Positions 1 through 64,000 of a stretch of DNA of 64,000 bases are shown piece by piece (the first letter of the stretch is position 1; each line of letters opens with the position of its first letter). The notes under the pieces are model-generated. The model did not search any database. It was not told where the DNA came from and saw only the letters and a program-made list of their open reading frames with translations. Where the stretch lies: the IMG/VR virus record IMGVR_UViG_3300032334_002567, positions 62,001-126,000 of that record. One strand, 5' to 3'. The stretch comes from a virus. The position numbers were made by a program, and so were the translations under genes.

Positions 1-264
1 GGTGCAATCGTTATCAATGTCGCCGGTAAAAATATTGGCGGGTTTGACATACCATTTTTAAAAGAAAAAATTAAAGACTGGGAACAAGTTTATTTCAGAC
101 AAAGAGTTTTAGATCCATCTATTTTGTATATGAACATAGAAACGGATAAAGAAATTCCAGATAGTAAAACCTGCATGGAAAGAGCAGGAATAAAAGGTGC
201 TGTGTCTCACACTGCACTTGAAGATGCAATGGTTATTGTAGAGTTAATTAGATATAAGTTTTAA
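1..264 (+). CDS. DnaQ/DEDDh-type 3'-5' exonuclease, C-terminal part
   Basis: Open from base 1 in frame 1, so the 5' end lies outside the window; 87 residues are visible. The segment NVAGKNIGGFDIPFL fits the ExoII motif (N and D), and SHTALEDAMVIVELI fits ExoIII of the DEDDh class (His, then Asp five residues later). These residues bind the two metal ions that cleave 3' ends. It may proofread for one of the two phage polymerases, since the family A enzyme at 8.7 kb looks too short to carry an exonuclease domain; that pairing is inference. Its end overlaps the convergent glycosyltransferase by 17 bases. Confidence 0.75.
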   Translation, partial: GAIVINVAGKNIGGFDIPFLKEKIKDWEQVYFRQRVLDPSILYMNIETDKEIPDSKTCMERAGIKGAVSHTALEDAMVIVELIRYKF

Positions 265-2092
265 AAGGCTTTTGTATCACTAGTTCTTTTGCAAGTTTTG
301 AACAGTTCTCTTTTTCATCTTTATATTTATTATAAAGATCATTATATTCTGGATATTTTTCTAGTTCTTCTTCTAACTCTAAAGCATCTTTGTCTTTAGT
401 GTTTTCGTTTTTTTTACACCAACTTCTGGCCCCGTAGTGTCTTCTTGTATTAGGGTCGAACATTTCCACAACGTAATCTGAATTTAAAATTTTTGGTAAA
501 ATAAAAGCACCCACATCTAAACTCAAAAGTCTAAATTCATTATTTGGGTCATAAACATCTTTATACAAAGAGTTTTGTTCATGTTCTAAAAGTCTTTTTC
601 CTCGCCAATACTCTAGAAAAGCAGATGAACTAGTAAAATTGTCTATCTTGAACCTTTTTTCTATGTCTACATGATATCCAACCCAATTTGCTTTAATTCT
701 TTTCATTAATGGTAGGCTACATAAGAGAAAATCTGTGCTTGTTACATGCGGCATTCTAAGTTGATCTTCACTCTTGGGATATGCAAGTACACCTACAGCA
801 CTCAGAGGAGCGGCTGTCTTCATTATTGCATTTTTATTGCTAAAAAAAGATTTAAGTTGACTTTCCCAATCACGACTTAGAACTATAACATCATCGTGCA
901 TTAGAAGATAATACTCTGTGTGAACCCAAGAAATACATTGTTCTATAATCTGTGAATGACCTACACGACTCCAAGTTCTACTAATCGTGATTGGCATAGG
1001 TTTATCCCATGCCCCATTAATATCTACCCAATTTAGAGATCTAAGCTCTTCTAAAAACTTTTGTTTCTTATCCTGTAATTCTGGGGGATTATTTTTATCT
1101 CTATCATCTCCTCCATTAATGCCAACTATAAAATGTTCTAAAGTTTCTGGGGTGGTTCTGAGCAGTAAAGAAAAAATACATCTCATAAAAGTATTAATGT
1201 CACAATTATATGTTGGGATAATTGCTGTCATTTTGTTAGGTACTTTAGTTATTTTCTCACACTCATACTCAGTCAAAATTGTATACGGGTCAGATTCTAC
1301 ATCGAGTTTTTCTATAGATTTAAATTGATCCTCATAAACATCCCAGTATTGTTTCCATTCACCCAACAAATGACAATCCCACATCCAGTCTAAAAAAGAA
1401 GTCCAATGTACATAATTAAGACTATCTATTTTTGAATGGGTTAATTGAACATCATGTCCCATTTTTCTGACTTGTTCTAAAATATGATTGTCCCCATGTT
1501 CAAATATTTCCCGAGCGGTTAGACGAAAAGGATTCGTCGCAGACCAAGCTGGTCGTGTGCCTATTTGAAGCTCACCTTCTTTTGGAAAAGTTAATTTTCT
1601 TGCTACTTCACTTGTAATTCCATACGCCACAGTTCTTATGTGACCACCTTCTCTGTGCGGGGTTTTTGGTTCATAACATTGAGCAACAAGGCCAACTTTT
1701 GGATTAAAAAACTTTTCAATAAAAGGGACCAAAAAGTTTTTTCTCATAGGGAGCATATCATCTGAAAACCAAAACATTTTTTTCCACTTTAATAAGTGCA
1801 ACATTTCCCCACATGCATAAATTAAAGCTTTAAGATCCATCAAAGATGAATTTTCAAACTGAATGTAGAAGTCGGGATTATACTTTAGTATGTTTTCTTT
1901 TTCTTCTTCTAAAGAATTATGATTCGAATCAATAGAGTGAAAAACAAAAAGTTTACAATTGCATTTATTTGCATTGTTCCAAGCCCTAAGCCATTTATCG
2001 ATAAATTTTTGTCTTTTATATGTGACAACGCAAACTATGTCGTCAACCACAATTCCTTCAAAGTCTTTTAAATCTTTTATTATTTTAGTCAT
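248..2092 (-). CDS. Two-domain glycosyltransferase (GT-A fold halves)
   Basis: 614 residues. The C-terminal half opens with a GT2-type beta strand (TAIIPTYNCD, about residue 289) followed by MHDDV near 398, a DxD-like site for metal and nucleotide-sugar. The N-terminal half has a similar layout with FSDDM near 108, so the protein seems to hold two transferase-like domains. The frame stays open 30 codons further upstream, but that extension would run through the terminator of the neighbouring thioredoxin gene, so the start at 2092 is preferred. A TATAAT-like box lies just upstream. Donor and acceptor sugars cannot be predicted. One of about nine glycosyltransferases in the window. Confidence 0.7.
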   Translation of the reverse strand: MTKIIKDLKDFEGIVVDDIVCVVTYKRQKFIDKWLRAWNNANKCNCKLFVFHSIDSNHNSLEEEKENILKYNPDFYIQFENSSLMDLKALIYACGEMLHLLKWKKMFWFSDDMLPMRKNFLVPFIEKFFNPKVGLVAQCYEPKTPHREGGHIRTVAYGITSEVARKLTFPKEGELQIGTRPAWSATNPFRLTAREIFEHGDNHILEQVRKMGHDVQLTHSKIDSLNYVHWTSFLDWMWDCHLLGEWKQYWDVYEDQFKSIEKLDVESDPYTILTEYECEKITKVPNKMTAIIPTYNCDINTFMRCIFSLLLRTTPETLEHFIVGINGGDDRDKNNPPELQDKKQKFLEELRSLNWVDINGAWDKPMPITISRTWSRVGHSQIIEQCISWVHTEYYLLMHDDVIVLSRDWESQLKSFFSNKNAIMKTAAPLSAVGVLAYPKSEDQLRMPHVTSTDFLLCSLPLMKRIKANWVGYHVDIEKRFKIDNFTSSSAFLEYWRGKRLLEHEQNSLYKDVYDPNNEFRLLSLDVGAFILPKILNSDYVVEMFDPNTRRHYGARSWCKKNENTKDKDALELEEELEKYPEYNDLYNKYKDEKENCSKLAKELVIQKPFKTYI

Positions 2093-2105
2093 ACAAATAT
2101 TATAC

Positions 2106-2144
2106 AAAAAAACACAGGGAATACAAATTAATGCATTCCCTGTG
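2106..2144 (-). terminator. Rho-independent terminator
   Basis: A perfect 10-bp stem (2113-2122 with 2135-2144, arm CACAGGGAAT), a 12-nt loop, and on the - strand a run of seven T after the stem. It sits 25 bases past the thioredoxin stop codon and just before the glycosyltransferase start. Confidence 0.85.
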
Positions 2145-2169
2145 CCTTGTAATAATAATATAAAAATAT

Positions 2170-2565
2170 TTATTTCAACCAATTCAAGAATTCGTTCTTA
2201 GTTTTGTAGCCTATATCCTGTTTTATTATAACATCTTTAGAACTAATTACAACATAGTGTGGTATGGTTCTAACGTTATATTTTTTTGCTAGATCAGGAT
2301 CTTTGTCTATATCAATTTTCAATATAATGAAATTTTTTAAGGAATTATTCACTAAATCGTCAACTAATACTTCACGCTTCATTTTTTGGCAATAACCGCA
2401 CCATTTTGCACCAAAATACAAAAAGATTGGTTTGCCTGTAGTTTGAGACATTTCCATTGCCTCGGTATACGTTTTTGCTTCATTATTGAGCTCTTTAGAC
2501 CGGCATTCGGATGCCATTAAAAGAAAAACAAAGCAAAACATCGCTGTCAAGAACATATTTTTCAT
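2170..2565 (-). CDS. Thioredoxin-like protein with exported N-terminus
   Basis: 131 residues. The first 20 or so form a hydrophobic signal-like segment (KNMFLTAMFCFVFLLMAS) ending near a Cys; the lipobox match is poor, so signal peptide versus lipoprotein is open. The mature part holds WCGYC (about residues 55-59) and a cis-Pro (TIP, about 101), the redox-active site of thioredoxin-fold thiol oxidoreductases. It probably acts outside the cytoplasm, reducing or forming disulfides. GGAGG lies 7 bases before the ATG, and a clear terminator follows, so it is a single-gene unit. Dedicated to phage or host envelope proteins is inference. Confidence 0.75.
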   Translation of the reverse strand: MKNMFLTAMFCFVFLLMASECRSKELNNEAKTYTEAMEMSQTTGKPIFLYFGAKWCGYCQKMKREVLVDDLVNNSLKNFIILKIDIDKDPDLAKKYNVRTIPHYVVISSKDVIIKQDIGYKTKNEFLNWLK

Positions 2566-2602
2566 TTAAACCTCCATGTTTAAAGTTCTATACAATATAT
2601 AT

Positions 2603-3448
2603 ATGAATAAATTGAACAATTTCACATTATATACAGGTATGAGAATAGATCTAAAATTTTCGAAATGGCTGCTTGAATATGCTGATTACGGTTTTGAAAA
2701 ACAAAACACGAAGAAAGCAAATGATCCAACGCTTCAAACCAATTCAGATGATTCTGGACCTTGGAAAAACTTTGACATAGAGCTTTTCTTCAAAGAATTA
2801 CAAAAACTTTCAGAGTCTGATAACAAAAGTACAAAGAAAATATGGCACGAAGAAATAAATTGGTTTGAAAACGGAAATATGATTGAAGTAAACATAAATC
2901 CTTTTGGAAGTCTGAGAATTACAACAAGAAAATACATTAAAGATTTACAAGGAGTAGATACACGTATATGCAAACATGTATTTGATATAGATGACCACCA
3001 TACAGATCAAGAAATTAGCATCGCAAACAAAATATATGAACACGTTAAAGAATTCAGCAAGGTAAATATAGATTACCCTAGTACTAATGGTTATAACTTA
3101 AAAAAGTTGGCTCAAGAGCTTTTTAATGCAACAAAGCACACCTATCCAGATTACATAATGTTTCCTATAAATCTTAAAGAAATGAATGATAATTATTATA
3201 AACTTGTATTCGAATTTAGGGGGGCAGGAGCTGGTGTGCCCGGTAGTTCTGTGGGAATGCAATTTGATATAGATTTAGCATTTGACAAAGAAAAAGGACT
3301 TATTCGTTGCTGGGGGTATGATATAGATAGTCCTGCACTTAAACGGCAGTTTAATATTCAACCAAGTGAATGGGATGAATATTTTTCTCCACAAGAAGAA
3401 AATAAGAAGATAATTGGAATGATAACCACAACATTAATGACATATTAG
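2603..3448 (+). CDS. Unknown protein, about 280 aa
   Basis: I do not recognise this family. Three ATG codons are possible (2576, 2603, 2640), none with a good ribosome site; an AT-rich promoter-like stretch (ATACAATATATATATG) covers the first two. Starting at 2640 the protein would begin MRIDLKFSKWLLEYADYGFE, which matches the short N-terminal motif seen in several small proteins of this window, so 2640 may be the true start. A Gly-rich turn (GAGAGVPGSS) lies about two thirds along. It is followed after 5 bases by 3454-3723, suggesting one transcript. Confidence 0.6.
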   Translation: MNKLNNFTLYTGMRIDLKFSKWLLEYADYGFEKQNTKKANDPTLQTNSDDSGPWKNFDIELFFKELQKLSESDNKSTKKIWHEEINWFENGNMIEVNINPFGSLRITTRKYIKDLQGVDTRICKHVFDIDDHHTDQEISIANKIYEHVKEFSKVNIDYPSTNGYNLKKLAQELFNATKHTYPDYIMFPINLKEMNDNYYKLVFEFRGAGAGVPGSSVGMQFDIDLAFDKEKGLIRCWGYDIDSPALKRQFNIQPSEWDEYFSPQEENKKIIGMITTTLMTY

Positions 3449-3453
3449 GTTAT

Positions 3454-3723
3454 ATGCAATTTAAAAATTGGCTAATTAAAGAATTTAATAAAGAAGAATT
3501 TGAACACTACAAAAATATTGTATTGGGAATATTGAACCTAGATAAAGAAAAAGGCCTTTCTCAAACAGTAAGTGCTTGGGAACCCTCGCAGTTAATAAAT
3601 ACTTTTAACAATCTAGGTGAATATAAAAATCTGCCTCAAGAAATTCAATCTCAAGTAGAGGGTCAAATAAGAAGCGGATCAGGAACTTTAGGAGACCTTA
3701 TCAAATTAATGTCTGATAAATAA
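3454..3723 (+). CDS. Small protein with FKNWL N-terminal motif
   Basis: 89 residues, starting MQFKNWLIKEFNKEEF. The rest is helical and polar with a Gly/Ser turn near the end. No family recognised. The first residues match those of small proteins at 48470, 51113 (- strand), 51171 and 51467, and resemble the capsid-targeting peptide at the start of T4 internal head proteins (MKTYQEFIAEA). It could therefore be packaged in the prohead, but this is inference. It lies 5 bases after the preceding gene and 5 before a glycosyltransferase. Confidence 0.6.
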   Translation: MQFKNWLIKEFNKEEFEHYKNIVLGILNLDKEKGLSQTVSAWEPSQLINTFNNLGEYKNLPQEIQSQVEGQIRSGSGTLGDLIKLMSDK

Positions 3724-3728
3724 TCAAA

Positions 3729-4544
3729 ATGAATTTAAACTTTCCCAAAATGCCTAATATACTTTTATGCTATTCTAATGAAAAAGAAGAAGAAAGAGCA
3801 TACAACTATAAAAAATTAATTTCCAACATGCAAATAGAAATTGCATTAGAGTCAAATTTTGAACCATTGGATTATGACTTAATTTGTTATCTATATCCAG
3901 CATCAGTAATTTATAAAAATAAATCTTTACTAATATTAGATCATAATATCTATTTGGAAGAAGATATATTAAATAAATTTAATCATATTTTAACCAACAG
4001 TCCAAAAAATAAATCAGACCTATCAAATATGAACATTAATTCTGATTTATTTTTAGAAAAGATAAATTTAAATATATTTGGTCCAGATCTCCCAATAGAA
4101 AAAAGAACATTTAGTGTGTTTTTAGAAAATAAAAATGATACTTTAGAGAATTACTTGTCAGAAAATCAAATACCTTATTTTATAAGAAGTAGTAAACTAG
4201 AAGAAGAATTAAGAAATGTTACATATAACCAATGCAGCGTTTATGTGGATTCTAGTGAAGAAGGTGCCAGTTGTACAAATATTTTAGAGGCTATGTGCTG
4301 CGGTTTAGTTTGTATAACAAATAATAATACATTATATGATCAAATGAAAACAATTATAAAAAATGATCTTAGTGATAATTTTTATATAAATAAAATATCA
4401 GAAATAAAAAATAATAAAGATAATTTAATTAAAACATCTAAAGAAACAATTTCAGAATTATTATCTTGGCACAAAGAAAAAAGAGACTTTAATCAATGCT
4501 TAAATAACATTATTTGTAAAAACAAGGGGCTAAGATTTGCATGA
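3729..4544 (+). CDS. GT-B glycosyltransferase, GT4-like C-terminal half
   Basis: 271 residues, very AT-rich. The C-terminal part carries DSSEEGASCTNILEAMCCG (about residues 175-193), the E-G-x(5-7)-E-A-M-x-x-G signature that binds the nucleotide-sugar in GT4 enzymes. It is shorter than usual GT4 proteins (350-400 residues), so the N-terminal acceptor domain is reduced. The stop overlaps the start of the next glycosyltransferase (ATGA), which implies translational coupling. Substrates unknown. Confidence 0.65.
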   Translation: MNLNFPKMPNILLCYSNEKEEERAYNYKKLISNMQIEIALESNFEPLDYDLICYLYPASVIYKNKSLLILDHNIYLEEDILNKFNHILTNSPKNKSDLSNMNINSDLFLEKINLNIFGPDLPIEKRTFSVFLENKNDTLENYLSENQIPYFIRSSKLEEELRNVTYNQCSVYVDSSEEGASCTNILEAMCCGLVCITNNNTLYDQMKTIIKNDLSDNFYINKISEIKNNKDNLIKTSKETISELLSWHKEKRDFNQCLNNIICKNKGLRFA

Positions 4545-5530
4545 TAAGTATGTCTACTAAAAAATGGTTGTCTGTTCCCGCTAGTTTTAAAAGAACTGTA
4601 AACAATAAAAAGCAAGTACTAATAAATTCAGAATGGAAAGATATTAGCATATCAAAAGTAGACATATCTCCTATAATAGGGGAAAAATCTATAAATAAGC
4701 CTTGGGAAGGTAATTTAACAAAGAAGCCTTGGGAATATGAAGTGACTGCCGTTATTCCTTGTTTAAATACTTTTGAAACTCTGGAGATATGCATAGAACT
4801 TTTGCAATTACAAACTACTGTGCCCTACATCATGATAATAGATACAGGCAGTTTTGACGAAGAGTTAAATAAAGTCTTAAAATTAAGAGACAAAAATGTT
4901 GAAGTTCACTCAATTGCACTAAACGGAGTAAGACACCCATCAGACTATCCAGCCATGGCTATGGATATGGCATTTACACTTTGTAGATCTCCATACTTAT
5001 TTGCAACACATGCAGACGTTTTTATTAGAAGAAAAGATTTAGTTGAAAGTTTATTAGATCTATGCAAAACTCAATCTCCTGCTGTAGGTTACGAATTAAG
5101 CCCAAGAGCACACGCTGATTGGGAGGGCATGGTCAGTCACACAGCAAGCATGTATGACATGAAAGTTATGGACAAAATAAACTTTGCTTGGAGCCTACGA
5201 AAGCTTTGCAATAAATTTGAAATAGTAGACTACTCACCAGACCCAATGAAACCAAATTGGCCTGATACAGAGATACTTGGAAATTATATACTTAGAGAAA
5301 ATAATATTAAACCACACTTAATAGGCAAAGAAGACAATCAAGTTAGAACATTAGATGACAACATTGACCATTTTAGAAGCTACACAGCTGCAAAAATGTA
5401 CAGTCCAGGTTATTTTAAAACAACAAAATCATGGTTTGAAGATGCTAGAATACAAGCTTTGGAAAGAATAAAAGATTGGGGTGGTAATTTAAAGCCTACT
5501 TATTTACCTTCAAATAGTTTGTTTATGTAA
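4541..5530 (+). CDS. GT2-family glycosyltransferase
   Basis: 329 residues. After a 65-residue lead, VTAVIPCLNTFETLEICIE begins a GT2 nucleotide-sugar domain; DTGSFDE and HADVFIRR (about residue 147) fit the donor-binding and DxD positions. Start at 4541 was chosen for the ATGA overlap with the gene before; an alternative ATG lies three codons later. The 3' end overlaps a small convergent membrane-protein gene by 31 bases. Substrate unknown. Confidence 0.7.
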   Translation: MISMSTKKWLSVPASFKRTVNNKKQVLINSEWKDISISKVDISPIIGEKSINKPWEGNLTKKPWEYEVTAVIPCLNTFETLEICIELLQLQTTVPYIMIIDTGSFDEELNKVLKLRDKNVEVHSIALNGVRHPSDYPAMAMDMAFTLCRSPYLFATHADVFIRRKDLVESLLDLCKTQSPAVGYELSPRAHADWEGMVSHTASMYDMKVMDKINFAWSLRKLCNKFEIVDYSPDPMKPNWPDTEILGNYILRENNIKPHLIGKEDNQVRTLDDNIDHFRSYTAAKMYSPGYFKTTKSWFEDARIQALERIKDWGGNLKPTYLPSNSLFM

Positions 5531-5643
5531 TAGATGTAATCACGCTGACCAGCTTGGTACCCTTGATAATAACCAAATATATATCCACATATAAAATATA
5601 TTAGGGATAAAACAACCAATAAAACTGTTGAATATTTCTTCAT
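5500..5643 (-). CDS. Small single-pass membrane protein, 47 aa
   Basis: Read directly from the - strand: starts MKKYSTVLLVVLSLIYFI, one hydrophobic segment (about residues 5-25), then a Tyr/Gly/Gln-rich stretch (GYYQGYQAGQ) and a charged tail. Its ATG overlaps the stop of the upstream gene (ATGA), which supports translation by coupling. No family recognised; small holin- or spanin-like roles cannot be told from sequence. Confidence 0.5.
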   Translation of the reverse strand: MKKYSTVLLVVLSLIYFICGYIFGYYQGYQAGQRDYIYYINKLFEGK

Positions 5644-5960
5644 AAAGATTCTATGTAATTCCTTATTTTATTTGTATCGCCAATTATTCTTGCTATTCTA
5701 CGCTCTGCGTCTTTTTGCAAGTTATCTTTCAAGTAAGCTTTGTTTTTTGTATTAAAGTCTTGGCTTTTTATAAAATTTTCTAAACCACATAAAAACATCC
5801 AAATCCAATAAAGATTGTTTTGTAGTTTGGTCTGAATATATTTGTAATAGGTTTTCCAAGGTAGGTTAGCTTTACTGAAAATTACGATATATCTCTCTTC
5901 CATTAAAGCAACTTGATGATCATAAAATTCTTTATCAAATTCTGGCTTATTGTTATTCAA
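5640..5960 (-). CDS. Unknown 106-aa protein in UvsW-like operon
   Basis: A helical, charged protein with several aromatic residues (YWIWMFLCGLENFI near the middle). I do not recognise it. It is coupled by ATGA overlaps to the helicase before it and the small membrane protein after it, so all are made from one - strand transcript. In T4 small genes follow uvsW in the same way, but I see no sequence match to them. Confidence 0.6.
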   Translation of the reverse strand: MNNNKPEFDKEFYDHQVALMEERYIVIFSKANLPWKTYYKYIQTKLQNNLYWIWMFLCGLENFIKSQDFNTKNKAYLKDNLQKDAERRIARIIGDTNKIRNYIESL

Positions 5961-7378
5961 AAATCTATCTCCTTCTTTATCTCTATTTTATGTCCTTCTT
6001 TTGTCAATATTTTTATTCTTTTGTTTGAATGTTCTTGAAGGTAATCATTTATTTCAAAAACAAAGTCATAATAGTCTAAACCATCTTTATCCTCTGCTGT
6101 TCTTAAACCTCTTCCCATTCTTTGAATTATTAGATGATCTGCTTGGCCTCCAGCAGCATTTATCAAGTTGTGAACGAAAACGTTCACGCCGGTGTTGAAT
6201 ATTTGTTGAGTGGCTATGCAAACTACATCTGTTGTAGATTTTTGTAATTCTTTAATTACACTTTTTCTAGTTTGGCTATCATCTTTACCTTGAACCCACA
6301 GACTATTTGGTAAAAGGCTATGTAAGGTATCTCCATGAGCAATCCTATCAACTAAAATTAGGGTTCTACCTTTTTGAAGTTTAGCTAAACGTGTAACTAA
6401 TTTATGAAAGTAGATTGACTCTGCGATTCCCCTAGTTACTGCGTCTATGTATATGTCATGCGGTATGGCTGGCTCTCTGATCGGGTAAAATACACAATTA
6501 GATTTAGATAATATTCCTCGGTTTTGTAATTCCGCAGTAGTTAATATGCCTTTTTCAGCGGATTTAACTTTAAGCACTGGTCCGAAGTAACCTCTGACAC
6601 TAAATTTTTGTACATTATCTTTTCCGCCAAATTTAAAAGGAGTCGCACTTACTGCGACTCTTATATCCGCCTGTTTTAATCTTCTATAAACTACTTTTGG
6701 TAATTTACTCATCATATCATGAATTTCATCTACAATTAGAACCTTTATTTTTGGAAGTAACTTTTCAATTTTAGCTACGGATTGAACGCTAGCCACAGTA
6801 ATTATATTAGGTTTTATAGATCCACCCCAAACATTGCCAACATTTTCAAAGCCCATTTTATTTATTTCATCAAAATTCTGTTGGGCTAAACTTAGTCTAT
6901 TCTGTAAAACTAAAATAGGAGTGCCTACTGGCAAAGTTTTAAGTATCCCTATCATCACTGCTGATTTGCCAGCAGATGTGGGTGCAAATATGACACCTCT
7001 TCTATGTTTAATAACTTGATTGATTAACTCTACTTGATAATCTCTCAGTATCAATGCATTATCACCGTGATTTAAAAAATTCTCATCAATATTTTCATAT
7101 TCAAAGCTAGTTAGAGTTCTCTTATCTTCTACTTTGTATTCTATTTTCTTATGTCTTAAAAATGCAGTAACTTCAGGAAGTAGCCCTGTAAGGAATTTTC
7201 CATTTTCTATTGCAAAGAAATTAATGTATCCATCCCATTTACGCATCTTATAAGCACGATTATGGAAGTAATTCTTTTCTCTGAACCTGAGTAGATCCCA
7301 TATACCGTGTTTTACTTCATATTCATCAGATATTAAATAAGAAAAATCATTTTCTATTTTGATCGTGATTTCACTCAT
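5957..7378 (-). CDS. uvsW: UvsW-like SF2 DNA helicase
   Basis: 473 residues. Superfamily 2 motifs in order: Q-like RDYQ (112-115), Walker A APTSAGKS (132-139), DEIH (217-220), SATPF (about 244), and motif VI QRMGRGLR (about 419-426). The layout fits the T4 UvsW/RAD25-like group, which unwinds branched DNA, rewinds stalled forks and helps switch from origin- to recombination-driven replication. T4 UvsW is longer (about 590 residues). The presence of RecA/UvsX-, UvsY- and gp32-like genes in this window supports the call. Its ATG overlaps the stop of the upstream gene. Confidence 0.8.
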   Translation of the reverse strand: MSEITIKIENDFSYLISDEYEVKHGIWDLLRFREKNYFHNRAYKMRKWDGYINFFAIENGKFLTGLLPEVTAFLRHKKIEYKVEDKRTLTSFEYENIDENFLNHGDNALILRDYQVELINQVIKHRRGVIFAPTSAGKSAVMIGILKTLPVGTPILVLQNRLSLAQQNFDEINKMGFENVGNVWGGSIKPNIITVASVQSVAKIEKLLPKIKVLIVDEIHDMMSKLPKVVYRRLKQADIRVAVSATPFKFGGKDNVQKFSVRGYFGPVLKVKSAEKGILTTAELQNRGILSKSNCVFYPIREPAIPHDIYIDAVTRGIAESIYFHKLVTRLAKLQKGRTLILVDRIAHGDTLHSLLPNSLWVQGKDDSQTRKSVIKELQKSTTDVVCIATQQIFNTGVNVFVHNLINAAGGQADHLIIQRMGRGLRTAEDKDGLDYYDFVFEINDYLQEHSNKRIKILTKEGHKIEIKKEIDF

Positions 7379-8109
7379 TTTTTATTCTCGTATGAAAACA
7401 ATTTGTCAAACACTTTTAAAACTTCTTCTGTGATGCATTCTTGATAAACCTTTAGATCAAAATTTAATCTCCTAAAATCTTCTTCTGTAAACATTGTTTT
7501 TATGTATGGTGAAATAGCCAAGTAATATGGGCTGATTTTACCAAAATTAATCCAATTATACAAGGCTTTTTCATTTTTTATGTAATCTTGAATAGTTGGG
7601 TTTTTACCAATATTATTTGAGATAAATTCCCTAGTAACCAATATTCCTTGTATTGCTTTTGAAGTACCAACTTTAGACTGAGATATTGTTTTTTTAGAAA
7701 AGTCCTTTGTTTTTAATTTATCATCGTATTTCTTTTTCCATAGTTTCCATCTTTTCCAAGCTTGGTCACCAACCAAACAAGCTGGTTCTATCGAGACTAA
7801 AGGATTCTTTTTAGATTGAACCTTTAATATTTCTAATTGAGCACGTATGTACAATAAATAATCTGTTTCATCTATTAATCCTTTTGTTTCTCTTCGAAGT
7901 TTGTAGCAAATTTTGAATATGATAGATTTTTTAGGATTAACTGTGAGATTGAATCCCTTTTTGTGAGTATGTTGGTAGTTTGGGAAATATTTTCGGCATA
8001 ATTCTATCCATTTTTGAGCAAGTGCATACGCAGCTTCTTCCTCAGGATCAAATTTATACTTAGTAATAGACACTTTATTCTTTCTTTTAGCCAAAGTATA
8101 GCCTCTCAT
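7375..8109 (-). CDS. Unknown protein upstream of UvsW-like helicase
   Basis: 244 residues from the ATG at 8109. The frame stays open to a GTG at 8259, which would add 50 residues including a hydrophobic stretch; neither start has a convincing ribosome site, so the N-terminus is uncertain. The protein is basic and helical (KRWKLWKKKYDDKLKTKDF in the middle) and may bind nucleic acid. No family recognised. It is coupled to the helicase by an ATGA overlap. Upstream lies a long leader with several inverted repeats that could control this operon. Confidence 0.55.
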   Translation of the reverse strand: MRGYTLAKRKNKVSITKYKFDPEEEAAYALAQKWIELCRKYFPNYQHTHKKGFNLTVNPKKSIIFKICYKLRRETKGLIDETDYLLYIRAQLEILKVQSKKNPLVSIEPACLVGDQAWKRWKLWKKKYDDKLKTKDFSKKTISQSKVGTSKAIQGILVTREFISNNIGKNPTIQDYIKNEKALYNWINFGKISPYYLAISPYIKTMFTEEDFRRLNFDLKVYQECITEEVLKVFDKLFSYENKK

Positions 8110-8265
8110 AAAAATATGACAAGTCAAAATATGTAGTGCAAGAAGAAATACAAAATTTTTGAAATGATCTTGATTAAAAGATTCTATATTGTAAGATAAA
8201 GACGTTGATCTTAGATCAACAACATCGTTCACTACAAAAATACTGAGATGGATGCTCACTCATCC

Positions 8266-8307
8266 TTCAATCAAAAAAAAGGCTGTACTCCCTTTATCTT
8301 GATTGAA
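8266..8307 (-). promoter_or_regulatory. Leader hairpin next to the 7375-8109 operon
   Basis: TTCAATCAA (8266-8274) pairs with TTGATTGAA (8299-8307), with an inner AAAGG/CCTTT pairing. On the - strand the hairpin ends directly before AAGGATGAG, so it could affect translation or transcription of the operon. Base pairing is seen; function is inference. Confidence 0.4.
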
Positions 8308-8317
8308 ATAAAAAAAC

Positions 8318-8382
8318 TTTGGAGAGCTCGGGCACGAGTTGAACCTTCTTAATGCGAAAACGAGACGCATTCGATCTCCAAA
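8318..8382. ncRNA. Possible structured RNA 1 (three-way junction)
   Basis: A closed 65-nt unit: outer stem TTTGGAGA (8318-8325) with TCTCCAAA (8375-8382); inside, CTCG-GGCA-CGAG (8327-8338) and AATGCG (8351-8356) with CGCATT (8366-8371). Read on the - strand the outer stem is followed by G and then seven T, like an intrinsic terminator. It does not fold as a tRNA. Confidence 0.4.
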
Positions 8383-8397
8383 CAAACGAAAGTTATA

Positions 8398-8453
8398 CCT
8401 GATCATTTAATCAACGGTACTGTTCTTAGAAACGAGGGAACAGGATGATCAGG
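8398..8453. ncRNA. Possible structured RNA 2
   Basis: Outer stem CCTGATCAT (8398-8406) with ATGATCAGG (8445-8453), 9 bp, and inner CTGTTC (8420-8425) with GAACAG (8438-8443). Same general build as the unit before it (closing stem plus internal hairpin). No T-run follows on either strand. Confidence 0.4.
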
Positions 8454-8481
8454 ATTAAGACGTTAACAAGTACAATAAAAA

Positions 8482-8575
8482 AGATTCTAGGTTCTAGCTT
8501 CAAACAAATAAGTCTTTAACTAAACAGTTAGTTGAAACTTTTTTAAATAGTTTAAAGCATAAGAACCTAGATTCT
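8482..8575. ncRNA. Possible structured RNA 3
   Basis: Outer stem of 14 positions with one mismatch (8482-8495 with 8562-8575, core CTAGGTTCT/AGAACCTAG) and an inner hairpin AGTCTTTAACTAA (8511-8523), loop ACAG, TTAGTTGAAACTT (8528-8540). On the - strand the outer stem runs into six T. With units 1 and 2 it fills the gene-free stretch 8260-8676, which holds no convincing reading frame. Confidence 0.4.
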
Positions 8576-8630
8576 CGGTTTATATAATTAAAAAATATGA
8601 GTGCGCAACCAGGCTAACACTTATTCTTCC

Positions 8631-8659
8631 TTGCAAATATTTTCTATTTTACGTATACT
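8631..8659 (+). promoter_or_regulatory. Sigma70-like promoter of the family A polymerase gene
   Basis: TTGCAA at 8631-8636, a 17-base spacer and TATACT at 8654-8659. Transcription would start about 10 bases before the ATG at 8677; the ribosome site AAGGAG lies between. This spacing suggests use by host RNA polymerase early in infection, which is inference. Confidence 0.55.
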
Positions 8660-8676
8660 GATGCAAGGAGTATCAC

Positions 8677-9987
8677 ATGAATCAGGAAGTATTAGATCTC
8701 CTTTCAGAAATCAAAGATCAGAGTATTTATGTTTCTTTTGAACCTGATAATTTCGATTTTACTGATAAGGATTCTTCAAAAGAAATAGGAATAAATCTAC
8801 AGAATGGTAAGAGCGTTACAATAAACCTTAATGATTCTAATACTCCTTTTATAATTTCTATATTGCGTTTATCTGTTTTTTCTAAGGGGATGAAGGTAAT
8901 TTGCTGGAATTGGAAGAATTTGGCCACTTATGTGCTGGCTGTAACCAGCAGAAGTTTATTTATTGAAGGGGCAATTATTGATTTAAAGATTTTAGAATCT
9001 TATTCTGGTAGAAAGATGAATAAGCCTAAATCATTAAAAGAGGCAACATCTAGATTAAGAGAAATTGTTTCTAATGGCACTTGGAAAGAAGTAGAAAATA
9101 TATACAAGGGTTTACACGTGCCGCTTTCTACATCGGTAATCCCCCATTTAGAAACTACGGGCATTATAGACGTTTATACGGGTTCTAAGGTTTATGCCCA
9201 CTACGAGATAGACGGGCAGGACAACGGGCGTCTACGTTGTTTTAATGCGTTTAAGCATGGGTATGTACCACACGCAATGAAGCCTGAAACAAAGAACAAT
9301 TTAAAACCTCGTTTCTTTGATGAGCTTTTTATGGTCTTTGATTTTAGGGCCATGGAAGTTTTTATGCTTTCTTGGTTGTCAAAAGACCCAGTTTTAGAGG
9401 AGCTTTGTCAAGAAAACGACATATATTTTTCTCTATACGAAAAATTGATGGGTTGCCCCCCTCAGAAAAAAAATGATAGGGATTTGATAAAAAAAGTGTT
9501 CCTGCCGGTTATATATGGTCAGTCGTCCTACATGTTAGGGCAACGCTGCGACATCCCAAAAGAAGCCGCAGAGTCAATTGTAAATCGTATTGATTCTTTG
9601 TTCCCTACTGCTCTCAACTGGATCAAAACCCAGCAAAAGCAGCTTCAAGATTTAGGTTATGCCAAAGACATTTTTGGAAAACGTAGGTTTTTTGATGAAG
9701 GAAAAGAATACTTGGTAAGGAATTTTTGTATTCAATCACCAGCAGCTGTTGTCTGTTTAGAAAAATTAGCACATTTATATTTTGCTATTAAGGATAATAC
9801 GGACATAGCCTATACTGTTCATGACGGATATGCAATTTACGCCAAGAAAGATGATTGGAAGAAGACATTTAATCTTGCACACGACGTCCTGTCTGGTGCA
9901 AGTGATTTTTGTCCAGGTTTGCGACTTAAAGTAACATGTCGTGCTGGACGAAAACTAGACGATTTAAAGCCTTTAAACAAGAAATGA
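8677..9987 (+). CDS. Family A DNA polymerase, polymerase domain only
   Basis: 436 residues. Motif A VFDFRAMEVF (Asp222, Glu227), O-helix motif B from Arg268 and Lys272 to Tyr280-Gly281, motif C VHDG (His382, Asp383, Gly384). Two points are odd: the usual HDE of motif C is HDG, and the residue matching E. coli Pol I Phe762 is Leu276. Leu at this site is known from many environmental phage polymerases. The N-terminal third shows no clear exonuclease motifs. AAGGAG precedes the ATG. It may do repair, priming hand-off or strand-displacement work beside the DnaE-type polymerase that starts at 63.6 kb; division of labour is inference. Confidence 0.85.
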   Translation: MNQEVLDLLSEIKDQSIYVSFEPDNFDFTDKDSSKEIGINLQNGKSVTINLNDSNTPFIISILRLSVFSKGMKVICWNWKNLATYVLAVTSRSLFIEGAIIDLKILESYSGRKMNKPKSLKEATSRLREIVSNGTWKEVENIYKGLHVPLSTSVIPHLETTGIIDVYTGSKVYAHYEIDGQDNGRLRCFNAFKHGYVPHAMKPETKNNLKPRFFDELFMVFDFRAMEVFMLSWLSKDPVLEELCQENDIYFSLYEKLMGCPPQKKNDRDLIKKVFLPVIYGQSSYMLGQRCDIPKEAAESIVNRIDSLFPTALNWIKTQQKQLQDLGYAKDIFGKRRFFDEGKEYLVRNFCIQSPAAVVCLEKLAHLYFAIKDNTDIAYTVHDGYAIYAKKDDWKKTFNLAHDVLSGASDFCPGLRLKVTCRAGRKLDDLKPLNKK

Positions 9988-10000
9988 TAAGGAGATTTTT

Positions 10001-10561
10001 ATGCTTGATATATGCAACAATTTTCGTATAAATGAAGAAGAGTTTTTGGAACTAGATAAGAAATTTGGCAAATTATGCTGGCACGCTGCTCATGAATTAA
10101 AAAAGAAAAACTCTAAAAACAATCACACAGACGATGCTGAAGATATAAAACAAGAACTTCAAATGAGTATGTTAAGAGCGGGCAGCTACTACAAGAGACA
10201 GACATATATTGAAAATTGTTTGCAAGTGGCAAAAAGATATGTCAAAGACCAGTTAATGGTAGATATTGTTGGCGAGCTTGATAATTTATGGAAGAATAGA
10301 ACTAGACACGGAGCTAATAGACAAAAGTTTGGAAAACATCAAGAAAAAATACTTGAAAGCATAATCAGAAAGATAGTTCCAAGAAAAGATAGACCAGATA
10401 AAAAACAAAATTTAAAAATAGATGCCAAATTTGCAACCTATTGCAAGGCGATAGTTTGGAACGGTCAGAAAAGTATGGGTAAGAAAATAACCAGAGAAAA
10501 GAGTATTAGATCAGGACAAGTCAGTCTTTCAGAATTCGATTATTTAAGTCATACAAACTAG
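10001..10561 (+). CDS. Sigma-factor-like protein (gp55-like candidate)
   Basis: 186 residues, close to T4 gp55 (185). Residues about 17-75 have the pattern of sigma70 region 2: helices around LDKKFGKLCWHAAHEL, then DAEDIKQELQMSML and an aromatic patch (YYKRQTYIENC). The C-terminal part is basic. gp55-type factors direct RNA polymerase to late promoters; a TATAAATG box, one base off the T4 late consensus, lies about 30 bases before the gene at 36941. The match is by layout only. AAGGAG precedes the ATG; the gene lies between polymerase and replicative helicase. Confidence 0.45.
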   Translation: MLDICNNFRINEEEFLELDKKFGKLCWHAAHELKKKNSKNNHTDDAEDIKQELQMSMLRAGSYYKRQTYIENCLQVAKRYVKDQLMVDIVGELDNLWKNRTRHGANRQKFGKHQEKILESIIRKIVPRKDRPDKKQNLKIDAKFATYCKAIVWNGQKSMGKKITREKSIRSGQVSLSEFDYLSHTN

Positions 10562-10643
10562 TCTGTTAGTAAGTAAGTCGTTTGTGTATAATCGTTTTTG
10601 GTGTGCTTTGACTTTTTTAAAGCACATTTAAGGAGATATTGTT

Positions 10644-12242
10644 TTGCGTGAATTGACGCCAGAAGAACAGGCTGCTCTAGAAGACATGACCGATCCTGGG
10701 GTCATTAAACCTAAATTTTCTTGGGATGACACCTTCCAGAGAAAATTGCTAGGTATGTTGTTGATAGATCAATACATGCTTGTTCAGGCCATAGACAAGG
10801 TAAAGCCAGAATATTTTTCAAACGATGCACATGTTTTGATTTCCAGAATACTATTAAAGTACTTTGAAAAATTTAAATCAATTCCTAATAAATGGATAAT
10901 AGAGCAGGAACTAAGAAATCATTTAAAAGATAGAGACAACAGTGTACAGCTACATTATTTGGCTGAGTTGTCCTGCGTTTATGATTATTATGTTCCTGGT
11001 TTAGAAGCTCGTGAATATCTCATCGAGAAAGTAACATATTTTGCCAAGGTGCAGGCAATAAAAATAGCTTTCCATGCTTCTTTGGAAAAAATGCAGGAAG
11101 CACCTGAGGATGAAAAGACATGGAATTTTATTTATGACAAGATGCGAGAGTCTATGTTGGTCGATAGGTCTTATGAACCTGGTCTTGAATATTTCTTACA
11201 AATAGATGAAATGTTTAAAAGGATGGACAATGTTTTTGTTGGCAAAGATAGATTTACTAGCGGTTTTGAAAGTATAGATCAAGCTTTAACTGGTGGAGGC
11301 ATGTTCGCAGGGCAAATTGCTTCGTGGATAGGCTTGCCGGGAACTGGTAAATCCTTGGCTCTTGTAAGGTCAGCCGTCCAGAATGTTTTGTTGGGACATA
11401 AGGTTCTTTATTTAACCATGGAAATGGATGAGCTTGGCATTGCTCAAAGATTTACATCTCAATTAGCAAAAGTCGATATTAACAGCTTAAGAGATTCTAG
11501 AAGTCACATTGAAGAAACAATTAAAAATTTTGGTAAAGACAAAGAAGATCTTAATTTGTTGCATATAAAGCAGTTTCCCGGTGGCGTTATGGATGTCAAC
11601 GGAATTAGAGCTTTTATGGCTCAACTAGAGCTAAGAAATTGGAAGCCTAATTTATTAATAGTTGACTATGTAGGCGAAATGAAAGATGATCCGACCGTCA
11701 AGAAGTACGAATCTGCATATAGGATTCTTAGAGATTTAAGAGGCTTTGGTGTAGAAAAACAACACTGTACATTCACATGCGTACAGCCAAACTCCTCTGC
11801 TTCAAAATTAGAAATAGGACAATTTATAGATGAATCGAACATAGGAACGTCATTTGACCAGTTCAAGCCTCTTGATGCTTTTTGGTCTATTAATCAGCAG
11901 ACTATAGAAAAAGACGCAGAGGTTGGACGTGTATTTGTAATTAAACATAGAAACGGTAGATCTAGATTTTCCTTAAAAATAGGATTTGATTATTCCCTCG
12001 GCACTCTTGATATGTTTGAAGTATCGCCAGAATCATATAGGTCTAGAATGAATATGATTCAAGAAAAGAAAACGAGTGAGGTAGTTGTTGATGGAGAAGT
12101 AGGAGGCAAACAAAAGAGTCGCACTAGATTTAAACCTAAAGACGAAGTAGAATGTATTAAAGAATTTGATCCAAAAGATTTAGAATCAGAAGATCTATCA
12201 GGAAAACTATCAGCATCAGACATCAGTGATCAGGAGGCTTAA
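10644..12242 (+). CDS. DnaB-type replicative DNA helicase (gp41-like)
   Basis: 532 residues. A DnaB N-terminal domain (FQRKLLGMLLIDQYMLVQAI, about 31-50) is followed by a RecA-fold motor: Walker A GLPGTGKS (230-237), TMEM (about 258) and Walker B LLIVDY (337-342). It is a hexameric 5'-3' helicase at the fork; the C-terminal 60 residues are acidic and variable. The start is TTG at 10644, fixed by AAGGAG ending 8 bases before it. An 8-bp hairpin (TGTGCTTT/AAAGCACA) lies just upstream of the ribosome site, and TATAAT at 10587-10592 could be its -10 box. Confidence 0.85.
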   Translation: MRELTPEEQAALEDMTDPGVIKPKFSWDDTFQRKLLGMLLIDQYMLVQAIDKVKPEYFSNDAHVLISRILLKYFEKFKSIPNKWIIEQELRNHLKDRDNSVQLHYLAELSCVYDYYVPGLEAREYLIEKVTYFAKVQAIKIAFHASLEKMQEAPEDEKTWNFIYDKMRESMLVDRSYEPGLEYFLQIDEMFKRMDNVFVGKDRFTSGFESIDQALTGGGMFAGQIASWIGLPGTGKSLALVRSAVQNVLLGHKVLYLTMEMDELGIAQRFTSQLAKVDINSLRDSRSHIEETIKNFGKDKEDLNLLHIKQFPGGVMDVNGIRAFMAQLELRNWKPNLLIVDYVGEMKDDPTVKKYESAYRILRDLRGFGVEKQHCTFTCVQPNSSASKLEIGQFIDESNIGTSFDQFKPLDAFWSINQQTIEKDAEVGRVFVIKHRNGRSRFSLKIGFDYSLGTLDMFEVSPESYRSRMNMIQEKKTSEVVVDGEVGGKQKSRTRFKPKDEVECIKEFDPKDLESEDLSGKLSASDISDQEA

Positions 12243-12246
12243 TTTT

Positions 12247-13485
12247 ATGAAAATTTTTGTTGAACTAGCATCTTATAGAGATCCACAGTTAACTGTCACA
12301 ATCGAAGACATGTTACAGAAGGCAGATAATCCTGATTTATTTAATTTCGGGATATGTTGGCAGTATGATGATAGCGAGCCTATAAATAAATACGATGGCA
12401 ACCCTCAATTTAGGGTTGAAAAAATAGGATATCAATTTAGCCAAGGCCTTGGTTGGGCTAGAGCTGTCACCAATCAATTATATGGTGGTGAAGATCTAGT
12501 TTTACAATTAGACAGTCATCATAGGTTTGCAAAAAGTTGGGATACTATGATGGTCGAGGACTTCAACCAAGCCAGCGAGATGTGTGACAAACCAGTATTA
12601 AGTACATACCTTACTCCTTTTGAAGACGGTCAAACAGTTTTCAATGAAGTTCCTTGCTTAATGAGTCAGTATGAATTTAGTAGTGATAAGTTACTGATGA
12701 GTCGGCCTCATTATATAATGGACTACAAAGAACGAAAAAAAGTTATTCCCGCTAGAACTATAAGTGGTCATTTTCTTTTAGCTAGAGGTGAATTTATTAA
12801 AGAAGTGCCGTATGACCCCGATATTTATTTTGGAGGTTATACGGAGGAAACCACTATGAGCGTAAGAGCCTTTACTCATGGTTACGATTTCTTCAGCCCA
12901 TACAGGCAATACATTTGGCATGAATATACCAGAAACAACAGGCCGAAACATTGGGAAGATCATGGTAAAAAGTCTGTAACTAACAAGACCAGTGGCGAAA
13001 GAGACAACTTTGCTAGAAAAAAAACCCGGCAAATATTTGACCAAGAAGATAATGGTATAAACTTGTCGATATATGGCTTAGGTACAAAAAGAACTCTTAG
13101 GGAATATGAAGTCTTTGGTGGTTTTGATTTCAAAAATTGTAGAATTCAAGACTATACACTTGATGTCAAAGAGCCCCCAAACCCACCTAATTGGGAAGAT
13201 CAATTTTTATCAAAACAACAATCAATAAATTGCAATTGGGACGCAGATTTTTTTAAAAGGCAAAATTTTCAAAAGCCTAGCTTTCTTACACTGGGCATTC
13301 AAAATAGCTCCGGCTCAGAGTTGTATAGGTTCGATTTTACTACGGATAAAAACCCCAGACACGTTCAATTGTTGGAAACATCCCATCATGCAAATTTTAG
13401 ATCAATAGACCGACCAGACAAAGTTGTCATGTTTCTCTTTGATGAAGAGAAAGGTTGGAGTGAAAGATACGAAAAAAAACTATAG
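12247..13485 (+). CDS. GlcNAc-type glycosyltransferase (PF11397-like)
   Basis: 412 residues. The start KIFVELASYRDPQL and the downstream QLDSHHRFAKSWD (DxD-like DSH, about residue 91) match the GlcNAc transferase family related to Skp1 hydroxyproline GlcNAc transferase. About 130 C-terminal residues form an extra region. The ATG at 12247 is preferred over an upstream in-frame start because GGAGG sits 8 bases before it. It follows the helicase gene after 4 bases. The acceptor could be a protein or a glycan; unknown. Confidence 0.7.
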   Translation: MKIFVELASYRDPQLTVTIEDMLQKADNPDLFNFGICWQYDDSEPINKYDGNPQFRVEKIGYQFSQGLGWARAVTNQLYGGEDLVLQLDSHHRFAKSWDTMMVEDFNQASEMCDKPVLSTYLTPFEDGQTVFNEVPCLMSQYEFSSDKLLMSRPHYIMDYKERKKVIPARTISGHFLLARGEFIKEVPYDPDIYFGGYTEETTMSVRAFTHGYDFFSPYRQYIWHEYTRNNRPKHWEDHGKKSVTNKTSGERDNFARKKTRQIFDQEDNGINLSIYGLGTKRTLREYEVFGGFDFKNCRIQDYTLDVKEPPNPPNWEDQFLSKQQSINCNWDADFFKRQNFQKPSFLTLGIQNSSGSELYRFDFTTDKNPRHVQLLETSHHANFRSIDRPDKVVMFLFDEEKGWSERYEKKL

Positions 13486-13504
13486 TAAATAAAGGAGAAA
13501 AATT

Positions 13505-13990
13505 ATGGCAACCGAAGCACCAATAGAGAAAGTTTTAGTAAAAGTAGCTAATGTTGAAATACTTCTTGATCCAAATAACATGAGGTATAATGAAAATAGC
13601 CTTGGCGAGTACATGAACAAGGAATATGGTTGGATAGATTATTTAGGAAAGCAATTGGAATATGCACAAAAAGAACTTTTGCTTGCTGAGATAGATGTAG
13701 ACACAGAATATAGTGATAAGTTTTTAGAATCAAAAGATGCTGGTAACACAGACACATACTCTAAAGCCTTTGCTACAAGACACCCTGATGTTGTTGCTGC
13801 GAAGAAGAGAGTGATAGATAGGAAAGAAGCGGTTGGTCACATACGGGCACATTTGAGAGCATGGGATAAAAACCACGAAAATGTACAAAATAGAGGTCAT
13901 ACTCTAAGGAAGGAAATGGATGTTCTTAATAGGGAAACATACACAAGCGAACAGTCTGTTGAAGACATTCTCCGAGGTGTTGAATCGTGA
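13505..13990 (+). CDS. uvsY: UvsY-like recombination mediator (candidate)
   Basis: 161 residues. The layout follows T4 UvsY: an N-terminal LDPNNMRYNENSLGEYMNKE, a long helix ending in a small acidic region, then DVVAAKKRVIDRKEAVGHIR and a C-terminal helix with NRGHTLRKEMD, similar to the UvsY segment ending KSRGFAIKHIQDM. UvsY helps load the RecA-like recombinase on gp32-coated single-stranded DNA. A gp32-like and a RecA-like gene are present in this window. Identity is low by eye. AAGGAG precedes the ATG; its stop overlaps the next gene. Confidence 0.55.
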   Translation: MATEAPIEKVLVKVANVEILLDPNNMRYNENSLGEYMNKEYGWIDYLGKQLEYAQKELLLAEIDVDTEYSDKFLESKDAGNTDTYSKAFATRHPDVVAAKKRVIDRKEAVGHIRAHLRAWDKNHENVQNRGHTLRKEMDVLNRETYTSEQSVEDILRGVES

Positions 13991-14619
13991 AATTCTTAGT
14001 AGATCCAACTAATGTCACAAACTACAACTGTTCTTACGAAGAGTTGGAGTTGCTAATACTTTGGTGGATCTTAGCTGCCGGTAAGAATGGCGTTACTTCT
14101 GCTCGTTGCTTGGATTCTTTATTAAATAAATGGAGAGGGAATTTCAACAGCCCGTTTGAAATCATAAAGCTAATTGATAAACAATTTAATCTACCAATTG
14201 AAATGAAAAATCAAGGTATTGGTTGCTATAACAATAAAGCCAAGTCCTTTAGAGACCTTATAGGTAAAAAACTTGATTTAAAGAGATGTTCGCTAGAAGA
14301 ACTAGAGTCAGTTAGAGGAATAGGACCCAAAACTGCTCGTTGTTTTTTGCTTCATAGTAGAAAAGGACAAAGGTATGCTGGACTAGATACTCATGCCTTG
14401 TCTTATATGCGTGATCTAGGGTTTAATGTTCCTAAATCAACGCCTGTAGCTAAAAAATATAAAGAACTAGAACAGACTTTTCTACAACTAGCTGATATTT
14501 CTGGTATAAGTGTTGCCGATTTTGATTTAATGATATGGAATGTTTATTCTGGTAGGAATAAAGATAAAAAATCTATAGACTTCTTGTCTTCTTTGAAAGA
14601 TAGGGCAAAGATTCTATGA
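13987..14619 (+). CDS. HhH-GPD DNA glycosylase (endonuclease III-like)
   Basis: 210 residues. The helix-hairpin-helix VRGIGPKTARCF (about residues 109-120) and the catalytic Asp in AGLDTH (about 131-136) match the HhH-GPD base-excision family; the Lys in GPKTA sits where endonuclease III has its catalytic Lys. The C-terminal iron-sulfur cysteines are absent. It would remove damaged or modified bases. The GTG start overlaps the previous stop (GTGA). Confidence 0.7.
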   Translation: MKFLVDPTNVTNYNCSYEELELLILWWILAAGKNGVTSARCLDSLLNKWRGNFNSPFEIIKLIDKQFNLPIEMKNQGIGCYNNKAKSFRDLIGKKLDLKRCSLEELESVRGIGPKTARCFLLHSRKGQRYAGLDTHALSYMRDLGFNVPKSTPVAKKYKELEQTFLQLADISGISVADFDLMIWNVYSGRNKDKKSIDFLSSLKDRAKIL

Positions 14620-15494
14620 ACACTAGTGCTCTAAGTATGATTAGTATACCGATAGCTTCTTATAGTGAATTCTTTAAGGCCCAACTAGACTTTTTTTGGT
14701 ATCAACATAAGCGAATATATGGAGAATACGCAAAAGTAAAAGCCTTGCCACTGATTGTGAAAAGAAACTTGCCAGACCAACCTAAGCAAGAGGTCCTTGA
14801 TTGGAACATTGATGTTCCCCATGTAATGTGCGAGTCTTGCTTTGACTGTTTGTCTGAACTTGAGGTAGACGTAGAGTACACTCCTCTAAACATTCAAATA
14901 AGTCTGATGCAGGTTTTAGACAATCTAGACCCAGAACAGCTTATAGAAATTTTAGACTGTGACATGTGTCACATTAGACAGCATCCTCTTTTTGAAGTTG
15001 GGGATGATGAAATTTACGCCGACACAATATATGAAGATTGGCACCTAAAGAGTCTAACTGAAAACAAGTATATTATAGAGTGTTATTTTTTAAACGGCGG
15101 TGGGTTTTATAATGGTGGTTTTGTACCAATAGTGTCTAAAGTGAAGACTATTAAGAAGATAATAAACGATTGGCTTGCGATACAGATGCATATACAGCGT
15201 ATTCAAAAGTCTAGAAGTCTTTGTTGGTGGAGCGGTATGTTTGCTTTGTCCGCTGCGTGTGAACGCAATAAAGTCCAAATGAATGGGTTGAACGTTTGTT
15301 ACGTTCCTGGTCTAATGCAACAGGAAGATAGACACTACGTGGCACACTATTCTGTTGATGAGACTTTCAACAAAAGACGCTTCCCCGCAGTAACAAAAAT
15401 TGATTCTTCAAAATTTCCAAAAAACATTTTTTATGACGCTGCATCCGAGTGGATGCAGGATTATTCAAGAAGATATCCGGAGCAAGATCAATGA
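14616..15494 (+). CDS. Probable glycosyltransferase
   Basis: 292 residues. EILDCDMCHIRQHP (about residue 110) looks like the DxD site of a GT-A enzyme, and GGGFYNGGFVPI (about 168) like the acceptor-side loop that follows in GT8-like proteins. Overall family not certain. It overlaps the glycosylase gene before it and the acetyltransferase after it by ATGA, so four genes (13505-16087) are translated as a coupled block. Confidence 0.5.
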   Translation: MNTSALSMISIPIASYSEFFKAQLDFFWYQHKRIYGEYAKVKALPLIVKRNLPDQPKQEVLDWNIDVPHVMCESCFDCLSELEVDVEYTPLNIQISLMQVLDNLDPEQLIEILDCDMCHIRQHPLFEVGDDEIYADTIYEDWHLKSLTENKYIIECYFLNGGGFYNGGFVPIVSKVKTIKKIINDWLAIQMHIQRIQKSRSLCWWSGMFALSAACERNKVQMNGLNVCYVPGLMQQEDRHYVAHYSVDETFNKRRFPAVTKIDSSKFPKNIFYDAASEWMQDYSRRYPEQDQ

Positions 15495-16087
15495 AAAAAG
15501 TACGTATACGTTGGATGTGTCAAAAAGACATAAAACCAATATTAGAAATTCAGAATAGCGGCGACTTTTCTCCTAAGTGGTCAAGAGAAGATTATTTGGG
15601 TGTTTTGAAAGGCAGAAGAGATCCTAAAAGTCTTTATTGTATATCTTATGTTTGTGAATTAGATAAAGTAATTATCGGTTATATAGTTTACCACGTATTC
15701 GCTTTGGGAAAAGAACTTTACGATTCTCAGATTGGCTTTCATCCTATGGTACCACCTATGTGCGGTGAAGTAGTAAACTTTTGTATTCATAAAGACTTTA
15801 GAAAACAGGGTTATGGTACTTTACTTTTTAATTTTCTTTTAGACAAATTTTCTAATGTTGTTGATTTTAGTAAGGGCAACCCACAATCGAGGCCGTTTTT
15901 ATTGCAGGTGACAACTAGCGAAAAAGATATAGTGCCACATTTGTTTTTAAGCAAGTTTGGCTTTTTAGCAAAAAGCATTTCAAGGGACTTATATGGAAAC
16001 AGTCACGATGGATATAATTTTGTATATGATAGGTTGGGGATTGATATTCAAAATTTAAAGTGCCCTAGTGAAAGGAGTTTGGCTTGA
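15491..16087 (+). CDS. GNAT-family N-acetyltransferase
   Basis: 198 residues from the ATG at 15491, which overlaps the previous stop and has GGAG upstream. VNFCIHKDFRKQGYGTLLF (about residues 100-118) is GNAT motif A, with the R-x-x-G-x-G acetyl-CoA pyrophosphate loop. Substrate could be an amino sugar, given the neighbouring glycosyltransferase, or a protein N-terminus; not resolvable. The ribosome site of the next gene lies inside its 3' end. Confidence 0.7.
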   Translation: MKKVRIRWMCQKDIKPILEIQNSGDFSPKWSREDYLGVLKGRRDPKSLYCISYVCELDKVIIGYIVYHVFALGKELYDSQIGFHPMVPPMCGEVVNFCIHKDFRKQGYGTLLFNFLLDKFSNVVDFSKGNPQSRPFLLQVTTSEKDIVPHLFLSKFGFLAKSISRDLYGNSHDGYNFVYDRLGIDIQNLKCPSERSLA

Positions 16088-16521
16088 AAAGGACAAAGGA
16101 GTGGTGGGATCTTTGGTATCTTGATCTTGCCAAACAAATATCTACTGCATCTAAGGATCCATCCACCAAGGTAGGTGCTGTAATTGTAGATAATAAGAAT
16201 AGAATTGTTTCTGTAGGTTATAATGGTTTTCCTGTTGGCATAGAAGATACTGAGGAAAGATTAAATAATAGGGAGATAAAGTATAAAATAGTCATTCACG
16301 CAGAGAGAAATTCTTTGCTTTTTGCCAAAGACTCGGTTGAAAATTGTACTATTTACACATGGCCTTTTATGCCATGCTCTGTCTGTGCAGGAATGATAAT
16401 ACAATCAGGAATAATTCGTGTAGTTTCTTTTAAGAGTGACAATCCTAGGTGGGAAGAAGAATTTAAACTTTCAAAAGAACTATTTTTAGAGGCAAATATC
16501 GATTTAAAATTTTATGAATAA
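16084..16521 (+). CDS. Deoxycytidylate (dCMP) deaminase
   Basis: 145 residues. Zinc ligands HAE (72-74) and PCSVC (Cys98, Cys101) of the cytidine/dCMP deaminase fold; length fits dCMP deaminase. It converts dCMP to dUMP, the substrate of thymidylate synthase, and so pairs with ThyX at 48.7 kb. Start is TTG, set by AGGAG 8 bases before and by TTGA overlap with the previous stop. Confidence 0.9.
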   Translation: MKRTKEWWDLWYLDLAKQISTASKDPSTKVGAVIVDNKNRIVSVGYNGFPVGIEDTEERLNNREIKYKIVIHAERNSLLFAKDSVENCTIYTWPFMPCSVCAGMIIQSGIIRVVSFKSDNPRWEEEFKLSKELFLEANIDLKFYE

Positions 16522-16560
16522 GTTTACTAGTTTATTTTATCATCATGGAATGGAGAAAAT

Positions 16561-17550
16561 ATGTCTGTATTAGATTTAACTACAATTATAAAATCCCTAA
16601 TTTCGCAGAATGATTGGGGTGATAAATCTCATGTTGTTAACGAAATAAAAGATCTAGTTAACAAGATAGAGGTACAAGGCTTCAATGGTTCTTTAGTTTC
16701 TCCTTTGGTTGCAACACACACTTCAATGCAACAATCACAAACGAATGATTTTGAATATTTAAAGAACTTGCTAAATACAGAAAAATGGCCAGAAGCAGTA
16801 TATTCTTTTCAAATAGCAGATGAAAATTCTGAAGTTGATAAAAGCGAAAGAGCAGAGGGAATAGTAGATGTTTTATTGCCAGACATGACTGATGTAAAAT
16901 TTTTGGATTTTGGTTGTGGGGAGGGACATATTGCAAAATACTGTTCTGGCGTTTCCTCGATTTCAGTAGGATACGATTTGATAAAAAACACAAATTCTTC
17001 TTTTGTTTGGGAAGAATTAGATAATAAGTTGCTACTCACGGTTGATTTTGAAAAGGTTAAGAAAAATGGCCCGTATGATGTTGTTCTTTTATACGATGTT
17101 CTAGACCATGCTAAATCTGACAAAGAACAGTTTTCTTCTATGGTTGACTTACTATCTACAGCAAAATCTGTTCTTTCTCCTGAAGGAACTATTTATTTGA
17201 GATGCCATCCATGGTGTTCTAGGCATGGTGGTCATCTTTATAGAAAATTAAACAAAGCCTTTATACACTTAATATTCTCTCAGGAAGAGCTTAATTCTTT
17301 GGGTTTAGAAGTTGAGTTTACGCATAAGGTTTTGCTGCCTCTTCTTACTTATGATCGAGCTATAAAATCTGCAGGGCTGACCAAGACATCAGAATCTATC
17401 GATAGGCAAGACTTAGATACTTTTTTCTCTGCTGATCCTATAATAAAAAACAGATTAATTTCTATTTTTGGTATAAAAAATTGGGGAGAGAACAATATTC
17501 CTTCGTTTCAGATGTCACAATGTTTTATTGATTATACTTTAAAACAATAA
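16561..17550 (+). CDS. Class I SAM-dependent methyltransferase
   Basis: 329 residues. FLDFGCGEGHIA (about residue 118) is methyltransferase motif I, and DVVLLYDVLDHA (about 180) fits motif II/post-I. The N-terminal 100 residues and C-terminal 100 are extra domains. GGAG precedes the ATG. It opens the accessory island; the substrate (glycan, lipid or peptide) is unknown. Confidence 0.65.
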   Translation: MSVLDLTTIIKSLISQNDWGDKSHVVNEIKDLVNKIEVQGFNGSLVSPLVATHTSMQQSQTNDFEYLKNLLNTEKWPEAVYSFQIADENSEVDKSERAEGIVDVLLPDMTDVKFLDFGCGEGHIAKYCSGVSSISVGYDLIKNTNSSFVWEELDNKLLLTVDFEKVKKNGPYDVVLLYDVLDHAKSDKEQFSSMVDLLSTAKSVLSPEGTIYLRCHPWCSRHGGHLYRKLNKAFIHLIFSQEELNSLGLEVEFTHKVLLPLLTYDRAIKSAGLTKTSESIDRQDLDTFFSADPIIKNRLISIFGIKNWGENNIPSFQMSQCFIDYTLKQ

Positions 17551-17560
17551 TGTTTTCTTA

Positions 17561-18058
17561 ATGCAATTAGATTATTTTATTTTTGCTGGTGGTGCTGGAA
17601 AAGGATGGGTTGCATATTGTCCACATCAAAGAGTTGGAACATGTTCAAAAAAAATAACAATTTTAGGAAACTCGCAATTACTATCTAATTGTTCTGATTA
17701 TCTAATTTTACATTATAACGACAATATGAAATCAGTTTGTAAAAAATGCCCCCAATTTGCATTACACGCAAAAGGAAAATTGTATTCAAAAAAAGAAGAA
17801 ATATTCATTGAAAATGAAAACTATTTTTATATTGATAAAATAAAAAAAGAATATTTTATAAAAGTGGGAGGACAAGAAGAAGCAGATAGAAAATGGGTTA
17901 TAACTAATGGACAAAATGAAGTTCACACAATGGATAATATAAAAATTTTAAATAAATGTGAAACAGTAATAATAGATAGAAATTATAAAAACTCAATAAA
18001 AACAAAAGGGTTTTTTTATCAGAAATTAAAAACAATATCTCCTTTGATGGTTCTTTAA
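17561..18058 (+). CDS. Unknown Cys-containing protein, 165 aa
   Basis: Not recognised. The N-terminus FAGGAGKGWVAYCPH has a Gly-rich turn, and cysteines occur as CPHQRVGTC and CKKCP, which could bind a metal. The remainder is Lys-rich and very AT-rich. It lies between a methyltransferase and a glycosyltransferase, 7 bases before the latter. Confidence 0.5.
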   Translation: MQLDYFIFAGGAGKGWVAYCPHQRVGTCSKKITILGNSQLLSNCSDYLILHYNDNMKSVCKKCPQFALHAKGKLYSKKEEIFIENENYFYIDKIKKEYFIKVGGQEEADRKWVITNGQNEVHTMDNIKILNKCETVIIDRNYKNSIKTKGFFYQKLKTISPLMVL

Positions 18059-18065
18059 AGTTACT

Positions 18066-18785
18066 ATGATTTCATTTGTATTTTATTTTAGCAGCAAAAG
18101 ATTAGAAAATTTAGAACAGACATTAAGGTTTTTAGATAAAAACGAAGATTTAAAAAACAAAGAAGTAATTTTGGTTTGCAACGACAGTATAAACAAAGAC
18201 TTTAAAATTCCAAATTATAAAATATTTAATTTAAACCTTGATAGTTACATGAAACCAAAGATGTGTAATTTTGGTGTTGACAAATCAACATGCGACATCG
18301 TAGCATTATTAGACAGTGATAGAATATTGCCAAATAGATATTTTGAAAAAAATGCAAAAGAATTAAACAAAAAAGAATTTGTTTCAACTTTAGTTTTACA
18401 CAAATTGCTCGAAAATTATAGCGATAATGACATAGAATTAAATAATTATAAATATGTAGAAGAAATAAAGTCTAAAAGATTTAAATTTTTTAAAAAAAAC
18501 TTGTTCTCAGGAAATACCTTATTTCATAAAAGAGATTATTTAGATTCTGGTGGCATGGATGAAAGCTTTGTTGGATACGGATTTGCAGACAACGATATGA
18601 CTATTAATGTTATGTCAAAAAGATACACGGTCAGATGGAAAGATGATATTGAACTTCATTTAAATCATCCTATGGGATTTTTATATAAAAAAAAATCAAT
18701 AGAAGATACCTTGGAATTTAAAAAAATATCTAGGTCGAACTTGGATAGATTAAAAAACAAATGGAAATCTTATAGAATGTTATAA
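18066..18785 (+). CDS. Glycosyltransferase (GT2 with GT7C-like end)
   Basis: 239 residues. LLDSDRILP (about residue 77) is the DxD site; DSGGMDESFVGYGFADNDM (about 162-180) matches the galactosyltransferase C-terminal motif, where the W/F-G-x-E/D-D pattern binds the acceptor. This suggests transfer of Gal or GalNAc-like sugars, though the specificity is not fixed. The next gene starts one base after its stop. Confidence 0.7.
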   Translation: MISFVFYFSSKRLENLEQTLRFLDKNEDLKNKEVILVCNDSINKDFKIPNYKIFNLNLDSYMKPKMCNFGVDKSTCDIVALLDSDRILPNRYFEKNAKELNKKEFVSTLVLHKLLENYSDNDIELNNYKYVEEIKSKRFKFFKKNLFSGNTLFHKRDYLDSGGMDESFVGYGFADNDMTINVMSKRYTVRWKDDIELHLNHPMGFLYKKKSIEDTLEFKKISRSNLDRLKNKWKSYRML

Positions 18786-19631
18786 ATGAACACCTCTGAC
18801 TCCGAATATATAAAAAGTAGATCTATATCAATTATAATAACGAATGCTTGCAATTTATCGTGTGGAGGTTGCAATCAACTTTGTGGCCAATTTAGTAAAG
18901 AACAAATTTGGTTCATTAGTTTAGAAGACTTTGAAAAAAATGTAAACATAGCAAGAAAGCAAAGCAATTTAGTTGTTATTTTTGGAGGCGAACCTACTCT
19001 GCATCCAAAACTTAATGAAATATTAAATATTTGTTACAAATACGAAGACACTACATTTAGAGTTTATACTAACGGAAGAACAAATGTAGAAAACCATAAA
19101 AATATTATTTGGATAATTGATTATAAGAAAGAAGATAGTAAAATATACTTTTTACAAACTGGTTTAGCTCCTATAGACATAATCAAAGAACAAGATAAAA
19201 GTTATTATTTTAAACTTGCAAAAGAACATTGTATAATATGGAGATCAAAAACATGTCATCCTATGATCTATGATAACAAAGCTTATTTCTGTCAAAATGC
19301 CGGGGCTTTTGATAAAAAAACAAATGAAAATCATGGGTGGGAAATTGTTGACGGCAAAGATCCTTTTCTAAAAACAGACGAAGAAATAGCTGAACAGGCT
19401 AGTCATTTTTGTTATCGTTGTGGGTGGTGTCTCCCTAGAGAATTAAGAACAAAGTTGCCGGAGCAGTATTCTTGTGACCCATATATAGTAACAGAAACAA
19501 ATTTGAATCTAGTAAAAAAAAATAAATCAAACTGTTTGCAATTGTGCAAAACCTGCAAAAAGTTTTTAAACATTGATGAAATGAGTAAACAAACTTGTAA
19601 ATTGTGCCTCAAAAAAAATTTAAAATTATGA
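18786..19631 (+). CDS. Radical SAM enzyme with Cys-rich tail
   Basis: 281 residues. CNLSCGGC (Cys22, 26, 29) binds the 4Fe-4S cluster, and FGGEPT (about 62) helps bind SAM. A second Cys group (CHP, CQN, CYRCGWC, about 158-220) may hold an auxiliary cluster. The tail CKTCKKF...CKLC (about 258-276) looks like a zinc ribbon. It is shorter than the SPASM maturases and lies between a glycosyltransferase and a sulfotransferase, so a sugar or lipid substrate is as likely as a peptide. Confidence 0.7.
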   Translation: MNTSDSEYIKSRSISIIITNACNLSCGGCNQLCGQFSKEQIWFISLEDFEKNVNIARKQSNLVVIFGGEPTLHPKLNEILNICYKYEDTTFRVYTNGRTNVENHKNIIWIIDYKKEDSKIYFLQTGLAPIDIIKEQDKSYYFKLAKEHCIIWRSKTCHPMIYDNKAYFCQNAGAFDKKTNENHGWEIVDGKDPFLKTDEEIAEQASHFCYRCGWCLPRELRTKLPEQYSCDPYIVTETNLNLVKKNKSNCLQLCKTCKKFLNIDEMSKQTCKLCLKKNLKL

Positions 19632-20173
19632 TAGTGTGTGAAGATAAAAAATTTGTATTTATAAAAAACCCTAAAACAGCAAGTAGATCTTTATCTAGTT
19701 TTTTTATAAATAATTTTAAATGTTTTAATTTAGGTTTAGATCATTCAATAAATATTCCCAGTCAATACAAAGACTTTACAATTTATCTCACAATAAGAAA
19801 CCCATTATCTCGTGCTGTTTCTGCCTGGAAACATGTTGTCAAAGACTGGAAGATTAAAAACTTGGGAGATGGAGATCTAAGCTTAAAACAATATCTTAAA
19901 TACAGGATGTTTTCTACTGGTGATGGCTTTAACTTTTTTTATCAATCCCATCTGCTCAACCAGTTTAATAGAAATATTGTCAAAATAATTTATTTTGAAA
20001 AAGTTCAAACTCAGGTTCAAATGTATTTTGGTAAATCTAATTTAAGTTTTGAAGGTCGTAGTGAAGGGTTAGATTGGAATTACTATTATAGACATAAAAA
20101 AATTCAACAAATTGCCTTTGATTCATTGGAAAAAGACATAAACATGTTTAAATGCTATAAAAAGTTTTTTTAG
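19628..20173 (+). CDS. Sulfotransferase
   Basis: 181 residues from the ATG overlapping the previous stop (ATGA). FIKNPKTASRSL (about 11-22) is the 5'-phosphosulfate loop and TIRNPLSRAVSAW (about 57-69) the 3'-phosphate motif of PAPS-dependent sulfotransferases. It would move sulfate from PAPS to a sugar or other hydroxyl. No PAPS synthesis gene is visible, so the cofactor must come from the host. One of three such genes. Confidence 0.7.
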   Translation: MIVCEDKKFVFIKNPKTASRSLSSFFINNFKCFNLGLDHSINIPSQYKDFTIYLTIRNPLSRAVSAWKHVVKDWKIKNLGDGDLSLKQYLKYRMFSTGDGFNFFYQSHLLNQFNRNIVKIIYFEKVQTQVQMYFGKSNLSFEGRSEGLDWNYYYRHKKIQQIAFDSLEKDINMFKCYKKFF

Positions 20174-20287
20174 GCATTGACTTTAAGCTATTTATCGCTA
20201 TATTAAATGGGGTAAATTGACTTTTTGTTGATTTCAACATGAAAAATGAAAACTATATATGTAAATGGTACTTACTAGGAGGCTTTT

Positions 20288-20461
20288 ATGAGCGAGAGCA
20301 ATAATTCTGAAGAAGATATTAAAAAAGGCGATGTCAAATCAAATCTTGAAGAAGATATTGAATTAGTTGTTGATCCCAAAAAAGAAAAAGAAAATGGCAA
20401 TAAAAGGAAAAATTACGGAACAAAGTTAGTAGATTCCGGTGGATGCCCCTTTCTTGCTTAG
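20288..20461 (+). CDS. RiPP precursor-like peptide, 57 aa
   Basis: Read directly from the sequence. A perfect AGGAGG precedes the ATG. Residues 1-40 are strongly charged and acidic at first (a typical leader), then Lys-rich; the last 16 are NYGTKLVDSGGCPFLA, a small core-like end with Gly-Gly and one Cys. It ends 59 bases before a SPASM radical SAM maturase, followed by a 2-oxoglutarate oxygenase. Precursor, leader and core are inferred from size, composition and position. TTGACT/TATATT-like promoter boxes lie at about 20177-20204. Confidence 0.6.
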   Translation: MSESNNSEEDIKKGDVKSNLEEDIELVVDPKKEKENGNKRKNYGTKLVDSGGCPFLA

Positions 20462-20520
20462 TTTTAAATCTTTTTATGGGTACACGGTTGCCAGCTAATT
20501 GACTTATTAGGAATACAAAA

Positions 20521-21981
20521 TTGAAAACTTCCATATACAACAAAATTGTTTCTTACAATGGGGATAGTCTGATTTATAATCAGGTAACTGGAGCTTTGCT
20601 TAAAGTTGGTAGCAAAGGACTAGGTAGAATAAAAAGTGTATTCGAAGGTGACTTTTCTGATGGTTCCCTAGTTGATAAATTGATAAATCTAGGGTACCTT
20701 GTTGAGAGTGATTCTGATGAGCGAACTGTATTAAGGGAGGTATACGAGAAAAAGTCTCAAAATCATCTTAGCAAGCACATGTACATTACGGTTACAGATA
20801 GGTGTAATCTAGGGTGTCATTATTGCTTTGAGGAAAAAAATCAATGGATAAAAATGTCTGTTGAAACTCAAGATGCTCTTATTCAATTTAGCAAAAAATT
20901 TATTAAAGAAACTCCAACGGAAAGTTTTGGTATTGGATGGTATGGCGGAGAGCCAACCATGCATATGCCTGCAATTGAAAGACTTTCTAGGTTTTATAAA
21001 GATTTTTGTGAAGAAAATTCAATTTTCTTTTATCAAATGATAATTACAAATGGAACTACTTTTACCGACTCTATTTGTGATAAGTTATTAGACTTAGGAA
21101 TTAAGAAAGCACAGGTCACTATTGATGGGTTCAAAGAAGATCACAACATAAGTAGACCATATTTAAAAGATCTTAAGTTGGAGGAAATGAGCGGAGCTCA
21201 AAGGAACCAAATCAAAAAGATAAACCCAAGTTTATTGTTGAATGTAATAGGCCAAGAAAAATCAGCACCTAGATCATCTTACGATGAAATAATTAGTGGA
21301 GTCGAAAAGTATGTTAATAAAGGTGGTGTTGTTTCTTTAAGAATGAACCTTAACGAAGAAACAATAAACCGAGTTAACTATCTGCTGGAAGACCTGTATG
21401 AAAGAAAATTGTTCGATAAGAACGAAAAGGGTGGATACCTTTATGCATACGCACAGCCTATATTCGATACCGGTGGTTGCGGAAATAGCGGAAATGGTAA
21501 TGGAGAGTCAAACTGTGGATCGTGTAAAATTTCATCAATGAAAATGAGTAGTTTTGCAAGAAGAATAGATGAAATCAAAAATTGGTATAAAGAAAAAGGA
21601 GTTACTTTTTTTGACCACACCGCAGAAATGAAGTTTACTGGAGAAACTTGTACTGCTAATAAAAAGTATGAGTATGTAATAAATCCAGACGGAACAATCA
21701 CAAAGTGTACTCACGAAGTAGGAAACCCAGAAAAAGTCATAGGCAGTGTTTTTGAAAATAATACTAATCCTGATCAAATGAAAGTTGGTAATAGTTACTT
21801 TGACAAATTCAATCCTTTTGATGACCAAGAGTGCTACAACTGTGAGGTGTTGCCAATTTGTATGGGAGGATGTAAAGCAAACAATAAGGTTGGAGAACAT
21901 AAACAATACGAAGCAGGATGCATATCCACCAGATATTCATTAACAGAGGATATTGTTAGGTTATATGAAAAAAATAAATAA
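20521..21981 (+). CDS. SPASM radical SAM peptide maturase 1
   Basis: 486 residues, TTG start. Radical SAM motif CNLGCHYC (Cys95, 99, 102), SAM-binding YGGEPT (about 141-146), and a C-terminal SPASM region with CTANKK, TKCTHE, QECYNC, PICMGGC and a last Cys, enough for two auxiliary 4Fe-4S clusters. The N-terminal 85 residues (YNQVTGALLKVG) may bind the leader of the substrate peptide. Such enzymes form C-C or C-S links or epimerise residues in RiPPs. Clearly paralogous to the enzyme at 44209-45687 (same DxKCNLGC, TIDGxKEDH and DDQEC blocks). Confidence 0.85.
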   Translation: MKTSIYNKIVSYNGDSLIYNQVTGALLKVGSKGLGRIKSVFEGDFSDGSLVDKLINLGYLVESDSDERTVLREVYEKKSQNHLSKHMYITVTDRCNLGCHYCFEEKNQWIKMSVETQDALIQFSKKFIKETPTESFGIGWYGGEPTMHMPAIERLSRFYKDFCEENSIFFYQMIITNGTTFTDSICDKLLDLGIKKAQVTIDGFKEDHNISRPYLKDLKLEEMSGAQRNQIKKINPSLLLNVIGQEKSAPRSSYDEIISGVEKYVNKGGVVSLRMNLNEETINRVNYLLEDLYERKLFDKNEKGGYLYAYAQPIFDTGGCGNSGNGNGESNCGSCKISSMKMSSFARRIDEIKNWYKEKGVTFFDHTAEMKFTGETCTANKKYEYVINPDGTITKCTHEVGNPEKVIGSVFENNTNPDQMKVGNSYFDKFNPFDDQECYNCEVLPICMGGCKANNKVGEHKQYEAGCISTRYSLTEDIVRLYEKNK

Positions 21982-22540
21982 TAAACTAAGTGTTATTATT
22001 GTTGAAAATTTTATATCAAAAGAATTTGTTGATGAATTACATTCTTGGATAATTAATGAAAAAGACAAATTAACCAAATGGAATAATGGATACTTTATAG
22101 GAGGATATAGATTCTTTAGCCCACAAGATAAATTTTGGGAAAAGGATGAATGCAATAGGTCCTTAAATGCTTTGGAAAATATACCTGAATGTTTTTTTGA
22201 ACTAAGACAAAAAATATCAGAAAATTTTGGATTTGAAAAAGAAATAATAAGAAAAAATGCAACAAGTTTAGCAGGGATAATTACAAATGGAGGATTTGTA
22301 TCATCACACAAAGACTCTGGCGTTTTTGATTGCGTACATCTTAGGGCAAATATAATGATAAAATGTCCTAAAGGTGGATCCCATCCAATAATAGAAAATA
22401 AAACTTATGAACTAGAATCAGGTAGTCTTATTGTTTTCCCCGCCGACCTTATGGAACATTCTACGACTGTACACAAAGCAGAAATCCCCAGAACCTTGAT
22501 TTCATACCCTTTCATAATGCCCAATCTATATTTTAATTAA
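21965..22540 (+). CDS. 2-oxoglutarate/Fe(II)-dependent oxygenase
   Basis: 191 residues from the ATG at 21965, 17 bases inside the maturase gene. The double-stranded beta-helix signature is complete: HKD (His115, Asp117), distal His165 in LMEHST, and Arg176 for the 2-oxoglutarate carboxylate. It resembles prolyl 4-hydroxylase-like enzymes, which hydroxylate amino-acid side chains. Overlap with the maturase suggests it acts on the same peptide. Confidence 0.7.
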   Translation: MKKINNKLSVIIVENFISKEFVDELHSWIINEKDKLTKWNNGYFIGGYRFFSPQDKFWEKDECNRSLNALENIPECFFELRQKISENFGFEKEIIRKNATSLAGIITNGGFVSSHKDSGVFDCVHLRANIMIKCPKGGSHPIIENKTYELESGSLIVFPADLMEHSTTVHKAEIPRTLISYPFIMPNLYFN

Positions 22541-23441
22541 TTTTTATTTTTTTGCTTTTTATAATCTCTAAAATAGATTTCTCAACAAAATAAGATTTAT
22601 TTGAAAGTGAATTTGGAATTAATTTTATTATATTTTTTTTAAAATAATTTATATTAATAGCAATGTTGCAAATGTCCTCTGGACTATAATTTATAAGATG
22701 TAAATTATTGACTTCTTTTTTAAAAACAAATCCATTGTTATTAATTCCAATATTATGAAATAGTACAGGATTTTTTTTAAACATAAAATTATTGATTATC
22801 TCTTCTTGTATTAAAAGTCTTTCACTATTTACTTCTGAGGTTGATAACTCTAAGGTTGTTAGCCTCCAATCTAGCCACTTTTGCCCCATAGAAAGAATAA
22901 TATATTTTTTCTGATCGAATCCTTCTTGAGTCATATTTAAAACTTGCTGTTCAAAATTTTTTTTATAATCAATGAAAGACACGCTAGAAGAATCAAGTGC
23001 CACAACCCCAGTGTTTACATATGAAATACCCGCCAAGGAACTACTCAAGGTATATGACTTATCGCAATACAGGGATACTTTTTGCCAGTTTATATTTTCA
23101 AATTTAGAAATAAAAAGAATATCGCAATCAAGTAATATTGCCTTTTGATTTTCTTTAGAGATTATCTGCAAAAAATCTAAAACTTTATAAATTAATTTTT
23201 TATTAATTTGGAATACTGGATTGCTATCATCAAAAAACTTTTCAATTTTTATAAAATGATCTTGAATAAAAATTATTTTAAAATTTATTTTGTCTTGAAG
23301 ATCTATGATATAATCAGGTGGGTTTGTGTAACAAACTACATTTATTGCATTATATTGATAAATTTTTCTTAGAGATATTATAGAAAAAACAAGAAGAAGC
23401 CATCTTCTTTCCCCCCAAATAAAGTAATAAAAATTTTCCAT
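22533..23441 (-). CDS. Glycosyltransferase, GT8-like
   Basis: 302 residues. AILLDCDILFISKF (about residue 102) holds the DxD metal site and SYVNTGVVALDSS (about 142) the N-T-G-V loop typical of GT8 and related retaining enzymes. Very AT-rich, no clear ribosome site. It is inserted on the opposite strand between two oxygenase genes. Substrate unknown. Confidence 0.65.
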   Translation of the reverse strand: MENFYYFIWGERRWLLLVFSIISLRKIYQYNAINVVCYTNPPDYIIDLQDKINFKIIFIQDHFIKIEKFFDDSNPVFQINKKLIYKVLDFLQIISKENQKAILLDCDILFISKFENINWQKVSLYCDKSYTLSSSLAGISYVNTGVVALDSSSVSFIDYKKNFEQQVLNMTQEGFDQKKYIILSMGQKWLDWRLTTLELSTSEVNSERLLIQEEIINNFMFKKNPVLFHNIGINNNGFVFKKEVNNLHLINYSPEDICNIAININYFKKNIIKLIPNSLSNKSYFVEKSILEIIKSKKIKIN

Positions 23442-23460
23442 AAATTATATAGATAAAAGA

Positions 23461-23979
23461 ATGATTATTAAAAATTATATAAGTGAAGAAATAGTAAAAA
23501 TACTTCTAGATTATGCAATATTTTTATATGAACCAAAAAATGAAGTTGTCTTTATACCTTCAAGCGAATATAGAAGAAGAAAAACAATTTTTGATATTCC
23601 GAAAGAAATATATGAAATTAAAAATAAATTAATAAAAGATTTTAATATAGACTCAGACGAAACAAGCGACATATTTTTTAATGTATTGCAAAAAAATCAA
23701 AGGGTTGAAAGACACGCTCACAAAAAACATGAAAGGGGAAGTGATCTTAGATTCAATATAATGTTGCAGAATTCAGAAAAAGGAGGGATTCCAAAGTGTG
23801 AAGGAAAATGTTACTATCCAAAAAAAGGAGATCTTTGGATTTTCAATGGATGTAAAGACCATGAAACTGATTTGATACAAGGAGAAAAAACTCGCTACAT
23901 TATAAGTTATGGATTCATAACTCCAGAGATAACAGTAAATAAAATCTTAAACTTTGAAAAAAAGTCTTACTTATTATAA
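23461..23979 (+). CDS. 2-oxoglutarate/Fe(II)-like oxygenase, HxH variant
   Basis: 172 residues. RHAHKKHERG (His85, His87), GDLWIFNGCKDHET (His134) and KTRYIISYGF (Arg145) follow the order of a 2-oxoglutarate oxygenase, but the usual HxD is HxH, so the metal centre may differ or activity may be changed. It is divergent from the GT8-like gene and its end overlaps the convergent PaaK-like gene by 13 bases. Confidence 0.55.
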   Translation: MIIKNYISEEIVKILLDYAIFLYEPKNEVVFIPSSEYRRRKTIFDIPKEIYEIKNKLIKDFNIDSDETSDIFFNVLQKNQRVERHAHKKHERGSDLRFNIMLQNSEKGGIPKCEGKCYYPKKGDLWIFNGCKDHETDLIQGEKTRYIISYGFITPEITVNKILNFEKKSYLL

Positions 23980-25271
23980 TTAGGGCTACGATTATTCCTT
24001 AAAAAGTCCGACTCAACAGAAAGACTTTTTGATCTTCTATGCTCTTTGGAAATCAAATCACCTATAGGAGTTTTTATAATGTTTATTTTTTTACAATCTT
24101 TATCGCCCCAGATTATGAAATTACAAAAAGAAATTATTCTTTCTTTTTGATCATGAGTAAGATCATTATCAGAATCATAATAAAAGTCTATTTCTAAATC
24201 AATTCTTTGTCTAATTCTGTATGTGAAATTTTTATCAAAATCAATTCCTTTAATATCATAATTTTTGCCTAGTCTAAAGAAGCCAGAAAGTTTTTCTGAA
24301 ATAAGTCGTCCTGGTATATATTTTTCTTTACCTTCTTCGTTTACATAAATAGATTCTATTATTTTACCTTCAAAAAATTTAAAATAATTGCCTGAAATCC
24401 CACAGTCACATTCAATTTGTCCTATTTTGCCTCTATCTCCATTTATGTAGTTTATAAAAGGACATGCTAAATTATTTAAATCTGTAACAGATAGTATGTC
24501 ATTTTCTAACTGTTGTACCACACAAAGTTCGTCATATATATGTTTTATTTTATAGGGACATTCAAACCAACCAAGGCACCCATCCCAACATACCATTTTG
24601 TCAATAACTTTGTTGAACATTGACTCTGCAATTTTTTTTACTTGACTATTGAGAGTCTCTTCACTAGACATTAAAGAACAATTAAATTTTACTGAATCTC
24701 CTAAAAAATAGTATATAGTTTCTATAATTGAAGGCGAGGCTCTTATAAATTTAATATCTATGTTATCTAATAATTCTAGACTAAGTTGCCATTCTTTTTT
24801 ATTGAAACTCTGATCAAAAAATAATTCATAAACATCATTTTCATATCCTACATTTTCATATTTTTTTGGACCAATTAATTTAAATTTTTTGTCTGGACCC
24901 ATTCTAGGTGACAATGATATCCAAACTACATTTCCGGGTTGAGTTATTTGGTGAGATTTTTGTATTTTCCAGATATGATGCCTGTCAATTATTTCTTGTT
25001 CTGGTTGTGAATAATGATACCCACGGTCAGATGTTATAGAAGTTGTTCCCGATCTTAAAAGCTTTATATTTTTTACATTCTTTTTAAGTGGGAAGACATT
25101 TGTATGATGACTTAATTCTTCTTTTCTTTTAATGTCATGAACATATAATATATAACTTAGTCTATTTTTTTGGTACCTATCAACATCCTCCAGACTTTTA
25201 AAAAAAGTCTTTTCTCTATTTTTTATCCAAGAACTATTTGAAGAAAAGTAAGAAACTTTATCTCTAATCAT
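23967..25271 (-). CDS. PaaK-like adenylate-forming enzyme 1
   Basis: 434 residues. RSGTTS (about 73-78) fits the ATP-binding P-loop of PaaK/CapK-type AMP ligases; DLNNLACPFINYINGD and ECDCG near residue 290 match the later catalytic and Cys-rich loops. Shared blocks such as HHIWK and FECPxKxxHxYDxL show it is a paralog of the proteins at 45684-46928 and 58454-59692. Family members activate a carboxylate as acyl-AMP and pass it to CoA, a carrier protein or an amine. Its start overlaps the upstream methyltransferase stop (ATGA). Confidence 0.6.
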   Translation of the reverse strand: MIRDKVSYFSSNSSWIKNREKTFFKSLEDVDRYQKNRLSYILYVHDIKRKEELSHHTNVFPLKKNVKNIKLLRSGTTSITSDRGYHYSQPEQEIIDRHHIWKIQKSHQITQPGNVVWISLSPRMGPDKKFKLIGPKKYENVGYENDVYELFFDQSFNKKEWQLSLELLDNIDIKFIRASPSIIETIYYFLGDSVKFNCSLMSSEETLNSQVKKIAESMFNKVIDKMVCWDGCLGWFECPYKIKHIYDELCVVQQLENDILSVTDLNNLACPFINYINGDRGKIGQIECDCGISGNYFKFFEGKIIESIYVNEEGKEKYIPGRLISEKLSGFFRLGKNYDIKGIDFDKNFTYRIRQRIDLEIDFYYDSDNDLTHDQKERIISFCNFIIWGDKDCKKINIIKTPIGDLISKEHRRSKSLSVESDFLRNNRSPNYNK

Positions 25272-25939
25272 TTAATTAGAAAAATTCCATTTGGGAAATT
25301 CGTCTCTAATTGATAGTTCATTTCAAAAATATTTAAGCCTGCACTTCTGACCGCAGAAAAATATTCTTCTTTTGTAAAACAACAGATATCTATTTTACAC
25401 TTATATTCTTTGTTTTCTACTCTATAAGTTTTATCCAGTGTTGCTATATTTTCTTTAATTGTATTTTTAGATTCAACCCATACATTATCTGATATAAATC
25501 TATTTGCTGTTCTAGGTGTGTATTGATTCAAAAATAACCAAGGTTCAATTAGTATTATTCCTGATTCTTTTAAATGATTTTTTAGATTTTTAATTGTTTC
25601 ACAAAGTTGTTGGTAGTTTTCTAAGTGTGCTATTGAACCGAACAAACAGGTTATAACGTCAAATTTTTTATTTAGTTTAAAACTCTTCATATCAAGACAA
25701 TATGACTCTATTTGTTTGTTTTTGGTAATTTCTATTAGCTTTTCATTGATGTCAATGCCAACACACTTGTATTTATCTTTAAGATAAAATAAGTGAGATC
25801 CGCTACCACAGGCAACATCAAGTAAATCTATATGGTTACTTGTTGTATTTTCGCCTATTATTTTGGAAATTATTTCTGATTCTTTTAGATAATTTTTATC
25901 TTGATGAATGACATCGTATATTTCTTCTATTCCATACAT
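25268..25939 (-). CDS. SAM methyltransferase, sugar N-methyltransferase-like
   Basis: 223 residues. YDVIHQDKNYLKES at the start and LLDVACGSGSHLFYL (motif I, about 39-53) resemble the DesVI/TylM1-type enzymes that N-methylate amino sugars. ITCLFGSIAHL fits the next motif. It is coupled to PaaK-like enzyme 1 by overlap, which hints at joint action on one small molecule or sugar; inference only. Confidence 0.6.
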   Translation of the reverse strand: MYGIEEIYDVIHQDKNYLKESEIISKIIGENTTSNHIDLLDVACGSGSHLFYLKDKYKCVGIDINEKLIEITKNKQIESYCLDMKSFKLNKKFDVITCLFGSIAHLENYQQLCETIKNLKNHLKESGIILIEPWLFLNQYTPRTANRFISDNVWVESKNTIKENIATLDKTYRVENKEYKCKIDICCFTKEEYFSAVRSAGLNIFEMNYQLETNFPNGIFLIK

Positions 25940-25997
25940 ACAATATAAAAGTTATATTTGGTGAAAAATTTATAAATATTTTCGAGGTTTAAAAATC

Positions 25998-26642
25998 ATG
26001 TTTAGAGAAAAAATTAAAAATATATTTGGAATAAAGAAAGAATCAGAAGCATTTAAATTTCATAGAAATAATAAAAATAATTTTGAAAAGTTTCATTGTA
26101 TTGAGGGTTCAAGTATAGAAATTGAATATTTGGAATTAATAAGGAGTTTTATATTTGCTACAAAACCGCAGGAGGTATTAGAAACTGGACCTTATCTTGG
26201 TTATTCAACAATTGCCCTAGCATCTGCTTTACAGGAAAATGGATTTGGAGAATTAACATCTATAGAAATAAATAAGAGTTTTAAGGAAAAAGCTATAGAG
26301 AATTTAAACAAATTTGATCCTTCTTTAAGAGTAAATTTAATTAATGCAAGTTCTTTAGACGTAATACCCACTTTAAATAAAAGATTTTCTTTTGTTTTGC
26401 TGGATTCCGGCTCAAACAGCGATCAGTTAAATTTGAGAATTAAAGAGTTTAAAACTTTAATAGATTTGAATATGTTATTAGAAGATTGCATTGTGTTTAT
26501 TCACGACACATCAAGATTTGATGATAGATTTACAGGTTTCAAAAAGGAAATAAATAGAGTTTCTAAAAATTTATCAAAAATAGAGCTCGATTTATCTAGA
26601 GGATGTACAATTATTAAATGTAATAAAAAAACATACATATAG
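25998..26642 (+). CDS. Class I SAM methyltransferase (Methyltransf_24-like)
   Basis: 214 residues. EVLETGPYLGYSTIALA (about 54-70) is motif I; VFIHDTSRFDD (about 170) matches the H-D-T segment common in Methyltransf_24/CmcI-like O-methyltransferases. GAGG precedes the ATG. A related protein is encoded at 49839-50471. Substrate unknown, glycan O-methylation is a fair guess. Confidence 0.65.
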   Translation: MFREKIKNIFGIKKESEAFKFHRNNKNNFEKFHCIEGSSIEIEYLELIRSFIFATKPQEVLETGPYLGYSTIALASALQENGFGELTSIEINKSFKEKAIENLNKFDPSLRVNLINASSLDVIPTLNKRFSFVLLDSGSNSDQLNLRIKEFKTLIDLNMLLEDCIVFIHDTSRFDDRFTGFKKEINRVSKNLSKIELDLSRGCTIIKCNKKTYI

Positions 26643-26643
26643 C

Positions 26644-27246
26644 ATGATAAGTTATTTTGAAATTAATTCTAATTGTAGCTTTGAGAAAAAACCAATTTTT
26701 GTAAGAATACAAAAAGTTACAGAAGAATCCGTCCAGATTTTAGAGAGAGCAATATCAGAATGCTATCAATCAAAACAAACTGTGTTGCCTATAGTAATAG
26801 ATTCAAATGGAGGATGTGCCTACTGTTTATTGGCTATTTTTGAAATGATAAAGAATTCTAAAATAACAATAGCAACAGTAGTAGAGTCTAAGGCAATGTC
26901 TTGTGGAGCTATTTTGTTTTCTTGTGGTCACAAGGGCCACAGGTATATTGGTGAAAACGCAACATTAATGATCCACGATATCAGAACAAGCTACAACGGA
27001 AAAGTTGATGATATAAAGGCAGATGCAACAGAAGCCGATAGATTGAATGATCTTCTTTATGGAATAATGGCTAGTAATTGTGAAAAAGAAAAGGACTATT
27101 TTAAAAAATTAGTTCATGAAAATTCACATGCAGATCTATATTTAGACTCAAAAAAATGTTTAGAACATAATTTAGCTGATAACATCGGCATACCAGTTTT
27201 AAAGGCAAAAGTACAAGTTGAATATCAGTTATGTCAAATCCAATAA
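26644..27246 (+). CDS. ClpP-type serine protease
   Basis: 200 residues. IDSNGG (about 52-57) is the oxyanion region, KAMSCGAILFSCG holds Ser86 at the ClpP nucleophile site, MIHDI gives His111, and DLYLD the likely Asp, so the triad looks complete. The residue after the nucleophile is Cys. ClpP-type proteases serve in phages as prohead proteases; here the gene sits inside the glycan/RiPP island, so a role in trimming a leader peptide is also possible. It overlaps the next glycosyltransferase by 16 bases. Confidence 0.75.
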   Translation: MISYFEINSNCSFEKKPIFVRIQKVTEESVQILERAISECYQSKQTVLPIVIDSNGGCAYCLLAIFEMIKNSKITIATVVESKAMSCGAILFSCGHKGHRYIGENATLMIHDIRTSYNGKVDDIKADATEADRLNDLLYGIMASNCEKEKDYFKKLVHENSHADLYLDSKKCLEHNLADNIGIPVLKAKVQVEYQLCQIQ

Positions 27247-27935
27247 TAAGATGGACAATAGGAAATGTTTCTAAAGAGGGCATGGACTGCTTAAAGTTAT
27301 CTTGTAGAAGAATAACAACTTTTTATGGAAAAGAATTTGATTATTTTATTTGTTACAATCAAATAGATAAAGACAAAATAAAATGGTCAAACAAGTACAA
27401 TATTGAACTCATAGATCAGCAAGAACACAAAAACAGTCTTGATTTAGAACCAATAAATCATCCATGTTGGAAACTCTACCCGCCCAGATTGAACATTAAC
27501 TCATATGAAATATTCATAGATAATGATGTTGTTCTACATAAAAAAATAGATTTATATTATTATATTACAAACAATCATTTTTTTATTTCTGAAGCATTTA
27601 AAAAAAATTATGGCACAATGCAAAGCAAGATAAATAAAAAGCCTTATTTAAATTCTGGTTTTTTTGGAATTACTCCTGGTTTTAATTTTCAGGAAGAAAT
27701 AAACTTAACTATAAAACAATTTAATTTGCAATGGTTAAATTCACATTTTGAAGAGCAAGCGGTTGTTGCACATATATTAAATAAGAATAACTGTGAGGTA
27801 GTAGGATTAGAAAAGATATATGTTTGCTGTGATGATATCAAAAGAGCACAGTTTGGTTTTCATTTTGCTGGATTAAATCATGGAGATGAAAAACACAAAA
27901 TTTTTTGGAAAAAATATAACTCTAAAATTTTGTAA
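27231..27935 (+). CDS. Probable glycosyltransferase
   Basis: 234 residues. EIFIDNDVVLHKKID (about 92-106) places D-N-D where GT8-like enzymes have DxD, and PYLNSGFFGITPGF (about 137) resembles the N-x-G loop. The N-terminus RWTIGNVSKEGMDC fits a Rossmann-like start. Family assignment is tentative. It overlaps the protease gene upstream. Confidence 0.55.
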   Translation: MSNPIIRWTIGNVSKEGMDCLKLSCRRITTFYGKEFDYFICYNQIDKDKIKWSNKYNIELIDQQEHKNSLDLEPINHPCWKLYPPRLNINSYEIFIDNDVVLHKKIDLYYYITNNHFFISEAFKKNYGTMQSKINKKPYLNSGFFGITPGFNFQEEINLTIKQFNLQWLNSHFEEQAVVAHILNKNNCEVVGLEKIYVCCDDIKRAQFGFHFAGLNHGDEKHKIFWKKYNSKIL

Positions 27936-27964
27936 TAGCCAATACTCTTTTATCCAAGTAAATT

Positions 27965-28681
27965 ATGTTGATTAATTATACTAAAAAATATGTTTTATAC
28001 CACGTGCCAAAAACTGGCGGTTTGTCTTTATTTTTTAAGTTGGTTGAAGAAGCAACAACAAAAGAAGAAACAATAAAGGGATTTCATGGTGTTAAAAATG
28101 GTGTAGATCTTTGTCATTTGGGGTACTTAGAATCATTTATTTATTTAGATGACGACCTTAATAGTTATAAAAAATATATTGTTGTAAGGAACCCTTATGA
28201 TAGGTTGTTTTCTTCTTTTATATATATAATTTCAAATTCTTATGTTAAGGAAGAGCTAATGGGCGGAAGCTTCCTTGACTATAGTCTGTCGGCAGAAGAC
28301 TTTAGAAGATTTGTTTTATCTTTAGACTATGAGCATTTAATGGACTATGGTTTTGTTCACATAAGACCACAGCACTTATTTACGCACATAGCAAACACAC
28401 AGAAAATAGAAAATATTATAAAGTATGTTAACTACGATAGAGACTTAACCGTTTTCTTAGAACATAATGGATATAGTTTAAATTTAGATCATATAAATGA
28501 GTCAAAAATAAACTTTAAAGAAAAAAATTTTTTTATAAGAGATTATAATTGCCCCAATACTAAGGAAATTTATAAATATATTAAGTTTTATGATCAAGAT
28601 ATGATATGTAAGGTTAATAAATTGTATGAAAAAGATTTCTTATTTTATGGCTATAAAAAGATTTTATGTAATATATTTTAA
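27965..28681 (+). CDS. Sulfotransferase (Sulfotransfer_2-like)
   Basis: 238 residues. YHVPKTGGLSLFF (about 12-24) is the 5'-phosphosulfate loop (P-K-T-G/A) and VVRNPYDRLFSSF (about 77-89) the 3'-phosphate motif with R-N-P and S. These are the PAPS-binding elements of carbohydrate sulfotransferases. The 3' end overlaps the convergent UDP-galactopyranose mutase gene by 18 bases, and the Galf product may be part of its acceptor. Confidence 0.75.
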   Translation: MLINYTKKYVLYHVPKTGGLSLFFKLVEEATTKEETIKGFHGVKNGVDLCHLGYLESFIYLDDDLNSYKKYIVVRNPYDRLFSSFIYIISNSYVKEELMGGSFLDYSLSAEDFRRFVLSLDYEHLMDYGFVHIRPQHLFTHIANTQKIENIIKYVNYDRDLTVFLEHNGYSLNLDHINESKINFKEKNFFIRDYNCPNTKEIYKYIKFYDQDMICKVNKLYEKDFLFYGYKKILCNIF

Positions 28682-29752
28682 AGAATCTTTTATTGCTTGT
28701 GCTATAACTTGATGCATGTCATAATATTGATAAGTTGCTAATCTACCTCCGAATATTACTTTATTTTTATTTAGAGACTTATATTTTTGGTATAATTTTG
28801 AGTTTTTTTCATCCCTAATAGGATAATATGGGGTTCTATTTTTAGTGTATTTTTTTGGATACTCCCAAGTCACTACTGTTTTTTGTGTATTTTTTCTTTC
28901 AAAGTGCTTATGTTCAACTATTCTTGTGAAAGGGACTTCTTTTTCTGTGTGGTTAACTATTGAGCAGCCTTGAAAATCTCCATTCAATACTTTTGTTTTG
29001 AATTCTAAAGATCTATATTCTAGCTCTCCAAACTTATAATTATAGAATTCATCTATCTTTCCAGTATAAACTAATTGTTCGCTACAATTATTTAATTGTT
29101 CTTTGTTTTCAAAAAAATCAATGTTTGTTTCTATTTTTACATTTTTATGATCTAGCATATTTTCGAAAATACGGGTGTAACCATTTTCTGGGATTCCTTG
29201 ATACTTATCGTTGAAGTATCTGTCATCGTAGGTCATCCTAATGGGGATTCTTCTAATTATTGAAGACGGCAGTTCCTTTGGATCTTTACCCCATTGCTTG
29301 CTTGTGTATCCGTAAATAAATATGCGATAAAGATCTTCGCCCACCTCAGAAACTATCCAATCTTCTAAAGAACTATGATTTTCTTTTCTTTTTTTAACTT
29401 GTTTTAGTTTTTTAACTGCTTCTTTTGGAGTTTTGACTCCCCAAATCTGATACAATGTCATCAGATTTATTGGAAAAGAATATATGTTTTCTTTATATCT
29501 TACTTTTGTACGGTGTTCGTATTGATTGAACTTAGAGAACCTATTTATAAATGACCAAACTTTATCATTAGATGTATGAAATATATGTGGGCCGTATTTG
29601 TGTACATTTATACCTTCAATATTTTCAGTATAACAATTCCCACCTATATGTTTTCTTTTATCTATAATTAATACTTTTTTGCCCTTTTCGGCAACGTTTC
29701 TAGCAAAAACAGACCCGTATAATCCACAGCCAACTACTAAATAATCGTACAT
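28664..29752 (-). CDS. glf: UDP-galactopyranose mutase
   Basis: 362 residues, the usual length. VVGCGLYGSVFARNVAEKG at the start is the FAD dinucleotide-binding fold; DKRKHIGGNCYTE and KYGPHIFHTS are strongly typical of Glf, with the active-site Gly-Pro-His-x-Phe-His. The enzyme converts UDP-galactopyranose to UDP-galactofuranose, the donor for Galf-containing surface glycans. It shows that the glycan genes here reach back to donor synthesis. Its start overlaps the upstream gene by one base. Confidence 0.95.
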   Translation of the reverse strand: MYDYLVVGCGLYGSVFARNVAEKGKKVLIIDKRKHIGGNCYTENIEGINVHKYGPHIFHTSNDKVWSFINRFSKFNQYEHRTKVRYKENIYSFPINLMTLYQIWGVKTPKEAVKKLKQVKKRKENHSSLEDWIVSEVGEDLYRIFIYGYTSKQWGKDPKELPSSIIRRIPIRMTYDDRYFNDKYQGIPENGYTRIFENMLDHKNVKIETNIDFFENKEQLNNCSEQLVYTGKIDEFYNYKFGELEYRSLEFKTKVLNGDFQGCSIVNHTEKEVPFTRIVEHKHFERKNTQKTVVTWEYPKKYTKNRTPYYPIRDEKNSKLYQKYKSLNKNKVIFGGRLATYQYYDMHQVIAQAIKDSLKYIT

Positions 29753-30378
29753 TATTTCTGTAACACCCCTGTTCCATATCGTGTGTCAAATATAATTCCT
29801 TCTTTATTCTTACTGCTGCAGAAGTTTAGAAACGCTAACTTCGTTGCTTTTTGAGAACTCAAATGTTCTACAACTATAATTCCTTCATCGTTTATATGAG
29901 GCCATATAGTTTCTAGATATTGCAACTTTTTATCATAATTTTGTTCTTCTTCTTCGTTTAATATTATCATGTCCCATTTTTTTTTGCATTGGTCTATGAA
30001 TTCTTTGTCATATAAGCCTCCGACATAAAAACTTTTTTCTTTTTTAGTTACTTTCTTTATATTGGCTTTGCCCATTCTCATAGAAAAGAACCCATCTGCT
30101 GTCTCTTTAAAACCATAGAATCTAGAAACGGTTTTGCAAGAAAGTAGAAAACAAGAGCTTAAAAGTCCTAGGCTAAATCCGACTTCCATCAAAGAAGAAG
30201 GTTGTAGATTTTTGCCTAGGTAATAATAAAATGGGGTATACCTATGGTCTGCGTAGGCGGCTGTTTTTCTAGATAGTTCATCGATTACACAAAATCTATC
30301 AAGTAAAAATCTACCACTAATTTTTTGTGAAGATAATTCTGATTCTATATTATTTTTTATTTTTGATATATTTTTCAT
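29752..30378 (-). CDS. Methyltransferase-like Rossmann protein
   Basis: 208 residues. SSLMEVGFSLGLLSSCFLL (about 60-78) looks like motif I of a class I methyltransferase and WDMIILNEEEEQNYD (about 136) like the strand-4 region, but the Gly pattern is weak, so catalysis is not certain. It is coupled to the Glf gene downstream. A 50-base divergent spacer separates it from 30434. Confidence 0.45.
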   Translation of the reverse strand: MKNISKIKNNIESELSSQKISGRFLLDRFCVIDELSRKTAAYADHRYTPFYYYLGKNLQPSSLMEVGFSLGLLSSCFLLSCKTVSRFYGFKETADGFFSMRMGKANIKKVTKKEKSFYVGGLYDKEFIDQCKKKWDMIILNEEEEQNYDKKLQYLETIWPHINDEGIIVVEHLSSQKATKLAFLNFCSSKNKEGIIFDTRYGTGVLQK

Positions 30379-30433
30379 TTTGTATTGAACTAACTTCTTT
30401 CTACTCTATAATAGGAAGAGAGGAAAGAATATT

Positions 30434-31180
30434 ATGGGATTTGAAGTTTGTTATCATTATCATGAAAAAATTGATGGTGGATATGACAAAGATGAGCTAA
30501 AAACCTTTAAGAAAAAGGTTGGCGATCCATTTGAAGAAGTTTGTATGGAGAAGCTTGCTATTGCTATTATGGCTCAATTAGCAAGACGGGATGTTTGGAT
30601 CGTAGATGTAGAGGTATATGAGTTATCAAAGAAAAAAATTGCATTTAAAGAAACAAAAGGCGGAATTGTACTAAAAAACAAGAAATTTATATTTGATTCT
30701 GTAGGTGAGACAACCGTTGTTGTAGAGCAAGAAGAGCCCGATTCTACAAGCCTTCAGCCACAAACCACTCAATCAAATGTTCATCCACATAATGTTCAAC
30801 AAAACAACAATATTCAGCCACATAACAAGGTTTCAAATCAAAACCAAATATCTTTAAATAAACGTGTTGTTGATAGCGTAGTGTTTTCCCCAGAGCCACA
30901 GCAACTCGTTGAAGTAAAAAGAAAAAACATCAAGCTGACGCCAAATAAGAAGTATCCTGTTTTTAAGAAGAGCCCCTCCCCAACAGGAATGGGTGAAATA
31001 TACATTATTTCAGATGATGAGAATAAAGAAATATCAGTTTCTGATATTTATTTTATTCCAGGAGCAATTAATCTTCTAGGTGACAAAGAACTAGGATTTA
31101 CCACCCCAGAAAGCAACGAAGGTGGAAAACTGTATTGGGGAGATGCAACAAGCGGTATGAATGTACCTAAATTAAGATAA
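30434..31180 (+). CDS. Unknown protein with Gln/Asn/His-rich linker
   Basis: 248 residues. A compact N-terminal domain (1-100), a low-complexity Q/N/H linker (about 107-140, for example NVHPHNVQQNNN), and a C-terminal domain starting near KRKNIKLTPNKKYPVF. No family recognised. AGAGGA precedes the ATG. The next gene begins 10 bases downstream, and both lie before the gp32-like gene. Confidence 0.6.
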   Translation: MGFEVCYHYHEKIDGGYDKDELKTFKKKVGDPFEEVCMEKLAIAIMAQLARRDVWIVDVEVYELSKKKIAFKETKGGIVLKNKKFIFDSVGETTVVVEQEEPDSTSLQPQTTQSNVHPHNVQQNNNIQPHNKVSNQNQISLNKRVVDSVVFSPEPQQLVEVKRKNIKLTPNKKYPVFKKSPSPTGMGEIYIISDDENKEISVSDIYFIPGAINLLGDKELGFTTPESNEGGKLYWGDATSGMNVPKLR

Positions 31181-31190
31181 GGAGAAATTT

Positions 31191-31667
31191 ATGGCTTCTA
31201 AAAAGCAAAAAGAAAGAAAAAAGAAAAATCGTGAAGAAGTAGCTCGTCAAAGAGTCTTAAACAGAAGAGAATCTTTGCGGAAAGATAGAAAATTTGCATA
31301 CGATGAACAGAAAAAGCAGCAAGACGCAGAAAATGCAATTTATGGAAAGCAAAAGCCTTTCGTTAAAAATGTTGGGATTGTAAAGGAAATTACAGACGAA
31401 GAAAAAAAGAACAAAATGAATGAAATAAATCAAAAATTACAAAGAAATATCGAAATATTAAAGGCATTAGAAGAAGAATACGACCATCAGCAATCTCAAA
31501 GACGTGAAATGAACCAGAAATTAGAGGATGAGGGATTCAAAACTATGAAAGAAAAAATGAATGCTCTTCATCAAAAAGCACTAGAAATAGAAGGAAAAGC
31601 CGAAGAATTGGCTGGAGCACAAAAAGAATATGAAGAACAACAAGAAAAAAATGAAAATCTAGAATAA
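31191..31667 (+). CDS. Charged coiled-coil protein, 158 aa
   Basis: Almost all Lys, Arg, Glu and Gln. The N-terminal third is basic (KKQKERKKKNREE), the rest reads as long heptad-like coiled coil. It could be a nucleic-acid-binding or scaffold-type protein; no family is recognised. AAGGAG precedes the ATG. A TATAAT box at 31698-31703, past its end, may belong to the gp32 promoter. Confidence 0.6.
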   Translation: MASKKQKERKKKNREEVARQRVLNRRESLRKDRKFAYDEQKKQQDAENAIYGKQKPFVKNVGIVKEITDEEKKNKMNEINQKLQRNIEILKALEEEYDHQQSQRREMNQKLEDEGFKTMKEKMNALHQKALEIEGKAEELAGAQKEYEEQQEKNENLE

Positions 31668-31761
31668 TTTCTATAGAGCTATTGATTCACTGGTCGATAT
31701 AATCTATAGTACCGAAACGTGACTTTGAAAAACTTTATTTTTAACTACAGGAGCAACTTTT

Positions 31762-32766
31762 ATGTCAACTGAATATGAAGCATTAGATATGGCACAAATG
31801 ATCTCGGAATACGAGAGAGTTAGTGCTGAACCGGGAAATAATCAGAACGAGGATTATTTAGAGAAGTTTGTGAAGCTTCCCGAAAGAGATGGTAATGTAA
31901 AGATAAGATTCTTGCCGGTGAAGAAAGGACAAAAGTTCTTTTGTGTGACTAGGCTTCACACCCTTTCTAACCCAAATACCAAACGAAAGAGAACCTATCA
32001 CTGTCGTCGGGAACAGGTTCAAACTGACAAAGGCCCGAAGTGGTTAGGCGACTGCATAATCTGCAAATACTATGCAGATCTTTGGCAGAAGTCCGAGACC
32101 TTATCAGGAAAGGCTCAAGAAGACTTGCAGAACCAGGCAAGGGCTATTAAACCTGTTGAGCGTTATTACTATAACGTAATTGTTCGTCAACAAAAGAACA
32201 GAGACGGTGTCACAGAAAATAACGTTGGCCCAAAGATCTATAGCTGTGGTAAAGTGCAACATGCAAAAATCATAAGGGCTATAGTTGGTGATGATGTTGC
32301 TGGCGAAGAGCCTCTTGGCGACATCACACATCCAACCAAAGGCCGTGACTTTAAGGTTGTCAAAAAGGTTGTTAAGGGTGGTGGTGGAATGGAGTATCCC
32401 AACTATGATAGCTCCAAGTTCGATGATTCAACTCCTCTTGGAAACAAGGAAGAAGTTTTGGGTTGGTTGGAGAAAACCCATGACCTTGAGCAGCTTAAGG
32501 TCATCAAGTCCCAAGATGAACTAAAACATGCACTGCGTGTTCATCTTGGAATGATAAAAGAAGAAGAAGGCCAGAGTGGAACTGATGACTTAGAAGAGTT
32601 TAGAAAAGGTTCTTCGGCACCTTCAGCATCTGCACCAGCAGCAGCCTCTAAGATCAAAGAAGAGGCGATTGTTTCTACCGATGCTGCTGCTAAGTCTTCT
32701 GAATCATCTGATGATGAAGACCTTTTAGCCGATGACGATTTCATGCGTGAGCTGAGTTCCATGTGA
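31762..32766 (+). CDS. gp32-like single-stranded DNA-binding protein
   Basis: 334 residues (T4 gp32 has 301). Zinc ligands are in order as in gp32: His66, Cys81, Cys98, Cys101 (H-x14-C-x16-C-x2-C). The OB-fold region follows, then a Ser/Ala-rich linker and a very acidic C-terminal tail (SDDEDLLADDDFMRE), the part that recruits replication and recombination partners in T4. CAGGAG precedes the ATG. A strong hairpin lies just after the stop, before the RecA-like gene. Confidence 0.85.
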   Translation: MSTEYEALDMAQMISEYERVSAEPGNNQNEDYLEKFVKLPERDGNVKIRFLPVKKGQKFFCVTRLHTLSNPNTKRKRTYHCRREQVQTDKGPKWLGDCIICKYYADLWQKSETLSGKAQEDLQNQARAIKPVERYYYNVIVRQQKNRDGVTENNVGPKIYSCGKVQHAKIIRAIVGDDVAGEEPLGDITHPTKGRDFKVVKKVVKGGGGMEYPNYDSSKFDDSTPLGNKEEVLGWLEKTHDLEQLKVIKSQDELKHALRVHLGMIKEEEGQSGTDDLEEFRKGSSAPSASAPAAASKIKEEAIVSTDAAAKSSESSDDEDLLADDDFMRELSSM

Positions 32767-32772
32767 ACTTGC

Positions 32773-32812
32773 TGTGGAGGGGTGGTCTAGTGGTATGGAC
32801 CACCCCTCCACA
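32773..32812 (+). other. Strong GC-rich hairpin after gp32-like gene
   Basis: Perfect 15-bp stem (32773-32787 with 32798-32812, arm TGTGGAGGGGTGGTC) with a 10-nt loop, in an otherwise AT-rich region. No T-run follows, so it is not a standard terminator; attenuation, mRNA protection or processing between the gp32 and RecA genes is possible. A hairpin of the same size follows the PrkA gene. Confidence 0.8.
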
Positions 32813-32855
32813 TACGCTTTCTTATTTATTAAAACAACACAAGGAGAATCTATAC

Positions 32856-34091
32856 ATGGCTAAAAGAAAATCTACAAATGAAGAAATAGATAGTGACTTT
32901 TTTGAGGAACTAGCAAAGAATACAGGTGGTGATGTTCTGGGTAAGATGGACAGCGTCAAATATTTTGTTGACACTGGATCACTTGCTTTGAATTACATCT
33001 GCTCAGGTAGGTTTATCGGCGGTGGAGTACCGGGTGGTAAGCTAACTGAAATCTATGGCCCAAGTTCTTCTTCTAAGAGTTTGATTGGCACTAACATATT
33101 GTTTGGATGCCAAAGAATGAAGGGTATAGCGATACTATTAGATTGTGAAAATTCTGCTAATAGAGACTTTATCAATAAGGCATCACACTGTAATGTCGAT
33201 GCTATTGCAAAATATAATCCAGAAAGCCTAGAAGAAGTCTTTTTGAAGATGTATAAAACTATTGAGTTTATTAGGCAAAAGAAGGGAAATGAAATCCCAA
33301 TTGTAATTCTGTACGATTCAATTGGTGTTTCGCCATCTTCTAGAGAGCTTAAAGAAGTTGACCTGCCAGAAGGTTACACAAAAGCAGACTTTAAGAAGAT
33401 AGTTGGAGGCAATGAACAGCCCGGAGAAAGAGCCAAAATATGCTCAAGAGAGCTTAGGAAGCTAAACACGGTTATGGAAAAGAATAACGCTACTGTTGTT
33501 ATTCTTAACCAAACCCGTGATAAAATTGGTGGCTTTGCTCCAATGGGTATGCAGGCAAAAACAACAGCCGGTGGTGGTACCTCTCTCGTTTTCTATGCAT
33601 CCTGCAGAATAGAAACCAAGACGCAGTTGAAGATTGAGCGTAAACTAAGTGCTACTAAAAAGAAGGCTTTGGGCATTAACGTTAAGATGAAAAACGTTAA
33701 GAATAAAACTCATCGTCCATTTATCGAGTCAGATAATATCCAACTATTGTTTGATAAAGGTGTTAATCCTTTGAGTGGTTTGCTCTCTTGTTTAATGGAC
33801 GCAGATCGTATTGAGCAAAAGGGTGCAGGCAACTTTCTGGTCAAACCAGCTTGGTCTGGTGGACAGGAAGTAAAATTTAAGGCTAGCTTGGAGAGAAATG
33901 ATGTCTCCATGGATGTCTTATTAAAATGCCCAGCCTTGATTGATGCTATCAATGAAGAAGAAGTAAGAAGTTACTTAGAGCCATTTACAGAAGCCATTAA
34001 CTTTGATCCTGAAAAAGACCAAGAAATTGAAATAAGCGATGTAGCAGAAGAGTTTGATGGTTATGGCGGGGTAGATGAAGAAGATTTGTGA
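32856..34091 (+). CDS. RecA/UvsX-like recombinase
   Basis: 411 residues from the ATG at 32856, fixed by AAGGAG; an upstream in-frame extension would cover the hairpin. Walker A is GPSSSSKS (68-75), where RecA has GPESSGKT. VILYDS (about 155) is Walker B, and NQTRDKIG (about 218) lies at the start of DNA-binding loop L2. The tail is acidic. It forms filaments on single-stranded DNA and drives strand exchange, with the UvsY-, UvsW- and gp32-like proteins as partners. The Walker A lacks the second Gly, which is unusual but the Lys-Ser pair is kept. Confidence 0.85.
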   Translation: MAKRKSTNEEIDSDFFEELAKNTGGDVLGKMDSVKYFVDTGSLALNYICSGRFIGGGVPGGKLTEIYGPSSSSKSLIGTNILFGCQRMKGIAILLDCENSANRDFINKASHCNVDAIAKYNPESLEEVFLKMYKTIEFIRQKKGNEIPIVILYDSIGVSPSSRELKEVDLPEGYTKADFKKIVGGNEQPGERAKICSRELRKLNTVMEKNNATVVILNQTRDKIGGFAPMGMQAKTTAGGGTSLVFYASCRIETKTQLKIERKLSATKKKALGINVKMKNVKNKTHRPFIESDNIQLLFDKGVNPLSGLLSCLMDADRIEQKGAGNFLVKPAWSGGQEVKFKASLERNDVSMDVLLKCPALIDAINEEEVRSYLEPFTEAINFDPEKDQEIEISDVAEEFDGYGGVDEEDL

Positions 34092-34111
34092 TAACAACAA
34101 AGGAAACACAG

Positions 34112-34537
34112 ATGATTATAAAAGAATTTCGATGTGCTCTTGATAAGAATCCTGACATGAAGATGCACTTTATGTTACCGGATAATTCTTTTGTTCCTGC
34201 TCACTACCACATTACCGAGGTGGGAAGGGTTCACAAGAATTTTATTGACTGTGGTGGCACCACAAGATCTACAGAAGCTTGTGTCCTGCAGATTTGGGTT
34301 GCAAATGATTTTGACCATCGCTTGCATACAACTAAGTTATCTACAATTATGCAAGCCGCCAATTCTCTTTTTAGTTCTGATTCTTTGCCTGTTGAGGTGG
34401 AGTATGAAAATGAGACAATCTCACAATATCCCATTAGCGGATTTGAGATTACTCCATGTGGCCTGCTGTTTTATCTTGGCAACAAGCACACAGCCTGCCT
34501 TGCTCCCGAAAAGTGCAATGTCACAGGCTGCTGCTAA
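34112..34537 (+). CDS. DUF6428-like protein
   Basis: 141 residues from the ATG at 34112, chosen because AAAGGA lies upstream. FVPAHYHITEVGRVHKNFID and CGGTTR resemble the DUF6428 proteins known mainly from bacteria, in which a conserved YHxTEV and DCGG are found. Function unknown. Several Cys near the end (APEKCNVTGCC) could bind metal. It follows RecA after 20 bases. Confidence 0.55.
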   Translation: MIIKEFRCALDKNPDMKMHFMLPDNSFVPAHYHITEVGRVHKNFIDCGGTTRSTEACVLQIWVANDFDHRLHTTKLSTIMQAANSLFSSDSLPVEVEYENETISQYPISGFEITPCGLLFYLGNKHTACLAPEKCNVTGCC

Positions 34538-34568
34538 TTTTATATTTTTGATTACTGTTCAAGCCTGA

Positions 34569-35045
34569 TTATCTCTTTTTATAGATCCCAGCTTTTATTT
34601 TAAGGAATTTATATCCTTGATTTTCTAGTTCTGCTTTTGCTTTTCTTAAATGATTGTAAAGAGTTGCATCTGACATTTCGTGTTTCTTAAACTTGTTTTT
34701 AATCTTTTTAATTGATATAGGTTTTTTTGCCGTAAACTCAGTGATTATAAAGTTCCTAATCTTTTCTCCTAGATCAGCTCTCTCGTTCTTAACCGTTCTT
34801 GTTGCTTTTACTTCTTTTATTTCTCTTATTTGTTCTTTTATGGTGTAAACACCTTCGTTCTTTTTATAGTTGGGGTCACAAATCGCAAGGGCCAACTTTT
34901 CTAGTTCTAAAATTTCACCTCTCTCCAGCTCAATAATGAATAAGTTGGAGTTAAATGTTTTTGCGAATTCGGTAAGTTGTACTAAGTTCTTTTTATGCGT
35001 GAAGAATTTTCTTTTGTCTTTTGTCTCTATTAATAAGCATTTCAT
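34569..35045 (-). CDS. Winged-helix-like DNA-binding protein candidate
   Basis: 158 residues. The C-terminal 60 (KKPISIKKIKNKFKKHEMSD onward, ending YKFLKIKAGIYKKR) read as a helix-turn-helix followed by a beta wing, as in small winged-helix regulators. The N-terminal part is alpha/beta and unassigned. GGAGG precedes the ATG. It is divergent from the amidoligase gene and could regulate it; inference. Confidence 0.5.
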   Translation of the reverse strand: MKCLLIETKDKRKFFTHKKNLVQLTEFAKTFNSNLFIIELERGEILELEKLALAICDPNYKKNEGVYTIKEQIREIKEVKATRTVKNERADLGEKIRNFIITEFTAKKPISIKKIKNKFKKHEMSDATLYNHLRKAKAELENQGYKFLKIKAGIYKKR

Positions 35046-35107
35046 TTAGTATTCCTCCAACTACTATTATATGTTATTTTGCACACTCAGCCAAGAGAAT
35101 ATTCACT

Positions 35108-36070
35108 ATGGATGAAAAAATAACTTTTGAACCACTGCACAGGTTTGGAGTAGAAATAGAGGTAAACTCATTTGATATGCGAAATAGGCCACACCCTACC
35201 GGCCAAGAGGCCTTACCAGAGGGGATACATTACCTTGGCTATTTAATTCAAAAGAACGTAGAAGAAAAGGTCTTGATAACAAAATGGGGAAACAATCATG
35301 ATAATAATTATTGGGTAATTAAACCGGATTCAAGTTGCGGTATGGAAGTGTGTTCCCCGGTTTTAAAAGGTTGGATGGGTATTAAAAAAATAACTAAAAT
35401 TGTGAGTATTTTAGATGATGATGAAATGGTAATAAGCGATAATAGATGTTCTTTTCATGTGCATGTAGACGTATCCAATTTCTCTAGCACACAAATAAAT
35501 GCTATTCTTTCTTGGTGGATAAAATGCGAGGCGGTCTTTATGGACGCCATGTCAGCAAGCAGAAAAGTTAATCAATATTGTAGGTTAATAGCACATACTG
35601 ATGTGATTAAAGATGTTTCTACATTATTGGGCACAAATGACTTAATTGAAAGGTTGGGAACTTCAAAATATTATTCTTTGAATTCTTTTCACCTTTATAA
35701 TAATAGAAGAAAAACGGTGGAATTTAGGATAATGGATAATCAGTGCTGTAAAGACCCACATATGGCTTTTAATTGGACGGCACTAATCCTCTTGTTTGTC
35801 AACAGAGTAGTTAATCTGGGCCTACCAGAGGCTTATACTAAGAATAAACCGCTCACAGGCTATTGTTGGTTAGACCCTTTAGATGTTTTTGATATTCTAG
35901 GCTTTTTAAAAAAAGAAGATCAATTGATTGAAACAAACCTGCTTGGAGTTCGTAATTGGTTTTTATCTGCATTATCTAAAAATGTCAATAATAGTAAATT
36001 AGGTGTTTTTGGTAAAATTGCTAGAGGTAAGTCAATGGATCAAATAAAGCAACTTCAAACAAATATATAA
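35108..36070 (+). CDS. Amidoligase-like enzyme (PF12224-like)
   Basis: 320 residues from the ATG at 35108; an upstream in-frame ATG would overlap the divergent gene. FGVEIEVNS (about 13-21), KPDSSCGMEVCSPVL (about 74-88), CSFHVHVDVSNF (about 115-126) and KTVEFRIMD (about 202-210) match the ordered motifs of the putative amidoligase family, an ATP-dependent COOH-NH2 ligase fold related to gamma-glutamylcysteine ligase. It would form an amide or isopeptide bond on a peptide or amino compound. Such enzymes are often found in phages and peptide-modification loci. Confidence 0.75.
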   Translation: MDEKITFEPLHRFGVEIEVNSFDMRNRPHPTGQEALPEGIHYLGYLIQKNVEEKVLITKWGNNHDNNYWVIKPDSSCGMEVCSPVLKGWMGIKKITKIVSILDDDEMVISDNRCSFHVHVDVSNFSSTQINAILSWWIKCEAVFMDAMSASRKVNQYCRLIAHTDVIKDVSTLLGTNDLIERLGTSKYYSLNSFHLYNNRRKTVEFRIMDNQCCKDPHMAFNWTALILLFVNRVVNLGLPEAYTKNKPLTGYCWLDPLDVFDILGFLKKEDQLIETNLLGVRNWFLSALSKNVNNSKLGVFGKIARGKSMDQIKQLQTNI

Positions 36071-36073
36071 AAT

Positions 36074-36538
36074 ATGCTTAGAAAAGAAAAAAAGTTAGAA
36101 GAAATTGTTAAAAACATGAGATCTGTGGGCAAAATGTTGATTCCATACAACTACCCACAAGCTCCTCTAAACTTTTTTATTGACGATTTAGAAATTTTTA
36201 AGGAAAGAGAAATAGCTGTAGATGGCTACTCTGTGATTATACACTACCAGAAAGCTGATTATGGAGATTATTTTCTAGAGACCTTACAAGTTTATAATCG
36301 TTTAGGTCCTTTTTTACCTTTTTTTATAGTGCTCAAAGTTGCTAGTAGGTTTTTAGGTCCAACTAATTTATCCTTAGTAGAATTGCTCAAAGATGGAAAG
36401 AAGATATATTGTTGGTCCTTAGCTTTAGATAAAAACAATGAAACTATTGAAATACCATATGAAATTATAGGTGAAGAATGTGTTTTTGAGGGTGTAAAAT
36501 ACACATATGTCAACCCCACAGAGGTTAATTTTTATTGA
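36074..36538 (+). CDS. Unknown protein after amidoligase
   Basis: 154 residues, start 3 bases after the amidoligase stop, so co-expressed. Mixed alpha/beta with a Tyr-rich core (YSVIIHYQKADYGDYFLETL). No family recognised. It may be the partner or substrate-binding companion of the ligase; only position supports this. No clear ribosome site. Confidence 0.55.
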   Translation: MLRKEKKLEEIVKNMRSVGKMLIPYNYPQAPLNFFIDDLEIFKEREIAVDGYSVIIHYQKADYGDYFLETLQVYNRLGPFLPFFIVLKVASRFLGPTNLSLVELLKDGKKIYCWSLALDKNNETIEIPYEIIGEECVFEGVKYTYVNPTEVNFY

Positions 36539-36605
36539 ATAAAAAATATATTTTGAATCATATATAATTATGGAACTCTATTTTTGCAAAAAGGAGATTT
36601 AAAAA

Positions 36606-36821
36606 ATGGCGACTTATACAGTAGGATTAACCCCAGCACTAAGAAATTTAGCTACTGAGGGCAGTCTAGATACAGCAGTTGTAAACGGTGTTTCACTACA
36701 AAGAACAGTTAACATGATCACAGTTGACAACAATAAGGTTGTTGTGAACGTTGTTGACGGTGGTTCATTTAATGACACAACCGTTGGACTAGGCGATGTC
36801 GTTGGCATCACCGAAAACTGA
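36606..36821 (+). CDS. Small Val/Thr/Asn-rich protein, 71 aa
   Basis: Beta-rich composition (NNKVVVNVVDGGSF), no Cys. It has a strong AAAGGAG, a CATATATAAT box about 40 bases upstream and its own terminator, so it is likely a well expressed single-gene unit. Small decoration proteins of capsids look like this, but I recognise no family. Confidence 0.6.
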   Translation: MATYTVGLTPALRNLATEGSLDTAVVNGVSLQRTVNMITVDNNKVVVNVVDGGSFNDTTVGLGDVVGITEN

Positions 36822-36846
36822 ATTTAAAATACAACATGTTCGAGAC

Positions 36847-36880
36847 AAAAGGGTTACTCCTTATCGGAGTAGCCCTTTTT
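36847..36880 (+). terminator. Rho-independent terminator
   Basis: 14-bp stem (36847-36860 with 36866-36879, one G-T pair), 5-nt loop, T-run at the end. It closes the unit 36606-36821. Confidence 0.9.
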
Positions 36881-36940
36881 ATTTGTACATAAGAACAATA
36901 TATAAGTTATAAATGTTCATCCTCCACAAAGGAGATTAAG

Positions 36941-37237
36941 ATGTCTTACAAAGGTAAAATTCAACATCTACTTGTTGAATATCTTCTAAAAAATGGCCAA
37001 ATTGAGTTGGCTCTACCAAATGGTGTCGTTCTCGAAATAGGAATGACACAGGAAAACGAAAATGGTGACTTTGTTGTAAAAGATGATTATTGTTGGATAA
37101 TTGCTTCCCACAAAGATCGTTCTGCTTCAATCGATCCATATAACGTTGGAATTAAATTCTCAAATAATGATCTTATTTTAGAAGATAAATTTGTGGATCA
37201 AGATGGAGCAGAAGTAACAAGATTAAGCATAGTCTGA
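36941..37237 (+). CDS. Small protein, 98 aa
   Basis: Starts MSYKGKIQHLLVEYLLKNG; one short helical N-terminus, then beta strands (VVLEIGMTQENENGDFVV, DDYCWIIASH). AAAGGAG precedes the ATG, and TATAAATG at about 36907 is one base off the T4 late promoter consensus. No family recognised. It overlaps the convergent gene at its 3' end. Confidence 0.6.
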   Translation: MSYKGKIQHLLVEYLLKNGQIELALPNGVVLEIGMTQENENGDFVVKDDYCWIIASHKDRSASIDPYNVGIKFSNNDLILEDKFVDQDGAEVTRLSIV

Positions 37238-37555
37238 TTGGTATAAATCACCAAAAATTGAAGCTGTTTTTAGTTGACCATTATAGGGAAGAACATTCTC
37301 TAGTGTTCCAACTACAGGCCCTTTTTTTGTTTTTATGCTAAATTCAGTCCATAGAATAAATCCGTTGTTTGTTGGGTAGAATCTTGATATAGAAATTTTA
37401 TTGCTATTGATTGAGACTTCTTCGTTGTTTATTATATTAAAGTCGTTGATATGAAGATTTACTTCATTAAGTACGTATTTCATAAATAATGACGTGTCGA
37501 TAAATTGATGCCAATTTGCGACTAAAAGTTCCTCTAATTTTTCTTGTTTAAACAT
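37223..37555 (-). CDS. Unknown protein, 110 aa
   Basis: An alpha/beta protein with ISRFYPTNNGFILWTEF in the middle. It has no clear ribosome site and lies between two + strand genes, overlapping one by 15 bases. Composition looks protein-like, and the opposite strand has no better frame. Function unknown. Confidence 0.5.
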   Translation of the reverse strand: MFKQEKLEELLVANWHQFIDTSLFMKYVLNEVNLHINDFNIINNEEVSINSNKISISRFYPTNNGFILWTEFSIKTKKGPVVGTLENVLPYNGQLKTASIFGDLYQSDYA

Positions 37556-37571
37556 GGTTAAGGAGTAAGAA

Positions 37572-37829
37572 ATGAAAAAACAAATTGATTCATATTTAAA
37601 AGAGTACTGCCAGCGTCTTTCTGATGAACAAGTTCAGTTCTTGGCACAAAGGCTTACGCAGAAGCTTTTTGGAGACTCTGCTGAAGTCCTAGACTTTCTT
37701 TCAAGCACTAGAGAACTTGATAAGTGGCTATCGTCCGCAGCATCTTGCAAAGATTTTTATGATATGATAGACTTATTTCAAAGTATTGTCGAAAAAGAAG
37801 ATCAAAATAGAAGACAAAATGCTGCTTAA
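37572..37829 (+). CDS. Small helical protein, 85 aa
   Basis: All-helical and charged (RLSDEQVQFLAQRLTQKLF). AAGGAG precedes the ATG and a terminator follows, so it is a separate unit. No family recognised. Confidence 0.6.
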   Translation: MKKQIDSYLKEYCQRLSDEQVQFLAQRLTQKLFGDSAEVLDFLSSTRELDKWLSSAASCKDFYDMIDLFQSIVEKEDQNRRQNAA

Positions 37830-37853
37830 TTTTTGTTTTTAAAATTCATATTT

Positions 37854-37887
37854 ACAATGCCTGCTAATTGCAGGCATTGTTTTTTTT
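37854..37887 (+). terminator. Rho-independent terminator
   Basis: Perfect 11-bp stem (37854-37864 with 37870-37880, arm ACAATGCCTGC), 5-nt loop and eight T. It lies 12 bases before the helicase ATG, whose ribosome site follows directly. Confidence 0.9.
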
Positions 37888-37899
37888 AGGAGCAAGTAA

Positions 37900-39924
37900 A
37901 TGCCACCGCTTATTAAGGTTCAAGACCAATCTGAATTGGTAGCCACATCTAATTATCCTTATGCTAAATGGAGTTTTGAAAATTTTAATCCTGTTCAAAG
38001 TAGAATAATGGATTTTTATGATAAAGACGTTCATGGTCTAATTGCCGCCTCTACAAGTAGTGGCAAAACAGTTGTGGCAGAACAGTTTTTGAGTTATGAG
38101 ATTCGTAAAAGAGGTGGCAAGGGCATGTACCTTGTTCCAATGCGGGCTCTTGCACAAGAAAAAATAGATCAATGGACAGATCCTAATTATCACTTTAAGG
38201 ATTTGAAAATATCTATTTGCACGGGAGATTATAGAATCACCAAAGAAAGAGCAAAAGAACTTGACGAAGCAGATTTGATAATTATGACCTCAGAGATGCT
38301 TTCTCACAGAAGCAGGAACTATAAATCTGAACAGAATAAATTCTTGAAGGAAGTCGGCACTCTTATAGTGGACGAATCGCACCTTCTCACTGTTCCTGGT
38401 CGTGGCGACCATTTAGAAGTAGGATTGATGAAATTTACAGAAATAAACGATAAAGCAAGAATAATCTTATTGTCTGCGACTATGCCCAACGTTGAAGAAA
38501 TAGCTAGCTGGGTTTCTTATGGCCTTACTAAAAAAGATACATTTGTCTTAAACTCTAAATTTCGACCAGTACCACTGACAACTCATTACGAAATATATGG
38601 TGATGACATAAGAGGTTATAGCGTTTTAGAACAAGAAAAAATTAATTATGCTTTAGATATTGTTCAATATTACAAAGAAGACAAATTTTTAATTTTTTCA
38701 CATACTAAAAAGACGGGTGAATTAATGAAGAAGGAATTAATTAAAGCCGGAATTAAAGCTGAATTCCATAACGCAGATTTAGACAAAAAAGCCAGAATAG
38801 AATTAGAAAACAATTTCAAAAAAGAGAAAGAACCAAGAGTTATTATTGCCACTTCAACTCTAGCTTGGGGCTGTAACCTTCCTGCAAGGAGAGTCATCAT
38901 ATTAGGCGTTCATAGAGGCATAGAAGAGGTTGAGTCCTATGACATATTACAAATGGTAGGAAGGTCAGGTAGGTTAGGAATAGACCCTATGGGTGATGCC
39001 TATATCCTTGTTCCTGAAAGCCAGCAGCTTTATTATAAAGAAAAGTTGAGTAAACCATCTAAAATAGAATCTCAGTTGTTAGAAAAGGTTGGAATCTACC
39101 ATAAAAGCTTGGCCTTCCACCTTGTTAGTGAAATATACCACGGATCTATTAAGACCACTGATGATGTTCATAAATGGTATGAAAGATCTTTAGCATATTT
39201 TCAGAACAAGCAACTACAGGATAAAATCGTTGATGATACTCTAGAGTTGCTTTCAAAGTGTGGGGCAATTGGATTTGAAGATGGTGAATGGTTTGCCAGG
39301 ACCATAGGCAAAGTAGCTAGTATGTTTTACTTTAGTCCTTTTGATGTCTCAGATTTATTTTTCAACATTAAATTTGTTGTTGAAAACAAAAAACAAGATG
39401 ATGAATACTTTGTTTCTATGGCACTGGCAAATACCGACAGTAATCGGACAGCCATTGTGTCTAAAATGGAAAAAGAAGAAATGGGTTCTTATAAAACTAA
39501 GGTCTTATCTAACAAGACAAATAAGTTCATAACAGATGGGGCTTGTAAATACGGTTTTTGTTATTTTAATTTGTTGAAAGGAAAATATAACAATAACTTT
39601 GCTGCTCTCCAGAGAAATATACAACTAGACTTCAATAGAGTTTCACAGGTTCTTCAAGCATTAGATTCTTTTAGCGGCGGGAAATGGGCATCAAAGAGCT
39701 GGTTGAAAGATATAGAGGCAAGAGTAATACATGGTGTTCCACAACATTTAGTGAGTCTTTGTGGTTTGCCTAATATTGGAAGAGTAAGAGCCACCAAGTT
39801 ATACGAGGCAGGTATCAAAGATTTAAAGTCCGTTGCATCTTATGAAAAAAATGCTTTAAAGAAACTGTTAAACATGAAGATGGAATTGATAGAACAAATA
39901 ATAAAAGAAGCAAAAGATTGTTGA
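37900..39924 (+). CDS. Ski2/Hel308-like SF2 helicase
   Basis: 674 residues. Walker A ASTSSGKT (50-57), DESH, LLSATMPN, SKFRP and motif VI QMVGRSGRLG follow the Ski2-like order. A winged-helix and ratchet region comes next, and the end has a helix-hairpin-helix (CGLPNIGRVRATKLYEAGI, about 624-642) as in Hel308. Hel308-type enzymes act 3'-5' on forks and D-loops in archaea and eukaryotes; a phage copy would add to the UvsW-like helicase in fork repair. The ribosome site GGAG lies just after a terminator. Confidence 0.85.
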   Translation: MPPLIKVQDQSELVATSNYPYAKWSFENFNPVQSRIMDFYDKDVHGLIAASTSSGKTVVAEQFLSYEIRKRGGKGMYLVPMRALAQEKIDQWTDPNYHFKDLKISICTGDYRITKERAKELDEADLIIMTSEMLSHRSRNYKSEQNKFLKEVGTLIVDESHLLTVPGRGDHLEVGLMKFTEINDKARIILLSATMPNVEEIASWVSYGLTKKDTFVLNSKFRPVPLTTHYEIYGDDIRGYSVLEQEKINYALDIVQYYKEDKFLIFSHTKKTGELMKKELIKAGIKAEFHNADLDKKARIELENNFKKEKEPRVIIATSTLAWGCNLPARRVIILGVHRGIEEVESYDILQMVGRSGRLGIDPMGDAYILVPESQQLYYKEKLSKPSKIESQLLEKVGIYHKSLAFHLVSEIYHGSIKTTDDVHKWYERSLAYFQNKQLQDKIVDDTLELLSKCGAIGFEDGEWFARTIGKVASMFYFSPFDVSDLFFNIKFVVENKKQDDEYFVSMALANTDSNRTAIVSKMEKEEMGSYKTKVLSNKTNKFITDGACKYGFCYFNLLKGKYNNNFAALQRNIQLDFNRVSQVLQALDSFSGGKWASKSWLKDIEARVIHGVPQHLVSLCGLPNIGRVRATKLYEAGIKDLKSVASYEKNALKKLLNMKMELIEQIIKEAKDC

Positions 39925-39927
39925 TTG

Positions 39928-40617
39928 CTATCTATTTCTTTTTTGTTTCTTTATTCTTTTAAGAAGTTCATTAGTATTTAAGTGGGTTCTCTTTATGCCT
40001 TGTCTCATAGTTCTTCTAGCAACTAAAGGAGAATCAGGACACAGGTCAGGATAAGGAACTTTTGTTTTGCTCACTTGAACGCACACGCAGCAAGGGTCCG
40101 TGCTTGAGACGCTTAAGCTCATGCCACTAATAGAGGCCGATCCACAATCTCCGACGCTTCCAGATAATACGCCTCTTACGGTGCCGGTGCCACATATTTC
40201 GCCACCTTCTGTAAAGCAACATCCATCTGTCGTCCAAGTTGCTGAAACTGATCCTCCACTCACAGGAACAGAACATACAGTTAACATGTGAACTTCATCT
40301 TCTGTGTATTCGTTCTGTTCTTGCTCAATAAAATTTCCATCTTCGTCTACTCTAAAAACAAACTCTCTAGCAACTATAGGTTTATTAAATTTAGGAAAGT
40401 CTCCTAATTGATACTCTGGTTGCTCCATTGAATGTAAATTTGTTTGGTTTGGCTCGTATATGTCTATGTTGGAATAATTGGGTGCAAAACTTGCTTGATA
40501 CTCGCACGCCCAAACTTCTGTGATGCTTGTATAGCATTTTTTAGGGCATAAGCATTTACATGTACACCCGCACCACTCTGCATTGCGACCATTTGGAAAA
40601 GGAGGCTGGCAACCCAT
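39928..40617 (-). CDS. Cys-rich beta protein, 229 aa
   Basis: About 20 cysteines, including WCGCTCKCLCPKKC near the start and a block with GCC, GEICG, GDCG and PCCVCV (about 130-185) between Ser/Gly/Thr-rich beta strands. The last 30 residues are basic. This is unusual for a cytoplasmic protein; it could bind metals or be a disulfide-stabilised virion or surface protein. No family recognised. It starts 3 bases after the stop of the small Cys protein upstream. Confidence 0.6.
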   Translation of the reverse strand: MGCQPPFPNGRNAEWCGCTCKCLCPKKCYTSITEVWACEYQASFAPNYSNIDIYEPNQTNLHSMEQPEYQLGDFPKFNKPIVAREFVFRVDEDGNFIEQEQNEYTEDEVHMLTVCSVPVSGGSVSATWTTDGCCFTEGGEICGTGTVRGVLSGSVGDCGSASISGMSLSVSSTDPCCVCVQVSKTKVPYPDLCPDSPLVARRTMRQGIKRTHLNTNELLKRIKKQKRNR

Positions 40618-40620
40618 TTT

Positions 40621-40887
40621 TTATTCTTTGTTTCCAAAGAATCCTTTTGGGTATTCTATTTTTACCGTACCATTCTTATCAGTCGGATTTCCCTTTTCAT
40701 CCTCAACCCACCATCTAACTTGTTCTATGGGTATTTGTAATTCTTCTAGATGACAACTATCTTTGGGAAACACAGGCATGTGGTATTCTTTTCCTTCTAC
40801 AAGTATCGCTACTTTGCATTCATTTTTTTCGTTGTTGTAAAGTCGGCAATTACCACATATTTTCTCTGTGGACTTTTCGGTCTTCAT
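40621..40887 (-). CDS. Small Cys-cluster protein, 88 aa
   Basis: CGNCRLYN, ECKV and DSCHLEE place four Cys as in small zinc or iron-sulfur proteins. The C-terminal half is hydrophilic. GGAG precedes the ATG. It shares a transcript with the Cys-rich protein at 39928-40617, so the two may form a metal- or disulfide-linked pair; inference. Confidence 0.6.
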   Translation of the reverse strand: MKTEKSTEKICGNCRLYNNEKNECKVAILVEGKEYHMPVFPKDSCHLEELQIPIEQVRWWVEDEKGNPTDKNGTVKIEYPKGFFGNKE

Positions 40888-40951
40888 TTTTCTTCTCCAT
40901 CTGATATAATAGTAGTAAGATTTTCACACTTCGATGTTTTAAAGGGAATTT

Positions 40952-41593
40952 ATGAACATAATTGGAGCGGCAGCACAATTAAATTCTGGAAAAGATGTTC
41001 TTTGCGATCATCTTGTAAAGACTTTGAATAAATCCGGTGGCAACTGGAAAAGAACAGCATTTGCAAATGCCGTTAAATCCGTATTTGAAAGTAGTTTTGA
41101 CGTAGATAGAGACTTTATTGAGGCTTGGAAAAGAAATCCGGAACCACCTCCGGGGATGTTAATGAATGTTAGGAAATCGCTCCAATTTATTGGAGACGGT
41201 TTTAGAAAGATAAAAGAAGAAATATGGATTGAAATAGCCTTAAGAGGCAAAGATGACATCATTATTTCAGATAGTCGTTATATAAATGAGGCCAGATCGA
41301 TAAAACAAAGAAACGGTATAATGATTTTATTATATCGTCCTGGCTTTTTAAATGACGATCCCAACCCCTCTGAGGCTCAGCTTAGACCTATTGTAGAATT
41401 TTGTGTGAATAATCTAGAAGAAGGTCAAATACCTCCGATGTGTATAATTCAAGACAACTACGAACAATACCCAGAAGACATTCAACATTATGATTTCTTT
41501 TTAGTCAATGATGGTACGCTTGAAGATCTTTATAACAAAGTTGACAGGCTACTAGTTCCATTTATTGAATATAAATTAGGAGCAAAAAAATGA
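40952..41593 (+). CDS. Deoxynucleoside monophosphate kinase
   Basis: 213 residues. The P-loop is GAAAQLNSGKD (5-15), the G-x(7)-G-K-D form seen in T4 gene 1-type dNMP kinases; IISDSRYINEARSI (about 104-117) matches the D-x-R segment of that family. It phosphorylates dNMPs to dNDPs and fits with dCMP deaminase and ThyX in nucleotide supply. AAGGGA precedes the ATG. Confidence 0.75.
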   Translation: MNIIGAAAQLNSGKDVLCDHLVKTLNKSGGNWKRTAFANAVKSVFESSFDVDRDFIEAWKRNPEPPPGMLMNVRKSLQFIGDGFRKIKEEIWIEIALRGKDDIIISDSRYINEARSIKQRNGIMILLYRPGFLNDDPNPSEAQLRPIVEFCVNNLEEGQIPPMCIIQDNYEQYPEDIQHYDFFLVNDGTLEDLYNKVDRLLVPFIEYKLGAKK

Positions 41594-41724
41594 AATCTAT
41601 AGTTAATTTTTTTATTATGTTGTTGGGTAGCCAAGAACAAAAAAATATTGTAATTGAACAACCTAGGTTGGTAAGGCAAATTAGACACAGGACAAATAAA
41701 CCAAAAATTTATAATTATAGGTAA
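41590..41724 (+). CDS. Small basic protein, 44 aa
   Basis: Read directly: MKSIVNFFIMLLGSQ then a basic tail ending NKPKIYNYR. The ATG overlaps the kinase stop (ATGA) and AGGAG lies 9 bases upstream. A short hydrophobic start could insert in a membrane. Unknown. Confidence 0.5.
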   Translation: MKSIVNFFIMLLGSQEQKNIVIEQPRLVRQIRHRTNKPKIYNYR

Positions 41725-41729
41725 AAACT

Positions 41730-41915
41730 ATGGATGAACAAGCTCCAGTAAAATATGAGTGTCCTATAAAGGTTAAAGAGAATAAAGATGGATCTTTTAC
41801 CTTGGAATGGGACGAAAAGGATCCAAGGGTAAGCTTTTTGAATAGTATGAGCATTGATGAAATAACCAAATGGTTTGCAGATTCCGTTGAGGAATATTTG
41901 CATCGATCTTGTTAG
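41730..41915 (+). CDS. Small acidic protein, 61 aa
   Basis: Contains FTLEWDEKDPRVSFLNSMS and a C-terminal helix; I have the impression that similar short proteins occur in other large phages, but I cannot name a family. It starts 5 bases after the previous stop with a weak AGG upstream. Confidence 0.5.
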   Translation: MDEQAPVKYECPIKVKENKDGSFTLEWDEKDPRVSFLNSMSIDEITKWFADSVEEYLHRSC

Positions 41916-41976
41916 ATTGAATGTTATCTGCTAAGATGTATCAACAAATAGACTCTAATTTGTGGGAGTTCATTAG

Positions 41977-42465
41977 ATGGTTATTTTTTTAAATGTTTTG
42001 TATAGTTTCTTTATTGTCTTCTTCTTTATATTCGCTTTATTTTGGTCTAACTGTAAACACAGAATAATGGGAAAAATTTTGAACTTTACAGTAAAACCAT
42101 GTGTTTATTTTGGTTTTGCACACTCATGGTCAGTTTTTGCAAACCCTTGGCAGAATAATAAAAATCTACTTATGAATATAGAGTATGATAATGATGAAAA
42201 AGAGACAATAAACCTTTTTAACTATGAAACTATGTTATTTATTGATAGAAAATCAAATACCTATGATGAAAAATATGTAGAAAATCTACTTTCTTGTACT
42301 GAAGCACGGGTCGATTTTGCTCATTATATAAAAGATTTTATTGAACAAACAGAAAACAAAAAAGTAAAAAAAATAGACTTAATAGAAGAATTCAAAGAAA
42401 TAAAACTTTGGGATTCTTCTGATAGTCCTAGTAATTTTATTTTATTATCATCTCATAATCTTTAG
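41977..42465 (+). CDS. Membrane protein, possible HTTM partner
   Basis: 162 residues. One strong transmembrane segment (about 3-25, FLNVLYSFFIVFFFIFALFW), then a soluble part with AHSWSVFANPW, similar in kind to the W-x-x-F-x-x-P segment of small proteins that sit beside HTTM proteins in bacteria. The HTTM gene follows 28 bases later. Function unknown; the pairing is inference. Confidence 0.5.
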   Translation: MVIFLNVLYSFFIVFFFIFALFWSNCKHRIMGKILNFTVKPCVYFGFAHSWSVFANPWQNNKNLLMNIEYDNDEKETINLFNYETMLFIDRKSNTYDEKYVENLLSCTEARVDFAHYIKDFIEQTENKKVKKIDLIEEFKEIKLWDSSDSPSNFILLSSHNL

Positions 42466-42493
42466 TTCGCACAAATATTATGGAGGGCAACCA

Positions 42494-43396
42494 TTGTTTA
42501 CCATTAAAGATTTTTTAATTTGTTGGAATGGTTTATTTTTCAACCAAATTAATTATCCATCTTTGGGTGTCTTCAGAATATTAATTGGGATGATATGTTT
42601 GTGTAAAATTTTTTTATCACTAAAAAACCGCTATGAATATTTTGGGGTAAAAGGTATCTTCCCATACGGATCATGGAAAAACCAAAAAAACAAAAGTATT
42701 TGCTTTTCTGTTTTTCATTATTTAAAGCCAAGTGATTTTAGCGTTGATTTAGTTTTATTTTTTAGCATAATTTTTTCTTTATTTTTGACAATAGGGTTTT
42801 GCACTAATTTATCATGTTTTATGACTTATTGCTTGTTTTTGAGTTTAAATAACAGAAACAACTATATCTGGAATGCTGGAGATTGCTTGTTAAGAATAAT
42901 TTTAGTTCTAATGATATTTTCTGGTTGTGATTGCTATATCTCTGTTGACAATATTATTTATGGTAGAAAACAGTTAGAAACGTGCATCAGTCCATGGGTT
43001 GTTCGTCTAATGCAGATTCTTTTGTTAAATGTATATTTTCATGCCGTTTATAGTAAATTACATGAAGGGGAAGTTTGGATTAAAGGAACAGGTGTTTATT
43101 ATTCACTAAGTAATAGAATGGTCGCCAGATATAATTTAGCTCCATATGTGAATAAATATATATTTTTAATTTTGAATTATTTTGCTCTTATATCACAATC
43201 TTTTTTTGCTTTGGGTCTAATTTTTAAAGAAACATCAACAATTTGTGCATTCACTTTAATTTTTATGCATCTATCTTTTGAATTTTTATTGAGAATTAAT
43301 CTTTTTGGAAGTATAGTGGCTGCATGTCTGGTATTATTTTTAAACAATGACATCATGGTGGAAATATTGACACTCTTTACTATGCAGGGTTACTGA
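42494..43396 (+). CDS. HTTM membrane protein (vitamin K carboxylase-related)
   Basis: 300 residues with about seven hydrophobic segments. SLGVFRILIGMICLCK (about 23), LNNRNNYIWNAGDCLLRIIL (about 117) and AVYSKLHEGEVWIKGTGVYY (about 185) follow the HTTM domain pattern shared with vitamin K-dependent gamma-carboxylase. Start is TTG, set by GGAGG 8 bases before. Gamma-carboxylases modify Glu in peptides, and HTTM proteins often occur beside peptide-maturation genes. Activity on the peptide next door is a hypothesis. Confidence 0.7.
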   Translation: MFTIKDFLICWNGLFFNQINYPSLGVFRILIGMICLCKIFLSLKNRYEYFGVKGIFPYGSWKNQKNKSICFSVFHYLKPSDFSVDLVLFFSIIFSLFLTIGFCTNLSCFMTYCLFLSLNNRNNYIWNAGDCLLRIILVLMIFSGCDCYISVDNIIYGRKQLETCISPWVVRLMQILLLNVYFHAVYSKLHEGEVWIKGTGVYYSLSNRMVARYNLAPYVNKYIFLILNYFALISQSFFALGLIFKETSTICAFTLIFMHLSFEFLLRINLFGSIVAACLVLFLNNDIMVEILTLFTMQGY

Positions 43397-43466
43397 GCAG
43401 TGCTAACCTATGTTTTACAAACGTCTTAATCATCTCTTTAGCAAATAGTTTTTAGAACAGTGAATG

Positions 43467-43495
43467 TTGACAAAAACAAATTTTTGTGATATTAT
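43467..43495 (+). promoter_or_regulatory. Sigma70-like promoter of the second maturase cassette
   Basis: TTGACA (43467-43472), 17-base spacer, TATTAT (43490-43495). This is the best -35/-10 pair in the window. It would start a transcript at about 43502, leading to the 204-aa protein and the SPASM enzyme. Confidence 0.7.
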
Positions 43496-43564
43496 GAGAT
43501 CACAACAAACATTGAATGTCTCAGAGCAATTTAATCCAAGTGTGTCAAAGAAAAGCAGAAAAAA

Positions 43565-44179
43565 ATGAAAGTAATTGACAAAATAAGCAGCCTTCGTATT
43601 TTTGGTTTTCGCATCTTTGTTAATCCTAAAAAAAATAAAAACAAAGGTAGAGTTCTTATAAAATCTAAATTTGGTTTACCTACTTTTAGAGTTTGTGGTG
43701 TAGTACTTGTAGATACTGGCACTACTGGCGGCACCAATGCGGGCGTCAGTACCTCCAACGCCGCCAATTCACTCGCTAACACTAACGCCTCCAATGCCAC
43801 AATGCCGGCGCAGGCAGGAGGTTTTGCACAGTCTGGGGTCCAAGCTACACAGACATACTCGCAGGCCTTCAGGAGGTCCGATGAGGTAACAGACATATAC
43901 CTTAAAGAGAATGAAGACGCAAAAGATTTGATTTCTAGTCTTAATGGTATTGTATCAATTAGATCCGGCGTAGCAAATGATCGACACGAAGTTATCTGTG
44001 TTACCTATAATAATTTTTTAGACTTAAATATGTTAATGAAAATATATTCATTCACATCAGGCGATAAAAAAATATTTGCTCAAAATTCAAAACAAAAAGA
44101 GAAATATTTAAATATTTTGAATTCTAAAAATATTTCTTCCACAGACATAGACATTGTTGATTTGATTTCTTTCGAATAA
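43565..44179 (+). CDS. Protein with G/A/S/T/N-rich core, maturase cassette 2
   Basis: 204 residues. A basic start (RIFGFRIFVNPKKNKNKG) leads to RVCGVVLVDTGTTGGTN, then about 45 residues made almost only of Gly, Ala, Ser, Thr and Asn (about 52-98), then a normal acidic C-terminal part. The stretch 43720-43880 is much richer in GC than its surroundings. The LVDTGTTGG run echoes LVDSGG in the precursor-like peptide at 20288. It may be the substrate, or a carrier of the substrate, of the SPASM enzyme 29 bases downstream; not proven. Confidence 0.6.
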   Translation: MKVIDKISSLRIFGFRIFVNPKKNKNKGRVLIKSKFGLPTFRVCGVVLVDTGTTGGTNAGVSTSNAANSLANTNASNATMPAQAGGFAQSGVQATQTYSQAFRRSDEVTDIYLKENEDAKDLISSLNGIVSIRSGVANDRHEVICVTYNNFLDLNMLMKIYSFTSGDKKIFAQNSKQKEKYLNILNSKNISSTDIDIVDLISFE

Positions 44180-44208
44180 TATTCATTTTTGAGAAAAAAG
44201 TTTTGTTT

Positions 44209-45687
44209 ATGTTTAATTTATTTAGCAGTCTCAACAAAGAGAAACTCTCTAAGTTTAATGTAATTATTGAAAACAAAGATGGTTACGTTTTCTATAATCA
44301 ATTAAGTGGATCACTAATTTTATTTGGGCAAGAAGAATTCAATCAATATAGAAAAATTTTAAAAAATAATTTTTTTGTTGATTCCAATTTTCTCAATACA
44401 CTTAGAGAAAACAAATTTTTAATTAGTGAGTCTTTTGATGAAATAGAATACATGCGAGAAAAGTACAATGAAAAGAAACGTGAGGCACACCATAAACAAA
44501 TAACTATTGTCCCCACAGATAAGTGTAATTTAGGGTGCTATTATTGTTATGAAGATAAAAATCAATGGAAGAATATGCCAGAAGATGTAGTTCAACAAAC
44601 CAAAAAGTTTGTTGAACTTTTCTTGAAATCTTCTCCTACCAAATCTTTTAGCGTTGTTTGGTTTGGAGGCGAACCAACTTTAAACTTATCTTGCATAGAA
44701 GAATTGAACTCTCACTTCAAAATAATTTGCGATAATAACGAAATCAAATATGACCAACTTATGGTTACTAATGGAACTAATATAAATGAAAAAGTTGTTG
44801 AAAGACTTTCTAGAATAGGAATCAGAGACTACCAAGTAACTATAGATGGATACAAAGAAGATCATGACAAGAGCAGACCATTTTTATCTGATCTTTCTAT
44901 TGAAGAAATGAGTGATGTTCAAATTGAACAAAGAAAGAAAATAAATCCTAATTTTGGAAAATTTTTAAATATCCTTGATCAGCCAACGGTTCAAAAAAAG
45001 AAAAAATCAACCTATGATGAAATTATAAACAATATGCAAATCATGCATAAAAATGGTTTTAAAATATCTTTAAGATGCAACATTAGTTCATCTAATATTA
45101 AAAATCATCATAAACTTTTAAATCATTTAGAAGAACTAGGTTTAACTAAAGAAAATGAGTGTGGAGGACTTGTCGAACCATACGTCGCTCAGATTTTTAA
45201 TCACGCAGGCAATGAAAATTTAAGAGACTTAACAAGAGAAGAATTTTCTGATTTTGAAATGCAGGTAAAAATTAAACACTGCGGTTCAACGCCTGCTACT
45301 GCAAATTTGACTCATTTTGGTGGCGAGAGTTGTACAGCTAATAAACAATTTTCTTTCTGCATCTCACAATCTGGAAAATTAACTAAATGTTGGCATCATG
45401 TTTCTAATGAAAAGTATGTAATAGGAGATGTGTTTGATCTAGACTTAGCAAAAAATGGTTTTGTTGATGATTATTCGCCATTTGACGATCAAGAGTGTTT
45501 GACTTGTTCTGTTCTTCCAACTTGTTTAGGCGGCTGTAAAGAAGGTAATAAATATTACGAAAAAGACTATGAAGAAAAAAACTACCATGGATGTGGTACT
45601 GTTAGATGGAACATAAGATCTAGAGTGAATGCTTTATATGAAAGTGTAAAAAATGAACAGATAAAACAAGAAATTAGTATGAATTAA
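44209..45687 (+). CDS. SPASM radical SAM peptide maturase 2
   Basis: 492 residues from ATG 44209 (a TTG two codons earlier is possible). CNLGCYYC (Cys106, 110, 113), WFGGEPT, and a SPASM end with SCTANKQF, TKCWHH, QECLTC, PTCLGGC and GCG. The N-terminus FYNQLSGSLILFG matches that of maturase 1, likely the substrate-leader recognition part. Same family and same motif order as 20521-21981 throughout, so the two arose by duplication. It lies downstream of a strong promoter and overlaps the convergent PaaK-like gene by 4 bases. Confidence 0.85.
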   Translation: MFNLFSSLNKEKLSKFNVIIENKDGYVFYNQLSGSLILFGQEEFNQYRKILKNNFFVDSNFLNTLRENKFLISESFDEIEYMREKYNEKKREAHHKQITIVPTDKCNLGCYYCYEDKNQWKNMPEDVVQQTKKFVELFLKSSPTKSFSVVWFGGEPTLNLSCIEELNSHFKIICDNNEIKYDQLMVTNGTNINEKVVERLSRIGIRDYQVTIDGYKEDHDKSRPFLSDLSIEEMSDVQIEQRKKINPNFGKFLNILDQPTVQKKKKSTYDEIINNMQIMHKNGFKISLRCNISSSNIKNHHKLLNHLEELGLTKENECGGLVEPYVAQIFNHAGNENLRDLTREEFSDFEMQVKIKHCGSTPATANLTHFGGESCTANKQFSFCISQSGKLTKCWHHVSNEKYVIGDVFDLDLAKNGFVDDYSPFDDQECLTCSVLPTCLGGCKEGNKYYEKDYEEKNYHGCGTVRWNIRSRVNALYESVKNEQIKQEISMN

Positions 45688-46928
45688 TCTTCTACATAAG
45701 ATCGCAAAGAAATCATTTTGTTTCTATGTAGTTTGTTATTTTCTGTTTTAAATTTAATGTACAAGTTGCAATCAAAAGAATTAAAAATTATTTTATTGTC
45801 AGCTAATATACTTAATTTATTTCCATCGTCCATAATAATATTGTTCATCATATTGGCTATTAAAATAACATCCTCGTTAGAAAGTTTATTTTTAACTGAA
45901 AACTCTATGCTTTTATCTTTATTTTGAATTATTTTATATTCTAATAACTCGGATTTTATAGAGCTGAGTGCATTTGAAATATAATTAGAAGAATATTTTT
46001 TTCCATTTACAGAAACAATATGTTCAAAAAATTTCCCTTCAAATTCAATTAATGTGTTTCCAAAAATTCCACAATTGCATTTTGTTTGTTTTATTTTTGC
46101 TATGTCATCAGATTGTTTTTCTGTGAAATTACTTTTATGGAGATCAAATAAACCGGGCTCCAATGGCTCAGGAATTGTATTACAGTAATTAAAAAAATCT
46201 GTGCAGTGAATTTTATTTGACTCTTTTAAAGATACTAGGCATAGATCATCATATAAGTGTCTAGTTTTGAAAGGACATTCAAAGAAACCAAATCCAGTAG
46301 TCCAATCTCTCATTTTGTCTATAACTTCGCCAAAAAACAATTCTGATTTTTTTCTTATTGGATCTGTAAGCATTTCACAGCTAAAGATTACAGGAAAATT
46401 AAATTGTTTAATTTCTTTATGAAAAGATGAAAATACAGAAGGGGATGTGTATAGAAAAACAGGATTTAGTTCATTAATTTTATTCAATATTTTTTTCCAA
46501 AATTTTTCATCTGCTTTGTAGGGCTCGTATATCAAGTTCCAGCAATCATTCATTAGCCCAACAGATGACATTTTAATAGGACCAATAAAATTGTTAGTAG
46601 AATTTGTACTGGTTCCTTGAAAGATTCGAACAACGTTTCCTGCGTTTATTTTGTGTGAGTTCATAATACGCCAAATATGGTGATTTTCAATTAAATCGTA
46701 AAATTTATTAGGAAATCTATAGTTTTTTGCAATATTGCTTGTTGTTCCCGAACTCAGCATCCATTTTGGTTCATATTGTTGTTTATTGTTTAGTAGTTTT
46801 TTTAAATAATACTTTTGATACGAGTCTAATTCTGACTTATTTTTGAATAAAGTTAAGTGTTTATGCTCCTCCCAGCTTTTTAGATTATCGAATATTTCCC
46901 GAACTGGTTGCTGTTTGTACTTTATCAT
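45684..46928 (-). CDS. PaaK-like adenylate-forming enzyme 2
   Basis: 414 residues from the ATG at 46928. SSGTTS (about 60-65) is the ATP loop; NHHIWRIMNSHKI, GFFECPFKTRHLYDDLCLV and KCNCG align with the other two copies. It is next to maturase 2 just as copy 1 lies near maturase 1. PaaK relatives activate aryl or acyl acids; here the partner could be the acyl carrier protein at 60660 or a peptide. No ribosome site of the usual kind. Confidence 0.6.
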   Translation of the reverse strand: MIKYKQQPVREIFDNLKSWEEHKHLTLFKNKSELDSYQKYYLKKLLNNKQQYEPKWMLSSGTTSNIAKNYRFPNKFYDLIENHHIWRIMNSHKINAGNVVRIFQGTSTNSTNNFIGPIKMSSVGLMNDCWNLIYEPYKADEKFWKKILNKINELNPVFLYTSPSVFSSFHKEIKQFNFPVIFSCEMLTDPIRKKSELFFGEVIDKMRDWTTGFGFFECPFKTRHLYDDLCLVSLKESNKIHCTDFFNYCNTIPEPLEPGLFDLHKSNFTEKQSDDIAKIKQTKCNCGIFGNTLIEFEGKFFEHIVSVNGKKYSSNYISNALSSIKSELLEYKIIQNKDKSIEFSVKNKLSNEDVILIANMMNNIIMDDGNKLSILADNKIIFNSFDCNLYIKFKTENNKLHRNKMISLRSYVED

Positions 46929-46953
46929 AAGAATCTTGTGCAAAGCTTAAAAA

Positions 46954-47613
46954 CTACCCATTTAGTTTTTTAATTTCTTGTTTTAATTTGCTCATGCCAA
47001 CTTCAGTTAATACCATAAATTTATAGCCTCTTGAATCGCAGTGGTATTGACAAGCTGCCCATTTTGCATTGTTCTTTGGTAATGATGTTTGGTTAGAAGG
47101 TTTTATTTCCCATATTTCAATTCTTCCATCACTAAAGAATATTTGTAAATCTGGGTTGTATTCGTGCGGCTCTCCCTGAAAACTATAGCCTACTTTAAAG
47201 GGTTCAACTTCGTAGGCCAAAACATCTTGCATAGCTTCTAAGCACTCATATACCTCACATTCCATTCCAGAACGATAATGCATTTCTTTACCGTTTTTTG
47301 GTGAATACATATATCCTTCTCTAAATTTTGGCTTCCTTTGTGTCATTTTCCCTGTAGAAACACTTTGATCCTTCCATATTGTGGCTTTTAACTGTCCGCT
47401 TTTTGGCATCTTTTCGTTCTTGTGCTTTACTTTAAAATGCTGTCTTAGATCACGGACGCAAGCCCCACATCTTTCTAATGGGCATCTTATGTATTCTCTT
47501 CCTTCTTCATGGCTCTCTATTATGTGGTCTGTAAAGTCTTGAAAACTTGTGTACATGACACCACAAACAAAGCAGGCATATTGTCTAACATTATTTTTTT
47601 CAAAAGGAAGCAT
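46954..47613 (-). CDS. Zinc-finger plus PD-(D/E)XK nuclease
   Basis: 219 residues. The N-terminus has CFVCGV and HIIESH, a C2H2-like finger, followed by CPLERCGAC and a His pair, a second metal site. The C-terminal half has MECEVYECLEAM, YNPDLQI and IEIWEIKPSN, the E, D and E-x-K of PD-(D/E)XK nucleases of the TnsA or phage head-completion (T4 gp4) kind. It could trim DNA at packaging or act in recombination. It begins 2 bases after the gene at 47616-47939. Confidence 0.65.
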   Translation of the reverse strand: MLPFEKNNVRQYACFVCGVMYTSFQDFTDHIIESHEEGREYIRCPLERCGACVRDLRQHFKVKHKNEKMPKSGQLKATIWKDQSVSTGKMTQRKPKFREGYMYSPKNGKEMHYRSGMECEVYECLEAMQDVLAYEVEPFKVGYSFQGEPHEYNPDLQIFFSDGRIEIWEIKPSNQTSLPKNNAKWAACQYHCDSRGYKFMVLTEVGMSKLKQEIKKLNG

Positions 47614-47615
47614 AT

Positions 47616-47939
47616 TTATTTTTTATAAAGATATTTAACTACTTCTTCTCTGTCACAAACTTTTATTTTTGGTATATCTTTGCTGGTAAACAACTCTTCT
47701 TCTAGTTCTTTTCCATCCAATGGTTTGGTTAGTTTCTTCGACATAAACTTCATTTCTTTAAAATCAGCAGTAATATCTTCTGTGTCGTTTGTTCTGATCT
47801 TAGCAAAAAATATCCTGCTTTCTTCCGGAGCACCATAATACTTGTCATCTTTTTTGAAAAAAAAGGTCAACCCTTCTTCATCAAGTTTGTTAGATATTTC
47901 TTCCCTTCCTAGGGTAAATTCCTTCCAAGATAATAGCAT
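47616..47939 (-). CDS. Unknown protein, 107 aa
   Basis: Starts MLLSWKEFTLGREEI, loosely like the F-K-x-W starts of other small proteins here. Lys/Glu-rich with FFFKKDDKYYG in the middle. GGAG precedes the ATG. It forms an operon with the zinc-finger nuclease. Function unknown. Confidence 0.55.
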   Translation of the reverse strand: MLLSWKEFTLGREEISNKLDEEGLTFFFKKDDKYYGAPEESRIFFAKIRTNDTEDITADFKEMKFMSKKLTKPLDGKELEEELFTSKDIPKIKVCDREEVVKYLYKK

Positions 47940-47987
47940 TTGTTTTCTCCGTTCTATTTAATAGCTGCAGGGATATATAGTATTATC

Positions 47988-48473
47988 ATGAGTAAGTTAT
48001 CAGGTTTTAAGCAATTTATAGAAGATATGGATCCTTCACAAGAAAAACAGAGGGATACTTCCATGAATAAAAGTGCTTCAAAAGACAGCGAATATGAGGA
48101 TTATTTTTCTGCTTTGGGTGATGAAGAAGGTATTACATGGAAAAACATTGTAAGCACATTTGAAAAAGAACCATGGGTATCTGCACATTTTGGTATTGGA
48201 GCAGAAGATAAAGAGACTTTATACAAGCTTTCTCCATGGGAAATAGTTAAGGGCTCTTTAACTCCGAATGGTGCCGACATTCGTTTAAAGCCTCAACGAG
48301 ACGGTAGAAGCTACCTTCCAGGAAATAGATTAAATAAATCAAAATATCAGGACAATAAGAGATATCATCTTGATAGAAAAGAATTGTTGAAATTTTTAAC
48401 CACAGGATGGACACCCGCAGCACAGGCGCCAGCAGACTCCGGTGGTGGTGAAGGATTATCGGTAATGCCATGA
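47988..48473 (+). CDS. Protein with FKQFIEDM N-terminal motif, 161 aa
   Basis: From ATG 47988 it begins MSKLSGFKQFIEDMDPSQE, close in pattern to the T4 capsid-targeting peptide (YQEFIAEA). The middle is a compact domain (ITWKNIVSTFEKEPWVSAHF); the end is Ala/Pro/Gly-rich (AAQAPADSGGGEG). An upstream in-frame ATG would overlap the divergent gene and lacks a ribosome site. It is coupled by ATGA to the next small gene, which has the same N-terminal motif. Confidence 0.6.
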   Translation: MSKLSGFKQFIEDMDPSQEKQRDTSMNKSASKDSEYEDYFSALGDEEGITWKNIVSTFEKEPWVSAHFGIGAEDKETLYKLSPWEIVKGSLTPNGADIRLKPQRDGRSYLPGNRLNKSKYQDNKRYHLDRKELLKFLTTGWTPAAQAPADSGGGEGLSVMP

Positions 48474-48634
48474 CCTTTAAAGAATGGCTTAATCTATCAG
48501 AAGTTGGTACAAGTACCAGTTCTGTAGCTCCTTTTTTAATGCCATTATTTTCTAGAGCCGTTCAAAGGATGTACCCGGAACCTTTGATTATAGACCTCAC
48601 TGAAAAGAAAAAGAAAAACAAAAATCGTTCTTGA
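48470..48634 (+). CDS. Small FKEWL-motif protein, 54 aa
   Basis: Read directly: starts MTFKEWLNLSEVGTSTSS, has FLMPLFSRAVQRMYPEPL in the middle, and ends in a Lys-rich tail. Its ATG overlaps the previous stop (ATGA). The start is almost the same as that of the 45-aa protein at 51467 (MSFKEWLYGLKQ). Possible prohead-targeted peptide; inference. Confidence 0.55.
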   Translation: MTFKEWLNLSEVGTSTSSVAPFLMPLFSRAVQRMYPEPLIIDLTEKKKKNKNRS

Positions 48635-48688
48635 TTTCAATCTTGATATCAAGTATCTTAGCCGCACCTTCAGACTGAGGTGTGGCAC

Positions 48689-49573
48689 ATGTATGATGTT
48701 CTGAATAACGTACAAAATAAATCGATTCAATGCTTGGATCATGGGCACGTCACTCTTATAGACGCTATGCCCAGACTCGTACCAGATTCACAAAAAACTG
48801 CTGATTATGCCATAGTACAATCGGCAAGGGTTTCCTATGGTGACGGAACTAAATCCCTCAATGAAGACCGTGGCTTAATTCGTTATCTCATGCGGCACGT
48901 TCATACGACTCCTTTTGAGATGATTGAATTTAAATTTCATTGTAAAATGCCTGTTTTTATTGCTCGTCAATGGATCAGACACAGAACAGCAAACGTGAAT
49001 GAATACAGCGGTAGGTATTCAATAATGAAGGACGAATTCTACAAGCCTAGTTTAGACAACGTTAGACAGCAATCTAAAACAAATAAGCAAGGAAGTGAAG
49101 GTTGTATAGAAAACCTAGATGCAGTCAACTTTCTATCTCAACTAGATAACATTTGTTCAAAAGCTTATGAGTGTTATGAAAAAGGACTTGAAAGTGGTGT
49201 TGCTAGAGAGCAATCTCGCATGATATTACCGCTTAATCTGTACACAGAATGGTATTGGAAAATAGATCTTCATAATCTATTCCATTTTTTGGCACTTAGG
49301 TGTGATTCACATGCACAATGGGAAATACGGGTTTTCGCAGATGCAATGCTTAATTTAATATCTCCAATTGTGCCTTGGGCTGTCGAAGCTTGGGAAGATT
49401 ATCACGATCATCGTGGTGGTAAAAAACTCACAAGGCTAGAAATAGAAGCCATTAAAAAATCTTTGGAAGGTAAAGTTGTTTCTCAATTGAACTCGGAGAA
49501 CAAAAGAGAACAGCTTGAGTGGAAAGAAAAAGCAGCAATTTTAGGTCTAATTGTAGAAGGAGAAAAAGAATGA
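48689..49573 (+). CDS. thyX: Flavin-dependent thymidylate synthase ThyX
   Basis: 294 residues. The ThyX signature R-H-R-x7-S is present as RHRTANVNEYSGRY (97-110). ThyX methylates dUMP to dTMP using FAD, NADPH and methylenetetrahydrofolate. It works downstream of the dCMP deaminase at 16 kb. ATG 48689 is preferred over a GTG three codons earlier because GAGG sits 8 bases before it. Its stop overlaps the next ATG. Confidence 0.95.
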   Translation: MYDVLNNVQNKSIQCLDHGHVTLIDAMPRLVPDSQKTADYAIVQSARVSYGDGTKSLNEDRGLIRYLMRHVHTTPFEMIEFKFHCKMPVFIARQWIRHRTANVNEYSGRYSIMKDEFYKPSLDNVRQQSKTNKQGSEGCIENLDAVNFLSQLDNICSKAYECYEKGLESGVAREQSRMILPLNLYTEWYWKIDLHNLFHFLALRCDSHAQWEIRVFADAMLNLISPIVPWAVEAWEDYHDHRGGKKLTRLEIEAIKKSLEGKVVSQLNSENKREQLEWKEKAAILGLIVEGEKE

Positions 49574-49842
49574 TCAAAATAGTAAAACTTATTACTGGTG
49601 AAGATGTTGTTTCTGATATTGAAATCTCTGAGGATGGTAAATCTCTTACCATGAAGCAACCGCAGAGGCTAGTAATGAGCCAAGAAGGTTTGGCTTCAAT
49701 TCCTCTTATGCCTTTTTCTGAGGATAAGAAATACACTATAAGCATGGATCATGTGATACTGTTCGCAGACCCAGATCAAGATATCAAGAATGGGTATAAT
49801 AGTCAATTTGGGTCTGGAATTGTATTGGCAAAAAATATTTAA
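49570..49842 (+). CDS. Sm/LSm-like small phage protein
   Basis: 90 residues from the ATG overlapping the thyX stop. IKIVKLITGEDVVSDIEI and MKQPQRLVM follow the strand pattern of short LSm-like phage proteins, often with G-E/D-x-V/I near the start. These are predicted to bind RNA; no function is proven. AAGGAG lies within the thyX 3' end, which supports this start. Confidence 0.5.
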   Translation: MIKIVKLITGEDVVSDIEISEDGKSLTMKQPQRLVMSQEGLASIPLMPFSEDKKYTISMDHVILFADPDQDIKNGYNSQFGSGIVLAKNI

Positions 49843-50471
49843 ATAAATAGTTTTTTTGTCATGCATTCTGCGTTTTTTAAAGGTAAGAATTCAAACCTTT
49901 GACAGATACTTATTCCATGTCGAAAAGGCAATTCTTTACTATGGTTCTTTTTTCTAGGATGTAAGGAAAAAACATCATAGCCCATGGTTTTAAATTTATT
50001 CGTCATTTCTCTTTCTATTTTTTGATGAATCACAGGTTTGCCAGAAGCAGTATAGTGAACGTTTGTATCATGGAGGGCTATCATGGTTTTTTTGTCTATA
50101 ATTTTTTCTTCAAATAAAGTTTGATACAATTTTATTTGAGAAATGTCATGACAATCAAAAAATACTAAATCAAGAGTTTGTCTTTTAATAAAGTCAGATG
50201 CTTCTACTCTAGCTGCATTCTTTTGAATCACAAAATGATTAGTTGATAGCTTTGGAACTCTATTTAAATCTACTGTGTATAACACACCATCTATCATTGC
50301 TTCTAAGAAATTTTTGGCTGAATAACCATTCAGTCCTCCTACTTCTAATATGTTTTTCATTCGCATTGCTCTTACTACTGAATAAAGAAACAAAGCTTCG
50401 TCATCTTGTATGGGCCCAGCAACCTTTTGGTGATCTGGTTGGTTTAAGTGGCTTAAATTGTAGGTGACCAT
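49839..50471 (-). CDS. Class I methyltransferase (Methyltransf_24-like)
   Basis: 210 residues. KNILEVGGLNGYSAKNFL (about 39-56) is motif I; LDLVFFDCHD (about 100) and ALHDTNVHYT (about 128) fit Methyltransf_24. Similar to 25998-26642 in motif order. GGAGG precedes the ATG. Isolated from the glycan island, so its substrate may differ. Confidence 0.65.
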   Translation of the reverse strand: MVTYNLSHLNQPDHQKVAGPIQDDEALFLYSVVRAMRMKNILEVGGLNGYSAKNFLEAMIDGVLYTVDLNRVPKLSTNHFVIQKNAARVEASDFIKRQTLDLVFFDCHDISQIKLYQTLFEEKIIDKKTMIALHDTNVHYTASGKPVIHQKIEREMTNKFKTMGYDVFSLHPRKKNHSKELPFRHGISICQRFEFLPLKNAECMTKKLFI

Positions 50472-50482
50472 ATTCCTCCATG

Positions 50483-50521
50483 AATTATGATAATGTATAT
50501 ATAATTATGATACTGTATATA
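50483..50521. repeat. Tandem 20-bp direct repeat in divergent spacer
   Basis: AATTATGATAATGTATATA (50483-50501) and AATTATGATACTGTATATA (50503-50521) differ at one base, with a 20-bp period (two helix turns). They lie between the divergent methyltransferase and HNH genes, so they may be operators or promoter boxes. Confidence 0.6.
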
Positions 50522-50550
50522 TTTTTCTACTTTGTTACTACATTTAGCGT

Positions 50551-50829
50551 ATGGTAAGAAAGAAGAAGTTAGTAAATAAAAAAATAAAAAAGCTTTCTGA
50601 TAAGAAGTGTTATTTTTGTTCTTGCAATATCTATAAACTTCTAGATGTCCATAGAATTGTCGAGGGCAAAGAAGGCGGGCAGTATACAGAACATAACACT
50701 GTTACTGTTTGTTCTTTATGCCATAGAAAGATCCATTCTGGCATCATTAAGATAGATCGAAAATACTACTCAACTGCTGGATGGATTCTACATTACTTTG
50801 ATGAATCTGGAGTGGAACATTTTGATTAA
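50551..50829 (+). CDS. HNH-type endonuclease, small
   Basis: 92 residues. CYFCSC, LLDVHRIVEG, HNTVTVC and SLCHRKIH give two CxxC zinc pairs and the H-N-H catalytic order. It could be a homing enzyme, a packaging-linked HNH protein or a nickase. No clear ribosome site; it lies after a tandem repeat that may hold its promoter. The end overlaps the convergent gene by 4 bases. Confidence 0.65.
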   Translation: MVRKKKLVNKKIKKLSDKKCYFCSCNIYKLLDVHRIVEGKEGGQYTEHNTVTVCSLCHRKIHSGIIKIDRKYYSTAGWILHYFDESGVEHFD

Positions 50830-51113
50830 ACAATAGGAACTTCATTATTTCTATTGTCTACTGGGTTTATGACAGGCCACTTAAAAGAGACCGCTCCATC
50901 TCCTGTGCCTATTTTGTCTAGGTTTGAAACGTCCACAATCCTTTGCACTACTGCTTTACTGTCTATTTTGCTACTTTCTTCTTTTGAGCTAAATCCGAGC
51001 AGTATTTTGCTGTCCCCGACGTATCTTGCAGTCATTTTATATGGCCCTACTTCAAATGTAACGCTTTCGTTCTCTTTTTGAGCTTCTTCTCGCCACTGTT
51101 GGAATGGTATCAT
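50826..51113 (-). CDS. Small protein with FQQWREEA motif, 95 aa
   Basis: Starts MIPFQQWREEAQKENE, the closest match in this window to the T4 capsid-targeting consensus (F/Y-Q-E-F-I-x-E-A). The rest is beta-rich (FEVGPYKMTARYVGDSKILL). AAGG lies 9 bases before the ATG. It is divergent from the similarly starting gene at 51171. Confidence 0.6.
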   Translation of the reverse strand: MIPFQQWREEAQKENESVTFEVGPYKMTARYVGDSKILLGFSSKEESSKIDSKAVVQRIVDVSNLDKIGTGDGAVSFKWPVINPVDNRNNEVPIV

Positions 51114-51170
51114 TTTTAACCCTTAGAAATATGATTCAGTAACATATATATCTTTCGGAGGAAAATATCT

Positions 51171-51467
51171 ATGATTTCATTTAATAGCTGGCTTGAAAAA
51201 AGAATTAATGAAGATGCCTATAGGCAATTTGACTCTCAAAAGCAAGCTTCCGTCGCACAGGCACTAGCATCAGGAGGAGAAAGACCTAATGTGGGTGTCG
51301 TGGTTAAAGGCGTTTTGAATGATCCCAAGCTTAAAGCCGTGGCTAGTAGAATGTCAGGAGTGAAATTAGATCAAGAAAAATTGAATAAAGACGTAGCAGC
51401 AGAAATTCAAAAGAGAAACAAACCACAGGCAAAGAGCACGATTAATGCAGGTGGCGGAGCCATTTAA
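51171..51467 (+). CDS. Small protein with FNSWLEKR motif, 98 aa
   Basis: Starts MISFNSWLEKRINEDAYRQF, then an Ala/Lys/Gln-rich helical body and a Gly-rich end (INAGGGAI). GGAGG precedes the ATG. The stop overlaps the next ATG, whose product also starts with the motif. Possible internal head protein; inference. Confidence 0.6.
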   Translation: MISFNSWLEKRINEDAYRQFDSQKQASVAQALASGGERPNVGVVVKGVLNDPKLKAVASRMSGVKLDQEKLNKDVAAEIQKRNKPQAKSTINAGGGAI

Positions 51468-51604
51468 TGTCTTTTAAAGAATGGCTATACGGTTTAAAGC
51501 AAGGTAATTCACCCACTAAGTTAATGAGTCGTGTAGTAAGACCCGCATCACCATTCTCTCCTTCTCATAAAAAAGATCTTAATAAACATAAAAGATTAGC
51601 ATAA
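51467..51604 (+). CDS. Small FKEWL-motif protein, 45 aa
   Basis: Read directly: MSFKEWLYGLKQGNSPTKL at the start, then basic and Ser/Pro-rich, ending KHKRLA. Basic small proteins with a targeting peptide are what is expected of DNA-associated internal head proteins. The ATG overlaps the previous stop (TAATG). No family recognised. Confidence 0.55.
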   Translation: MSFKEWLYGLKQGNSPTKLMSRVVRPASPFSPSHKKDLNKHKRLA

Positions 51605-51620
51605 AATACTCTATTATTTT

Positions 51621-52202
51621 ATGATTTCTTCTTTGGGCGGCGGTTTAAACATACTTATTTCTTGCGATTACAGTGTATGCCATAATTGGATGGCATATCT
51701 CTGTTGGTATTCTATAAATAAAAATCTACCGGATGCAAAAGTTTTCATCACATGCTGCAGAAATAACGTAAATTGCAACTTATTTAGCTGGACAAAAAAA
51801 GTCAATGTGCCATTTAGAATGTACAACGGTGAATATAAGTTAAAAAATTCAGCAGGTTTTTCAGATCTTCCCATGTTGATTCTACCTCCTGATGTGGTTG
51901 CAATTAGAGACTTTGAAGAGTCAGGATTAGACCCAAATATAATAAAAGATGTGTGTTTTGTAGATAATACAAATTTAATTTGTGACGCCAGAGAAGAAGA
52001 ATTCTGTGTTTTTGCCTCGTATAGTAATGGATGGGGAAAGTTTGTTACATCGGAGTGGATAAATAGATCAGGGTGTCCACTTTTAGGTTCAAATTTTAAA
52101 GATCTTATTATGACATTCAATGAAGTCAGGATATCTGACTTATGGAAAGCTAGTTCTCTGACGTTTCAAACTATTTCAGGAGATAAATATGAGAAGATTT
52201 AA
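51621..52202 (+). CDS. Unknown protein, possibly glycosyltransferase-like
   Basis: 193 residues. ILISCDYSVCHNWMAYLCWY at the start and the string of Cys (CDYSVC, CCRNNVNC) are distinctive; LPMLILPPDVVAIRDFE in the middle could be a nucleotide-sugar fold strand. The call is weak. No ribosome site seen. The next gene starts inside its end. Confidence 0.4.
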   Translation: MISSLGGGLNILISCDYSVCHNWMAYLCWYSINKNLPDAKVFITCCRNNVNCNLFSWTKKVNVPFRMYNGEYKLKNSAGFSDLPMLILPPDVVAIRDFEESGLDPNIIKDVCFVDNTNLICDAREEEFCVFASYSNGWGKFVTSEWINRSGCPLLGSNFKDLIMTFNEVRISDLWKASSLTFQTISGDKYEKI

Positions 52203-52497
52203 TTTCGAGGATGATGACTTTGAAAGAGAAGAAGTTGAGCGATTTTTAGATGAGTCTCAAGATTATTTGATTACTCCTGAAGAATATCAAAAAATAATTG
52301 AAGATGAAATGGAGCTCTATGATAAAAAACTAGAGGTCATGGAACAAAAAACTAATTATACTATTTTAAGGTTTTCAGCTAAATTATTAGAAAAGTCTTT
52401 TTGGTGGAAATTTTATTCTTTAGATACTAAATTAAAATACATAAAAAAGACTTTTAATGAACTTAAAAGTTTAATTAAAATAGATATAGAAAAATAG
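52189..52497 (+). CDS. Acidic helical protein, 102 aa
   Basis: An acidic start (FEDDDFEREEVERFLDES) then helices with KSFWWKFYSLDTKLKY. AGGAG precedes the ATG inside the previous gene. No family recognised. It ends 7 bases before the zinc-ribbon gene. Confidence 0.55.
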   Translation: MRRFNFEDDDFEREEVERFLDESQDYLITPEEYQKIIEDEMELYDKKLEVMEQKTNYTILRFSAKLLEKSFWWKFYSLDTKLKYIKKTFNELKSLIKIDIEK

Positions 52498-52504
52498 GTG
52501 ACTC

Positions 52505-52840
52505 ATTCCAAGATATGATTTTCATTGTAAAGATTGTGAGCTAGTTTTTGAAGAAATAGTAGCATACGACTCCACAGAAGAGTATCCAACTATTTTTTGC
52601 CCCAATTGTAGCTCTAAAAATAAAGAAAAATTAGTTTCATCTTGTAACTTTAACTTCAGCAATCCAGTTGGAACTGATAGGTGGAATAGTGAGGCTTCTG
52701 GTCACGACTACCGTTTTAAGCACAACTTACCAAACGTCATAAAACAAAGAAAAGATGCTGAGGTAGCTGCAAAAAGCAAGGAACCTTATAGGCGTATTGA
52801 CGATATAAATAAAAATAGTTCTTGGGGAGAAGCAAAATAG
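52505..52840 (+). CDS. FmdB-like zinc-ribbon protein with ATT start
   Basis: 111 residues. The N-terminus PRYDFHCKDCELVFEE matches FmdB-type zinc ribbons (usually M-P-x-Y-x-x-x-C-x-x-C), and FCPNC gives the second zinc pair. There is an in-frame stop at 52499-52501 and no ATG, GTG or TTG anywhere in the frame; the codon exactly where Met is expected is ATT (52505-52507). AGGTGA lies just upstream. So the gene either uses an AUU start, as known for infC, or carries a sequencing or real mutation. Confidence 0.65.
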   Translation: MPRYDFHCKDCELVFEEIVAYDSTEEYPTIFCPNCSSKNKEKLVSSCNFNFSNPVGTDRWNSEASGHDYRFKHNLPNVIKQRKDAEVAAKSKEPYRRIDDINKNSSWGEAK

Positions 52841-52934
52841 GTTTTCTTTTTTGGCCTTGCTTCATATAATCATATTAAGTAGAAATACTATACCAGCCTT
52901 GGTAACCCTCAATATAAATTAATTGGAGAAAAAG

Positions 52935-55013
52935 ATGAGCGATACCCTCAAAAAAGTTCTCGGGAATTTTAATAGAGAAAATTTTAAAGTTCTAAACTCG
53001 GAAATGAGCTTTAGCGAATATATTGAACTATTAAAAGAAAAGCCCAGCCTAATCAGAAATTCATGGCAAAACATCTATGAAATGATTATGGAAAAAGGTT
53101 CTAAGACCGTAGAAGAATATCGAAAGACCTACGTTCATTATAACTTTTTTGATGATGAAGAAATACCAATCATTGGGTTGGCTTCAATGAAGGACTCTTT
53201 AGTAAAGTTTATCAAGGGTGCAGCAGGCGGCTACGGCACAGAAAGAAGAATTCTTCTGTTGCACGGCCCAGTAGGAAGTTCGAAATCAACCATATGCAGA
53301 CTCCTTAAGAGGGGTTTGGAGCGTTTTTCAAGAACTGATTCTGGTGCTTGGTATTCGTTTAAGTGGGTTGACCTACCAACTGATAAGGACGGCATTTACA
53401 CAAATCCAGAGTGTGATTGCCCAATGCATGAGCAGCCCCTCAAGCTTTTGCCTCTTGATATCCGCAAGCCTTTTATTGCTGAATTAAATAGAATATATGA
53501 AGAATCTCTGCCAGAAGATAGAAGGATAGACGCTTATACTTTAAAGTGTAACGATGAGCTTGATCCTCTTTGCAAGAGATTTATGAATGAGCTTCTTAAG
53601 AGATATGATGGTGATTTAGAAACTGTTCTTGAGAAGCATATTCGAGTTGTTAGAAAAGTTTATAGTGAAGCCGATAGGTGCGGAATAGCAACATTCCAAC
53701 CTAAGGATGAAAAGAACCAAGACAGTACAGAACTAACAGGGGACATAAACTTTAGACAGATAGGAAACTTCGGTTCAGACTCTGATCCAAGGGCCTTCTC
53801 TTTTGATGGAGAATTCTGTGCTGGTAATCGTGGTATTATTGAATTTATTGAAGCACTAAAACTGGATACCGCATTCTTGTACGATCTTCTTGGTGCAAGC
53901 CAAGAGCAGTCTATTAAGCCAAAGAAGTTCTCTCAGGTTTCTATTGATGAAGCTATTATCGCTCACACCAATGATCCAGAATTTCAAAAGCTCAAGAGTA
54001 ATCAATACATGGAAGCATTTAGAGATAGAACTACAAAGATTGATGTTCCTTATACTTTAAAGTGGTCCGAAGAATTAAAGATTCTTGAAAAGGACTACGG
54101 TGATGACAAGGTAAAGCAACATATTGCTCCTCACACCCTAGAAATAGCAGCTTTGTTCTCCGTCCTAACCAGACTTCAAGATGACAAAGACGGGAAGATT
54201 TCTTTGGTTGAAAAAGCAGAGCTTTATGATGGCAAGTTATTAGCTGGCTGGACTGAGGATGCCGTTAAAGAGATGAAGGACAAGTATCCAGAAGAGGGTA
54301 TGTCCGGTGGTGTTTCCGTAAGATACTTGCAGGACAAGATATCTAATTGTTTGGCAAATAATCATGAATATGTCAATATGTTTATGGTTCTCAACGAACT
54401 AAGAGATGGACTAGACAACTGTTCTCTTCTAACAAACAAAGAACAAGTTGGAAGATACATTTCTTGCGTGGACTTAGCATTGAAGAAGTTAACTGACATT
54501 CTCAAAGCAGAGGTGCAGAAGGCACTTGTTGGCGACGAGGATGCAATTATTCGTCTATGTACAAATTACATAGATAATGTTATGGCTTACATTAATAAGT
54601 CCAAGATAAAGGATCCCATCACTGGACAGGACCGTAAGCCTGACGAAAGGCTTATGAGACAAATAGAAGAAAAGATTCAAATACCAGAAACAGGGGCAGA
54701 AGACTTCCGACGTCAAATTGCTGCCTTTATTGGTGACTTGGCACACAAGAATAGACAGTTTAGATGGGACTCTAATCCCAAGCTCAAGAAGGCTTTAGAG
54801 GCCAAGTTGTTTGAGGATGTTAAGGACACCATCAAGCTTTCTGCATTAAACGTTAGCGGTGCAACTGTAGTTGATAAGGATATACAAGAGAAGATAGATG
54901 CGATTAAGACCAGATTGATTAAACAATATGGTTATAACGAAAGATCTGCCACGGATGTTTTAGACTTTGTGGGCGGTATATTCGCTCGTGGTGATCTAGC
55001 TGAAGAGGATTGA
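52935..55013 (+). CDS. prkA: PrkA-type AAA+ serine protein kinase
   Basis: 692 residues (bacterial PrkA about 640). The PrkA AAA domain has Walker A GPVGSSKS (111-118); the region with FRQIGNFGSDSDPRAFSF and NRGIIEFIEA follows the family's Walker B/sensor area, and a kinase-like C-terminal half follows. PrkA acts in stress response and sporulation, probably as an ATP-dependent protease or kinase. GGAG precedes the ATG. It heads an operon with YeaH- and SpoVR-like genes. A small 72-aa gene and a strong hairpin are inserted before the YeaH-like gene. Confidence 0.85.
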   Translation: MSDTLKKVLGNFNRENFKVLNSEMSFSEYIELLKEKPSLIRNSWQNIYEMIMEKGSKTVEEYRKTYVHYNFFDDEEIPIIGLASMKDSLVKFIKGAAGGYGTERRILLLHGPVGSSKSTICRLLKRGLERFSRTDSGAWYSFKWVDLPTDKDGIYTNPECDCPMHEQPLKLLPLDIRKPFIAELNRIYEESLPEDRRIDAYTLKCNDELDPLCKRFMNELLKRYDGDLETVLEKHIRVVRKVYSEADRCGIATFQPKDEKNQDSTELTGDINFRQIGNFGSDSDPRAFSFDGEFCAGNRGIIEFIEALKLDTAFLYDLLGASQEQSIKPKKFSQVSIDEAIIAHTNDPEFQKLKSNQYMEAFRDRTTKIDVPYTLKWSEELKILEKDYGDDKVKQHIAPHTLEIAALFSVLTRLQDDKDGKISLVEKAELYDGKLLAGWTEDAVKEMKDKYPEEGMSGGVSVRYLQDKISNCLANNHEYVNMFMVLNELRDGLDNCSLLTNKEQVGRYISCVDLALKKLTDILKAEVQKALVGDEDAIIRLCTNYIDNVMAYINKSKIKDPITGQDRKPDERLMRQIEEKIQIPETGAEDFRRQIAAFIGDLAHKNRQFRWDSNPKLKKALEAKLFEDVKDTIKLSALNVSGATVVDKDIQEKIDAIKTRLIKQYGYNERSATDVLDFVGGIFARGDLAEED

Positions 55014-55016
55014 ATT

Positions 55017-55056
55017 AGATAGGGGGCAGGCGTGGGGGTGGGCCTGCCCCCTATCT
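55017..55056 (+). other. Strong GC-rich hairpin after prkA-like gene
   Basis: Perfect 15-bp stem (55017-55031 with 55042-55056, arm AGATAGGGGGCAGGC) and a 10-nt loop, just past the stop. Same stem and loop lengths as the element after the gp32-like gene, different sequence, no T-run. It may set transcript ratios or protect the 3' end of the upstream message. Confidence 0.8.
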
Positions 55057-55068
55057 GGGGAAATAAAA

Positions 55069-55287
55069 ATGAAAAATCATTGGTTGGGTTCTGCAAAGAA
55101 AAAGAAAATTTTAAGCAAAATTGATGATATTGCCATGGAAGTATGGAGTGAAGATGGAACCTTTGGTGACCTCTACATTCAGCTAAGCCGTGAGCAAAAA
55201 AACTTTGTGATGTCTATGAATTTGAGTGATTTTGTTTTCGTTCCAGGAGAAGATAAGATTTACTTGGAACTAGTTGTTGCTAATTAA
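55069..55287 (+). CDS. Small protein in the PrkA-SpoVR operon, 72 aa
   Basis: Starts MKNHWLGSAKKKKILSKIDD, with an acidic Trp-containing middle (EVWSEDGTFGDLY). No family recognised. It lies between the PrkA hairpin and the YeaH-like gene and has the look of an adaptor; this is inference. The bacterial operon usually has no such gene. Confidence 0.55.
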   Translation: MKNHWLGSAKKKKILSKIDDIAMEVWSEDGTFGDLYIQLSREQKNFVMSMNLSDFVFVPGEDKIYLELVVAN

Positions 55288-55300
55288 ATGGAGTTTTACT

Positions 55301-56509
55301 TTGCCAAGACGCATTGAAGAAGATCACAAAGATTTTAGAGACGTTGTTTCTGGAAGAATCAGAAAAGCGTTAAAAAAGTTTATTAAAAGCGGCCAGATTG
55401 TACGTAATCGTGGTAAAAATGGTAAGGTTTCCATCACCATTCCAAAAATAGATATTCCTCATATTGTTTATGGCGACTCTGGGGAAGGCGTAGGTAGAGG
55501 TGGCGGTAAAGATGGTGATGTTATTGGTAAAGACCCTCAAAAAGGCAGCAACAAAGGCAAAGCCGGTCAAGATGAGGCCGAGGGCATAGTCATCAATTTA
55601 GATCTGGAAGAAGTTCTAAAGTTCATGCAAGAAGAACTAAAACTTCCAAACCTAAAGAAAAAGCCTAACGAAACGTACGAAGAGACCAAGATAAAATATA
55701 ACAATATTTCTCTAATAGGCCCAGAATCTTTACGGCACAACCGCAGAACCTTGATGCAGACTTTAAAAAGGCAGGCAGCAGAAGGCACACTGGATAAGCT
55801 TTCATATGTTCCAGGCCTAAAAGATCCTGTAAGAATTCTCAAGCCGATAAATGAAGATAAAAGATATCGTCAATATAATGAGATAAAAATACCATCTAGC
55901 AACGCTTTAATTGTTTTTGCTAGGGATGGATCGGGTTCTATGGACGCTACCAAATGTGATATAGTATCAGACATGGCTTGGTGGATAGATATCTGGATTA
56001 GAAGGTTTTACGATAGAGTTGATCGTCTTTATGTCTGGCACGACTCTATGGCCATGGAAGTAGATGAAGAAAAGTTTTATAAGTATAGGTTTGGAGGTGG
56101 CACCACATGCAGCAGTGCTTTGAAGTTTATATCCAAACAATTTGAGAACAGATACCCACCAGATAAGTGGAATATTTATGTTTTCTATTTTACCGATGGC
56201 GAAAACTGGGATGATGATAACAAAGTTTTTGTTTCGACTTTAGCAGAAGGGTTTAAACCGAACGTTGTTAATTTCACTGGAATTACACAAATTCTTTCTT
56301 CTGTTCAAGACGATAGTGTAAAAAGCTATGTTGATAACGCTATAAAAGAAGGCGTTTTGGACGAAGACTATGTAAGAACAGTATCCATAGGTCAAAGCCA
56401 ATATTGGAATACAAGTTTGACCGAGGAAGAAAGAAATAAGCAGATCATGCAAGCAATTAAAAAGCTTTTAGGTAACTCAGAAGCAATCAACAACGACCAA
56501 GGTGTTTAA
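55301..56509 (+). CDS. YeaH/YhbH-family protein (DUF444)
   Basis: 402 residues from the TTG at 55301, set by TGGAG 8 bases before. The N-terminus (PRRIEEDHKDFRDVVSGRI) and Gly-rich loop (GEGVGRGGGKDGDVIG) match DUF444 proteins; VFARDGSGSMDATK (about 203) is the D-x-S-x-S metal site of a von Willebrand A domain, with Gly before the first Ser. In bacteria YeaH works with PrkA (YeaG) and SpoVR (YcgB). The next gene starts 2 bases later. Confidence 0.8.
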   Translation: MPRRIEEDHKDFRDVVSGRIRKALKKFIKSGQIVRNRGKNGKVSITIPKIDIPHIVYGDSGEGVGRGGGKDGDVIGKDPQKGSNKGKAGQDEAEGIVINLDLEEVLKFMQEELKLPNLKKKPNETYEETKIKYNNISLIGPESLRHNRRTLMQTLKRQAAEGTLDKLSYVPGLKDPVRILKPINEDKRYRQYNEIKIPSSNALIVFARDGSGSMDATKCDIVSDMAWWIDIWIRRFYDRVDRLYVWHDSMAMEVDEEKFYKYRFGGGTTCSSALKFISKQFENRYPPDKWNIYVFYFTDGENWDDDNKVFVSTLAEGFKPNVVNFTGITQILSSVQDDSVKSYVDNAIKEGVLDEDYVRTVSIGQSQYWNTSLTEEERNKQIMQAIKKLLGNSEAINNDQGV

Positions 56510-56511
56510 TT

Positions 56512-58098
56512 ATGTCAAGCAAGTTTATGCATGGATCGCCAATCCTTCTAGGCGACAACACAGTTCCAGGCGTTCAACTCTCTAAAGAACTGAAAGAGCT
56601 TGCTCCTAAAATATTGCAAGCCTGTAAAGATTGGGGTTTAGATTTTTATCCAACTGTAGTACAGCTTCTCACCTACGATGAAATTAGTGAAATTGCTGCG
56701 TACAATGGTTTTCCAGTTCGTTTTCCCCATTGGTCCTTCGGTATGGAATACGAAGAACTACAACGTGGTTACGAATTTGGTATGCATAAAATCTATGAAA
56801 TGGTTATTAACACCAACCCATGTTATATTTATTGCTTAAGTAGCAATACTCTTGTAGATCATTTAACTGTTATTGCACACGCTACAGGACACAATGACTT
56901 TTTTAAAAATAATATTCATTTCAGTGCCACCGATACCAATATGCTTAATAAGATGGCAAACCATGGCACAAGAATAAGAAAATACATGGCTAGATGGGGC
57001 AAAGAACGAGTCATAGAGTTTCTAGACTGGGTGATGCGGCTTGAAACTCTAATTGACGGTTCCGATGCTTGGTCTGAAAAGATTTCAAAGAATGTAATTA
57101 TTAGAGATGAAAGAACATATCGACAGCCTAGAAGATTAAAGGTTGAACAAGATCGCCTTTACATGGAACCTTTTATAAATACCAAAGAGTTTAGAGACAG
57201 AGAAAATGAAAGAATACAAGAAGAAGATATAGCTGATGAGATTGGTATATTCAGAGAGCCAACAAAAAACATCCTAGGGTTTCTCAGGGACAATGCTCCG
57301 CTTAAACCATGGCAGGCAGACATTATTTCAATGCTTTATGACGAGGCCATGTATTTCTTTCCTCAGAGACAAACCAAAGTTTTAAACGAAGGTTGGGCTA
57401 GCACCTGTGATAGCGTAATTATGGCTGAACAGGGCTTTGTAGCTTTGGGTCAAAAGAATCATGATTGTGGTATAGTGGAATATGCTGACCACAAAATGGG
57501 TGTTCTAGGCGGCAAATATTCTACCAATCCATATAAACTAGGATATAATCTACTAGCGGACATTAGAGAAAGATGGGATAAGGGTAGATTCGGCACAGAA
57601 TGGGAAGAGTGCAAAGATATACATAAGAAGGAAAACTGGGATACAGGTACGAACCTTGGTAAAGAAAAAATATTCGAAGTAAGAAAATATTACGATGATT
57701 TGACTTTTATACACGAATTCTTCACAGAAGATTTCTGCAGAAAACAGGAGTATTTCCAGTGGAAGCATTATCCGAATGGAGAATTTAGGCTAGAAAGTCG
57801 TGATTATAAAGAAATTAAAAGACTATTGATGAGAAGGCATATTAATGGTGGTCTGCCCGATATAAGGCTTACAGAGCCTAATTACCGTGGTACAGGGGCT
57901 ATGATGCTCCAGCATCAATATGATGGTAGAACCTTATATGAACCTTATGCGACTGAGGTTTTAACGGCACTACGTTCAATATGGGGCAAAGATATCTATT
58001 TATCTACTATGGACGTAGATGGTAATGAAAAAATCTATTGTTGCAATGACAAAGAAGTAGAAGTCCTATCCAGAGAAGATCACACCAAAAATGATTAA
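56512..58098 (+). CDS. SpoVR family protein
   Basis: 528 residues, usual length. AYNGFPVRFPHWSFGMEYEE (about 63-82) is the hallmark of SpoVR/YcgB; later blocks IAHATGHNDFFKNN and EGWAST also fit. SpoVR is needed for spore cortex formation in Bacillus and is found with PrkA and YeaH in many bacteria; its biochemical role is unsettled. Having all three in order in a phage suggests a transferred and maintained module. Confidence 0.9.
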   Translation: MSSKFMHGSPILLGDNTVPGVQLSKELKELAPKILQACKDWGLDFYPTVVQLLTYDEISEIAAYNGFPVRFPHWSFGMEYEELQRGYEFGMHKIYEMVINTNPCYIYCLSSNTLVDHLTVIAHATGHNDFFKNNIHFSATDTNMLNKMANHGTRIRKYMARWGKERVIEFLDWVMRLETLIDGSDAWSEKISKNVIIRDERTYRQPRRLKVEQDRLYMEPFINTKEFRDRENERIQEEDIADEIGIFREPTKNILGFLRDNAPLKPWQADIISMLYDEAMYFFPQRQTKVLNEGWASTCDSVIMAEQGFVALGQKNHDCGIVEYADHKMGVLGGKYSTNPYKLGYNLLADIRERWDKGRFGTEWEECKDIHKKENWDTGTNLGKEKIFEVRKYYDDLTFIHEFFTEDFCRKQEYFQWKHYPNGEFRLESRDYKEIKRLLMRRHINGGLPDIRLTEPNYRGTGAMMLQHQYDGRTLYEPYATEVLTALRSIWGKDIYLSTMDVDGNEKIYCCNDKEVEVLSREDHTKND

Positions 58099-58131
58099 AA
58101 AATCATATATAAGGTAACATTTGGAGGAAAT

Positions 58132-58332
58132 ATGGAAAATAAAGACTACCTTCTAACCGATGAATTTGTCGCTTTTTCTCAAAAAATATCTAAAATTTAT
58201 GAGGACAAGAAAAATAAGAAGTTAGAACTCAAGAACTTCTATGAAAAAATTCAGACAGAACTGAAGGATCTAGAAGACGCTGCAAAAGCCGCAGAAGCTG
58301 AATTCGAAGCTTTTAAGCAAGGCAAAGAGTAA
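58132..58332 (+). CDS. Small coiled-coil protein, 66 aa
   Basis: Lys/Glu/Ala-rich helix (KKNKKLELKNFYEKIQTELK onward). GGAGG precedes the ATG and CATATATAAGG lies about 25 bases upstream, so it may have its own promoter after SpoVR. No family recognised. Confidence 0.6.
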   Translation: MENKDYLLTDEFVAFSQKISKIYEDKKNKKLELKNFYEKIQTELKDLEDAAKAAEAEFEAFKQGKE

Positions 58333-58336
58333 ACTT

Positions 58337-58449
58337 AGTTTTTAGGTTGTAACGTAACAGTTTGACTTATCTGTGGAGATATTGCGTCTTAAGCCCTTGT
58401 AGGCCTTTCAGTCGTAACTTGTAGTGGTTCAAAGAATGACCTAAAGCTA
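58337..58449 (+). other. Possible structured leader before PaaK-like gene 3
   Basis: TTTAGGT (58341-58347) can pair with ACCTAAA (58439-58445), extended by TAG/CTA across a bulge, closing about 90 nt that contain CAG..CTG and GCC-CTTGTA-GGC hairpins. It sits directly before the PaaK-like start, where no ribosome site is seen. Weak evidence. Confidence 0.3.
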
Positions 58450-58453
58450 TGTG

Positions 58454-59692
58454 ATGACTGAAATTAACTTTTTAAAAGAAGAATTTCCAAGCCACTTGTC
58501 ACTTCTTGAGAATTACTCTTATTTCTCAAAAAATCTTTTATATGAAGAAGAAGATTTTGTTAGACAAGTTATTTGTAAGCTGAAAAGCAATATAGAAGAT
58601 TGGGCTATAAAAAATAGTAAAATATATACAGATCTCCACAGCCTAAATAGAATTTTCACTAAAGATGATTTTCAAGATAAAAAACTTTGGTATGTAAATT
58701 CTTTAGAAAAAGAAATCTCTCACTTTTCTACCAGTGGTAGCACTACTGGCGATCCTTTTAGCTATATTATATGGAATAAATTTCTAACTTTTTTGCGAGA
58801 TGAAAATCATTGGAAACTTATTCTAGAAGAATTTGATTTATATGACAGCAACAGACCTTTACAGGTTTGTATTCTTTATTATTTTAAAAACACAACAGAA
58901 GTTTTTAGATCATCAGATATACTAGTTTCAATAAATCATAATGTATCAAAATTTAATCAACATTATAATCATTCTGCTAAGGATTATAATGTTCATTTTT
59001 TTAATCTTTCTAGATACAATAGTGATCAAGACCTTTGGCATGAAAAAGTTTTGAGGTATTTAGAAGATAATGAAATGGATGTTATCATTACTACTGGTCC
59101 TATATTAAATACAATTTGTCACTATATTAGAAAACTTGGGTTCAATAAAAAAATATGTAAACTACTAAGTCATTCTAATGAATTTCCTTTAAAAGAAGAT
59201 TTCTCATTTTTAAAAGAAAACAGAAACATAGATTACTATTGCGATCACATGCGTTGCTGGGATGGCGGAGCAACTTTCTTTACTTGTAAGCATGAAACTT
59301 ATCATCTATTAGATAATTTAACTTATTGTGAAGAAAAAGAAGGCAAGCTAGTCAGCACAGATTTTTTTTCTTTCCCTGCTCCGTTTGTTAATTATTGGAA
59401 TGGAGATTTGTGTTCGATTTCTGACGAATACAAAAGATGTGAATGCGGTAGACTTTATAGACCATTCAAAATGCTACAGAATCGTCCTTTTGCCTTAAAA
59501 GGAACTACAAGACTAAAAGATATAAAAGAACAAATAGGATCTTTGTGTTTTAAGGGGGATATTACACAAGTTAAATTCGATAATTTGAATGTTGATATTA
59601 TTTCTAAAAGAACTTTAATAGAAGAAGAAAAAGAAAAACTATCAAGTATATTGCATGAATATAAAATAAATTATATAGATTATAGTTCTTGA
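58454..59692 (+). CDS. PaaK-like adenylate-forming enzyme 3
   Basis: 412 residues. STSGSTTGDPFSY (about 94-106) is the best ATP loop of the three copies, close to the S-G-T-T-G of PaaK. HMRCWDGGATFFTCKHETYH, PAPFVNYWNGD and RCECGRLYRP match PaaK-type late motifs and the two paralogs. A GTG one codon earlier is possible. It is followed within 1 kb by the acyl carrier protein gene, which would suit a ligase that loads an acyl group on a carrier. Confidence 0.65.
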   Translation: MTEINFLKEEFPSHLSLLENYSYFSKNLLYEEEDFVRQVICKLKSNIEDWAIKNSKIYTDLHSLNRIFTKDDFQDKKLWYVNSLEKEISHFSTSGSTTGDPFSYIIWNKFLTFLRDENHWKLILEEFDLYDSNRPLQVCILYYFKNTTEVFRSSDILVSINHNVSKFNQHYNHSAKDYNVHFFNLSRYNSDQDLWHEKVLRYLEDNEMDVIITTGPILNTICHYIRKLGFNKKICKLLSHSNEFPLKEDFSFLKENRNIDYYCDHMRCWDGGATFFTCKHETYHLLDNLTYCEEKEGKLVSTDFFSFPAPFVNYWNGDLCSISDEYKRCECGRLYRPFKMLQNRPFALKGTTRLKDIKEQIGSLCFKGDITQVKFDNLNVDIISKRTLIEEEKEKLSSILHEYKINYIDYSS

Positions 59693-59748
59693 TATTGACC
59701 TTGTTTTGTAACCAAGTTATAATTAGATGACACCCAAGGATGAAATTT

Positions 59749-60153
59749 ATGATCAATGCAAACACACTACCAGATGTTCTTCCAATCATCATAAGAAATG
59801 ACACTGTTTTTGAGCAGATCAAGTCTGACTTCCCAGATATACTTGCAGATTTGGTAACTTTTAAAGCTAATCCAAACTGTACATGTCGTGGTCGAGTTTT
59901 TAAGTTCTTTACTGAACAATTAGAAAAAGAACCCTCATCTTTAAACAAATACATTAAAGATGAAGTTTCTCTTCAAGCAGAGTTAAAAACCCTCTCAGAC
60001 CAGAGATTAGCAAACAACTATGCAGGTAGAGTTTTTGTAATTGCAAAAACAGAAGAAGCTTGGACAGAATTTGCAAAAAGCTTGGTTGGAAAAGCTTTTA
60101 GAAGTTTTAGCATTGCGGAAAGAGAAAACACAGTAGCAGTATATTTCTTATGA
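59749..60153 (+). CDS. Unknown protein, 134 aa
   Basis: From ATG 59749 (AAGGA lies 9 bases upstream; the ATG at 59740 is too close to it). CTCRGRVFKFF in the middle. No family recognised. Coupled by ATGA to the membrane-protein gene after it. Confidence 0.55.
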   Translation: MINANTLPDVLPIIIRNDTVFEQIKSDFPDILADLVTFKANPNCTCRGRVFKFFTEQLEKEPSSLNKYIKDEVSLQAELKTLSDQRLANNYAGRVFVIAKTEEAWTEFAKSLVGKAFRSFSIAERENTVAVYFL

Positions 60154-60437
60154 GTTTTTTAATTTATCTTGTTGTTTGCTTAGGTGCTTGCTACGCTTGG
60201 AACGACACAGAAGTTAGCGTCCCAGCAAGGAACTTTATTGCTAAATTTCCTTATTTGAGCAAACCTTTATTGTGTCACGAATGTTCTAGTTTTTGGATTA
60301 GTTTAGGAATTAGCTTCTTATTAAATCCTGCTGAATCCTATTCTTATCCAATCATTAGCAATTTTTTGAGTGCATTTTGTGGTTTTTTTGTGAATCTTTT
60401 TTTTGTAAGAAAACACATTATTCCTTATAGGGACTAA
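60150..60437 (+). CDS. Membrane protein, DUF1360-like
   Basis: 95 residues with two or three hydrophobic segments. LLCHECSSFWISLGISFLL (about 40-58) resembles the C-x-x-C-x-x-F/W motif of DUF1360 phage and bacterial membrane proteins. Function unknown. ATGA overlap with the gene before. Confidence 0.55.
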   Translation: MSFLIYLVVCLGACYAWNDTEVSVPARNFIAKFPYLSKPLLCHECSSFWISLGISFLLNPAESYSYPIISNFLSAFCGFFVNLFFVRKHIIPYRD

Positions 60438-60438
60438 C

Positions 60439-60693
60439 ATGAACCGTTTTGATTTAGAAGAACAGATTACTGCTTGTTGGAACACAAAAGACGATATTGA
60501 TTTATTGTATGAATCTATTCTTGAAAAAGATATGTCAAAAGATGAAATAGCAAATGCACTATTAGGCATATCACAATTACACGAAATGCGATGCGATAGA
60601 GCTTTTGAAACTTTTAAGTGTCTAATAAAAGATGGAACAATTGGTGCGGGGAGATCTAGATGTTGCATATTGAAGAAAAAATTAAGAAAGTAA
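60439..60693 (+). CDS. Conserved small phage protein, 84 aa
   Basis: MNRFDLEEQITACWNTKDDI and ALLGISQLHEMRCDRAFETF follow a pattern I know from short proteins of unknown function in T4-like marine phages. AGGGA precedes the ATG. The acyl carrier protein gene starts inside its last 34 bases. Confidence 0.6.
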   Translation: MNRFDLEEQITACWNTKDDIDLLYESILEKDMSKDEIANALLGISQLHEMRCDRAFETFKCLIKDGTIGAGRSRCCILKKKLRK

Positions 60694-60875
60694 TTTTGGA
60701 ACAACTAGGAATAGCTGTTACAAGAGAAACTCTACTCTCGGACATCGCAGAAGATAGTTTAAGTAAAGTAGATTTGCTTTTTCAAATTGAGCAGGAATTA
60801 GATAAAAATATTCCGCAAGATGAAGTATTAGATTTAGAAACGGTTGGGGACTTGGTAGAAGCAATGAATAGGTAA
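60660..60875 (+). CDS. Acyl carrier protein
   Basis: 71 residues, four-helix pattern with DSLSKVDLLFQIEQEL; Ser33 in D-S-L is the site for 4'-phosphopantetheine. GGGGAG lies 8 bases before the ATG. No phosphopantetheinyl transferase is visible, so host modification is needed. It would carry an acyl or aminoacyl group, perhaps loaded by PaaK-like enzyme 3 one kilobase upstream. Phage acyl carrier proteins are uncommon. Confidence 0.85.
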   Translation: MLHIEEKIKKVILEQLGIAVTRETLLSDIAEDSLSKVDLLFQIEQELDKNIPQDEVLDLETVGDLVEAMNR

Positions 60876-60880
60876 AAATA

Positions 60881-61732
60881 ATGAAAAAAAATACAATTAT
60901 AGCACAGCTTGCAAGAACAGGAAGTAGATGGCAACATGCTTTTTTAAGAAATTTAGGTTTCAAAGCTTTTCACGAGCCTACAGGCGGTTGGCCAGAAGGT
61001 AAATTTGATATTCCTTTATCTTGGAATCATTATTTAACAACAAGATTTAGCTGCAATCCTGTAAACTTTATAGACAATTTTGAAGATAGTCCATCAAAAA
61101 CAGACTACAATAGAGCAATGGCTGAGAAGCTTTATGGGAATGATCTGAGAGATGTGATAGAGAATAGTGATTATATAGAAGTTGGATATGCTTCTCTTCC
61201 TTATATCGTTAACGTTCCATGTGATTGGCGTTTATTAGGAGCGGTAAGACATCCACAAAAATGGATTTATTCTGCTTTCTTGAACAGGTTTTATCACAAT
61301 CAAATTTCGTGGAAGCCCTCCACTTTAGGAGACTATGCAAAAATATGGAACGACTATAACAGTTTAATACTAAAGCACTCTGAAAGAGTTTTTAGAATGG
61401 AAGACTTTTACCCTATGCCAGAGATATTTGCACAGCAGTTTGGCCACTTTGCACCTTTAACAAAAGAACAGAGAACTATTGAAAAAGCAACTACTGGTGA
61501 TGCTTTCATCGTTAACTCAACGTTAAGAATAAACAAAGAAAAAGAACTAAATCAAAATGATGATTTTTCTTGGTGGCCAATAGTAGCAGATCTTTCTGAG
61601 AAATTTGGATACAAACAACTTTCTTATAACGAACTTGAATCCATGGCATTAATCGGCGGTACATCTAGTATTTCTTCAACCATTGAATCTACGAATTCAA
61701 ATGTAGCTAAGAAAATGCCGAGTTTGTTTTGA
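60881..61732 (+). CDS. Sulfotransferase-like protein
   Basis: 283 residues. AQLARTGSRWQHAFLRNLG (about 8-26) sits where sulfotransferases have the 5'-phosphosulfate loop and AVRHPQKWIYSAFLNRF (about 122-138) fits the 3'-phosphate motif. The match is looser than for the two enzymes at 19.6 and 28 kb. It starts 5 bases after the acyl carrier protein gene, so it may act on the carrier-bound product or on an unrelated glycan. Confidence 0.55.
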   Translation: MKKNTIIAQLARTGSRWQHAFLRNLGFKAFHEPTGGWPEGKFDIPLSWNHYLTTRFSCNPVNFIDNFEDSPSKTDYNRAMAEKLYGNDLRDVIENSDYIEVGYASLPYIVNVPCDWRLLGAVRHPQKWIYSAFLNRFYHNQISWKPSTLGDYAKIWNDYNSLILKHSERVFRMEDFYPMPEIFAQQFGHFAPLTKEQRTIEKATTGDAFIVNSTLRINKEKELNQNDDFSWWPIVADLSEKFGYKQLSYNELESMALIGGTSSISSTIESTNSNVAKKMPSLF

Positions 61733-61746
61733 AGATGATTCTTTAG

Positions 61747-61881
61747 AGTTTACAAAAAACACTAACGTTATTAAGCACCGATGCTAAGATTTCTTTTTTT
61801 TGGGAATCTGTTTGCAACTATTACAACAAAGAATGCACAGTGTGGGATTCACCAATTTCATATTACAATAAACTGGTTTAG
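61747..61881 (+). pseudogene. Open remnant without start codon
   Basis: A frame of 44 codons with protein-like composition (ISFFWESVCNYYNKECTVWD, ending YYNKLV) closed upstream by TAG at 61744 and lacking a start. ATG-ATT-CTT precedes that TAG. It may be the 3' end of a gene broken near the homing endonuclease insertion. The stretch 61733-61883 holds nothing else. Confidence 0.35.
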
Positions 61882-61883
61882 GT

Positions 61884-62600
61884 TTATACATTGTAGTAGC
61901 AATCCTCTGCCCTTGTCCACCCTTTGTAATTTTTTACATCTCCTTTTATGACCTTTTGCATAGACCTTCTATCCAACTTGTGCTCCTTACAAAACCTTGT
62001 TAGATCTATTCCTCGAAACATTTTTTTATTTGAATCGTAAACAGCAAAACGCTTTCTTTTTTCTACCTTCTTTTTAAGACTTGCATTGCCCCCATAAAAT
62101 TTTTGTGCTCGACGAGCGTTTTCTTTTTGAGTTATATATTCTAAATTTACTATTTTGTTATTGTGTTTAACATGATCTTTATGATCAACTATCAAGCCAC
62201 TTGCAACCAATTCTTTAACACCACAATCAGTCGAGTCCCAAATATCCTCTGAAATATATTTGGGACATATATACTTTAAAGGACAAAAAGAGTCCATTAC
62301 AAGTCGATTGGCACCTACATTAATTATTTTTCGACCAAAGTCAAAGGCTCTATATCCTTTTTTACTTAGTTTGCCTTTTAGCAACTTTGGGTATTCACAT
62401 AAAGTATAAATAGACCCAGCAAATTTTCCGTCTTTTATTTTTGGGGTTTTTTTCCAAAAGCTTCTAACATTTCCAAAATTAGAAACTTGATATCCTTTTA
62501 TTTTTTTATCTTCATGATAACAATCAGTCCAAATTTCTATGCCTTTTTCACAATTTGCAATTGCATCCAAATAAAGTTTTTTAGCATTTTCTTTTTTCAT
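61884..62600 (-). CDS. HNH homing endonuclease with NUMOD motifs
   Basis: 238 residues. YQVSNFGNVRSF (about 37-48) is the NUMOD4 motif; VDHKDHVKHNNKIVNLEYIT (about 140-159) is the HNH core with the D-H...N...N order; the C-terminal 60 residues fit a NUMOD1/IENR1 DNA-binding helix-turn-helix. Free-standing homing enzymes cut intron- or gene-less sites and spread between phages. It lies between a remnant frame and an unknown gene, and no intron or intein is seen around it. Confidence 0.8.
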   Translation of the reverse strand: MKKENAKKLYLDAIANCEKGIEIWTDCYHEDKKIKGYQVSNFGNVRSFWKKTPKIKDGKFAGSIYTLCEYPKLLKGKLSKKGYRAFDFGRKIINVGANRLVMDSFCPLKYICPKYISEDIWDSTDCGVKELVASGLIVDHKDHVKHNNKIVNLEYITQKENARRAQKFYGGNASLKKKVEKRKRFAVYDSNKKMFRGIDLTRFCKEHKLDRRSMQKVIKGDVKNYKGWTRAEDCYYNV

Positions 62601-62704
62601 TCCTTAAGATAGTATCACCACACCAAAATCTATTAACGCAACCCTTGCTTGCTTTCTTTTTTTGCTGTACACTACTATTAACCATTAACTTAAGGTAAAA
62701 ACTT

Positions 62705-63559
62705 ATGTCAAATAAAATTTCTTTAGAAAAAGATGTTCATTATAAAGAGTCCGAAGGTTATTTGAAAGTGCCAAAAGTTGGCATAATAAGACAGCCTTAT
62801 ATTCAAGCTGGCGAAAACATTTCGGTTAAAAGAATTGGTGAGGAGGAATTTGAGTTTCAAATAGATGGATTAAGACCTTTCATTATAAATCCGCAGACAG
62901 ACTTATCTAATTTAAGTGACATAACTATAGAACAACTAGCAGAAGAAATGTATCTTTGTGGAGAGTCTTCTGATGATAACTATAGATTTGCTAAATTTTC
63001 TAAAACTCGTAAGCATTTGAAAAACTATCAAAGACCAAAGATCAATACAAGGAAGGCAAATACTGATTATCATGTTTCCAATCTGACAAGTTTGCTTAGA
63101 TGCAAAAATTGCAAAAAATCTTCAAATGAAGCAACAAAAGATCAGCAAAAGGGTCGCCATGAGATGTTGTCTATTCCGTCTTTAAAGAGTTTTGTTAGTG
63201 AATTTACTCATCCTACTAATTATAAAGGTAAGTCTAAAATACCTAGTTTATTTTATCCGCCTCATGGCTCTTTGTTTGGTATTGGATTCATTTATGATGA
63301 AGACTTTGATGATAGAATATTAGTAGCCGTTACTAAGCTTCTTAGAGCACATTACAAGTCGATTATAGCTGCCAGCGAGCATGAAGGAGTTTTAAAGGTA
63401 TATTCTGTTGTTCCTTTTGCCTTAGATCGTCTAAAATCATGGGAAGATTTAACCAGTGATATGGAACTTAAAGTTTGTGGGGATGCCTGGTATATAGAAC
63501 AGTATGTTGTATGCGGAAATGAATGGGTAGATCCTAACAAACTTATTGACTCTTTGTAG
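62705..63559 (+). CDS. Unknown protein upstream of DnaE-like gene
   Basis: 284 residues. A CKNCKK pair lies near residue 137, so it may bind zinc. YKGKSKIPSLFYPPHGSLFG marks a Pro/Tyr-rich turn. No family recognised. A promoter-like TACACT with TTGCTT upstream lies at about 62645-62675. It ends 9 bases before the polymerase gene. Confidence 0.6.
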   Translation: MSNKISLEKDVHYKESEGYLKVPKVGIIRQPYIQAGENISVKRIGEEEFEFQIDGLRPFIINPQTDLSNLSDITIEQLAEEMYLCGESSDDNYRFAKFSKTRKHLKNYQRPKINTRKANTDYHVSNLTSLLRCKNCKKSSNEATKDQQKGRHEMLSIPSLKSFVSEFTHPTNYKGKSKIPSLFYPPHGSLFGIGFIYDEDFDDRILVAVTKLLRAHYKSIIAASEHEGVLKVYSVVPFALDRLKSWEDLTSDMELKVCGDAWYIEQYVVCGNEWVDPNKLIDSL

Positions 63560-63568
63560 TATTACAAA

Positions 63569-64000
63569 ATGAAAACCTGCGAAATCGTCGGCTTTGAACA
63601 TCTTCATCTTCATACGGATTTTTCATTATTAGATGGCTTCGGCCTCGTAGAGGAATACGCCCAACGTGCTCCTCAAATTAATCAGAAATTTCTTACTGTG
63701 AGCGATCACGGTATGCTTGGTGCTGTACCAAGACAAATAAAAGCATGTGAAAGAATAAATGAAAAGAAGGGTAAAGATACTCTATCCCCGATCTTTGCCG
63801 CAGAACTGTACATTAACCGCCTTCAACCAGAATCAAACTGTTTAGAAGACGTTCAAAAATTTGTTGCAGATTTAAATGAAGAAGAAAAAAATGAGATTAA
63901 AGCTAGTCCACATCTTTTAGCAATTGCTTACAACGATATTGGCTATAAGAACCTCGTCAGGCTCACTAGCTGGGGATGGACTAAAGGATTCTATAGAAAG
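63569..64000 (+). CDS. dnaE: DnaE-type DNA polymerase III alpha, N-terminal part
   Basis: 144 residues before the window ends. HLHLHTDFSLLDG (about 11-23) and VSDHGML are the metal-binding motifs of the PHP domain at the start of bacterial family C polymerases. This would be the main replicative polymerase. A phage with both family A and family C enzymes is unusual; T4-like phages use family B. No clear ribosome site before the ATG. Confidence 0.9.
   Translation, partial: MKTCEIVGFEHLHLHTDFSLLDGFGLVEEYAQRAPQINQKFLTVSDHGMLGAVPRQIKACERINEKKGKDTLSPIFAAELYINRLQPESNCLEDVQKFVADLNEEEKNEIKASPHLLAIAYNDIGYKNLVRLTSWGWTKGFYRK

Follow-up and report, generated by a model that had tools for sequence, protein, structure and literature searches.

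RiPP clusters have been described in cellular genomes and in prophages, sublancin in SPbeta being one example. A locus in a long virus record raises the question whether a phage can itself make and modify a peptide of this kind. The locus lies in a window of 64,000 nucleotides, bases 62001-126000 of a 381,443-base virus record, and positions given below refer to this window unless stated otherwise. An earlier note on the window had described a 57-aa peptide gene with a ribosome site, a full-length SPASM radical SAM enzyme and an overlapping 2-oxoglutarate (2OG) oxygenase gene, and had proposed that the phage makes and modifies a peptide, perhaps a toxin, a signal or a virion component. All of these features were recovered in our analysis, and modification of the peptide by the phage is strongly implied, as far as sequence comparison can tell, by a module of six genes to which they belong. 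The note had missed three genes of this module (23967-25271 and 25268-25939, both on the minus strand, and 26644-27246 on the plus strand), together with another oxygenase-like gene (23461-23979, +) and a further SPASM gene (44203-45687, +).

The proposed precursor peptide and its maturase

The peptide gene (20288-20461, +) codes for 57 amino acids, MSESNNSEEDIKKGDVKSNLEEDIELVVDPKKEKENGNKRKNYGTKLVDSGGCPFLA, and is preceded by the Shine-Dalgarno sequence AGGAGG (20277-20282, +), separated from the ATG by a 5-nt spacer. Its product has the acidic leader-like part and the GGC-containing end that had been described: the leader carries IELVVDPKKE, and the C-terminal end is KLVDSGGCPFLA, in which the codons of VDSGGC (20429-20446, +) include that of the only cysteine. 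Homologous peptides occupy the equivalent place, directly upstream of the SPASM enzyme, in both other records found to encode a closely related enzyme, a viral contig (L003) and a contig from a bacterial bin (L004); they end in GIEVVVEPNEEEEGKQHTGFKIVDAGGCPPFNVA and SIELIIDPKKEEKEQTFYNGKLVDAGGCGGLEA, respectively. This is the co-occurrence that the earlier note had suggested looking for, and whose absence it had named as grounds for rejecting its proposal. Two blocks are kept in all three peptides, one resembling IEL..DPKKE and the other, K(L/I)VD(A/S)GGC, located near the end. The spacers are variable, the tails following the core differ (PFLA, GGLEA and PPFNVA), and total length ranges from 57 to 81 aa across the three phage or virus-like loci. 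Pairwise local alignments of the peptides reach z values of 8.8-11.7 over shuffles, none of 2000 shuffles attained the score for any pair, and the precursor was recovered by profile in all three loci. The conservation of the peptide beside the maturase exceeds chance. By alignment of the three peptides, VD[A/S]GGC is the probable modification site.

No family match was obtained for the precursor, and a search of the phage collection with it returned nothing; judged by its sequence, it is a new family. The confirmation step of the rescan with the precursor alignment missed even the known L003 peptide. Two further DNA-pattern matches to K-x-VDAGGC were dismissed as chance, because stop codons lay immediately upstream or the surroundings contained no module genes. 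A terminator or riboswitch in the gap separating the precursor and enzyme genes was also considered and rejected, as neither a terminator-like site nor an Rfam match was found there. The intergenic fold in the window is weak (-5.3 kcal/mol), and a hairpin of -22.1 kcal/mol in L004 is without counterpart in L003.

The enzyme encoded next (20521-21981, +) is identified by its sequence, domain models and homologues as a radical SAM/SPASM peptide maturase of 486 aa. It starts with TTG, a choice backed by relatives that have ATG at the homologous site. It is full-length, as had been claimed: the CX3CX2C motif (C95, C99, C102) is accompanied by all seven SPASM cysteines in canonical spacing (C377, G391-x4-C396, C438x2C441x5C447x3C451 and C467), these radical SAM and SPASM cysteines do not vary among the four phage enzymes and two bacterial relatives, and the SPASM domain model TIGR04085 scores 50.4 bits against a cut-off of 27. 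The N-terminal region is collinear with peptide-maturase models from the first residues on. The closest curated families are all peptide maturases (TIGR04463, Clo7bot, geopeptide, CefB, PapB and SCIFF), and the best solved relative is 5wgg, which we take to be CteB. Only the general radical SAM and SPASM domain models reached their cut-offs; no maturase family model did. TIGR04463, the nearest family (E 1.8e-56 for the window enzyme), gave the phage enzymes 191.8, 188.6 and 227.7 bits, below its cut-off of 525, and the PapB model gave the window enzyme 86 bits against 340. In comparison with bacterial enzymes of the TIGR04463 type, the phage enzymes have an insert of about 35 residues after the SRP motif. 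A DxGGC loop in the enzyme was considered as a mimic of the precursor core; bacterial maturases also have Cys there, and the loop is more likely a cluster-ligand region.

Probable tailoring genes and the shared module

The gene 21953-22540 (+), which overlaps the maturase gene and has its likelier start at ATG 21965, has no Pfam match. Its assignment as a 2OG/Fe(II) oxygenase, already made in the earlier note, is upheld by the HxD...H...R motif (H114-x-D116, H164 and R175), invariant in three homologues, and by a predicted prolyl-4-hydroxylase-like fold (Foldseek against P4H/PHD2, E 4e-6, probability 1.00). A diverged gene at 23461-23979 (+), 25% identical to it, is also 2OG-oxygenase-like; L003 and L004 have one oxygenase gene apiece, compared with two in the window. 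The following gene, 23967-25271 (-), probably codes for a PaaK-type adenylate-forming (ANL) enzyme. Its SGTTS motif is invariant, and it matches the profile of 9s3l, a phenylacetate-CoA ligase (E 3e-4), and by Foldseek 4r1l, the BT_0428 acyl-CoA ligase (E 3e-9, TM 0.21, from a low-confidence model with pLDDT 61.5). No match to it was found in Pfam or in the phage collection. It overlaps by 4 nt with a class I SAM methyltransferase gene (25268-25939, -). The last gene, 26644-27246 (+), encodes a ClpP-type serine protease and candidate leader peptidase (PF00574, 81.1 bits against 20.2), whose catalytic Ser and His align with those of ClpP. It is 56% identical to the L004 copy and 48% to the L003 copy, compared with 25-32% to other phage ClpPs found.

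Relatives of some of these genes occur elsewhere in the record. A second ClpP-type gene (record positions 323621-324151), 43% identical to the cassette copy, has no SPASM gene nearby. Two more PaaK-type adenylases (58451-59692, and one at record base about 54 kb, L024:7737-8951), 44% identical to each other, are likewise away from any SPASM gene, and the phage has four such enzymes altogether.

Relatives were sought with a two-sequence profile of the maturase and its own paralogue; a search of viral contigs with the single enzyme sequence gave no match. The profile found one viral contig, L003 (157,792 bases, enzyme 47% identical), and one contig binned in a Neisseriaceae metagenome-assembled genome, L004 (enzyme 62% identical). 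Two bacterial or archaeal sequences from the same search, L005 and L006, are only 22-26% identical and were placed outside the enzyme group. The L003 record has matches to a T4-type Gp23 capsid protein and a terminase, together with a phage-type ribonucleotide reductase and an SbcC-like nuclease. L004, which encodes a Dda-like helicase, is probably a phage contig that was mis-binned.

Six families are common to the window, L003 and L004: the precursor, the SPASM enzyme, the 2OG oxygenase, the PaaK-type adenylase, the methyltransferase and the ClpP-type protease. In each case the six genes lie within 5-7 kb (about 5 kb in L003), and they are arranged in a different order and on different strands from one locus to the next. 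All window ORFs were compared with all those of L004 and of the final 33 kb of the L003 record. Apart from module paralogues and embedded out-of-frame ORFs, this gave just two further matches, a glycosyltransferase and a small ORF, each confined to L004. The former is of family 2/7-type (18066-18785, +; 37% identical). The latter, a 165-aa protein (17561-18058, +), weakly matches a small ORF beside ClpP in L004 (E 4e-5). Because almost nothing else matches, general synteny does not explain the conservation, and the genes appear to travel as a unit; the six-gene cassette thus seems to behave as a portable module. Rescans with alignments of the four enzymes, the adenylase, the precursor, ClpP and the oxygenase found the module in L003 alone among the viral contigs, and the flanks of other phage ClpPs contained no other module genes. 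The module is known from three examples, in collections scanned by short conserved patterns, so that rarer or distant relatives may be missed.

A second SPASM locus and the genomic setting

The second SPASM radical SAM enzyme (44203-45687, +) is 36% identical to the first. Downstream of its gene lies a second PaaK-type adenylase (45684-46943, -), 32% identical to the first, and just upstream lies an ORF of 204 aa (43565-44179, +) with the sequence FVNPKKNKNKG...VLVDTG. By multiple alignment this ORF resembles the precursor motifs, a similarity not significant by shuffles, and we regard it as a candidate second precursor; the phage collection contained no match to it. Its middle (about 43700-43880) has a G+C content of 0.5-0.6, compared with 0.15-0.37 at the ends, as if a segment had been inserted. 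Further upstream are an HTTM-domain membrane protein (42494-43396, +; PF05090, E 2.7e-16) and a 162-aa protein with a hydrophobic N-terminus (41977-42465), an arrangement reminiscent of SdpA/SdpB. An Sdp-type toxin system composed of the 162-aa, HTTM and 204-aa proteins was considered and rejected, as no NCBIfam model matched.

The window's record contains phage replication genes (a UvsX-like recombinase, a phage single-strand binding protein and a DnaB-like helicase) and a terminase match. No phage-integrase match was found in this record or in that of L003, and the carrier phages are apparently non-integrating. The ABC-exporter membrane domain (ABC_membrane) was also without a match in either long record; for this reason the product probably acts within the infected cell or leaves it at lysis.

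Several other features of the record were observed. A third radical SAM protein (281 aa, 18786-19631), without SPASM match, stands in a run with a glycosyltransferase and a sulfotransferase-like gene. Cysteine-rich proteins are encoded at 39928-40617 (229 aa) and elsewhere in the record (190 aa, L024:7168-7740), the latter adjoining an adenylase. Near record base 322.5 kb, G+C drops from 0.50-0.61 (in the region read, 316500-322500) to about 0.33, which marks either an acquired island or a chimeric assembly join.

Proposed pathway, rival readings and known systems

In the window, L003 and L004 alike, the gene of a short precursor is kept next to that of a peptide-modifying enzyme. This arrangement is most readily understood as part of a phage-encoded radical-SAM RiPP module with its own tailoring genes, and we consider this reading very probable. 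We infer the pathway, from docking and chemistry to step order and leader cleavage, as follows. The leader block IEL..DPKKE would dock on an RRE-like N-terminal region of the SPASM enzyme, which would then modify the core K(L/I)VD(A/S)GGC. The single Cys might become joined by a thioether to the Asp four residues before it (D-X3-C). The oxygenase would hydroxylate and the methyltransferase methylate the product, the adenylase may activate a core or tail carboxylate for ligation, and leader removal would fall to the ClpP-type protease. The thioether is our first guess because Cys-containing peptides are the substrates of the nearest families, and because ACGAD repeats occur together with a 2OG oxygenase in the closest bacterial cluster examined; nevertheless it is a guess that we would sooner doubt than expect to hold, since D-X3-C reverses the C-X3-D of PapB.

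The presence of an adenylase that may activate a carboxylate, and of a ClpP-type protease that could destroy the remainder of the peptide, would also suit a scaffold for a small molecule or cofactor, comparable to PqqA for PQQ or to TglA-type carriers, into which the residues of VD[A/S]GGC are incorporated. The shortness of the conserved core (six residues) and the variability of the tails agree with this; yet no partner of the PqqB/C/F, mycofactocin or PEARL type was recognised among the cassette genes, and the enzyme stands closer to thioether-type peptide maturases than to PqqE or MftC, so that we regard a scaffold as unlikely. Still less probable is a pathway decorating surface or virion glycans, with the peptide as adaptor. 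Sulfotransferase-like ORFs begin at 19604 and 27965, the glycosyltransferase at 18066 and GLF (UDP-galactopyranose mutase) at 28664, and L004 also has an epimerase and a glycosyltransferase beside the module. However, the six genes stand together in L003 with no glycosyltransferase or sulfotransferase seen among them, and SPASM enzymes of the CteB/PapB type, with an N-terminus as here, act on peptides.

Large phages gather auxiliary genes, and adenylase and ClpP paralogues are found elsewhere in the window's record; the cassette could then be a coincidence of unrelated genes in a hot spot, the peptide being a small phage protein of some other use. Against this speak the adjacency of the same six families in three sequences, with order and strand differing, and the conservation of the precursor at the z values given above, which together make coincidence very improbable. 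The paralogues do weigh against the RiPP-module reading itself: ClpP may have other roles, the record's second copy being one without a SPASM gene, and adenylase paralogues that also lack a SPASM gene indicate that the adenylase family has other uses.

If the RiPP-module reading is taken further, lytic phages of different lineages would share a mobile, virus-borne pathway and make a new class of peptides as their own weapon or signal, a view that is plausible but falls short of probable. The product, derived by thioether or adenylate chemistry from a single VD[A/S]GGC core and carrying hydroxyl and methyl groups, would be freed with the burst or turned on the host or on rival phages, and the second SPASM locus would provide a second product of the same virus.

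Known systems resemble parts of the module. TIGR04463 (rSAM_vs_C_rich), with the "Cys-every-fifth" system CefA-CefB, is the nearest by maturase, but its substrates are Cys-rich and repeated, in contrast to the single Cys of the window precursor. The closest bacterial setting examined, a TIGR04463 cluster on Methylomagnum ishizawai plasmid pRS11DPr1, shares an Asp/Cys/Gly/Ala-rich substrate and a downstream 2OG-Fe(II) oxygenase. That substrate, by annotation, is a protein of 679 aa with many ACGAD repeats, whereas those of the phages are 57-81 aa long with one VD[A/S]GGC; the cluster also has an extra radical SAM C-methyltransferase, and in the part inspected neither an adenylase nor a ClpP is annotated. 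Clo7bot Cys-rich peptides of Paraclostridium have the second-nearest maturase family and short peptides upstream of the enzyme, but their bacterial cluster contains many Cys-rich peptides and ABC transporters, and the phage has neither. Ranthipeptides (PapA/PapB freyrasin, SCIFF/CteB) share a SPASM maturase with an N-terminal leader-binding region. They also share the three residues between Cys and an acidic residue, PapB joining Cys to Asp in C-X3-D and tolerating other spacings (PMC9413430). Their substrates contain CX3D/E, whereas in the phage peptide Asp precedes a single Cys.

Large T4-like marine viral genomes contain many radical SAM genes and ClpP; the portion of that account considered here discusses the radical SAM genes as Fe-S-related auxiliary genes and describes no precursor peptide or RiPP module (PMC5332604). 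Searches of the open-access literature turned up no description of a radical-SAM RiPP module in a phage. What the three loci appear to contain is a viral RiPP cluster whose precursor family is new and whose set of tailoring enzymes is new and unusual. As the substrate is short and synthesisable and a single enzyme can be tried first, the question is directly testable. If the reading is true, viruses themselves would produce elaborate natural products, by means of a portable six-gene module in apparently non-integrating phages.
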